Below, piece by piece: positions 1 through 31,000 of a DNA stretch of 31,000 nucleotides; position 1 is the first letter of the stretch; each line of letters begins with the position of its first letter. The notes under the pieces were generated by a model. The model saw nothing but the letters and a program-made list of their open reading frames with translations, made no database searches and was not told the DNA's origin. The DNA is from a virus, in IMG/VR virus record IMGVR_UViG_3300023210_000142, positions 1 to 31,000 of that record. The stretch is one strand, 5' to 3'. The position numbers and the translations under genes were made by a program.

Positions 1-763
1 TATCACTTGATAATAGGAATTTCTTACCTCCAGTACCTTGTAACTTCTGTTCTACCTTTCTTTCAATAACTCGCTGCTCATCTTCGGTAGGTAAACCATT
101 ATTAAAGTTAACCATCATCGAAGGAGCGAATCCATTCTGTATATTTGTCAAGTGATAGGTTGCTATTTCCTCATCTATCTCAGCCCACTTTAATGAACCT
201 GCATAATCTACTGGAGAAAAGTAAAAGAAACCTGCAGCGTATGGTTTAATAACTAAGATTTGAGTTTCCTCACCTCTTGATCCATCAAACGCCTCTACTC
301 TTTTAGGTCTATATCTTTCTTTTCTAAACTCAGTCCAATTATCCGAGTAGTACCACGCCTTAATTTCTCCCTCCGTTGCCTTTTCAGGTCGTAGGTTTTG
401 CATTGGTATGTGCTTTGCCTTGAGTATTTCAGTCTTTCCTTTGTTCCAAACGATATTGAATGCAGCTTGACCTAGTAATTTTAAATCTCCTGCCACTCTA
501 CGCAAATCTTCTGCCTTAAATATGGTACGCATTTTAGCGAAGTCTAAAGGCTTTCTATTACTATCGGTAGCACTAAGACCTTCCCCGTAGATTTGATCCC
601 CTACGCTTGAGATAATAGCGTTATTAACCGCACTACCGTTGTACCTATCTATTAGGTATTGGAAGTAATTGTTATCTTCACCATAAGTAACCCAATCCTT
701 CGCAGGACTTTCAACTGCTTTAGGTGTAGTGTGTGAACTGAAATTTACTATTCTAAAACTCAT
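1..763 (-). CDS. Phage portal protein, N-terminal part (cut by window edge)
   Basis: Open frame from ATG at 763 to the window edge, 254 codons, beginning MSFRIVNFSS. It forms the N-terminal half of the portal, the dodecameric ring through which DNA enters the head. The start overlaps the stop of the upstream gene as ATGA. Translation through 133..8 gives the same peptide (NGFAPSMMVNFNNGLPTEDE and onward) as the portal C-terminal ORF at the right end, so this is one gene split by the window; joined, it would be about 575 aa. The last few codons (SSD) differ from the right-end copy (SFNDD). Family assignment rests on the overall portal-like sequence and on its place just before the connector. 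Confidence 0.8.
   Translation of the reverse strand, partial: MSFRIVNFSSHTTPKAVESPAKDWVTYGEDNNYFQYLIDRYNGSAVNNAIISSVGDQIYGEGLSATDSNRKPLDFAKMRTIFKAEDLRRVAGDLKLLGQAAFNIVWNKGKTEILKAKHIPMQNLRPEKATEGEIKAWYYSDNWTEFRKERYRPKRVEAFDGSRGEETQILVIKPYAAGFFYFSPVDYAGSLKWAEIDEEIATYHLTNIQNGFAPSMMVNFNNGLPTEDEQRVIERKVEQKLQGTGGKKFLLSSD
8..133. repeat. Left copy of 126-bp terminal direct repeat
   Basis: Identical base for base to 30875..31000. It lies inside the portal gene and keeps the reading frame, so it is the signature of a circular or circularly permuted genome, not a biological repeat within a gene. Bases 1..7 do not match the corresponding bases before 30875. Confidence 0.95.
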
Positions 764-1158
764 ACTTTTAAATATACATCGTTTGTCTTATCTGCTTCCT
801 CTTGCTTTATATAGGAAACCTCACTCGTACCACCTACCCAAGCCTTGCCAGTTTCTCGCAATCCGAGAACACTCGCATCTTCTATATCTATATTCGTTGA
901 GCTTGTTTGCTCGTACACATCATACTTATAAAAGCTCACATCTTGGGTAGTGTACTTAGGTTCTGCACCCGTATTAATGTTAAACGATAAGTCTATATAT
1001 CTCTCGTTCACCACACCCTTAGTAACTACCTTAGCTTCGCTCTTACGAGTTTGTAAGTTAGTTAATATAAGTAAGTAATAATTGTTTATTGCATCGCTTG
1101 AGTTTTCAAACAAGGATAGATAAACGGTATTACTCTGATTCGGTGTTAGCTTTAACAT
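760..1158 (-). CDS. Hypothetical structural-module protein, 132 aa
   Basis: Predicted mostly beta-rich protein (MLKLTPNQSNTVYLSLFENS...) just upstream of the portal and coupled to it through an ATGA overlap. It has no signal peptide or membrane span and no motif I recognise. Its position between the LamG/small-protein cluster and the portal suggests a small virion or head-fibre assembly protein, but that is inferred from context only. Confidence 0.7.
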   Translation of the reverse strand: MLKLTPNQSNTVYLSLFENSSDAINNYYLLILTNLQTRKSEAKVVTKGVVNERYIDLSFNINTGAEPKYTTQDVSFYKYDVYEQTSSTNIDIEDASVLGLRETGKAWVGGTSEVSYIKQEEADKTNDVYLKV

Positions 1159-1309
1159 TATCTTTTACTTTTACTTTGTGTTTTTTACCTAATGCTTTAG
1201 CGTATGCCTTAGCAGTCTTGTAATCTACTCTCTGCGTTTGCAACTGAGTAACATCATCTACCATATAAGTGATCAGGTAAACGCTCTCAAATGTGTTAAG
1301 GTATATCAT
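1130..1309 (-). CDS. Small basic hypothetical protein, 59 aa
   Basis: ATG at 1309, stop TAA at 1130..1132. The sequence MIYLNTFESVYLITYMVDDV is followed by a Lys-rich C-terminal half (AKALGKKHKVKVKDNVKAN). It overlaps the upstream gene by 14 nt and the downstream gene by 29 nt, the tight packing seen across this operon, and it fills what would otherwise be a gap in the late transcript. No known family recognised. Confidence 0.55.
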   Translation of the reverse strand: MIYLNTFESVYLITYMVDDVTQLQTQRVDYKTAKAYAKALGKKHKVKVKDNVKANTESE

Positions 1310-1652
1310 CTTGATGCTGATTAATTAAACTGATTGCTTCCTCGTTAGTTAGTAAAGCGTTAGAAGGATAGTTTAAACCACCCCCTAAAGCGATTAAGCA
1401 CGATACCTCACTCGATAACCAACTAGCATTTAATTCTAAAACAAAGTGCTTAGAACCGTTTATATCCAATTCTATTACCGCACCGAATTTACGCTTGTTA
1501 TCTTCACCTACTTCTGCAAAAGTTGTAGGTAGAATAGAAATTAATTCACCTTCCTCATCTCGTTCTATTCGAGAATATCTACCTTGTAACTCAGCAGGTA
1601 TATTTCCGTTGTAAGTTACCTCATCTAAACATATAAATACATTACCTATCAT
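1296..1652 (-). CDS. Hypothetical protein, 118 aa, virion-associated by context
   Basis: Soluble, acidic protein (MIGNVFICLDEVTYNGNIPA...) with a beta-rich middle and the segment ALGGGLNYPSNALLTNEEAI near the end. It overlaps the preceding 78-aa gene by 11 nt and sits in the run of small genes between the LamG protein and the portal. I do not recognise a family. A role in assembling or attaching the LamG fibre is possible but unproven. Confidence 0.65.
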   Translation of the reverse strand: MIGNVFICLDEVTYNGNIPAELQGRYSRIERDEEGELISILPTTFAEVGEDNKRKFGAVIELDINGSKHFVLELNASWLSSEVSCLIALGGGLNYPSNALLTNEEAISLINQHQDDIP

Positions 1653-1878
1653 CGCTTGAATTGTTAGATGATAATACTATCATAGTTAATACTGCTCGTA
1701 AATCTTCAGGAGTTATAGTGTTCTCCCCACCTTGAAACAAGTCCTCGATAGAATCTAGTAACTCAGCTCTAGTTCGTTTATCGCCTGAAACTACCGATAC
1801 CTTAGTATCTCTATTAGTTCCTACTAAGGATTTATATCCGTTTCTTAATGTAGAATCTTTATAATCTCTTTTTGCCAT
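1642..1878 (-). CDS. Hypothetical protein, 78 aa, downstream of LamG fibre
   Basis: Small charged protein: a basic N-terminus (MAKRDYKDSTLRNGYKSLVG), then a mostly helical acidic half (LLDSIEDLFQGGENTITPED). It begins 10 nt after the LamG gene ends and overlaps the next gene. Small proteins directly after a fibre gene are sometimes fibre-assembly factors or small head-fibre proteins; this is context only. Confidence 0.65.
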   Translation of the reverse strand: MAKRDYKDSTLRNGYKSLVGTNRDTKVSVVSGDKRTRAELLDSIEDLFQGGENTITPEDLRAVLTMIVLSSNNSSDDR

Positions 1879-1888
1879 TTCTATTTAT

Positions 1889-4069
1889 TTAAAATCCGTA
1901 ATCACTTGAGAAATCATCGCTAAATGAACTTCCTGTTTTATGTTTGTTTAACCCAGCTTTGTGGTTTTGCTCTACTTCGTCTGATGATAATGCTCTGTTG
2001 TAGATTCGTACATCGTCTATAAGTTCGCTATAATAGTTGCTTCCTTCGGCACTACCTATCTCTACATTTGTGTTTGAAGAATTTATTGCTCCAGTATTAG
2101 ATTCAGGTGTGCCACTCACAGAACTATCCACATAAATAGTCTGGTTAGAACCATTATACACACAAGTTATATGCTTCCAATCTGTACCCGTTATTGAACC
2201 ACTTTCTGCTATGTATGTTCCTAAACCATCAACTCTTATTTTAAATTTTAAACCATTTGTAGTCTTTTCTATTATGTATGACCTTAAAGAATTACTACCT
2301 CCCCATTTTGCTAATAAACCTTTACCATCTTCAGTATTCCATTTTACCCAACATTCTAAAGTAATTGTGCTAGTAACATCTAAATTATCAGCATCAGGCA
2401 CTTCAGCATAACCCGAACCATCTAAATTTAAACTATGCTCTCTAAGTCGAAGCGAGTTGCCTAGTATATCATAACCCTCGTTATTAGGTGCTTGTACCAA
2501 AGTAATCTCATCAGAGCCTACCGTAGACTTCGCCCAATCCATCATACCGAGTTGAGGTATAGTTGCTTGTGCTAAGACTGGAGTTGCTCCGTTGATTGTT
2601 CCTACCGAAACTTCTTTTACCGATATGTTGTCTAAAATAATTTCGCTACTTGCATAATTACGCAATGCTAAAGAATTGTAAGCCCCATCACTTTCTAAAA
2701 AATAAATTGCTTTATCTCCAGTGTTTAGTGTTTGGGCTATATACCCAACATTAGGTGAATACGCCTTTACATTTGCATTTGTTGCTGATATAACATCAAA
2801 TGTTAATCGGTAAATAGTTCCAACAACCCCATCTATATTTATTAATTGTAATGCATTAGCTGAACTTGAGCTTCCATCGTGAACTAACTGCTCATTAGAA
2901 ACTGACCACCCACCAACTGGCACATTCCAAGCTGAAGAACCATTACTAAAATCGCCATTAGAAACCTCCTCAGAGCCTAAAGCAACAGCACTATTATAAG
3001 CGTAATCACCATTACCCTCACTCAAGTGCCAATAGCCTTTTAAATTAGATAAAGCTATACTCGAAGCAGGGTTATCCGTTACAAGGTGCTGAGGATTGTT
3101 GTAGTCGAAGGTTACATCGTCTTGTGTCCAAGCGGTGTTGTACAATTGAAAGTCGGAAACAGTTGCAGCGACCATAAAGCTACTTGTATTATAACCAGCC
3201 ATCAATCTACTAAGCTCCAAATTCGTAGCTGTCGGAGTAATAGAATCTATAAATTCACCATCAATGTAAAGACTTATATCTGTTCCATCGCTAGTAAAGA
3301 TTAATCTTTTAGCAGCAGTAAAGTCAGATTTAAATACCTCGCAAGAAAACTCATCATAAGTACCGTATTCATCTCTATAAAATATATTTCCATCTACTCC
3401 ACCTCCATAATTTAAACCTATACTTTGTTGAGTTGTATGTCCGTATATCCAATCATAAGAGCCTCTAGTATAATCACTTATCCATATAGCAGTAGTCCAT
3501 ACCGTTCCGTTGCTATTTATATCAGAGCCGAAATCAACATAATCATTCACCCCATCAAAGCTAAGTGCCTTTCCAGTAAATAACTTCGCACTATTCGAGT
3601 TGCTCGATATATCAGGTGCGATTTGAGTTACTTCTTGTACATTAAGAGTTGTTATTGTAGCCGCTCCAGCACTTTTATTTTTTACATATATAGATGTTTG
3701 TGTCGCTGTAAAAGTAACTGTATCACTAAAAGCACCTGTTGCTCCACTATCGTAATATAATTCACCATCTATAGCATTTCTAACTTGAACACCTGACGCA
3801 TCTGTTGTACCTGCGATAGTTAATGAATAAGTCTTTCCAACCTCTACCAATGTTTTATATACACCACCATCAGGGTCTGAAGTGAAAGTGTTAGCAGTCT
3901 TTTCTGTTATGTCTATTTCATCCCACCCACTAAAGTCATAACCTTCAGCTAAGTCCTCCCCAAGAATCTCACTCTTAGAGAATGGTAGCCACATCTTTAG
4001 TCCGTTGCGAACTATACTTAACCCTCTACGAGCTAATGCACCTATTGTATTTTGTATGATATTAATCAT
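1889..4069 (-). CDS. Large LamG/concanavalin-like lectin protein, 726 aa (fibre or head-fibre candidate)
   Basis: Multi-domain beta-sandwich protein. After a short N-terminal segment (MINIIQNTIGALARRGLSIV) come a carbohydrate-binding-like module (about 45-155), a first LamG-type lectin domain (about 165-325, ALSFDGVNDYVDFG ... DFQLYNTAWTQDDV), a second CBM-like module (about 365-490, VSNGDFSNGSSAWNVP ... IILDNISVKEV) and a second LamG domain (about 545-710, LNLDGSGYAEVPDADNLDV ... DDVRIYNRALSSDEV). LamG modules bind glycans, so host-surface adsorption is likely. The gene lies with head genes, not with the tail tip, which leaves open whether it is a tail fibre or a capsid-attached fibre. Confidence 0.8.
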   Translation of the reverse strand: MINIIQNTIGALARRGLSIVRNGLKMWLPFSKSEILGEDLAEGYDFSGWDEIDITEKTANTFTSDPDGGVYKTLVEVGKTYSLTIAGTTDASGVQVRNAIDGELYYDSGATGAFSDTVTFTATQTSIYVKNKSAGAATITTLNVQEVTQIAPDISSNSNSAKLFTGKALSFDGVNDYVDFGSDINSNGTVWTTAIWISDYTRGSYDWIYGHTTQQSIGLNYGGGVDGNIFYRDEYGTYDEFSCEVFKSDFTAAKRLIFTSDGTDISLYIDGEFIDSITPTATNLELSRLMAGYNTSSFMVAATVSDFQLYNTAWTQDDVTFDYNNPQHLVTDNPASSIALSNLKGYWHLSEGNGDYAYNSAVALGSEEVSNGDFSNGSSAWNVPVGGWSVSNEQLVHDGSSSSANALQLINIDGVVGTIYRLTFDVISATNANVKAYSPNVGYIAQTLNTGDKAIYFLESDGAYNSLALRNYASSEIILDNISVKEVSVGTINGATPVLAQATIPQLGMMDWAKSTVGSDEITLVQAPNNEGYDILGNSLRLREHSLNLDGSGYAEVPDADNLDVTSTITLECWVKWNTEDGKGLLAKWGGSNSLRSYIIEKTTNGLKFKIRVDGLGTYIAESGSITGTDWKHITCVYNGSNQTIYVDSSVSGTPESNTGAINSSNTNVEIGSAEGSNYYSELIDDVRIYNRALSSDEVEQNHKAGLNKHKTGSSFSDDFSSDYGF

Positions 4070-4073
4070 ACTA

Positions 4074-4331
4074 CTAAAATAAGGCTACTATATCCGCTGC
4101 AGTTGTATTTGTCGCCTTCACCCTCGTTACTTGAATAGGTAAGAATGATCCATCTGCTATATTTTTAAGTACCAAAGTAGAACCACCCAAAGTAATTACC
4201 TCTACATTTCCACCAGTACCCACAAATAAGGTAGCAGGTGTATTCGCAGTTGCTCCTACAATATCGGTTACATCGCTCGGAGTTACGATTACTCCAGTTA
4301 TCCCTTGTCTTACTATTAAATTCGTTGGCAT
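4074..4331 (-). CDS. Small beta-rich structural protein, 85 aa (head-decoration-like)
   Basis: Short protein of the type common in marine phages: a GVIVTPSDVTDI start, a glycine-rich GTGGNVEVITLGGSTL core and an end of FLPIQVTRVKATNTTAADIV. The family is usually found among head genes and is thought to be a small capsid or decoration component; that assignment is from memory of similar sequences. It has its own promoter-like element and follows a terminator, so it may be transcribed separately and strongly. It ends 4 nt before the LamG gene begins. Confidence 0.65.
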   Translation of the reverse strand: MPTNLIVRQGITGVIVTPSDVTDIVGATANTPATLFVGTGGNVEVITLGGSTLVLKNIADGSFLPIQVTRVKATNTTAADIVALF

Positions 4332-4348
4332 TTCTTTGTGTTTAAGTT

Positions 4349-4379
4349 ATATATATAAATAGGAAATTAGTGCTTTTGT
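4349..4379 (-). promoter_or_regulatory. Bipartite late-promoter-like element, copy 1
   Basis: On the minus strand reads ACAAAA (4379..4374), 11 nt, then CTATTTATATATAT (4362..4349). The arrangement and spacing match the copies at 6585..6615, 15583..15613 and 19900..19930. It sits between a terminator and the 85-aa gene, which is where a promoter is needed. Confidence 0.6.
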
Positions 4380-4383
4380 TTTA

Positions 4384-4411
4384 AAACAAAAAAACCCCCC
4401 AATTTGGGAGG
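4384..4411 (-). terminator. Intrinsic terminator after the capsid operon
   Basis: Minus-strand RNA forms CCUCCC-loop-GGGGGG (6 bp with one U-G) followed by seven U and a further U run. It lies just downstream of the gene ending at 4434 and just upstream of the next promoter-like element. Confidence 0.85.
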
Positions 4412-4433
4412 TTCTAATATATCAATTATAGTA

Positions 4434-5012
4434 TTACGAAGTAACTATCGAAGGTCTATTTGCAACAGTCGTAAGACCACCGAAGATAGTATCTGCTACT
4501 ACTGCACTAGGTACAACAGATAAAGCAGCTCTCTGCTCTCTACCTACTAAAGCAAGTGTATAACCACTCATATCGCCAAAGGCTTTACCTCTACCGATGT
4601 TTCCACCCGTAACCGTTACACCATTATAAGCACCTGCAAGGTATAAATCACCAAAACCAGTATCTTCGTTAATATTGTTATCCTCTACGAAGATTTGGAA
4701 TCTTCCTTGAGCCAAAACTTTTAAGTTTTTTAAAGCATCCTTAGATAAATTAGGCAGCATTAAGTTCAATGTTTGCTCGTAAAATACCGTTCCGTTTTCC
4801 TCTGATACTGTAATAGCCTCATCGAAATCTGATCCTTGTGGATTTAACTCGTATTTGTACGCTGAACTTGTTTCTCCTAAATCATCTAACTCGCCATCCA
4901 CATCAATAGTATAAGCACCCATATCGTTATGATTCACGAAGTATATATTTCTAATACCTCCGATGCTCTCACGACATTCTAATGCTCTACCATTTGCTAG
5001 TAAACAAGCCAT
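4434..5012 (-). CDS. Structural protein, 192 aa, probable major tail (tube) protein
   Basis: Begins MACLLANGRALECRESIGGI, followed by beta-rich sequence with an NGTVFYEQTLNLMLPNLSKD segment and a glycine-rich C-terminal half. The pattern resembles tail-tube proteins of flavobacterial siphophages, in which an immunoglobulin or beta-barrel tube subunit is about this size. It is the last gene before a strong terminator and lies directly after the major capsid gene, consistent with high expression. It could instead be another abundant head protein. Confidence 0.6.
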   Translation of the reverse strand: MACLLANGRALECRESIGGIRNIYFVNHNDMGAYTIDVDGELDDLGETSSAYKYELNPQGSDFDEAITVSEENGTVFYEQTLNLMLPNLSKDALKNLKVLAQGRFQIFVEDNNINEDTGFGDLYLAGAYNGVTVTGGNIGRGKAFGDMSGYTLALVGREQRAALSVVPSAVVADTIFGGLTTVANRPSIVTS

Positions 5013-5067
5013 ATTATTTAAGTATTTAAAAAGTAGAGGCTTTTACACCCCTACTCTATGTTATTAA

Positions 5068-5967
5068 TTATGCGTAGTAAACGATGTCAGAACCGTTAGC
5101 GTAACCTACACCTGCATTCCACTTCATTACTAAACGTACATTGTCAGAACCATCGTTCTCAGTCATGTCGATAACCTTAACCTCTGCCATGTCTGAAGCT
5201 AAGTCAGTTGCAAAGAATAAGTTAGATTTACGTGCTGCAACCATTTTATCAGCACCCATACCCGGAGCTAATACAATTTTAGTACCCTCGAAGTTAGCCT
5301 CAGTTACACCTGCATGATATTGATCTAAGTAACCTAATGCACCTTGTGCTGATACATAATGCTTCATTACACCAGTACCTACATAGATAGCTAAATCTTC
5401 TTGTCCGTAGTTAGCGTCTAAGATAGCATCTCTTACTTTTCCTAACTCACCAATTACATTTCCTGCAGTAATTGTAGTACCAGCTACATCTACTACTGCT
5501 CCATCTGCTGCTAATAGTACTTGGAATCCATCGAATTGACCACTTGTTCCAGTATCACCTGCCCAAATAGATTTTTCTACTTGTTGCCCTACCAATGCAC
5601 CTGCGTGTCCGATAATGTACTCTTGGAAGTTAGCTGGTAATGTACCATCTACACCTGCTCTCATAGAAGCACCTGCATAAGTTGCTAACCAGTCTTTTTT
5701 ACAAAGCTCTTTTTGAAGTTTGAAGTTTTCAGGTGTAAGTGCTTTCTCTACGTAAGAAACCGCTGAACCATCTGCAAAATCACAAGTAGCATCTGCTACT
5801 GAATCATCTGCAAAATCAAAAGACTTTAAATTTACTTTAAATGTTACATTAGGTAAAACCGTAATATTACCCTTTGCTAATGTTTCACCACTTAATAGTG
5901 ATGCTGAAATAAAACCTGCAGCCTCTTCGCCTGCATATAGTTTTGTGAACGGACTTGGTGTTGCCAT
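5068..5967 (-). CDS. Major capsid protein (HK97-fold type), 299 aa
   Basis: Protein of a length usual for HK97-like capsid subunits. A short N-terminal arm is followed by a long soluble core with LTPENFKLQKELCKKDWLAT, a central Ala/Gly-rich helix (YIIGHAGALVGQQVEKSIWAG), and a C-terminal part with VRLVMKWNAGVGYANGSDIV. The order protease, scaffold, capsid upstream of it is the classical head module, which is the main support. No long cleavable delta domain is present; a separate scaffold gene precedes it. Confidence 0.85.
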   Translation of the reverse strand: MATPSPFTKLYAGEEAAGFISASLLSGETLAKGNITVLPNVTFKVNLKSFDFADDSVADATCDFADGSAVSYVEKALTPENFKLQKELCKKDWLATYAGASMRAGVDGTLPANFQEYIIGHAGALVGQQVEKSIWAGDTGTSGQFDGFQVLLAADGAVVDVAGTTITAGNVIGELGKVRDAILDANYGQEDLAIYVGTGVMKHYVSAQGALGYLDQYHAGVTEANFEGTKIVLAPGMGADKMVAARKSNLFFATDLASDMAEVKVIDMTENDGSDNVRLVMKWNAGVGYANGSDIVYYA

Positions 5968-5973
5968 AATCTT

Positions 5974-6579
5974 TTATTTATTTTTATTAATGTTATACTG
6001 CACCTTTTGAATAGAACTTAGCTTGCTAAATTCCATAGGTGTTAATTCTACCTTGTTAAAATTACCTTCAGGACTTGGCTTAATCTCTTCGCCTACTTTC
6101 TCGAACTCTTCTACTTTAGTTTCCAGTTCTTTTGCTTCTACCTTTACTGATGAATACTCTTCTTTTAAAGTATTAAATTCAGTTTTGATAGCTTCAAATT
6201 CTTGAACCAAGTTTTCAAGCACTCCGATAGCCTCAACTAAAGCAGTTTTAGAATTGTCAGCCTCTTGCATTTCTTCTTCTGCAGGTGCTTCCTCTTCTTT
6301 TTCAGCTTCTTTAAGCTCAGCGATAATACCTTCTTCTGCTACGATCAACAATGAACCATCAGCTAAAGCATATTCTCCAATTGGTAAAGGTTGCTTTTCT
6401 TCTTCTACTATAATAAAGACTGCAGCACCAACTTCTAAAGCATCAGCACTTACAATAGTACCATCTTCTAGAGCGATGTCCTCAAACTTCATTTGTTCGG
6501 TAGCTTCTGAAAGCTCCTCTTTAGTTGCCTGCTCCATTCCGAGCAAGACTTTAATCTTGTTTAATGTTTCCATCTTCAT
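5974..6579 (-). CDS. Capsid scaffolding protein, 201 aa
   Basis: Strongly acidic protein. An N-terminal globular part (about 1-90) is followed by a Glu/Ala-rich linker (EAEKEEEAPAEEEMQEADN, about 91-110), a long coiled coil (about 112-165) and a basic C-terminus likely to contact the capsid subunit. It sits between the maturation protease and the capsid gene, the canonical place. The start could be ATG at 6579 or the ATG two codons later. The N-terminal DGTIVSADALEVGAAVFII portion is unusual for a pure scaffold and may be a small beta domain. Confidence 0.75.
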   Translation of the reverse strand: MKMETLNKIKVLLGMEQATKEELSEATEQMKFEDIALEDGTIVSADALEVGAAVFIIVEEEKQPLPIGEYALADGSLLIVAEEGIIAELKEAEKEEEAPAEEEMQEADNSKTALVEAIGVLENLVQEFEAIKTEFNTLKEEYSSVKVEAKELETKVEEFEKVGEEIKPSPEGNFNKVELTPMEFSKLSSIQKVQYNINKNK

Positions 6580-6584
6580 AGTTT

Positions 6585-6615
6585 ATATGTATAAATAGAT
6601 TATTACTTATTTTGT
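6585..6615 (-). promoter_or_regulatory. Bipartite late-promoter-like element, copy 2
   Basis: On the minus strand ACAAAA (6615..6610), 11 nt, CTATTTATACATAT (6598..6585), with the same spacing as copies 1 and 3. It overlaps the end of the protease gene and lies 6 nt before the scaffold start, so it would drive scaffold, capsid and tail-tube-like genes. Confidence 0.6.
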
Positions 6616-7191
6616 TTTAAATTCAGCCTCTCTAATGATTTGTCTGATAGCTTCTAAGCTATTCTCCTCACTCATCTCTACCGTTGCCTCTCCAAAGTTA
6701 CCCTCTACCGAGAAACCTTTTACTACGCCCTCTTTAATATAGTTCTGCCATACATCCTCGTTGTCTATTTTCATACAAGCAACCCAAGTACCTACGGGAT
6801 ATTCCAATCCAAAGGCTTGAGTCTTATCTTTTTGGCTATCTGATACTATCCAAGTTTCAATTGTTGTAATCCCTTGAACCGTTCTCGCATGGTCTAAGGT
6901 TGTAGATTGGTGTTTAGACTGCTGCATATATCTTTGAGCGATTTCCTTTACCGTATCTTTAGAGAACCAACACTTATATTTCTCTCCTTTGTTATCAACT
7001 CGCATAATTTCCATGTCAGGAATCATAACTGCACCCATCACTACACGCTCATCAGTATCTACCGTTGCGAATTGTTCTTTATGCTTTGAGAAGTACATAA
7101 ACTCCTCTTCTATTGCAGGGCTATCTACCAAGCTAATTGCGTAAACTCCGAAATCTTCATTCTCGTTTATTACAAATTCTACTACTTTCAT
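6607..7191 (-). CDS. Prohead maturation protease, XkdF/peptidase S78_2-like, 194 aa
   Basis: Begins with the typical VYAISLVDSPAIEEEFMYFS segment. The likely catalytic histidine is in TTLDHAR (His101), followed by GITTIETWIVSDS, and the likely nucleophile is in VVKGFSVEGNF (Ser161). This is the pattern of XkdF-like serine proteases that trim scaffold and capsid during head maturation. It is followed by scaffold and capsid genes. The start codon overlaps the tape-measure stop as TAATG. Confidence 0.8.
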   Translation of the reverse strand: MKVVEFVINENEDFGVYAISLVDSPAIEEEFMYFSKHKEQFATVDTDERVVMGAVMIPDMEIMRVDNKGEKYKCWFSKDTVKEIAQRYMQQSKHQSTTLDHARTVQGITTIETWIVSDSQKDKTQAFGLEYPVGTWVACMKIDNEDVWQNYIKEGVVKGFSVEGNFGEATVEMSEENSLEAIRQIIREAEFKTK

Positions 7192-8783
7192 TATAATGTT
7201 CTTTGATTGTTAATATAAGATTGAGCCTCTTGGCTATCTGTTACATTCTGACCTATTACAAAGGCTTCTACTGGTTGGTTTGCTTGACCGTTGATACTAT
7301 CTACCACATCACCTAAACCCGTTGCTGCAGGAATAGAGGCAGCAATATTACCACCTACTGAACCTACACCTGAAGGAACAGAACCACCGCCACCATCACC
7401 TACATCTGTGCTTAATATAGTTTTCACATTAGCTAAACCCGTAGCGATAATAGCTGCGGCATTAATATAACCAATAGGAGTACCTGCCCCAGCAGCTAGG
7501 GCTTTGGTTGCACCTAAATAAGTAGAGATTGTTGCTTCTGCAACTGCTAAACCTTTACTATCTCCTGCTAACTTGCCAAGTGAACCTGCTAAGCTACCAA
7601 CGGCTGCTAAAGTTTCATTATTAGTATCAATAGTTGCTTGAACCTTTGCCTTATCTAAAGCCTTTTCCTTTTCCGCTTGTTCTGTTAATACACCTAAAGT
7701 CTTTTGTGCAAAAAACTCTCTAACGCTAGCTTTCTGTTCTTCTGTTGCATTTAATCTTTCAAGCTCGGCTAACTGCTTTTGCTTTTCAGTTTCAATAGCC
7801 TCTAACTCTGTTTCCTCTCTTTTAAGTTTGAATTTATCTGTGATAGCATCTATTGATGTTTCTCTTTGTTCTTCTAATTTTAATTTTTCTTCATTTGCCC
7901 TACGCTCATCTTCTATCGCTTTAAGTCTTGCCGCCTCTTCTTTTGCTCTTCTACCTTCTGATATTGCATTTAGTTTATTATTAAATGCTCTAGCCATATC
8001 AACTCTTTGTGCATCGCTCTCCGCAATTTTAACTTGTAAATCTGCAATCTCTTGTAAATCTTCAGCACTCGAATCGCCTTGAGCATCTAACTCTTGTAAG
8101 ATAGCAAGTTTTTCTTTTAATAAGTTTTGCTCATTGTCAGCGTTCTCATTAAGTAAGTCTTGAGCTTTCTGTGCTGCATCAATTCTATCTTGCTCACTTT
8201 TTGTAATATCATCTACAATAGCATCTAACTTCTTAACCTCAAGTAAATTCTCTGCTCTTGCTACTGCTAAATCTCTTTCGGCATCTGCAATGTCTTGCAA
8301 CCTCTCCGTAAGTTTAAAGGCTTTAGCGCTTTCTTTTAATATCTCATCACCTATTCCACTAACAGAATCTTTAATGGCTTCTAGTCCACCGCTAAAATCA
8401 CCCTTAAAAAAGGCAAGCACACCCTTTCCGAACCCTATAATTCTATCAGTTAATACTGTAACCGTAGCACCTAGACCTGCCATGATCGCATCTAACTTCT
8501 CACTTCCCTCTTTTGATTTTGAAAAGTAAGTTATAAGAGTACCGAAGGCAATAACCAAGACACCTATACCAGTAGAAATTATTGCACCCTTTAAAGTTTT
8601 AAAAGATTTAACCGCTTTACCTACACCACCCTTTAATGATTTGAACGATGTCTTTAGCCTATTAGTTTGGTCTGCAAATAACCCTTGTTCCTCTTTAGCA
8701 TCTTTTATACCTTCAGTTGTTTTCTTTATCTCTTCACTTGCCTTATCATTGGCAACTAAATCGAGCCTTACTTCTTGAGCCAT
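7191..8783 (-). CDS. Tail tape measure protein, short form, 530 aa
   Basis: N-terminal MAQEVRLDLVANDKASEEIK matches the usual start of tape measure proteins. It is followed by a hydrophobic stretch (about 67-87, AIISTGIGVLVIAFGTLITY), a very long Glu/Lys/Ala coiled coil (about 160-385) and an Ala/Gly-rich hydrophobic end (about 395-460). The protein fixes tail length and lines the tube. At 530 aa it predicts a short tail, roughly 75-80 nm by the usual 0.15 nm per residue rule. It lies at the end of the tail module. Confidence 0.85.
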   Translation of the reverse strand: MAQEVRLDLVANDKASEEIKKTTEGIKDAKEEQGLFADQTNRLKTSFKSLKGGVGKAVKSFKTLKGAIISTGIGVLVIAFGTLITYFSKSKEGSEKLDAIMAGLGATVTVLTDRIIGFGKGVLAFFKGDFSGGLEAIKDSVSGIGDEILKESAKAFKLTERLQDIADAERDLAVARAENLLEVKKLDAIVDDITKSEQDRIDAAQKAQDLLNENADNEQNLLKEKLAILQELDAQGDSSAEDLQEIADLQVKIAESDAQRVDMARAFNNKLNAISEGRRAKEEAARLKAIEDERRANEEKLKLEEQRETSIDAITDKFKLKREETELEAIETEKQKQLAELERLNATEEQKASVREFFAQKTLGVLTEQAEKEKALDKAKVQATIDTNNETLAAVGSLAGSLGKLAGDSKGLAVAEATISTYLGATKALAAGAGTPIGYINAAAIIATGLANVKTILSTDVGDGGGGSVPSGVGSVGGNIAASIPAATGLGDVVDSINGQANQPVEAFVIGQNVTDSQEAQSYINNQRTL

Positions 8784-8914
8784 AATTCCATTTTAAATTG
8801 TTTCCACGCTTTGCGTATTGTTTTTGGGTACTCATATAATCCAAATGCGATTGCATTCTTCTTATCGACTTTTATCTTCCCTTTATTTATTCCTCTTATT
8901 ACTTCGTTAATCAT
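8768..8914 (-). CDS. Small basic protein, 48 aa, between tail-tip and tape-measure genes
   Basis: ATG at 8914 overlaps the stop of the large tail gene as ATGA; the stop at 8768 lies inside the tape-measure start region (16-nt overlap). Sequence MINEVIRGINKGKIKVDKKN, then a Lys/Trp-rich end. Coupling on both sides supports translation. Function unknown; a small tail-assembly factor is possible. Confidence 0.6.
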   Translation of the reverse strand: MINEVIRGINKGKIKVDKKNAIAFGLYEYPKTIRKAWKQFKMELWLKK

Positions 8915-11900
8915 GACATATCTTTTATCTGATAGCTTACAAAAACTATTAAATCTATTTGACCAGTAAATGCACCACCTGAGTAAATGCTTAGCCTTCT
9001 GTTCTCTGTTGAGCCTTGAGAAATCTCTCCCGAACTTGGACTAGCTACATAAACTCTATTACCTACTTCATTCTTCATGAAATTTCTTATATAAGCATAG
9101 TAATCGCCTGATGATACGCTGCTACTAAAACCTATATATAAGTTATTTGTTGATGTTTCCGTTCCTGAGTGTTTAGCATATATAAATATATTAGTTGGGA
9201 TTAATGTATTATCAGTGCCGGGCGTGTCTAGTAGTGTGATAGGCGTAGTATGTAGGTTTTGATATTCAGAAATTGATATATCTATCCTATCAGTAATCAC
9301 TCCTGAAGGCGTAGGAGCTAGCCATCGAGTAGCATCATTTGAAGCACTCCATGTCAATACTTCGCCATCACTCGCAGGTTTACCGATTTGTTTTATATCA
9401 CCCATTAAAGAAACCTCACTCGTACCACTTCCTACAATAATACCTTGACCTTCAATAACACCTACTTCAATATCTCCCGTATCAGGATCAGTTGTAATAG
9501 GCGGTTGGTCGGGTGCATCTGTTATAGTTGCGAAGTTCCACCAACAAGTAGTTCCTAAATAAGTTAATCCTTCAGCCTCGCAGCATTCTTGTGTTGGTGT
9601 TACACTACCTCCTGCAGCATCTAACCATGAAGTTGTACCGGTTAGATTGTAACTTTCTATAGTTAGGCTACACGTTGAATCGTTCACACTCTCAAGTATC
9701 TTAATAAGCTCTACCTTTGTTGAGTTATCTACACCCATCGCATAACTTGAAATCTTATTCACTCGCCAATACGAATCTTGTATAAAAACTTTATCATTAT
9801 ATCTAAAGTCAGCTATATCTTCAGCGGTCAAATGAAAGTAAGCGTTCATTATACGAGAATCTTTATCGTAGATATTTGCTAGATACCTCTTCCAATAGAC
9901 CTCATATACATCACTACCCGTTTGCGTTGCCACCAAAGAAGAAAAAGAAAAGGTATCTCTAGAATCGAATCTTATATCTACATCCGTTTCTTGTACCTGC
10001 GTTCCATTCATTGAGTAATGGTGTGCAAAAGGGTATTCCACTTTATTGGTATATACTCCAGTTGTTTCTGATAGCAACTTATAATAACTCGAAGGAGGTA
10101 ATTGCTTTTTACCTGAGTAATAGAATAGCTTAGGCTTAGTCTTAACTAATTTCGCTTCCCCATCAGCCCATTCAAAATGCTTGGAAAGATACATCTCATT
10201 ATTAAGCATTTTCTTAGGTGCAAAACTTGAGAAGATAGAAGGAATTGTTAACTCACCATTTCCGAAATCACCAAAGAAATCAAATTGCTTTTGGTTGTAT
10301 ATATTCGATTCATGATCTTGCCAATAACTATTTAAGGTATCTGTATCTTCTAAATCTTTCAGGTTTATAGATTTGTTTCTTATACTCGTAGTAGGTGATA
10401 TTACAATGCTCTTACTTGCATCTATCTTATCAGTCCAATCTTTCGATGAACCTGCATCGTAATAGTCTTGAAGAGGTTCTATATTGAGTTTATTTACATT
10501 CTCAGCATCTACTTCAACTATTAAATTATACCTAGCTAGAATTGATTTAATAAAATCTACTTGCTTTTCTTTAGGTAGTAAGCTATTCCCTGCAGAGAAG
10601 TCTACCTCACCACCTTCAACTGATGCAGGTGCTTCTATTAATTGAACAAAAGAATCATAACTCGTACCGCTAAATGAATGAGCAGTTTTAATATCTAGCC
10701 CACCAATATCAGGTGGTGTTATATGAATACCAATCTCATCGTTTAGTTCAAACTCAGCTAAATCACTCTCCAGTGTATATACATCAGTTAAGCCAGTACC
10801 TAGTATTGATAAATCACCAAATGTCTGAGAACCTGCAACAACCCCGTTAATAGAATAATAAATTGGTATATCATTTGGGATACCTACATTATCATCAACA
10901 ACTAATTGAACCCTTATTTTATAACTCCCTGAGTGCGGAACTGTGTATTTATAAGTTGAAGTATCAAAGTTCCCATTTACATCAAAAAACCCACTTGCAC
11001 CAGTTTCGTTGTCAAACTCTATTATAGGAACTCCCGTTGCAGTATTAGAGACTGTTTGGTCTGTTGTCATACCTACCTTAAAACCATCAACAGAGTTAGT
11101 AACTGCACCTTCTACTTCATTCGCTAAAGTCATATATTGACTCACAAAGAAGGTAGAATTTAAGAAAGTGGAAACATAAGTATAACCTGCCTTCTCTATA
11201 ATAGCATCAAACAATGATTTAACGCTTATCGCAGGGCGTAAATCTCGCACCCTTATCGCACCCTCATCAGTAGAAATAGAATCTCCAGTATAAGCACGCC
11301 CATAATCTATAATAGGGTATAGAATCTGCTTACCATTTGGCTCAGTACCCTCATAATTTATATTCCCGTTCCAACTTTCCTCTACATTTGATTGAGTTAA
11401 TAGGTGATTGTACTTACTTAAATCTAATTCATTGAGCTTTCCTTCTCCTAACTCCTTAGAAATGTTAGCAATATCACCAAAAGAGAGTACGTTATAAGTT
11501 TCATTTATCTTATCAACACTCAGCAATTGAAGATACCCCTCAAATTGAGTGGTTGAATCTACATAAATAGTACATTTTGTTTTCAGGTCAGCACGAAAGC
11601 TCCCCTCCGATATATTCACCTCGTAGAAGTGAGCAAAGAAATCGTTATTTATCGTACTAAATGGTAAAGTAAAGGCATTAGTGTACTCCGATTTTCTCTT
11701 AGATATATCTTGGATCTCAACGCTTGAATAATTCGCCTTAATACTTACATCACCTAAATCTAAATATACAGAAGGTCTATAATAAGTAGTAGCTATTGTA
11801 TAAGACCTTATTGGGCGAACTTTAAGAGAAGCATACTCCTTTCCGAATGTGCTGATATATCCACTATAGAAGTTGGTTCGCCAAGCATCGCCACTACTAA

Positions 11901-12297
11901 CCTCTGATGATGACCAATAGTTGTTGTTAGCGAAACCCCCTATAATGGCTTTATTATCATACATTTCCTCTAATTCATCAATAGATGGTAAATACCAATC
12001 GGTAAATCCTTCTATCGTAGCATCATCACACATATAAGCAGCAGAGTCCGTATCTGAACATCCTGATACTATATCTAAAGTGTTTTGTTTCCCCGTACCA
12101 ATAGCAGTTCCATCTGCTCCTGATATACTCGTTCCGTTACAACCCCACTGAAACTGACCTAAGTCTGCTTCTGCTGACACATAAACCTTAGAGCCTATAA
12201 CTTTAAAAACTATACCACCACCAACTGCATCACCAACTGAAGGTATGACAATTGGTAAGGCTTCTTCTCCTTGCGCGTGTACTTCTAATTGAACCAT
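8911..12297 (-). CDS. Large tail-tip/host-recognition protein with N-terminal FISUMP domain, 1128 aa
   Basis: Residues about 20-170 form a FISUMP/DUF1566-type C-type-lectin-like domain: GGGIVFKVIG ... AIGTGKQNTLDIVSGC ... FTDWYLPSIDELEEMY ... NYWSSSEVSSGDAWRTNFYS ... VRPIRSY. The middle (about 175-870) matches tail attachment proteins of Bacteroidota phages (IRVRDLRPAISVKSLFDAII). A Cys-rich patch (ECCEAEGLTYLGTTCWWNF, about 905-925) is followed by a beta-rich C-terminal domain likely to be exposed. The protein probably forms the baseplate hub or tip and contacts the host. Its start overlaps the preceding stop as TAATG. Confidence 0.75.
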   Translation of the reverse strand: MVQLEVHAQGEEALPIVIPSVGDAVGGGIVFKVIGSKVYVSAEADLGQFQWGCNGTSISGADGTAIGTGKQNTLDIVSGCSDTDSAAYMCDDATIEGFTDWYLPSIDELEEMYDNKAIIGGFANNNYWSSSEVSSGDAWRTNFYSGYISTFGKEYASLKVRPIRSYTIATTYYRPSVYLDLGDVSIKANYSSVEIQDISKRKSEYTNAFTLPFSTINNDFFAHFYEVNISEGSFRADLKTKCTIYVDSTTQFEGYLQLLSVDKINETYNVLSFGDIANISKELGEGKLNELDLSKYNHLLTQSNVEESWNGNINYEGTEPNGKQILYPIIDYGRAYTGDSISTDEGAIRVRDLRPAISVKSLFDAIIEKAGYTYVSTFLNSTFFVSQYMTLANEVEGAVTNSVDGFKVGMTTDQTVSNTATGVPIIEFDNETGASGFFDVNGNFDTSTYKYTVPHSGSYKIRVQLVVDDNVGIPNDIPIYYSINGVVAGSQTFGDLSILGTGLTDVYTLESDLAEFELNDEIGIHITPPDIGGLDIKTAHSFSGTSYDSFVQLIEAPASVEGGEVDFSAGNSLLPKEKQVDFIKSILARYNLIVEVDAENVNKLNIEPLQDYYDAGSSKDWTDKIDASKSIVISPTTSIRNKSINLKDLEDTDTLNSYWQDHESNIYNQKQFDFFGDFGNGELTIPSIFSSFAPKKMLNNEMYLSKHFEWADGEAKLVKTKPKLFYYSGKKQLPPSSYYKLLSETTGVYTNKVEYPFAHHYSMNGTQVQETDVDIRFDSRDTFSFSSLVATQTGSDVYEVYWKRYLANIYDKDSRIMNAYFHLTAEDIADFRYNDKVFIQDSYWRVNKISSYAMGVDNSTKVELIKILESVNDSTCSLTIESYNLTGTTSWLDAAGGSVTPTQECCEAEGLTYLGTTCWWNFATITDAPDQPPITTDPDTGDIEVGVIEGQGIIVGSGTSEVSLMGDIKQIGKPASDGEVLTWSASNDATRWLAPTPSGVITDRIDISISEYQNLHTTPITLLDTPGTDNTLIPTNIFIYAKHSGTETSTNNLYIGFSSSVSSGDYYAYIRNFMKNEVGNRVYVASPSSGEISQGSTENRRLSIYSGGAFTGQIDLIVFVSYQIKDMS

Positions 12298-13871
12298 TAA
12301 ATTCTTCTCTTTAAATCGTGAGCCATCTCAATAGTAAACGAATATTGAACTAACTTATCTTTTAAATTAGTCTTATAATCTAAACTTGTGCTTTTCATAT
12401 TAACGGGAATAGGCACATTTTTAACCGCATCATCACCTACTTTAATAGGATTGATCAACAACACCTCGTTAGACATCAACAAGCCCTTAAAGAAGTTGTT
12501 GTAATCATCTGAGATATTACGTGTGTTAATTGTTATCTGCTTGCTTCCCGTTACCGTTTGAACCTTTCCTCGCTCGTAGGAATCCAACCCAAAGGCTGCA
12601 GCATTCCAACTACCTGCCAATCTATCTTGTTTTACTTCTCTTTTATAGCTATCCTTTTCGGTATGCTCTCCATCGAATAAGTAATAATCCCATACTCCGT
12701 ATTTATTCTTCCATGCTAAAGTATATTCTTGAAACCTTGTTGAGTTACAATTCACATCTGAGGCTACCTCAAATAAATAACGCTTACCTACTAAACCCGG
12801 CTCTCTTAAAAACCCCTCACCCGTTCCCACTCCCGTTCCCGTAGCATAAAACATAGTAGCTGCATTGTTATCAGGTGAACCTATTAAAGTCCAATCCGTT
12901 GTTCCCGGCACGCTAATCATCACTCTATCACCTATAGTAATTGCAGTTGCATCTATAGGGCTTTGTACCACCGTAGTACTTCCATATCTCACCGTATAGT
13001 ATTTGATCGTGCTATCCATCTGATACCCTCCAACACTTTCGTATTTAAGCGATTTCACATTAGCACCCCCAACACCTGCGAATATTAAATACTCATCTTC
13101 TGTATTTGCTGATGCAGGTAATTCACTACCGAAATTAGGTTCGTTTGAGCATTCAATCTTTCCGACATAATCTGAGAAGTCTGATTTAGGAACACCCGTA
13201 AAGAATTTGTACTCTACGAATCCCGGCTCTGTATTAAAATAGTCGTTGTGTTCGTTTAACCATGCAAAGGTTTTATAATCGTTTAAGCTCGTTAGATGAG
13301 GTATAAGTCCAATTGTATCATTTGGCTTTGTGGTAACATCAGGAATCTCAGTCAAGAACCTACCTAATACCGATACACTAGAGCGAAAGTCAAAGGTTTC
13401 TACATCGAAGTTCATCGCATCAATCCATTCATCAGCATAATTGATAAGTACTACCTTTAAATCTGAGGCAGTTGATGAAGTGATTGAGATAGTACCCCCC
13501 GATGTGCTTGCGTATTCCTCTGAAAACTTAAATGTAACTTCCTTTAATGTGCCTGCGTTCTTGCTAAAGATATAATCCTTGAATACACCTACCACTTGCT
13601 CAGGTACATTCTGAGGCATTAAGTGAACACTATTATAATCAATAGCTCCAGTAATTGTATTGGCGTGCTTATGTGTTACTTCTATATAGTTCTTTACAAT
13701 CCTCTCAAAAGAGAAGTGAGCTGATGCTCCTGCGTTCTTAGGTTGTTTTAATCGTGCTTGCTGCACTCCATCAATATACACATCCACCACGTATTTAAAG
13801 TTAAATACTGGCGTTGTATCGCTTGTTAATGTTAAAACCCAATAGTTAGGTCTAGTTACCGTTGTTGCCAT
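12297..13871 (-). CDS. Tail protein, 524 aa (distal-tail/baseplate candidate) with inserted GTTDWT-type domain
   Basis: Beta-rich tail protein upstream of the large tip protein. The N-terminal part (VTRPNYWVLTLTSDTTPVFN) and C-terminal part (TTSLDYK-like, KLVQYSFTIEMAHDLKRRI) resemble the distal tail proteins found next to tip genes in flavobacterial phages. Residues about 305-355 hold a module of the kind AITIGDRVMISVPGTTDWTL ... NAATMFYATGTGVGTGEGF, a short repeat unit scattered through marine phage virion proteins, apparently inserted here. Overlaps its neighbours by 20 nt upstream and by TAATG downstream. Confidence 0.65.
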   Translation of the reverse strand: MATTVTRPNYWVLTLTSDTTPVFNFKYVVDVYIDGVQQARLKQPKNAGASAHFSFERIVKNYIEVTHKHANTITGAIDYNSVHLMPQNVPEQVVGVFKDYIFSKNAGTLKEVTFKFSEEYASTSGGTISITSSTASDLKVVLINYADEWIDAMNFDVETFDFRSSVSVLGRFLTEIPDVTTKPNDTIGLIPHLTSLNDYKTFAWLNEHNDYFNTEPGFVEYKFFTGVPKSDFSDYVGKIECSNEPNFGSELPASANTEDEYLIFAGVGGANVKSLKYESVGGYQMDSTIKYYTVRYGSTTVVQSPIDATAITIGDRVMISVPGTTDWTLIGSPDNNAATMFYATGTGVGTGEGFLREPGLVGKRYLFEVASDVNCNSTRFQEYTLAWKNKYGVWDYYLFDGEHTEKDSYKREVKQDRLAGSWNAAAFGLDSYERGKVQTVTGSKQITINTRNISDDYNNFFKGLLMSNEVLLINPIKVGDDAVKNVPIPVNMKSTSLDYKTNLKDKLVQYSFTIEMAHDLKRRI

Positions 13872-14385
13872 TTATCTCATCTATTGTTTGTGCTAGAAAT
13901 CTCTCGACATCTAAAGCAAATGTTTTTTCTAATTGTTTAGGTAGCTTCTTAAACTGACTCTCGAAAGCATCTTTAAAGAAGTTATTACCCTTATATCCAA
14001 ATCTATGTATCTTTCGAGTTACTACAAATGCAATACCTCTCTGTTGTTGCTCTTTGTTTGTCCATGCTTTAAACTTCCCTTTGCTATCTCTTGGTCGTAA
14101 TCCTTTACGCTTTACCCAATCTAATATCTTAGGGTACAATACACCGCCACCGCCTGAACCACTCTTAGACCTACCGCCATCAATTGCAAGCCCGTATTCT
14201 TCCATTTTGAATTTAAGGCTTATGGAATTAGCAGCAACCTGCAGATCATGATCCAATGATTTAAACAGTTTGCCAGTATCAATCCCACGCTTTCTAGTTT
14301 GCAATAAAGTCGCAGCACGAATAACAACATCCTTTCCAAATTTATTTAATGCTTTTTGTGTTTTCTCGTAGTCAAACGCAGCCAT
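13852..14385 (-). CDS. HK97 gp10-like tail completion protein, 177 aa
   Basis: Basic, helical protein with a central RGIDTGKLFKSLDHDLQVAA segment and a Lys-rich C-terminal half ending in a helix. The arrangement (helix, TGxLxxSL-like motif, beta strands, helix) is that of the HK97 gp10/minor tail-completion family, which joins head connector to tail. It follows the 151-aa gene in the tail module. Basic patches and the GRSKSGSGGGGVLYPKILDW loop are compatible with that fold. Family call by pattern only. Confidence 0.65.
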   Translation of the reverse strand: MAAFDYEKTQKALNKFGKDVVIRAATLLQTRKRGIDTGKLFKSLDHDLQVAANSISLKFKMEEYGLAIDGGRSKSGSGGGGVLYPKILDWVKRKGLRPRDSKGKFKAWTNKEQQQRGIAFVVTRKIHRFGYKGNNFFKDAFESQFKKLPKQLEKTFALDVERFLAQTIDEINGNNGN

Positions 14386-14416
14386 AGTAATATAGTTTCT
14401 TTATCTCCCCTGATTA

Positions 14417-14872
14417 TCATATCGGTGAATTACAAGCGTTGTTATGACTTGGAACGGTTACCGATATTGTTGCTTTCCATCCTGAGAGAAGATTCTCAAA
14501 TCTATCTGTAAAGGGTTCACAACTGATACTATCACTTATCACGTAATCCCTAGAATCAATTAAAGGGTTATCCTTACCTAATCCATTCTTGAATTCTCTA
14601 TATACATCTGATAGAATTAAAAAGGTATCGTTTAACACATCTGTCTCATTAGAACCATCAGCAGCCACCAAATCCATTATTAATAAATCAAATGTAAATA
14701 CAAAATCTCTATTGTTGATCGTAGCAGGTTGTTCTATTAGATGAGCTTTAGCAAAGTCCATTGTATTAGATAAGTCTACCTCGAATATATCACCAAATGT
14801 AAAAGAGTTTAACTGCTTATGAGCTTCACAAACTGCCTTGAACTGGTCTACTACTGATTTAAATGTTTTCAT
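14417..14872 (-). CDS. Tail module protein, 151 aa (tail terminator-like candidate)
   Basis: Soluble alpha/beta protein (MKTFKSVVDQFKAVCEAHKQ ... SGWKATISVTVPSHNNACNS). Size and place, between chaperone and gp10-like genes, fit a tail terminator or a DUF-type neck protein known in flavobacterial phages. The C-terminal sentence ISCEPFTDRFENLLSGWKAT, followed by a beta strand, is typical of these proteins. Its start overlaps the end of the frameshift ORF. Confidence 0.55.
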   Translation of the reverse strand: MKTFKSVVDQFKAVCEAHKQLNSFTFGDIFEVDLSNTMDFAKAHLIEQPATINNRDFVFTFDLLIMDLVAADGSNETDVLNDTFLILSDVYREFKNGLGKDNPLIDSRDYVISDSISCEPFTDRFENLLSGWKATISVTVPSHNNACNSPI

Positions 14873-15093
14873 TTCTTTATTCTTTCTTTATCCTTTAAGT
14901 AACTCATGTAAGTAAATGCTTTTGATATACCTATTTTTGTAACCTGATCTAAGTTTAATATGTTTTCATTGCATAAACTCATCAAAATAGAGTACCAACC
15001 CCATTTTAAACCGAACTTTTGCTGCTTTGCATCGCTTGAACCTCCGTTAAAGAGGTTAGAGTATTTGTCAAGTAGTCGTTTCCTATAGTCCAA
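14869..15093 (-). CDS. Tail assembly chaperone, frameshift (T-like) extension, 74 codons
   Basis: Open frame in the -1 frame of the chaperone, overlapping its end by 88 nt. The sequence KFGLKWGWYSILMSLCNENI ... MSYLKDKERI matches the C-terminal T domain of flavobacterial tail chaperones (WGWY motif, then helix). It has no ATG: the frame opens inside a run of nine T, with only a TTG available. It is therefore best read as the second half of a -1 frameshift product of about 238 aa, like lambda gpGT. Conserved content argues against a chance overlap. Confidence 0.8.
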   Translation of the reverse strand: MDYRKRLLDKYSNLFNGGSSDAKQQKFGLKWGWYSILMSLCNENILNLDQVTKIGISKAFTYMSYLKDKERIKK

Positions 15094-15584
15094 AAAAAAA
15101 CCATAGCACCATTTACTACATTAGCAGGTAATTTAACCTTGAATAACTCAGCTCTCTCTTCTACTTCTCCATCGTATGCCTCAATTTTATACTTACCGTA
15201 CTTCTCAACGGTTACTTTTCTGTACAAAATAGCCATTATTAGGTGCAGGTTCTCGTTGAAGTCTTGGCATAAGGTATCTAAATCGGCAAACTCTCCAGTA
15301 CTTATCTCAGATAGGTTAGGATGAAAGCCATATCTCACACCTTCAATAGTTACAAACTTGTGTAGCTTGTCGCTCTTCCTTGATAAACTAAGTAGCTTAC
15401 TATACACGCTCTCTAAGTCGCTCAACTTAAACAAGTCTATCGTATGTCTATCTACAGAAGTAAGCAGCTCTATCGTTCTCTTTTGCATCTCTAACGCACT
15501 CAACTCAGCACCTTCTAAGTCGGTGAGCTTCTGCAGTTGCCCTAATGTAATCTCGCTTAAGTCTGTCGGTATTATTAACTTCAT
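15006..15584 (-). CDS. Tail assembly chaperone, unshifted (G-like) form, 192 aa
   Basis: The likely start is ATG at 15584 (MKLIIPTDLSEITLGQLQKL), because the sequence upstream of it holds a promoter-like element and no conserved peptide; a longer in-frame start at 15644 would cross that element. The protein is helical and acidic, typical of gpG-type chaperones that coat the tape measure during tail assembly. Near codon 162-164 the frame passes GTT TTT TTT TGG, where a fraction of ribosomes can slip to the T frame. Confidence 0.8.
   Translation of the reverse strand: MKLIIPTDLSEITLGQLQKLTDLEGAELSALEMQKRTIELLTSVDRHTIDLFKLSDLESVYSKLLSLSRKSDKLHKFVTIEGVRYGFHPNLSEISTGEFADLDTLCQDFNENLHLIMAILYRKVTVEKYGKYKIEAYDGEVEERAELFKVKLPANVVNGAMVFFWTIGNDYLTNTLTSLTEVQAMQSSKSSV
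15091..15102 (-). promoter_or_regulatory. Programmed -1 ribosomal frameshift site (T9 run)
   Basis: Minus strand reads GG, nine T, G. In the chaperone frame the codons are GTT TTT TTT TGG, so the heptamer T TTT TTT has the right phase (X XXY YYZ) for a -1 slip into the frame that encodes the WGWY domain. No strong downstream hairpin is obvious by eye. Confidence 0.8.
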
Positions 15585-15613
15585 ATATATAAATAGTAAA
15601 TGGTTCGTTTTGT
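15583..15613 (-). promoter_or_regulatory. Bipartite late-promoter-like element, copy 3
   Basis: Minus strand: ACAAAA (15613..15608), 11 nt, CTATTTATATATAT (15596..15583), identical in layout to copies 1 and 2. It ends at the chaperone start codon and lies just after a terminator. A transcript from the usual offset would be nearly leaderless, or the element is partly a translational signal. Confidence 0.6.
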
Positions 15614-15630
15614 ACAAAAAACTAAGATAC

Positions 15631-15659
15631 AAAAAAACCCCCACTAATTAAAGTGAGGG
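15631..15659 (-). terminator. Intrinsic terminator before the tail operon
   Basis: Minus-strand RNA forms CCCUCACU-loop-AGUGGGGG (8 bp, one U-G) followed by seven U. It separates the small gene ending at 15744 (and the packaging genes) from the tail operon. Confidence 0.9.
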
Positions 15660-15743
15660 ATTGTGCTACATACTTTGGCTCATCCATTTTTTCGTAGCAC
15701 TCTTGCAAGGTTTTAGTTAAAGGGGGCGAACCCCCATGATTTG

Positions 15744-15995
15744 TTAGTTATAGCTTACTCTAAATTTCACATCTCTACTAGTTAACTCTCTCTTCAATAA
15801 TTCAATGTTTGCTTTAACATCTTGCTTGAACATTGTTTCAGAATCTTTGTTGTAAATCTCTCCATCTAAAGTAGTATATTTAACTGCCATATTCCATTGT
15901 AGATTTGATATTGGATTTGATTCTGTTGTAAATATTGTTGTGAAGTTTCCTAGTTTAGTTGAGTAGTTAATTGTTGTAGTTGTTGTTGTTGTCAT
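15744..15995 (-). CDS. Small Thr-rich hypothetical protein, 83 aa
   Basis: I chose ATG at 15995 (MTTTTTTTINYSTKLGNFTT): an upstream in-frame ATG exists at 16034 but overlaps the promoter's transcribed leader. The leader and start (TAGAAATTATGACAAC) are shared with the zinc-finger gene at 27088. Mixed alpha/beta content, ending in KRELTSRDVKFRVSYN. It is flanked by its own TATATTTG promoter and a terminator, so it is likely a monocistronic, strongly expressed gene. Function unknown. Confidence 0.65.
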   Translation of the reverse strand: MTTTTTTTINYSTKLGNFTTIFTTESNPISNLQWNMAVKYTTLDGEIYNKDSETMFKQDVKANIELLKRELTSRDVKFRVSYN

Positions 15996-16020
15996 AATTT
16001 CTATTTGTTTTTGTTCCTTA

Positions 16021-16050
16021 CAAATATAAAACAATTTTTAAGAATACCAA
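16021..16050 (-). promoter_or_regulatory. Bacteroidota-type promoter
   Basis: Minus strand: TTG (16050..16048), 19 nt, TATATTTG (16028..16021). This fits the -33 TTG / -7 TAnnTTTG pattern of Bacteroidota sigma-A promoters and lies directly upstream of the 83-aa gene. Confidence 0.65.
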
Positions 16051-16068
16051 CTATAATATTAAAATATT

Positions 16069-17235
16069 TTAACGAATAGAGTATTTCCCTATGTTTGGCT
16101 TACTCTTAACCATTGTAACGGCATACCTCAAGCTATCTATTGCGTGGTTATGATTATCAATAGGCTTGTTAAGAAGATGTCCGTTCTTATCCTCTACCCA
16201 TTTATAATTGTTGAACTCAGCTATCAGGTTGGTTGATTTGCTCGTTACCTTTAAATTAAATCGCTTCAGCAAGTCAATACCTATGTTGATGCTATCCTTA
16301 CCTTTTACACATGGTTTAATGTTGTAGCCTAGTCTATATATTTCTTCGATAGATTTTGGCTCGCTACTGTCTGCAAAAATAGGTCTTCGTCTATCAAACC
16401 CAAAAGCACCCATTCGCTTAGCAATGTCAGAGTTAGTGAGATTTCGTTCATATATTAATTCATTAAATATTAATGAGCCTTCCTGCTCGTACACTTCTAT
16501 TAATGCACTCGGATCGTTTGTGAATCCAAAATCTAAACCAGTACTAATTAAGGTTGCGCCCTCAGGTACTTTGCCGATGATAGTAACTTTAGGAAAGATA
16601 ATTGCTTTTGAGAACCCTCTCTCCCCTAGTCCGTATATCTTCCAATACTCTTCATCTGTATCTCTAAGCCTCTCAATCTCGCTTACAAGCTCATCAGCTA
16701 AAAAAGGATTATCTAAGTAGGTAGATTTAATGAATGTGCAGTCATTTCTTGTAAGCACTTTGTCATATATCCAATGGTGAGAATCAGAAGGGTTAAAATC
16801 TATATATACTTTCTCCTCTGTTCTTACTATCAACTGGAAGAAATCCTCCCAAGTTAATTCGTTTGCTTCATTGCAAAATAGAAAGTGCCTCTTTGTACCT
16901 CTCTTCTTTTGTGGTTGGTCTAAGGAAAGGAACTCAAACACATTACCGTTGAGCTTATAAGTATGATCAGATTTATTATGGTCTGCCTCATCATACAAGC
17001 CTAAGTTATTTAGTATCTCAAAGAAGTCTTTCATTACTGAGATTTTCAAACTCGGTAGGGACTTTCTAACGATACTAAAATGCTTATTGGTATTCTCGAA
17101 TGCTTTAACGATTAAGAGCTGGCATAGTGAATAGGTTTTACCTGAACGAGTACCACCTTGATTTACTACAATCTTAGTCTTTGCGTTATAGTTACGCTCG
17201 AATACGTTACTCGTTTTTATCTTTAGGCTTGACAA
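16069..17235 (-). CDS. terL: Terminase large subunit, 388 aa
   Basis: DNA-packaging motor of the PBSX/terminase_3 type. Walker A is GGTRSGKT (27-34); Walker B with catalytic Glu is in HFLFCNEANEL (about 117-127). The C-terminal RNase-H-like nuclease shows its aspartates in STGLDFGFTNDPSA, PIFADSSEPKSIEEI and NHAIDSLRYAV. Length is slightly short for the family but all motifs are present. It starts inside the small-terminase gene (29-nt overlap). The terminase branch suggests headful or cohesive-end packaging; the circularly closing assembly is compatible with either. Confidence 0.95.
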   Translation of the reverse strand: MSSLKIKTSNVFERNYNAKTKIVVNQGGTRSGKTYSLCQLLIVKAFENTNKHFSIVRKSLPSLKISVMKDFFEILNNLGLYDEADHNKSDHTYKLNGNVFEFLSLDQPQKKRGTKRHFLFCNEANELTWEDFFQLIVRTEEKVYIDFNPSDSHHWIYDKVLTRNDCTFIKSTYLDNPFLADELVSEIERLRDTDEEYWKIYGLGERGFSKAIIFPKVTIIGKVPEGATLISTGLDFGFTNDPSALIEVYEQEGSLIFNELIYERNLTNSDIAKRMGAFGFDRRRPIFADSSEPKSIEEIYRLGYNIKPCVKGKDSINIGIDLLKRFNLKVTSKSTNLIAEFNNYKWVEDKNGHLLNKPIDNHNHAIDSLRYAVTMVKSKPNIGKYSIR

Positions 17236-17569
17236 TCTCTATTTCTATTTTATTAATCTTATCTCCTCCAGTAGTTATATCTAGCTTATCACCGTAACCT
17301 CTACCCCTACCTTTATTCTTCAGAAGGAATTGAGTACTCGAAGGGTTGCCATCTTTCACCTGCTTGTAGAGGCTTGATTCTGCGAAGTCTAAAGCAAGGT
17401 TATCCATATCCTGAACCTTCTTATTAAAGTCATCATCTTCTCTCATCCATCTATAAAAGGTTGATCGTGAAACCTCTGCAATCTTTAAAGCATTAGTTAC
17501 AATACCTAGAGTTTTCTCTAAAGCATTGAGCATCTTATCTTTAGCTATTTCTGTGCCATTATGTGCCAT
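17207..17569 (-). CDS. terS: Terminase small subunit, 120 aa
   Basis: DNA-recognition subunit of the packaging motor. It has an N-terminal helix-turn-helix (NALKIAEVSRSTFYRWMRED, about 25-45), a helical oligomerisation region (DFAESSLYKQVKDGNPSSTQ), then the FLLKNKGRGRGYGDK motif typical of phBC6A51/terminase_2-like small subunits and a basic tail. Overlaps terL by 29 nt and the HNH gene by 11 nt. Confidence 0.85.
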   Translation of the reverse strand: MAHNGTEIAKDKMLNALEKTLGIVTNALKIAEVSRSTFYRWMREDDDFNKKVQDMDNLALDFAESSLYKQVKDGNPSSTQFLLKNKGRGRGYGDKLDITTGGDKINKIEIEIVKPKDKNE

Positions 17570-17819
17570 ACCTATCCATATATTTTAAGTGTGTTTCTAT
17601 TAGCATTTCCTTGTGTTGTTTCTTATCGCCATACCTAATATGGCACGCTCTACAAACTGCTTGTAGGTTTTCGATGTTATCCTTTAACTTACTCCCTCCC
17701 ATACCACGAGCTTCGATATGGTGTATATCTTGTGCAGGTGATGAGCATATCTCACAAGGTATATAATCGCACTCATCAAAATTAAAGTACTCTAAATATA
17801 TCTTGGTGTGCTTTCTCAT
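17559..17819 (-). CDS. HNH endonuclease, 86 aa
   Basis: Compact HNH nuclease. A zinc pair CEIC is followed by DIHHIEARGMGG (the first catalytic His-His), NIENLQAVCRACHIRYG (central Asn and second zinc pair), and a closing helix. HNH proteins next to terminase genes assist cos cleavage in several phages, and that is the likely role here. It overlaps both neighbours (ATGA upstream, 11 nt downstream). Confidence 0.9.
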   Translation of the reverse strand: MRKHTKIYLEYFNFDECDYIPCEICSSPAQDIHHIEARGMGGSKLKDNIENLQAVCRACHIRYGDKKQHKEMLIETHLKYMDRYGT

Positions 17820-17899
17820 AGCATTAGTGTAAACATAGCGAATAGTATATGAAATATAATAAACGCTCCTACTATTATTATCTTATCTTTCTTTGTCAT
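17816..17899 (-). CDS. Tiny single-span membrane protein, 27 aa
   Basis: ATG at 17899 overlaps the ParB-like stop as ATGA, and its own TGA overlaps the HNH start as ATGA. Sequence MTKKDKIIIVGAFIIFHILF then AMFTLML: a basic start and one hydrophobic helix covering most of the protein. Double coupling suggests real translation. Function unknown. Confidence 0.5.
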   Translation of the reverse strand: MTKKDKIIIVGAFIIFHILFAMFTLML

Positions 17900-18351
17900 A
17901 TACTAGCACCGCAGCATTCACATACATCTTTAGTTGCCTCTTCTAAGGCATTATCTTCGTACTTATCTAGGTTTATATTCAAATCATTAACGGTAAACCC
18001 TACATCGAATAATAGCTCCTCATCGAAATAGTTCAGGAGTAAATCATCATCAAATTTACCACCGTTCTTATTCAAGCGTAAATTAAGCTCCATCTCTTCA
18101 TTGATTGGTAAATCTAAAACAACGCAAGCAATAGTATCGTTTCCTAAATCTAACCAAGCTCGTGAGCGTTGATGCCCTCCTATAATTACATTATTCCTAT
18201 CCTTACTGGAGTTAATTATAATAGGATCAATTAAGCCGAACTTCTTTAAACTAGCCTTTAAATCTTTGAACTGCTTTTTGTTTATTGTTCTTGGATTATA
18301 CTCAGCGAATTTAAGCTCGCTAATCTTCCTGCTTTCTATTATCATACGCAT
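17896..18351 (-). CDS. ParB/Srx-like N-terminal domain protein, 151 aa
   Basis: Residues 1-100 match the ParB/Spo0J-like nucleotide-binding fold: KISELKFAEYNPR (about 9-21), FGLIDPIIIN, and the signature VIIGGHQRSRAWLDLG (about 55-70). The C-terminal part is acidic and ends in CECCGASI. In phages such proteins accompany methyltransferases or terminases, with CTPase or nuclease activity proposed. Partitioning is unlikely without a ParA. It overlaps the zinc-ribbon gene by 32 nt. Confidence 0.8.
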   Translation of the reverse strand: MRMIIESRKISELKFAEYNPRTINKKQFKDLKASLKKFGLIDPIIINSSKDRNNVIIGGHQRSRAWLDLGNDTIACVVLDLPINEEMELNLRLNKNGGKFDDDLLLNYFDEELLFDVGFTVNDLNINLDKYEDNALEEATKDVCECCGASI

Positions 18352-18709
18352 TTAATATCTCTTTTAAATCGTTTATCGTTTGTCTTACACAAGTACCACA
18401 ACTTGAAACCTTCTTATTCATTCCAAATATCTCGTTGTATAGATTGGTGATACCTACATTCTCATCGTGCTTAACTTTATCTGAGCCGATTTGCTTTAGT
18501 AATCGCCTCAAAATAGATAGTTGATCTTTCGTAAGGTCGTTTTCTCTTTCCCACTTACCAATAGGACACCGAGTAAATGCAATCGCTCCTTTAATTTTCA
18601 TAAAGCAACCACATTTTTTACATTGGCTTACTGACTTTCTGAAGTGTTTACACCCTCTGCAGATAGCCATTCTTTCATTATAGGTTCTATTACTTGTCTT
18701 TAACTTCAT
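18320..18709 (-). CDS. Zinc-ribbon protein, 129 aa
   Basis: N-terminal zinc ribbon CRGCKHFRKSVSQCKKCGC followed by MKIKGAIAFTRCPIGKWE, then a helical region and a second Cys pair in SSCGTCVRQTINDLKE near the end. The pattern is common in flavobacterial phages close to terminase genes. Probably a nucleic-acid-binding or regulatory protein. The start lies inside the sigma-factor gene (20-nt overlap). Confidence 0.7.
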   Translation of the reverse strand: MKLKTSNRTYNERMAICRGCKHFRKSVSQCKKCGCFMKIKGAIAFTRCPIGKWERENDLTKDQLSILRRLLKQIGSDKVKHDENVGITNLYNEIFGMNKKVSSCGTCVRQTINDLKEILNAYDNRKQED

Positions 18710-19208
18710 CCTTTATATAATTCCTTACATTTTTAATCGTGTGAAATATGGAAGTTGTAGAGATGCCAGTTGCTTGGGCTAGGCTTCTAATAGAGTGATC
18801 TGTTTCATAGTAAACTTTAAATAGAGTTTTATCATAGAAGTGTAAATCTTTCATAGCCTCGTTAATCTGTGAGAGTTTACGCTCGAATTCTATCTTATCG
18901 GGTATGCCATCGTAATCAAATGCAAAACCCTCTACATCTTTGTAATCATTCTTACCGATTATATGATGCTTCTTTTTGAAATCTGAATTACTTCTGAGGT
19001 ATTGATTGAGCATAACTCTTGCTGCCCAAAACTTGAGATGACCGTTGCTATATATAGTGGTCAGCTTATCCTTATCGTATTCTAGCATTATCACATACAC
19101 CTCTTGCGTGAGGTCTTGTGCATCTAAATCGTTGCCCTTAGTTATTTTAAAGGCTATTTCGTAAAGCTCGTTATAATGTTTGGCTAACTTTTCGCTTAAT
19201 TGTTCCAT
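18690..19208 (-). CDS. Sigma-70/ECF-like RNA polymerase sigma factor, 172 aa
   Basis: Region 2 is clear: YEIAFKITKGNDLDAQDLTQ then EVYVIMLEY (about 17-44), with a following FWAARVMLNQYLRS helix that matches the -10 recognition part. The C-terminal end (SIRSLAQATGISTTSIFHTI, about 133-152) is a helix-turn-helix like region 4. It likely redirects host polymerase to phage late promoters. It precedes the packaging and structural genes, whose operons carry a shared non-host motif. Confidence 0.8.
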   Translation of the reverse strand: MEQLSEKLAKHYNELYEIAFKITKGNDLDAQDLTQEVYVIMLEYDKDKLTTIYSNGHLKFWAARVMLNQYLRSNSDFKKKHHIIGKNDYKDVEGFAFDYDGIPDKIEFERKLSQINEAMKDLHFYDKTLFKVYYETDHSIRSLAQATGISTTSIFHTIKNVRNYIKDEVKDK

Positions 19209-19335
19209 ACCTTGTTACAAATGCTCTATGACCTATTTTAATATTATAGTATATAGATAAATAGCGTTTTATCGTTTTCATTTTGCTACCTTTCTTAATA
19301 CCTTTTAGAATTGAATGATTAATTACACCTCTCAT
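19171..19335 (-). CDS. Small basic hypothetical protein, 54 aa
   Basis: ATG at 19335, stop at 19171, overlapping the sigma gene by 38 nt. Sequence MRGVINHSILKGIKKGSKMK, then a Tyr/Lys/Arg-rich end. An internal ATG 18 codons in gives a 36-aa alternative. It sits between a terminator and the sigma gene. It could be a leader peptide or chance. Confidence 0.35.
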   Translation of the reverse strand: MRGVINHSILKGIKKGSKMKTIKRYLSIYYNIKIGHRAFVTRYGTIKRKVSQTL

Positions 19336-19357
19336 AGTTTGTTTTTTATTCGATTAT

Positions 19358-19392
19358 AAAAAAAGGGAGATAAACATCTCAGTCTATCCCCC
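19358..19392 (-). terminator. Intrinsic terminator upstream of the sigma gene
   Basis: Minus-strand RNA forms GGGGGAUA-loop-UAUCUCCC (8 bp, one G-U) then seven U. It follows a promoter-like site only about 30 nt upstream, with no gene between. Confidence 0.85.
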
Positions 19393-19424
19393 TTCAAAAA
19401 CAACCGTTATGAAATTACTTACTG

Positions 19425-19454
19425 CTAATATATAAATAATTTGTTTAACTCAAA
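19425..19454 (-). promoter_or_regulatory. Bacteroidota-type promoter
   Basis: Minus strand: TTTG (19454..19451), 18 nt, TATATTAG (19432..19425). It begins just after the MazG-like gene and points at the terminator at 19358..19392, so the transcript would be only about 65 nt, or read through to the sigma gene. Confidence 0.5.
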
Positions 19455-19460
19455 GCATTG

Positions 19461-19730
19461 TTAATTATTTTTTTCAATATCTATTAACTTCTGCAAATAT
19501 ACTGCCAAATCTAAGGCTTCCTCTTGAGCATGATTCAGCCACTCTAAGCGGCTTAAATCTGTTCGCTCCATCGTAGTGCCATATTTTAACTTACCTACAT
19601 CAGCACGCTCTAATATCTTATCGCATACACTTTGTTCTATCTTGCTACCTCTTTCTTCCGGGTTGGTGCAATTACTCAAACCGAAAGAGTCTTTTCTAGC
19701 TTCCACAATTTTCGCAATCAGGATTATCAA
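19461..19730 (-). CDS. MazG-like nucleotide pyrophosphohydrolase family protein, up to 89 aa
   Basis: The conserved core is KLKYGTTMERTDLSRLEWLN followed by HAQEEALDLAVYLQKLI, the helix with acidic residues typical of phage MazG-like proteins (EEALD metal site). The family hydrolyses nucleoside triphosphates or lowers alarmone levels. There is no ATG: the frame opens at TTG 19730, overlapping the end of the 47-aa ORF, and a GTG (VEARKDSFG) is also possible. The true start is uncertain. Confidence 0.7.
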   Translation of the reverse strand: MIILIAKIVEARKDSFGLSNCTNPEERGSKIEQSVCDKILERADVGKLKYGTTMERTDLSRLEWLNHAQEEALDLAVYLQKLIDIEKNN

Positions 19731-19839
19731 TTGAGCAGGCTTGCGGTTGTTCCTTCTCTTCTAAATCATTCACCCAATTATCAAACATATTTGATGCGAT
19801 GTCTTTAGCTGCTTGATTTACTTCTTTCTCTTCGATCAT
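19696..19839 (-). CDS. Small acidic protein with Cys tail, 47 aa
   Basis: ATG at 19839, overlapping the 28-aa ORF stop as ATGA; stop TAG at 19696. An acidic helix (MIEEKEVNQAAKDIASNMFD) is followed by the tail CSIDNPDCENCGS, which holds three cysteines and could bind metal. It overlaps the MazG-like gene by 35 nt. I believe similar Cys tails recur in flavobacterial small proteins, but cannot verify. Confidence 0.55.
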   Translation of the reverse strand: MIEEKEVNQAAKDIASNMFDNWVNDLEEKEQPQACSIDNPDCENCGS

Positions 19840-19922
19840 TTGTTTTTGAATTTTATTAGTTTATCGTAAATGTATAACCCTACAATAGTAGAGAAGAATG
19901 TAATAATAAATAGTTTTTGCAT
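19836..19922 (-). CDS. Tiny single-span membrane protein, 28 aa
   Basis: MQKLFIITFFSTIVGLYIYD followed by a Lys-rich end (KLIKFKNK). One hydrophobic helix with a positive C-terminus. The stop overlaps the next start as ATGA. The first codons overlap the bipartite promoter-like element at 19900..19930, so either the ORF or the element may be fortuitous. Confidence 0.4.
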   Translation of the reverse strand: MQKLFIITFFSTIVGLYIYDKLIKFKNK

Positions 19923-19930
19923 TGTTTTGT
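19900..19930 (-). promoter_or_regulatory. Bipartite late-promoter-like element, copy 4 (diverged)
   Basis: Minus strand: ACAAAA (19930..19925), 11 nt, CTATTTATTATTAC (19913..19900). Both half-sites and the spacing match the other copies; only the AT tail differs. It would drive the 47-aa, MazG-like and, by read-through, sigma genes. Confidence 0.45.
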
Positions 19931-20177
19931 TTTAGTTATGAGCCAATTAGTCTTTCTATTCGGCTCTCAATTTACCTTCGTAATCTTAACGAGGGTAGAT
20001 AAAGATTATATTTACCTTCGTTGTGGCTCAAATTGTCTTGATTATGAGCTACATTCAGGACATTAATGAGCTTTATTCCATATTCCGATATGCGATATTA
20101 TACCGTCTTTATACCGTCTTTATCCCTTCTAATTGAACTGTCAAGTTTTCCTTGACTGTTTAAAACCTTCCTTCATC
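19931..20177. other. Non-coding repeat-rich region, possible control or origin region
   Basis: About 250 nt without a credible ORF. It holds two copies of TTTACCTTCG (19971..19980, 20011..20020), both able to pair with ACGAGGGTA (19989..19997). TGAGCCA (19939..19945) can pair with TGGCTCA (20024..20030) or, in part, GGCTC (19962..19966). There is a perfect 11-bp tandem (ATACCGTCTTT, 20100..20110 and 20111..20121) and a 6-bp hairpin GTCAAG/CTTGAC (20140..20156). The function is not evident: an origin, operator array or structured leader would all fit. Confidence 0.55.
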
Positions 20178-20405
20178 TTACTCTTGTTTTAGTTCTTTGA
20201 GCTTATGCTTTAAAGCATTGATAGGGACTATCCCTGTTTCTTTCTCTATTGAAAGTATTAACTCCAACTCCTCGATTACTCTTTGGTTGGCTACTTCTTC
20301 TATGCGGTCATTTATTGTCTCGATTATTGATGTTCTAAAAGACTCATCTAACATACTTAGCTTGTAGGCTAATCTTGTTTTTGTATCTAATTCTTCTGCT
20401 TTCAT
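20178..20405 (-). CDS. Hypothetical helical protein, 75 aa
   Basis: Highly charged, all-helical prediction (MKAEELDTKTRLAYKLSMLD ... ALKHKLKELKQE). No motif recognised. It is coupled to the preceding 31-aa membrane ORF through an ATGA-type overlap and is followed by the repeat-rich non-coding region. Confidence 0.6.
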   Translation of the reverse strand: MKAEELDTKTRLAYKLSMLDESFRTSIIETINDRIEEVANQRVIEELELILSIEKETGIVPINALKHKLKELKQE

Positions 20406-20497
20406 ATCTTAGTTTTTAGTTTATTATCAATTCTCAGCAGCATTACTACTATGAATGTGAATCGGATAATATCGGTTAGTATCTGTAAGTCTGTCAT
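20402..20497 (-). CDS. Tiny single-span membrane protein, 31 aa
   Basis: ATG at 20497, TGA at 20402 overlapping the next ATG. Sequence MTDLQILTDIIRFTFIVVML then LRIDNKLKTKI: an acidic N-terminus, one hydrophobic helix and a basic C-terminus. It lies immediately after the structured RNA region. Function unknown. Confidence 0.45.
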   Translation of the reverse strand: MTDLQILTDIIRFTFIVVMLLRIDNKLKTKI

Positions 20498-20514
20498 ATC
20501 TCTTGTTTTAGTTG

Positions 20515-20725
20515 GTTGAATCGCAGAGGGTAAGTTCCCACCACCCTCTACTTTCAACGCTTGACTTCACCTAAGCTCCCCAGCTTAGGATTTCTTGCCT
20601 AGCGATTTTACTTACTAGGACTTTTCACTATATGCCCAACTCACGCTTGGTACTCTCGTATGTTTGCCTATCGTACTGAAATTAAACCTTTTTAGGTTTC
20701 GATAGGGCTTGGGTGCAGCGTTCAA
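20515..20725 (-). ncRNA. Putative structured RNA of about 210 nt, multi-stem
   Basis: Non-coding, less AT-rich than its surroundings, and packed with inverted repeats. They are AGAGGGT/ACCCTCT (20525..20531, 20543..20549), a perfect CCTAAGCT/AGCTTAGG with 4-nt loop (20570..20589), CCTAG/CTAGG (20598..20619), and CCTATCG/CGATAGG (20667..20673, 20700..20706) enclosing AAACCT/AGGTTT (20684..20699). The ends can close by TTGAA-t-CGC with GCGTTCAA (20516..20524, 20718..20725) or AACGCT/AGCGTT (20556..20561, 20717..20722). The direction is taken from the neighbouring genes. No known RNA family was recognised; no ORF explains it. Confidence 0.55.
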
Positions 20726-20949
20726 GTGGCTTGCTCTCTTTTACTAATCAATATATCCGCAGCATTCTCAAAGGTGCTATCTGTAAAATGTTTATCTCCA
20801 GTTAATTCTAACACCTCAAACGCTTGTGGGTTTTGGTTATACTTACACTCTCTAAATAGTAGTTGTGCAATAGTTTCTTTTAATGGTTTCTTGTTTAGGT
20901 ACGCAGCTTTAGTTCCTTGCTGAATCACCCACTTTTCAAATGCAGTCAT
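20722..20949 (-). CDS. Hypothetical protein, 75 aa
   Basis: MTAFEKWVIQQGTKAAYLNK ... HFTDSTFENAADILISKREQ. A small soluble helical protein with no recognised domain. It is preceded by a TATATTTG box. Its stop codon lies within the first strand of the structured RNA element, which ties its translation to RNA folding. Confidence 0.65.
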   Translation of the reverse strand: MTAFEKWVIQQGTKAAYLNKKPLKETIAQLLFRECKYNQNPQAFEVLELTGDKHFTDSTFENAADILISKREQAT

Positions 20950-20964
20950 ATCTTTTTGTTTTTA

Positions 20965-20972
20965 CAAATATA
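20965..20972 (-). promoter_or_regulatory. Promoter -7 box (TATATTTG)
   Basis: TATATTTG on the minus strand, followed by GTAAAAACAAAAAGATATG, 16 nt before the 75-aa gene. It shares the AAAACAAAA leader seen before other early genes. A clear -33 element is lacking. Confidence 0.5.
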
Positions 20973-20980
20973 CAAATAAT

Positions 20981-21325
20981 TTATAGATTGAAATAATTAT
21001 CAATCACTTCTTTTGCTTGATCGAACCCGGTGCATACTACTGCTAGATAACCTCTTTCGTTTAACCGTTCTATCCATTTTCGTTGATATTGGCTAGGGTA
21101 GTTTCCTTTTACCTTCAGCTCGATCGCTAGACCGCAATATCCTCCTTTAGTTTCGTAGATGAATACATCGGGGAAACCTGCTACATATCCGTTTCGTTTA
21201 GCCTTCATTCGTTGCGAGTGGTAGCGTTGGTATTGACCGCCTAGAGAAGCACAATAAAGAGCTTTGTGTTCCATTCGCAAATAGGTGATTACTGCAGTTT
21301 GTAATTTATCCTCTTGTGCTTTCAT
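20981..21325 (-). CDS. VRR-NUC family nuclease, 114 aa
   Basis: Complete VRR-NUC (PD-(D/E)XK) domain as in standalone phage Holliday-junction-type nucleases: an N-terminal helix, then the metal site Asp53 in AGFPDVFIY, Glu69 and Lys71 in GLAIELKVKG, and Gln81 in QYQRKWIERLNERGY. It probably resolves branched DNA during replication or packaging. It overlaps the upstream 51-aa ORF by 20 nt. Confidence 0.9.
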   Translation of the reverse strand: MKAQEDKLQTAVITYLRMEHKALYCASLGGQYQRYHSQRMKAKRNGYVAGFPDVFIYETKGGYCGLAIELKVKGNYPSQYQRKWIERLNERGYLAVVCTGFDQAKEVIDNYFNL

Positions 21326-21461
21326 ATCTTTTTTTATCTCTTAATTTTCTAGCATCTTTTTGCTTTGAAGATTCTACATATTTGTTTTCATTGGTGTATA
21401 TATGAGGATAAGTTCCACCTATAACCATTCTAAAATTATCATCTGTAACTAATTTAGTCAT
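21306..21461 (-). CDS. Small basic hypothetical protein, 51 aa
   Basis: ATG at 21461, stop at 21306. MTKLVTDDNFRMVIGGTYPH then a Lys/Arg-rich tail (SSKQKDARKLRDKKRYESTR). It overlaps both neighbours by 8 and 20 nt, filling an otherwise empty gap in the operon. The basic tail may bind nucleic acid. Confidence 0.5.
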   Translation of the reverse strand: MTKLVTDDNFRMVIGGTYPHIYTNENKYVESSKQKDARKLRDKKRYESTRG

Positions 21462-21636
21462 CTTGTTTCTTTATTATTTCGTATAATTTAGGATCAATTG
21501 CTTTAATCTCCTCTTCTATCTCGTGCCAAGCATTATCAAATCGAGCTTTTGTTTTTAGGTCGTACTTACCTCCAGTACCAAAGTTGGCACAATTACGAGC
21601 ATTCTGTTTTAGTAATTCACTTATCTCTTTATTCAT
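21454..21636 (-). CDS. Hypothetical protein, 60 aa
   Basis: MNKEISELLKQNARNCANFG ... EEIKAIDPKLYEIIKKQDD. Helical and charged, no motif recognised. It overlaps the end of the 226-aa gene by 8 nt, so it is part of the same transcript. Confidence 0.6.
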   Translation of the reverse strand: MNKEISELLKQNARNCANFGTGGKYDLKTKARFDNAWHEIEEEIKAIDPKLYEIIKKQDD

Positions 21637-22309
21637 CTTCTAATACTTTTAATATTTCTGTTCTCAAATCTGTTTTGTCTGTTCTCATCTGCTCGAAGAG
21701 GTTTAATATTGCTATCTCTCTGCACATAATTACTGGGTGATACTTCTTAGAATTATTACGTTGAAACATCTTACCCCTCTTAATCATTCCTTGCACCTCT
21801 TTCCAAATCTTTTCTTTCTCCTCTTCAGGAACTAAAAGAAAGCTATTTTTCTCAAGCCAAATATAAATTTGATTCACTCCTTGTAAGGTAATATCTACAT
21901 CATTGCAGTACTCTTCATACGGTTCGATGATACAAAGCTCTAAGAACTCACGCAGAACCTTGTTTTTATCCACGCTGCTGAACTTTGTTTCTATTCTCAT
22001 CTTCTCCTCTACCTGAGCTGAGTTAATGCGTGTAGCGTTAGATTTCAACTTCTGAGAGTTTAACCAATTAAACCATGTTCTAGGATTGATTGCTAACTGA
22101 TCACCTTCTCGCACTCCTTTATGAAAGGCTTGTGTTACATCTTGATGTGTTAAGCGGTGGAATTTTTCGTTTAAATCGTTCTGAAGTATGTTAGCCATTA
22201 TCTGCATATCTTCTATGCTTTTGTTTTGGCTCATCTCAAACAAAGTCTTTTTAATTGTTTCCAAGCAAAAATGCAGCAGCTCGTTACTTGGTTCTTTTCC
22301 TATCTCCAT
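21629..22309 (-). CDS. Hypothetical replication-region protein, 226 aa
   Basis: Soluble, helical protein; notable segments are RLTHQDVTQAFHKGVREGD, NPRTWFNWLNSQKLKSNATR and a C-terminal helix-rich half. The RTWFNWLNSQ stretch recurs, as far as I recall, in flavobacterial phage replication regions. Between the methyltransferase and nuclease genes, a helper or loader role is conceivable, but nothing in the sequence proves it. It has its own promoter copy. Confidence 0.6.
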   Translation of the reverse strand: MEIGKEPSNELLHFCLETIKKTLFEMSQNKSIEDMQIMANILQNDLNEKFHRLTHQDVTQAFHKGVREGDQLAINPRTWFNWLNSQKLKSNATRINSAQVEEKMRIETKFSSVDKNKVLREFLELCIIEPYEEYCNDVDITLQGVNQIYIWLEKNSFLLVPEEEKEKIWKEVQGMIKRGKMFQRNNSKKYHPVIMCREIAILNLFEQMRTDKTDLRTEILKVLEDE

Positions 22310-22313
22310 ATCG

Positions 22314-22345
22314 TTTTGTTTTTGTAAATATAAAACTATTTTTTA
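22314..22345 (-). promoter_or_regulatory. Early promoter region, exact 32-bp repeat copy A
   Basis: Identical over 32 bp to 23979..24010. Minus strand carries AATAGTTTTATATTTAC followed by AAAAACAAAA and then the start of the 226-aa gene. The -7 box reads TATATTTA, one base off the consensus. Confidence 0.6.
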
Positions 22346-23974
22346 TATATCGTATATCTTTTTAAATAATTCAACCAACACATTAACGGTAATAGAGTTA
22401 CCTGCTTGTTTATAAAGTTGTGTATCTGAATTAACTTTTTGAGCCTTATAAAACTCTTCATCTGTAAATCCTTGTAATCGCCAGCATTCTAAAGGTGTGA
22501 GTCTTCTTATGCGTTTATTTGTTTGGTAATAACCTTGTTCACTGGTTTGTAGAGTTGGACTAATACCTTGGTCACTATACAATCTTGAAGAACTCTCATA
22601 AGTACTTATCTCTTTACTTATCTCAGTTACCTCTTTATCGTATTTATCACTAAAACCTAATACAGTTTTTAGTTTAAACCATACTTCAGCATTTGGTATA
22701 GCTCTTGACTTATCTGTTCTAAAATAATGCTCAACTTTTGTCTTAGGCAAATCAATACTCTCAGCTATTTGTTTTATCGTTCCTTTCTTATTAGCCTTTA
22801 GAAACTTATTGATTTCAACAGGTGTATCATTAACTCTTTTTTCAACAACTAACTTTAAATCTTCTAGTCTTTTTATTTCAGCTACTTGTACATTCCTTCT
22901 TTCGCATCCAGCATCTAAGCAAGGTGCTAGCCCATTTATATCATAAACTCTGTTTTGTTGATAGGGTTGTTTACCTCCACTTTCTTTTGATTGGTTTAAT
23001 TGTTTTACTTCTATAGCTTGATTGTTGCCTTCAAATATATGGCTGCAACTACTAGCATTTACTCTTGTGGTTATAGTTGGAGTAACATCTTTATGAATAG
23101 TTTGATTGTAACTATCCATAAAATCACCTTTTTCTAACTCGTCTTTATGTTTTTCATAGTTTTGATTTAATCTTTTGTTGTTGGTTTCTATAATAGTATT
23201 ATCAGTAGGACAAAGAGCTGCATTAGCCCTTAAACAATTTGCAATATCATCACCACTTTTAGGTTGCCACTTAAACCCCGTTCCTTTATCTTCGTGTCTT
23301 TCCTTGTGTCTATTAAAACCATCTATCATCTTTTGACTTAAATAATACTTCTCAGGAACATCATCCTCTAATAAATCTTTCAATGTTATATCTAACGGAA
23401 GCTCTTTAGGAAATCTAAACTCTCTCCAATTCCTAAAACCTACTATAAATATTCTTTCTCTGTTTTGAGGAATACCATAATCCTTTGTATTTAAAACTTT
23501 AGTATAAACGTGATAACCTAAACCATCTTCAATACTATCCATTCCCATTTGACTATTCAATGTGCCACCACCATTTGTTAGAACATCAGTAATAGTTTGA
23601 AATGTTTTACCACTATCGTGTGATAATAACCCTTTAACATTTTCAAGTATAAAACATTCAGGTTGATTAATCTTAATGAACTCAGCTACATTGAAAAATA
23701 AAGTTCCTCTAGTCTCATCAAATCCTTTTCGCTTGCCTGCTAAACTAAATGATTGACAAGGAAATCCAGCAACATATAAATCGAGTTTAGGCACTTCTGA
23801 ATGATTGCGCGTAGTTATGTCGTTGTAAAAGGTTGTAGGGTTGTGAAGCTCGCTAAACGATTTTCTTGCGTGCTTATCAATCTCACAAGCAAACACCTCT
23901 TCTATTTCTATTCCTAATCTCTTTAATGCTGATTCAGGAGAACCAATACCACTAAAATCTGTTCCTACTTTCAT
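22343..23974 (-). CDS. C5 DNA cytosine methyltransferase, 543 aa
   Basis: Motifs in order: SAM site FSGIG (7-11), GFPCQSFS with nucleophile Cys73, ENVKGLL (111-117), QNRERIFIVG (170-179), then motif IX/X RRLTPLECWRLQGF (490-503) and QAGNSITVNVL (523-533). The recognition region (about 185-490) is long for the family. It contains an inserted helix-turn-helix (KGTIKQIAESIDLPKTKVEH, about 398-416) and three G..P.L-type segments (300, 350, 473). No partner restriction gene was seen, so self-protection against host restriction is the likely role. Confidence 0.95.
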   Translation of the reverse strand: MKVGTDFSGIGSPESALKRLGIEIEEVFACEIDKHARKSFSELHNPTTFYNDITTRNHSEVPKLDLYVAGFPCQSFSLAGKRKGFDETRGTLFFNVAEFIKINQPECFILENVKGLLSHDSGKTFQTITDVLTNGGGTLNSQMGMDSIEDGLGYHVYTKVLNTKDYGIPQNRERIFIVGFRNWREFRFPKELPLDITLKDLLEDDVPEKYYLSQKMIDGFNRHKERHEDKGTGFKWQPKSGDDIANCLRANAALCPTDNTIIETNNKRLNQNYEKHKDELEKGDFMDSYNQTIHKDVTPTITTRVNASSCSHIFEGNNQAIEVKQLNQSKESGGKQPYQQNRVYDINGLAPCLDAGCERRNVQVAEIKRLEDLKLVVEKRVNDTPVEINKFLKANKKGTIKQIAESIDLPKTKVEHYFRTDKSRAIPNAEVWFKLKTVLGFSDKYDKEVTEISKEISTYESSSRLYSDQGISPTLQTSEQGYYQTNKRIRRLTPLECWRLQGFTDEEFYKAQKVNSDTQLYKQAGNSITVNVLVELFKKIYDI

Positions 23975-23978
23975 ATAA

Positions 23979-24010
23979 TTTTGTTTTTGTAAATATAAAA
24001 CTATTTTTTA
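23979..24010 (-). promoter_or_regulatory. Early promoter region, exact 32-bp repeat copy B
   Basis: Same 32 bp as 22314..22345, directly upstream of the methyltransferase start. The duplication places both genes under the same control. Confidence 0.6.
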
Positions 24011-24019
24011 AAATAACAA

Positions 24020-24748
24020 TTACTCAAGCCTTTTATTCCAATCAAAGTTATCCATATCCAATTGTTTTATTTCAGGCTCTTTCTCATTGAACATCTCAGG
24101 AAAGTATTTTTTCGCTAGGCTTGGTTTCTCTTTATTGAATTGCTTTTTAAGAGGGAATACACTTTTCCAACTATTCTCAATTGACTGCTCAAGCATTTCT
24201 TTTTGAGTTTCTTTTGATAAGCCTTCCAGTTTTTTTAAGACTAAGCTAATAGCTCTATCTGTATTTTTTGCTTTTAAAGATTTCCTAAGATCCAAAAATT
24301 CTAAAAACAAATTATTCAAATCCAAATCATCAAAATAGGCTTTAGCCTTTTTATTAATTGTATTATTAACTATTGTATTATTAACTGTATTGTTATCTTT
24401 AAACTTTTCTTTAATAGGGTCTTTAACTTTTGTTATATACCCCCCTTTAACTTTTGTTATATACCCTATATAAGAAATCTTTAATACCCTCTTTAAGATT
24501 TGTTTAGTACCCTCTTTGTATATAATTGTAGATGTAATATAACCTTTTGATTTCAAGGATGCTATTATAACGCTTACCCTAGTTTTACTTAATCCGAAGA
24601 ACTCAGCAAAATAACCGTTACCTGCAAAACAACCCTCGCTATTGTCAAGGCTATTTATCTCAACGAAGAACAACTTTTCTATTAAAGTAAGCTCTTTACT
24701 TAGCCAAACCTCTTTAGGAATCCATATGCCTTTAAAATCTCTTTTCAT
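24020..24748 (-). CDS. Replication initiator/organiser-like protein with winged helix, 242 aa
   Basis: N-terminal winged-helix domain of the HTH_36 type: GIWIPKEVWLSKELTLIEKL, then CFAGNGYFAEFFGLSKTRVS and ASLKSKGYITS (about 7-75). A short linker repeat (YITKVKGG, YITKVKDP) and an Asn/Thr-rich stretch (NNTVNNTIVNNTINK) precede a helical domain (about 140-215). Proteins of this layout open replication modules and bind the origin. The linker repeat is an in-phase 24-nt DNA duplication at 24421..24466. Confidence 0.75.
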   Translation of the reverse strand: MKRDFKGIWIPKEVWLSKELTLIEKLFFVEINSLDNSEGCFAGNGYFAEFFGLSKTRVSVIIASLKSKGYITSTIIYKEGTKQILKRVLKISYIGYITKVKGGYITKVKDPIKEKFKDNNTVNNTIVNNTINKKAKAYFDDLDLNNLFLEFLDLRKSLKAKNTDRAISLVLKKLEGLSKETQKEMLEQSIENSWKSVFPLKKQFNKEKPSLAKKYFPEMFNEKEPEIKQLDMDNFDWNKRLE

Positions 24749-24761
24749 AATTTTGTTTTTT

Positions 24762-24769
24762 CAAATATA
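24762..24769 (-). promoter_or_regulatory. Promoter -7 box (TATATTTG)
   Basis: Minus strand AATATTTATATATTTG then AAAAAACAAAATTATG, reaching the replication gene. Same shape as the other early boxes. Confidence 0.5.
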
Positions 24770-24783
24770 TAAATATTTTTAAG

Positions 24784-24814
24784 AAAAAAAAAGAAGTGCC
24801 GATTAAAGCACCTC
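24784..24814 (-). terminator. Intrinsic terminator after the SSB gene
   Basis: Minus-strand RNA forms GAGGUGC-loop-GCACUUC (7 bp, one G-U), followed by nine U. It ends the operon that carries SSB. Confidence 0.9.
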
Positions 24815-24848
24815 TAAATTTAACCAACTGAGTAGATTCATAGCCTTA

Positions 24849-25160
24849 TCAAAAAGGCATACCATCATCACTTGATTCATCAATCTGGGAGGATTGTTCT
24901 ACCTCTGATACTTTCCAAGCCTTTAAACTTACAAAGTGTCTATCTTTCCAAGCTCTACCGCTTATATTAATGTCAATCTCATACGATGAGCCTACCTTTA
25001 AACCTTTTACAAGCTCTATTCCTTTGTCTTGGATAAACTCAATAGGTACATCTGCATCGTACTCTACTCCTTCCTGCTTTAGAATTACTTCCTGCTTTTT
25101 AAACTTATCAGAAATAACTTGTACTTCTTTGATTTCAACTACTGATCCTTTTAATCGCAT
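24849..25160 (-). CDS. DUF3127-type single-stranded DNA-binding protein, 103 aa
   Basis: OB-fold protein of the DUF3127 family found in Bacteroidota: LKGSVVEIKEVQVISDKFKK, ADVPIEFIQDKGIELVKGLK, VGSSYEIDINISGRAWKDRH. It ends in an acidic tail DESSDDGMPF, resembling the SSB C-terminal tip (DDDIPF) that recruits partner proteins. It binds ssDNA during replication or recombination. Overlaps the preceding gene by 10 nt and is followed by a terminator. Confidence 0.8.
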   Translation of the reverse strand: MRLKGSVVEIKEVQVISDKFKKQEVILKQEGVEYDADVPIEFIQDKGIELVKGLKVGSSYEIDINISGRAWKDRHFVSLKAWKVSEVEQSSQIDESSDDGMPF

Positions 25161-25594
25161 AATGTTTGTAATGATTTTGTTAAGTTAATTGAATTTTGCT
25201 TGATGTTAAAAATTTTATCTTTCAATTGAGCGTTTTCATTTCTCAATCTTTCGTTTTCGCTGATGAGCTTACCATCGAAATCACATAAACCATCTTCTTC
25301 TATTGCCATAAATTTACGCAATCTATCGAAAGACTGCTCGTAATAGTTCAAACTGGCGTAATCTCTTGCATGGTTACCGTATGCGTTAATGATTGAGGCA
25401 TGCGTTCTATTTAGCTTTGTGGCTATCTCACTCCACCCTTCACCATTATCGTGTAGAATAGCACTTATCATTTGCCTAGTTTCTACGCAAGCTAATTTAC
25501 CTCTTCCTTTACGCATTAACCTCTCAACGGTTGTATTGTTCAGATCTGCAGCCTTATCTCTCAAAGACTCAAATTGTTCATTGGTTAGTTTCAT
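25151..25594 (-). CDS. DnaA domain IV-like DNA-binding protein with C-terminal coiled coil, 147 aa
   Basis: The middle (about 33-95) has the DnaA C-terminal (domain IV) layout: LACVETRQMISAILHDNGEG, a helix-turn-helix WSEIATKLNRTHASIINAYG in which RTHASI corresponds to the DnaA-box-reading RDHSTV motif, then two helices. The C-terminus (about 110-140, LISENERLRNENAQLKDKIF) is a coiled coil. There is no AAA+ ATPase part. It may bind origin DNA or act as a regulator of host DnaA boxes. Confidence 0.75.
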   Translation of the reverse strand: MKLTNEQFESLRDKAADLNNTTVERLMRKGRGKLACVETRQMISAILHDNGEGWSEIATKLNRTHASIINAYGNHARDYASLNYYEQSFDRLRKFMAIEEDGLCDFDGKLISENERLRNENAQLKDKIFNIKQNSINLTKSLQTLCD

Positions 25595-25812
25595 ATCATT
25601 TTAATTAATTTGGTTAGCTCTAAGCCACTATCTTTACTAATCTGTAATAGTTGTTTAAGAGTCAATCTCTTTTGATCGTTCAACACTAGCATAAGCGTAG
25701 GTTGTGATAAACCTAACACCTTACTAATATTGCTTTTTGTTTGGTAGGTATTCAATAACACCTGCTGCAACTCTGTGGTTGGATTCCAACCTCTTCCTGA
25801 ATGATTTACCAT
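25591..25812 (-). CDS. Small helix-turn-helix (Xre/Cro-type) protein, 73 aa
   Basis: Compact helical domain with a helix-turn-helix: YQTKSNISKVLGLSQPTLML followed by LNDQKRLTLKQLLQISKDSG. Likely a DNA-binding regulator; without integrase or a paired repressor it is probably a lytic-cycle regulator. The start overlaps nothing, the end overlaps the DnaA-like gene by 4 nt (ATGA-type). Confidence 0.7.
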   Translation of the reverse strand: MVNHSGRGWNPTTELQQVLLNTYQTKSNISKVLGLSQPTLMLVLNDQKRLTLKQLLQISKDSGLELTKLIKMI

Positions 25813-25814
25813 AA

Positions 25815-26189
25815 CTATTTTCGTTTAAAATCTTCGCTCTCATCTTCACCAAATACACCCAACTCATAGAATCCGCATACCTTTAAAACAAGTCTACTCA
25901 TAGCTCTCTTTTCTGCCATTTCCATAACATACCAAGAGTTGGTATTTCCATCTTTAAACGAAGCACCTTTTATAGCACTTCCAAAGGTTTCTAAATTCTC
26001 GCTTTTGGCTTTGACTACGCAAAAATTAGTTTCACATTTTATAACCTCATAAGTGATCTTAATACCTTCAATTGCTTGCACCTTATCAATACCACTACGA
26101 GTAATAATTAAGTAGTGAGGATGCTTAAAAATATCTTCCTTATCTAGATTATACTTCTTGTATAATTCTGCTATCTTATCTCTGTTCAT
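25815..26189 (-). CDS. Hypothetical protein, 124 aa, possible Rad52/Erf-like annealing protein
   Basis: Contains TNSWYVMEMAEKRAMSRLVL, the phrase seen near the end of several phage single-strand annealing proteins (AEKRAxxRxxL), after a beta-rich front half (HYLIITRSGIDKVQAIEGIK). It is short for a full Rad52 or Erf protein. It lies one gene-length from SSB, as recombination proteins usually do. The call is tentative. Confidence 0.5.
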   Translation of the reverse strand: MNRDKIAELYKKYNLDKEDIFKHPHYLIITRSGIDKVQAIEGIKITYEVIKCETNFCVVKAKSENLETFGSAIKGASFKDGNTNSWYVMEMAEKRAMSRLVLKVCGFYELGVFGEDESEDFKRK

Positions 26190-26376
26190 AACTTGGCTTG
26201 TTTAAGTATTCCCACTCCTTTATAGTCTGCATTTCTGCATTACGCTCTCCCGTAGTCCATTGCTCCCGTAGGTTGCAATACCTATCGTATTCGTTGTTTA
26301 ATTGCTCTTCAATCATCAGCTCTCTGTCTATCTGCTGAAAGCGTGATCCTAGTAATAGTTGTTTTAGTAATCCCAT
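26176..26376 (-). CDS. Hypothetical protein, 66 aa
   Basis: MGLLKQLLLGSRFQQIDREL, then a charged, Glu/Arg-rich helical end. It overlaps the next gene by 14 nt and starts 2 nt after the preceding ORF ends. No family recognised. Confidence 0.55.
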   Translation of the reverse strand: MGLLKQLLLGSRFQQIDRELMIEEQLNNEYDRYCNLREQWTTGERNAEMQTIKEWEYLNKPSYEQR

Positions 26377-26377
26377 C

Positions 26378-26524
26378 TTAGTCGATTTTATAAAAGATTA
26401 TTGTCCATCCCTGAGAATATTTCTCTCTCAAAGCCTCCATTTTAAGTACCGCTTCATCTTGTGATTTAGCGAGGTCTAGTTCTTCATACGAACCACCTTT
26501 GTAACTCCCTACAATTTTATACAT
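26378..26524 (-). CDS. Small hypothetical protein, 48 aa
   Basis: ATG at 26524, stop at 26378. MYKIVGSYKGGSYEELDLAK then KYSQGWTIIFYKID: a beta-alpha-beta pattern typical of small phage proteins. It is preceded by a promoter and starts the operon that runs to the SSB terminator. Confidence 0.6.
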   Translation of the reverse strand: MYKIVGSYKGGSYEELDLAKSQDEAVLKMEALREKYSQGWTIIFYKID

Positions 26525-26545
26525 ATCTAGTTGTTTTGTTTGATA

Positions 26546-26577
26546 CAAATATATAAATAATTTTCAGAACACACAAA
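26546..26577 (-). promoter_or_regulatory. Bacteroidota-type promoter
   Basis: Minus strand: TTTG (26577..26574), 20 nt, TATATTTG (26553..26546), then leader with AACAAAAC to the 48-aa gene. Confidence 0.6.
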
Positions 26578-26886
26578 TTATCTACCTAATTTTCCGTAGC
26601 CTGATTGTCTTAAATGAAAGCAGGTTTCAGGTGAGTGTAGTCTGCTCGTGTCTTCCATGCTTGGATCCCACCACGCATCTGCTGATTTTAATACATCAAT
26701 TAATTCCTTACCTAATACACTATCTACCCCTACCTCCTCAATCCTTTCTTTCATAATTTTGGTCAGCTTATCAAACCAACCTGCTTTATTTACATAATGA
26801 TTTACTACCCTTGTGATATGTCCTACTGGATATTCACCTTGCGAGTATAATGTACTTTTGTGTGATGTGTCTACCGTTACTTTCAT
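26578..26886 (-). CDS. Hypothetical protein, 102 aa
   Basis: Soluble protein, MKVTVDTSHKSTLYSQGEYP, with a helical middle and a C-terminus rich in His, Cys and Trp (AWWDPSMEDTSRLHSPETCF). No recognised motif. It sits between the zinc-finger ORF and the promoter of the next operon. Confidence 0.6.
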   Translation of the reverse strand: MKVTVDTSHKSTLYSQGEYPVGHITRVVNHYVNKAGWFDKLTKIMKERIEEVGVDSVLGKELIDVLKSADAWWDPSMEDTSRLHSPETCFHLRQSGYGKLGR

Positions 26887-26908
26887 AGTCTTAGTTTTTT
26901 AAGGTTAA

Positions 26909-26924
26909 AGGAGCTTACGCTCCT
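26909..26924 (-). other. GNRA-capped hairpin at gene end
   Basis: AGGAGC-GTAA-GCTCCT on the minus strand, 6 bp with a GUAA tetraloop. The stop codon TAA of the upstream small gene is in the loop. The trailing sequence (TTTAACC) is too poor in U for a strong terminator; it may be an attenuator or processing site. Confidence 0.5.
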
Positions 26925-27088
26925 CTTTGTCTTTCTAGGTTTTCAATTAAATCTGATTCTCTAACTGATTCATCTCCTGATTTTTCGCAACCATCACAAC
27001 AATAAGATGATTGTTTTCTTGTGTGTTCGCTATCACAATACCAGCATTCATATATTGCTTGGCAGTTTTTTTCTGTTGTAGTTGTCAT
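26915..27088 (-). CDS. Small zinc-finger-like protein, 57 aa
   Basis: ATG at 27088, stop at 26915. MTTTTEKNCQAIYECWYCDS then a CC..C set (SSYCCDGCEKSGDESVRES): two Cys pairs spaced as a small zinc ribbon. It shares its leader and first codons with the gene at 15995. Possibly a host-takeover or regulatory protein. Confidence 0.65.
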   Translation of the reverse strand: MTTTTEKNCQAIYECWYCDSEHTRKQSSYCCDGCEKSGDESVRESDLIENLERQRGA

Positions 27089-27129
27089 AATTTCTAAGTG
27101 TTTAGTTAGCTTTATTGCTTTTGATACTT

Positions 27130-27148
27130 CAAATATAAAACAAATATA
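27130..27148 (-). promoter_or_regulatory. Double TATATTTG promoter boxes
   Basis: Two TATATTTG boxes 11 nt apart (27148..27141 and 27137..27130, minus strand) between a terminator and the zinc-finger gene. Either could be the -7 element. Confidence 0.55.
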
Positions 27149-27181
27149 TTTAATATGAAAATAATTTTAATAATAAGACAT

Positions 27182-27208
27182 AAAAAAAGACCTATATTTC
27201 TATAAGTC
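27182..27208 (-). terminator. Intrinsic terminator after the phosphoesterase gene
   Basis: Minus-strand RNA forms GACUUAUA-GAAA-UAUAGGUC (8 bp, one U-G, GAAA tetraloop) followed by seven U, 25 nt after the phosphoesterase stop. Confidence 0.9.
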
Positions 27209-27232
27209 CTTAGTATTTAATGCTTTGTGTGT

Positions 27233-28315
27233 TTAAAAGAAATGTGTTAATCTTGCTACTTGTCCTTGATCGTACTCGTGAACAAATGCCTCAACTGCTT
27301 TAGGGCTTCCAGTATAACCCTTTCTGCTATGCCAACTATCTGCCGAGCTTGGACTTCTAAGATATTCAACCGTTACACCGATAAAATCTTTAGCATCTCG
27401 CCACTTATGTTTAACCTTGTGGTGTAAATGATGAAGATACCAGTACCTATACTTAGTATTCGCCCATTCTTGAGGCTTCTCTTGTGCCATTAGTAGAGGT
27501 AGGTTATCCATTTTAGCTCCATCACCATGCTCTAAGCCTATAAGATTAGCACCATAAGTATAATACTTGCGATGACTTACGCCTGCATCAACTGAAACAT
27601 CATCTGTAAGCCTGAACCAACTCTTTAAAGCGTGTGCTAAATGAAACCCACTTTGATAGTCGTGATTACTCATAGAGTGTACGCAATCAACTGGAGCTAT
27701 TTCTCTGAGCATCTCTACACATTTAACATATAGTTGTAGTGCTATCTCGAAATGCTCCCACCATTTACCATCACAATCTTGATGCGTTCCTTTTGTAGTA
27801 GAATTATACACATTATCAATATGCAAAATATCGTTTCCTATGCAGAATAATACCCGATCAATGTCAAAGCCTTTGGATTTATTAATAAGCCCTTGCACAC
27901 CCTCAATAACTCGTGAAACCGCAATAGGGATATTATAATCCTCTCCCGTTTCATCAGCATTGGCATACTTCCCAATATGAATATCTGCAGGATTGATAAC
28001 CAATAAATGTTTACCCGGCTTATGCTCTATTTTTGTATAATCGGGTGAGCGTTCTGTTATAAAATTGTTTAGTCTTTCAAACAAACCACCCTCATCAACA
28101 CCCTTTCCTTCTTTAGTAACTACAGAAAAGCGAAGCTCACCGCCCATATTTTGCCAATGCTTCACCGATACCACATCTTTCTTATCGATTCCTCGATCTT
28201 TCAGATGTAAATCTAATGCAGTATTGTCGTTAAAATTGTCTAGGGTATTGGCTCGGTATTGTTTAATGATTTCAATCTCATCAGATTTCAACCTGAATCT
28301 ATTGTTCTTCTTCAT
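27233..28315 (-). CDS. Calcineurin-like metallophosphoesterase, 360 aa
   Basis: All metal-binding motifs are seen in order: DIH (111-113), GND (160-162), SNHD (216-219, in place of GNHD), HGD (263-265) and the HHLHH pair (295-299). The N-terminal 100 residues are a separate helical, HTH-like extension (SDEIEIIKQYRANTLDNFND). This layout, common in phages, suggests a nuclease or phosphatase acting on DNA ends, SbcD-like. It follows the lysis genes but precedes the early genes, bounded by an inverted repeat and a terminator. Confidence 0.85.
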   Translation of the reverse strand: MKKNNRFRLKSDEIEIIKQYRANTLDNFNDNTALDLHLKDRGIDKKDVVSVKHWQNMGGELRFSVVTKEGKGVDEGGLFERLNNFITERSPDYTKIEHKPGKHLLVINPADIHIGKYANADETGEDYNIPIAVSRVIEGVQGLINKSKGFDIDRVLFCIGNDILHIDNVYNSTTKGTHQDCDGKWWEHFEIALQLYVKCVEMLREIAPVDCVHSMSNHDYQSGFHLAHALKSWFRLTDDVSVDAGVSHRKYYTYGANLIGLEHGDGAKMDNLPLLMAQEKPQEWANTKYRYWYLHHLHHKVKHKWRDAKDFIGVTVEYLRSPSSADSWHSRKGYTGSPKAVEAFVHEYDQGQVARLTHFF

Positions 28316-28322
28316 ATTGTTT

Positions 28323-28340
28323 TATTAGTTTGGACTAATA
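28323..28340. promoter_or_regulatory. Perfect inverted repeat, possible operator
   Basis: TATTAGT-TTGG-ACTAATA, 7-bp perfect arms, 8 nt before the phosphoesterase start and just after an AT-rich TATATTAG box on the minus strand. It could be bound by the small HTH protein encoded at 25591..25812 or act as a hairpin. There is no U run. Confidence 0.5.
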
Positions 28341-28348
28341 TATGAAAA

Positions 28349-28564
28349 TTATTTTTCAAATACAGAAAAGCAAAGCGGTATAACTGCAATAAATGCTAAC
28401 AGTAAAGTGTTAGTATCTATTCCATTGGCATCAATTTGAGTAACTGCAGCAATAGCCAACACACCACTAACGGTACGCTTGCTGCTCCATTTACCTTTGA
28501 CATCTTTAAACATCTCAGGTATAATAGCTAAGATGCTTTTTGCAAATAGTGGGTTAATTGGCAT
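28349..28564 (-). CDS. Small holin-like membrane protein, 71 aa
   Basis: A basic N-terminal part (FKDVKGKWSSKRT) is followed by two hydrophobic stretches (VSGVLAIAAVTQID, about 32-45, and TLLLAFIAVIPLCFSVF, about 53-69). This is the outline of small phage holins. It is the last of four small ORFs around the M15 peptidase; overlaps the 54-aa gene by 11 nt. Confidence 0.65.
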   Translation of the reverse strand: MPINPLFAKSILAIIPEMFKDVKGKWSSKRTVSGVLAIAAVTQIDANGIDTNTLLLAFIAVIPLCFSVFEK

Positions 28565-28718
28565 TCGTTTTGTCTTGAATAAAGTAGTTAATCAGGTCAT
28601 CAATCCACCCGAATACTTTGTTATCAGTTTCTGTTGGTGTTAGGTTCACAACTATTTTACCTAAAGCCATTAAGCCGATAAGTAGTTCTCCCCAGTTTTC
28701 TGTCAAAAAATCAATCAT
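28554..28718 (-). CDS. Small hypothetical protein, 54 aa, lysis region
   Basis: ATG at 28718, stop at 28554. MIDFLTENWGELLIGLMALG then KIVVNLTPTETDNKVFGWID: an amphipathic/hydrophobic N-terminal half and a soluble end. Similar short proteins accompany holins in Bacteroidota phages. Overlaps both neighbours. Confidence 0.65.
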   Translation of the reverse strand: MIDFLTENWGELLIGLMALGKIVVNLTPTETDNKVFGWIDDLINYFIQDKTNAN

Positions 28719-28848
28719 AATAAGTATTTAGTTCAATGAATATAAAAGGTAAATAAATGCAATGTTTGTAACCATCCTCAAACTTATCTGACCACACACC
28801 TACTAAGATGCCGGTATAAACTCCTAACCCTATTTCAAATCCACTCAT
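28711..28848 (-). CDS. Small hypothetical protein, 45 aa, lysis region
   Basis: ATG at 28848, TGA at 28711. MSGFEIGLGVYTGILVGVWS then DKFEDGYKHCIYLPFIFIEL: two short hydrophobic stretches. It begins 1 nt after the M15 gene's stop and overlaps the 54-aa gene. It could be a second holin or antiholin. Confidence 0.5.
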   Translation of the reverse strand: MSGFEIGLGVYTGILVGVWSDKFEDGYKHCIYLPFIFIELNTYYD

Positions 28849-28849
28849 A

Positions 28850-29212
28850 TTAATAAGTCCAAATTACACAATTAGGTAAATCCTCATCGACATCTACATG
28901 AATAAATGTCTTCGCAATTCCTATACGAGTAAACCCTGCCGTAATACACGCATCAATTATTGTAAATCTATCTGAACTATTACCGCATGATATATCAACT
29001 GCGTTGCCTCTTGTATGTGCTGAGTTAGGCTTTCCGCCTACCCTCTCATTTGTTGCTTTATCTCTCCAACTAGAATTGATATGAAAAGGAATACCTGCTA
29101 TTGTACGAGCTTCATCTAACTTAATTAATAAATCATCGCTCATCAGATCGTAACACCCTACTCCGTTGCAAGTAAATTCATCCTCTGAAAAATGTTTAAT
29201 CTTTCTTCTCAT
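28850..29212 (-). CDS. Peptidase M15 family endolysin, 120 aa
   Basis: Peptidoglycan L,D- or D,D-peptidase. The zinc site is SAHTRGNAVDI (His66, Asp73) and FIHVDVDED (His105); the N-terminal MRRKIKHFSEDEFTCNGVGC is the usual start of M15_3 phage enzymes, and SSWRDKATNERVGG leads to the active site. There is no signal peptide, so release needs a holin, and small membrane proteins lie on both sides. Confidence 0.9.
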   Translation of the reverse strand: MRRKIKHFSEDEFTCNGVGCYDLMSDDLLIKLDEARTIAGIPFHINSSWRDKATNERVGGKPNSAHTRGNAVDISCGNSSDRFTIIDACITAGFTRIGIAKTFIHVDVDEDLPNCVIWTY

Positions 29213-29345
29213 TTCCTATCTTTTGGATATTATAAACTGCAGCAGTTATTAACACGATAGCAGTTAGAACGCTATTAATATCCGCAAAGCTAATACCGAT
29301 AGCTGCGGTGTTGATTACATTAGTTTCTATTAAATCCTTATACAT
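29196..29345 (-). CDS. Small membrane protein, 49 aa, holin candidate
   Basis: ATG at 29345, stop at 29196, overlapping the M15 start by 17 nt. MYKDLIETNVINTAAIGISF then ADINSVLTAIVLITAAVYNI: one hydrophobic helix (about 24-40), probably preceded by a weaker one, and a charged end (QKIGNEKKD). The position before the endolysin favours a holin role. Confidence 0.65.
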   Translation of the reverse strand: MYKDLIETNVINTAAIGISFADINSVLTAIVLITAAVYNIQKIGNEKKD

Positions 29346-29409
29346 TTTTTATCTTACTTAAATATATTTTTAATTTTTTTATATTCTTTGCTTTTGGTCT
29401 ATATTTCAT
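29338..29409 (-). CDS. Possible very small Lys-rich peptide, 23 aa
   Basis: MKYRPKAKNIKKLKIYLSKI then KNV: almost half basic. It overlaps the connector gene by 4 nt and the 49-aa membrane gene by 8 nt, so it lies neatly between them. It could be a real peptide or chance in AT-rich DNA. Confidence 0.3.
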   Translation of the reverse strand: MKYRPKAKNIKKLKIYLSKIKNV

Positions 29410-29903
29410 AGTCTTATCCCTATATTATAAGCGTTGTCAATAGGATTCAAATCCGAACCACTATTAGAGGTGTACTCAGGAAAGGAACTTGAATTGTCGC
29501 ATAAATAATCAACTATTCTCTGACCATAAAACTCAGCCGTATCTCTCTCCTTTTGTATTAACCAGTTCAAATCCTCTTTGCTAGCAGCTTGCCCATTTTC
29601 GCTATTCTTTTGCGTAACCGTTCCGTTCTTAATTTGAAAAGATATAAATGGCAAAGCCTCAATTAATGCGTAATGAATAATTGAATCCTGAACATAATCA
29701 TCTACTAAGATTTTATAAACCCCTTCTAATGTTCCTGCTGCTATTTCTGTTTCAATCTTAACGTATAGATCAGTTCCTAAAATAACTTGCATGTGCTTGT
29801 CTTGTGCTATCTTTAAAAAAGGTAACAAGAAAGCAGTATCTACATTGTAATTTATAGCCGTAGAACTCTTTAATTTATCTTCGTTGCAAAATAGTGATGC
29901 CAT
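29406..29903 (-). CDS. Head-tail connector, DUF6712-like, 165 aa
   Basis: Helical protein directly after the portal, with the characteristic FLLPFLKIAQDKHMQVILGT then DLYVKIETE (about 25-55), and a C-terminal part with AEFYGQRIVDYLCDN. This is the usual signature of the DUF6712 head-tail adaptor of Bacteroidota phages. The start overlaps the portal stop as TAATG. Confidence 0.75.
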   Translation of the reverse strand: MASLFCNEDKLKSSTAINYNVDTAFLLPFLKIAQDKHMQVILGTDLYVKIETEIAAGTLEGVYKILVDDYVQDSIIHYALIEALPFISFQIKNGTVTQKNSENGQAASKEDLNWLIQKERDTAEFYGQRIVDYLCDNSSSFPEYTSNSGSDLNPIDNAYNIGIRL

Positions 29904-31000
29904 TATCTTTTCTTTATAAATCCTCTATTAGTCATATCTTTAGGTTTCATCGCTACCTCTTTAGTATTACGAACTCTGTAACCTTCTTTATCTGCCTGAT
30001 TTGTGCTTACTGTCGGTGCTAATGGGCTTTTAACATCCACCTTGATTACGCTCTTAAAAGTCTTCCTTCTCCATTTGTGATGGCAATCTCCACCACCTTT
30101 ATACTTCCAAATAGAATAGGTATTCGCTCCTGCTTTACCCCAACCTTTATTTACTTCTTTACCGCCCATAGCGATAATATCTTCTTTTCTGTATAGCTTA
30201 CGAGCATTCACCATCTTACGACAAAAGGCTCTACTATTACCACTAACTGCTAATGGTTCATACGCATATCTTACCTTATACATAAAGCCATTAATCGTAG
30301 CATCCTGATCGCTATTTGCGTTTGGTCGTGCAGTACCTGAGCTTACAAACTTGTACTCTTCTAAAGCCTCATATTCTTCTGCATCTTCATCGCTTATTAA
30401 CTCCCAATCTTCATCGCTTAACTCTTCACCCAATCCGATTAACTCGGTAGCAATTAATGTATCATTTTTTTCATCTTCTTTTGAGAAGTTTTCACACATC
30501 TCTATACCCGTTTCCTTCTCAGTTTCCTCAGCGTTTAAATCTTCAGTTTCTATGAACTCAATAGGTTGTAAAGTCTTAAAATAGGTATCTAAAACAATAT
30601 TGTTTACCGCTAAAACACTATCAATAGCCTCTAGCATAATATTTTGCTTAGGCTTGATTACCGTATTATCCCACAACTGAGATGCAGTCTTTATCTCATC
30701 TGCATTATTACCGAATCCCGTTGCATCTTTAATACCGAATAGCATAGGACTTGTTACCTTATGCCCTACTAAAATCTTCTTTGTTGCCTCTTCAGATAGG
30801 AATTTATATTGCTCTGAGGCTTCCGAAATTGGTAAACTCTCAATAGTTGTAGCAGTACTCGAATCATCGTTAAATGATAATAGGAATTTCTTACCTCCAG
30901 TACCTTGTAACTTCTGTTCTACCTTTCTTTCAATAACTCGCTGCTCATCTTCGGTAGGTAAACCATTATTAAAGTTAACCATCATCGAAGGAGCGAATCC
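29903..31000 (-). CDS. Phage portal protein, C-terminal part (continues across window edge)
   Basis: Continuation of the portal from codon 211 to the stop: FLLSFNDDSSTATTIESLPI, then VTSPMLFGIKDATGFGNNAD and a helical stem (about residues 250-370), then an acidic stretch (EELSDEDWELISDEDAEEYE). The last about 120 residues form a distinct domain, ANTYSIWKYKGGGDCHHKWR, with a Cys-His-His cluster and a basic tail. That domain looks like an appended module seen in several Bacteroidota phages; its role is unknown. Confidence 0.8.
   Translation of the reverse strand, partial: GFAPSMMVNFNNGLPTEDEQRVIERKVEQKLQGTGGKKFLLSFNDDSSTATTIESLPISEASEQYKFLSEEATKKILVGHKVTSPMLFGIKDATGFGNNADEIKTASQLWDNTVIKPKQNIMLEAIDSVLAVNNIVLDTYFKTLQPIEFIETEDLNAEETEKETGIEMCENFSKEDEKNDTLIATELIGLGEELSDEDWELISDEDAEEYEALEEYKFVSSGTARPNANSDQDATINGFMYKVRYAYEPLAVSGNSRAFCRKMVNARKLYRKEDIIAMGGKEVNKGWGKAGANTYSIWKYKGGGDCHHKWRRKTFKSVIKVDVKSPLAPTVSTNQADKEGYRVRNTKEVAMKPKDMTNRGFIKKR
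30875..31000. repeat. Right copy of 126-bp terminal direct repeat
   Basis: Identical to 8..133 to the last base of the window; the offset of 30,867 bp gives the unit length of the circular map. Confidence 0.95.

What the first reader, a model, noticed from the sequence alone, without database searches (positions are those of the whole stretch)
20515..20725. Unexplained multi-stem structured RNA in a phage early region
Seen: within 210 nt there are at least five separate inverted repeats, including a perfect 8-bp hairpin with 4-nt loop (20570..20589) and a compound stem (20667..20706). Three closing helices compete for the same strands: 20515..20520 with 20553..20558, 20556..20561 with 20717..20722, and 20516..20524 with 20718..20725. 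No ORF accounts for it and its base composition stands out from the AT-rich surroundings. The stop codon of the upstream gene lies in its first strand. Inference: a phage non-coding RNA or a translation-coupled RNA switch. I recognise no published RNA family.
Basis: partly seen in the sequence, partly recalled or inferred. Interest (0 to 1): 0.72.

Follow-up and report, generated by a model that had tools for sequence, protein, structure and literature searches.

The report
New modular structured RNA in phages
The odd stretch of folded sequence is one copy of a real and apparently undescribed family of modular RNA found in well over a hundred uncultured phage loci; its job is unknown, and it was not found in 85,000 bacterial genomes or in cultured phages.

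Summary
The structure is real, but it lies on the MINUS strand, co-directional with its genes, and is one copy of an RNA family that Rfam 15 lacks. Its order is (M hairpin - P2 hairpin)n - P2b - linker AGUCA(A)GYG - P3. The window has two M-P2 units, then P2b and P3 (20738-20515). M is a 25-nt hairpin (GWGAGY..RCKWGARY..C). I found 239 copies in 184 held records, about 125 distinct loci (a lower bound), and none in 85,000 GTDB genomes or 50,697 phage records searched with family sequences. Covariation is strong: 57 distinct M-P2 units score 0.598 against 0.188 +/- 0.016 shuffled (0/500). The 8-bp hairpin (P2b), compound stem (first P2) and P3 outer stem are family elements. The two long-range 'competing' closing helices are not kept in relatives, so the switch reading is weakened. 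Where whole records were searched the RNA forms one locus per phage. It fills the interval between a stop codon and the next start, at an operon head, inside, or near its end; tRNAs can take the place of P2. My best guess is a self-contained noncoding RNA domain on polycistronic phage mRNA, probably a multivalent binding platform. Rivals: put-like antiterminator; leader for small membrane-peptide genes. Function is undetermined.

The parts
20714..20738 (-). M1 hairpin module (A' type) GAGAGCAAGCCACUUGAACGCUGCA; stop codon of the upstream ORF lies in its loop
   Evidence: CM R1 match 36.8 bits, E 2.5e-7; covariation
20663..20711 (-). P2 of unit 1: compound stem AAGCCCUAUCG..AAACCU/AGGUUU..CGAUAGGCAAA (the finding's 20667-20706 stem)
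   Evidence: near-identical P2 in sister phage L281 and in L032, L044, L045; P2 covariation
20633..20657 (-). M2 hairpin module (B type) GAGAGUACCAAGCGUGAGUUGGGCA
   Evidence: CM R1 match 42 bits, E 1.2e-8; same module in 46 sequences distinct over 110 nt
20598..20619 (-). P2 of unit 2: CCUAG..CUAGG
   Evidence: bp 4-6 of P2 show 17, 30 and 18 double compensated rows of 57; A1 alignment
20570..20589 (-). P2b: 8-bp hairpin CCUAAGCU-GGGG-AGCUUAGG (G-rich loop)
   Evidence: in L002-L005, L101, L179, L124 with base changes such as CCUAGAC/GUCUAGG
20559..20568 (-). J3 linker GAAGUCAAGC (family consensus AAGUCAGYG)
   Evidence: independent scan for AAAGTCAGYGTTGAAAGT: 14 of 16 hits carry M and P2 just upstream
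20515..20558 (-). P3: long terminal hairpin GUUGAA..GAGGGU-GGUGGGAACUU-ACCCUC..UUCAAC
   Evidence: P3 segments of relatives fold as one long hairpin with variable stem sequence, mean z -3.65 over 62 parsed segments
20495..20515 (-). unpaired A-rich leader CCAACUAAAACAAGAGAUAUG ending at the start codon of the next ORF
   Evidence: same layout in relatives
20402..20497 (-). 31-aa ORF MTDLQILTDIIRFTFIVVMLLRIDNKLKTKI with one predicted membrane span
20722..20949 (-). 75-aa ORF upstream, no Pfam match; overlaps M1 by 17 nt
   Evidence: 81% identical homologue in L281, which also carries M-P2-P2b-P3 behind it
20965..20972 (-). TATATTTG, match to the Bacteroidetes -7 box TAnnTTTG upstream of the 75-aa ORF (possible promoter of the transcript)
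   Evidence: sequence; box position -12 to -5 from PMC9723704; in L007, L008, L030, L032, L180 the same motif sits directly before M

Best explanation
Shown: a sense-strand structured RNA, made of repeated and exchangeable domains, that takes up the whole untranslated interval between two genes of a polycistronic phage gene block. Inferred: it is a self-contained noncoding RNA domain that works as RNA rather than as a switch for one particular gene. It is co-transcribed with the early/middle genes and may be released by processing. Its repeated M loops and the GGGA-type loops of P2b and P3 would be binding or tertiary-contact sites for a phage or host partner. Adding or removing M-P2 units, or putting a tRNA in place of P2, changes valency without destroying function.
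For: Covariation: 57 distinct M-P2 units score 0.598 against 0.188 +/- 0.016 shuffled (0/500) and at most 0.13 when slid; P2, whose pairing at bp 4-6 was not used for selection, has 17, 30 and 18 double-compensated rows there. Wobble pairs are U-G on the sense strand: at M 6-23, C-G 26, U-G 15, U-A 7 and C-A 1 of 49. One cluster per phage in the 13 of 24 records with a hit. 238 of 239 M copies lie outside same-strand ORFs of 80 aa or more. Where both flanking genes are in view they are co-directional with the RNA in 79 of 94 loci. Context varies while the RNA stays: beside terminase at the head of the opposite operon (L003, L086, L089, L097, L141, L237), inside replication genes, or near the end of an operon followed by opposite-strand genes (L105, L107, L109, L121, L125, L152). 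Downstream genes are not conserved. M copies number 1-4 per locus, and P2 can be absent or replaced by a tRNA (L002, L004, L254). Sister phage L281 has one unit where the window has two.
Against: No expression data. No own promoter or terminator recognised in most loci, and strong co-directionality with neighbours, which a cis role would also give. M often starts within -17 to +10 nt of the upstream stop codon and P3 ends shortly before a start codon, which hints at a cis role. The downstream gene is a tiny membrane peptide more often than expected (29/118 against 4.3% in a rough control). No binding partner is known.
Confidence: 0.45

Rival explanations
1. Cis-acting antitermination or anti-pausing RNA, like HK022 put: the M-P2 hairpins bind the elongating RNA polymerase and let it read through terminators or untranslated stretches downstream.
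For: In 14 loci the upstream neighbour is an opposite-strand gene; where tested it is the terminase small subunit, so the RNA heads the outgoing operon, the place where put and nut sites sit. In L007, L008, L030, L032 and L180 a TAnnTTTG box puts the predicted start one base before M (box position from PMC9723704). HK022 putL lies just downstream of its early promoter and consists of two stem-loops (PMC9378689).
Against: Several loci lie near the 3' end of the operon, followed by opposite-strand genes, where antitermination would serve little. 4-6 hairpins instead of two. TAnnTTTG directly upstream is not clearly enriched overall (6 of 125, background 2.2% per window). No NusG-domain gene in 16 of these phage records, so no phage NusG paralogue as helper.
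Confidence: 0.2
2. Intercistronic leader that controls translation or stability of the next gene, often a tiny membrane peptide, and is coupled to ribosomes ending at the stop codon in or next to M.
For: Stop codon inside M1 in the window; of 84 loci with an upstream ORF ending within 150 nt, 43 have the stop between 17 nt inside M and 5 nt before it. TM-like ORFs of 60 aa or less follow in 29 of 118 loci against 4.3% of control gaps. The A-rich unpaired stretch before the ATG fits Bacteroidetes initiation (PMC6847099).
Against: Downstream genes are otherwise unrelated and most loci do not have the peptide. The long-range competing helices are not conserved. Stop positions differ (-17, -8, 0, +5) without a fixed register.
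Confidence: 0.22
3. RNA processing or protection element: M hairpins bracket structured inserts (hairpins, tRNAs) and mark where the transcript is cut or shielded.
For: M lies 2-4 nt from tRNA ends in L002, L004 and L254 and separates modules throughout.
Against: Many loci have a single M with no tRNA; no nuclease is linked; M is too short for a typical RNase III site (general knowledge).
Confidence: 0.1
4. The structure works as DNA, for example as a replication origin or recombination site.
For: Often next to DnaB, DNA polymerase A or nuclease genes; modules are exchanged between phages.
Against: Sense-strand bias and U-G wobble; no GC-skew change at the site in the window; tight packing between stop and start codons.
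Confidence: 0.03

Closest known systems
GOLLD and ROOL RNAs
   Same: phage-encoded structured noncoding RNAs of unknown function, often near tRNAs; tRNA sometimes inside the GOLLD linker region (PMC12286853)
   Different: no Rfam match; far shorter (about 110-225 nt here against 659 nt and more than 800 nt); built of repeated M-P2 units; placed between genes of polycistronic blocks
HK022 putL/putR antiterminator RNA
   Same: short stem-loops in phage transcripts, in some relatives at the head of an operon
   Different: more hairpins, other positions as well; antitermination untested; no direct sequence comparison with put was made
CsrB/RsmZ-type sponge RNAs
   Same: several hairpins with GGA/GGGA-like loops (P2b, P3, some P2)
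   Different: M loops lack GGA; a CsrA search hit only E. coli, B. subtilis and T. maritima among 14 control genomes, not the Bacteroides control, and not this record

Membership tests
any Rfam 15 family | score at or above the family's gathering threshold | tested here: not met
   window: 0 matches; best in 20400-20800 is mir-BART16 at 17.6 bits against 100; relatives give only tRNA at gathering scores
GOLLD / ROOL | match to the Rfam covariance model | tested here: not met
   also an E <= 2 search of seven relatives
GOLLD / ROOL | phage origin with tRNAs nearby or inside | tested here: met
   viral contigs; tRNA matches next to M in L002, L004, L097, L131, L158, L254; none in the window itself
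GOLLD / ROOL | multimeric RNA cage | not testable with these tools
   needs cryo-EM or native gels
HK022-type put RNA | about 70 nt forming two stem-loops | tested here: not met
   window element about 225 nt with 6 hairpins; M-P2-P2b-P3 in most relatives
HK022-type put RNA | downstream of an early promoter | tested here: inconclusive
   true in a minority (TAnnTTTG before M in 6 of 125; operon head beside opposite-strand genes in 14), not in others
HK022-type put RNA | antitermination by binding the RNA polymerase beta' zinc-binding domain | not testable with these tools
   needs in vitro transcription
CsrB/RsmZ sponge | most hairpin loops carry GGA and the host has CsrA | tested here: inconclusive
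   GGGA-type loops in P2b/P3 and some P2 only; CsrA not in this record and not among the control hits for Bacteroides; host unknown
tRNA / tmRNA | ARAGORN hit in the element | tested here: not met

The most novel reading that the evidence does not exclude
A new class of phage noncoding RNA in which a recognition hairpin (M) and interchangeable structured inserts, hairpins or unusual tRNAs, are chained in varying number and act in trans on a host or phage partner during infection of Bacteroidota.
Probability: 0.3. Interest if true: 0.85.

Novelty: new variant of a known kind. Interest (0 to 1): 0.62.

Why it matters
A covarying RNA family in more than a hundred distinct uncultured phage loci, with one locus per phage where whole records were searched, unknown to Rfam and not found in cultured phages or GTDB genomes, shows that phages of (probably) Bacteroidota carry an undescribed RNA device. 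Its modular build, with units added, lost or replaced by tRNAs, makes function testable by domain swapping, and it could show how these phages control long transcripts in hosts that do not rely on Shine-Dalgarno sequences.

Tried and rejected
Chance inverted repeats: rejected by covariation. Coding region: rejected, 238 of 239 copies outside same-strand ORFs of 80 aa or more. Long-range closing helices and the switch built on them: present in the window and possible in some A-type relatives, impossible in B-only relatives. Host prophage or bacterial origin: two exact scans of 85,000 genomes found nothing, nor did blastn of an A-B-P3 query in INPHARED beyond one 30-base chance match. Own transcription unit in every locus: TAnnTTTG before M in only 6 of 125. 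CsrA sponge and NusG-paralogue (LoaP-like) partner: no CsrA in this record and no NusG domain in 16 phage records. Origin of replication: no skew change in the window. Considered and left open for lack of a test: docking of the KWGA loop of M into the invariant CCU/AGG base of P2. Failed searches were input errors. The first M scans constrained M, so M's near-invariance there is partly selection; the J3/P3 scan was made to check this. Relatedness among sequences was reduced only by removing identical units, and ORF calling was crude.

Full report
What is in the window. The genes around it are on the minus strand: VRR-NUC nuclease 20981-21325 and C5 methylase 22343-23974 upstream in transcription; sigma-like 18690-19208, DUF6171, ParB-like 17896-18351 and terminase 16069-17235 downstream. 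The terminase is closest to phages of Bacteroides and Parabacteroides at about 40% identity, so the host is probably in Bacteroidota. No tRNA and no Rfam match.

How relatives were found. An exact scan for the 20-base P2b hairpin gave four viral contigs, which showed that a much wider stretch on the minus strand is conserved. A 25-nt hairpin, here called M, stood out: GWGAGY-A-NNN-loop-NNN-RC. With 80 loci found through the VRR-NUC gene, the held records contain 239 M copies in 184 records, 49 distinct sequences, in 125 clusters that are distinct over about 61 nt. In 257 billion bases of bacterial and archaeal genomes the two exact patterns were not found, and blastn of a family query in 50,697 phage records gave only a 30-base chance match.

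Architecture. Downstream of M comes P2, a hairpin with the frame AAGUCCU..AGGCAAA and variable inner pairs; then P2b, usually with a G-rich loop; then a linker AAGUCAGYG; then P3, a long hairpin with a GGG-containing loop in most members; then an A-rich unpaired stretch and a start codon. The window has two M-P2 units followed by P2b and P3. The sister phage L281, whose 75-aa upstream protein is 81% identical, has one M-P2 unit with a P2 almost identical to the window's first one, then its own P2b and P3. An independent scan with a linker/P3 pattern that says nothing about M gave 16 stretches; 14 have M and P2 just upstream (one of them, L280, by eye), and the other two are chance matches. A second kind of 3' domain exists in other phages, a GGGAGG..CCUCCC hairpin with a conserved (U/A)UGGUCGUC.

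Covariation. On 57 distinct M-P2 units, 95.9% of cells pair (72.4% shuffled); the covariation score is 0.598 against 0.188 +/- 0.016, 0 of 500 shuffles reach it, and slid registers give at most 0.13. M pairs 8-22, 9-21 and 10-20 were required to pair when M was collected, so their score is partly built in; P2 pairs 4-6 were not, and show 17, 30 and 18 double changes. P2b and P3 change sequence while keeping their hairpins. At M pair 6-23 the types are C-G 26, U-G 15, U-A 7 and only one C-A, which fits an RNA read from the sense strand. The long-range helix between M1 and the start of P3 (AACGCU:AGCGUU) is possible in some relatives with an A-type M, but in relatives that have only a B-type M the linker is unchanged and no pairing is possible; I count it as unsupported.

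Context. 79 of 94 loci with both neighbours in view are co-directional with them; of the rest, 14 (counting contig-end cases) have an opposite-strand upstream gene, and where tested this is the terminase small subunit, so the RNA heads the operon that leaves in the other direction. Others lie inside blocks of replication genes (DnaB helicase, DNA polymerase A, nucleases), or near the end of such a block with opposite-strand genes following. Searches of 24 whole records found hits in 13, always in one cluster. M often starts at or inside the upstream stop codon, at different offsets, and P3 ends shortly before the next start. The next gene is a tiny membrane peptide in 29 of 118 loci against 4.3% in a rough control, otherwise varied. 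In a clade with the VRR-NUC gene and no 75-aa ORF, TATATTTG stands right before M; with the box at -12 to -5 (PMC9723704) the transcript would start one base before M. tRNAs sit beside M in several phages and can replace P2 (L002, L004, L254).

Reading. The RNA nature and the family are shown by covariation. The function is not shown. Because the RNA stays the same at the head, middle and end of operons while the next gene changes, a self-contained RNA domain fits better than a switch for one gene; because it is always packed between genes and co-directional with them, cis roles (put-like antitermination, translation-coupled leader, processing site) stay open. Without transcript data I give the first 0.45.

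Noticed in passing
L097, L140, L141, L154, L156, L158; L002, L004, L005, L139: tRNA genes next to the RNA are unusual: ARAGORN reports four-letter anticodons (8-nt anticodon loops), and some Rfam tRNA matches are 119-144 nt long, with inserts in the anticodon or variable region.
   Followed up: partly
L102, L105, L107, L114, L115, L215, L217, L239 after M: Second 3' domain: hairpin GGGAGG-UUAAA..(A/U)UGGUCGUC..CCUCCC, with a Shine-Dalgarno-like strand in phages whose likely hosts are thought not to use such signals.
   Followed up: no
window 20402-20497 and the ORF after the RNA in L011, L088, L094, L166, L241, L281 and others: Tiny single-span membrane peptides (25-35 aa, sometimes with a charged tail) of several unrelated sequences follow the RNA.
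   Followed up: partly
L002, L086, L088, L166, L187 upstream of M: Further conserved hairpins upstream of M: GUAGUACGUGAUACUAC, GUAACAAGUCGGUUAC, and GCAGUUAAACUCUAAUAAUCUCAGAUACUGC..ACAAAACCUGAGAG.
   Followed up: partly
window 18690-19208: Weak sigma-70 region 2 and helix-turn-helix matches just after the RNA in transcription order, with homologues downstream of it in 22 loci of the VRR-NUC clade; may be a phage sigma factor.
   Followed up: partly
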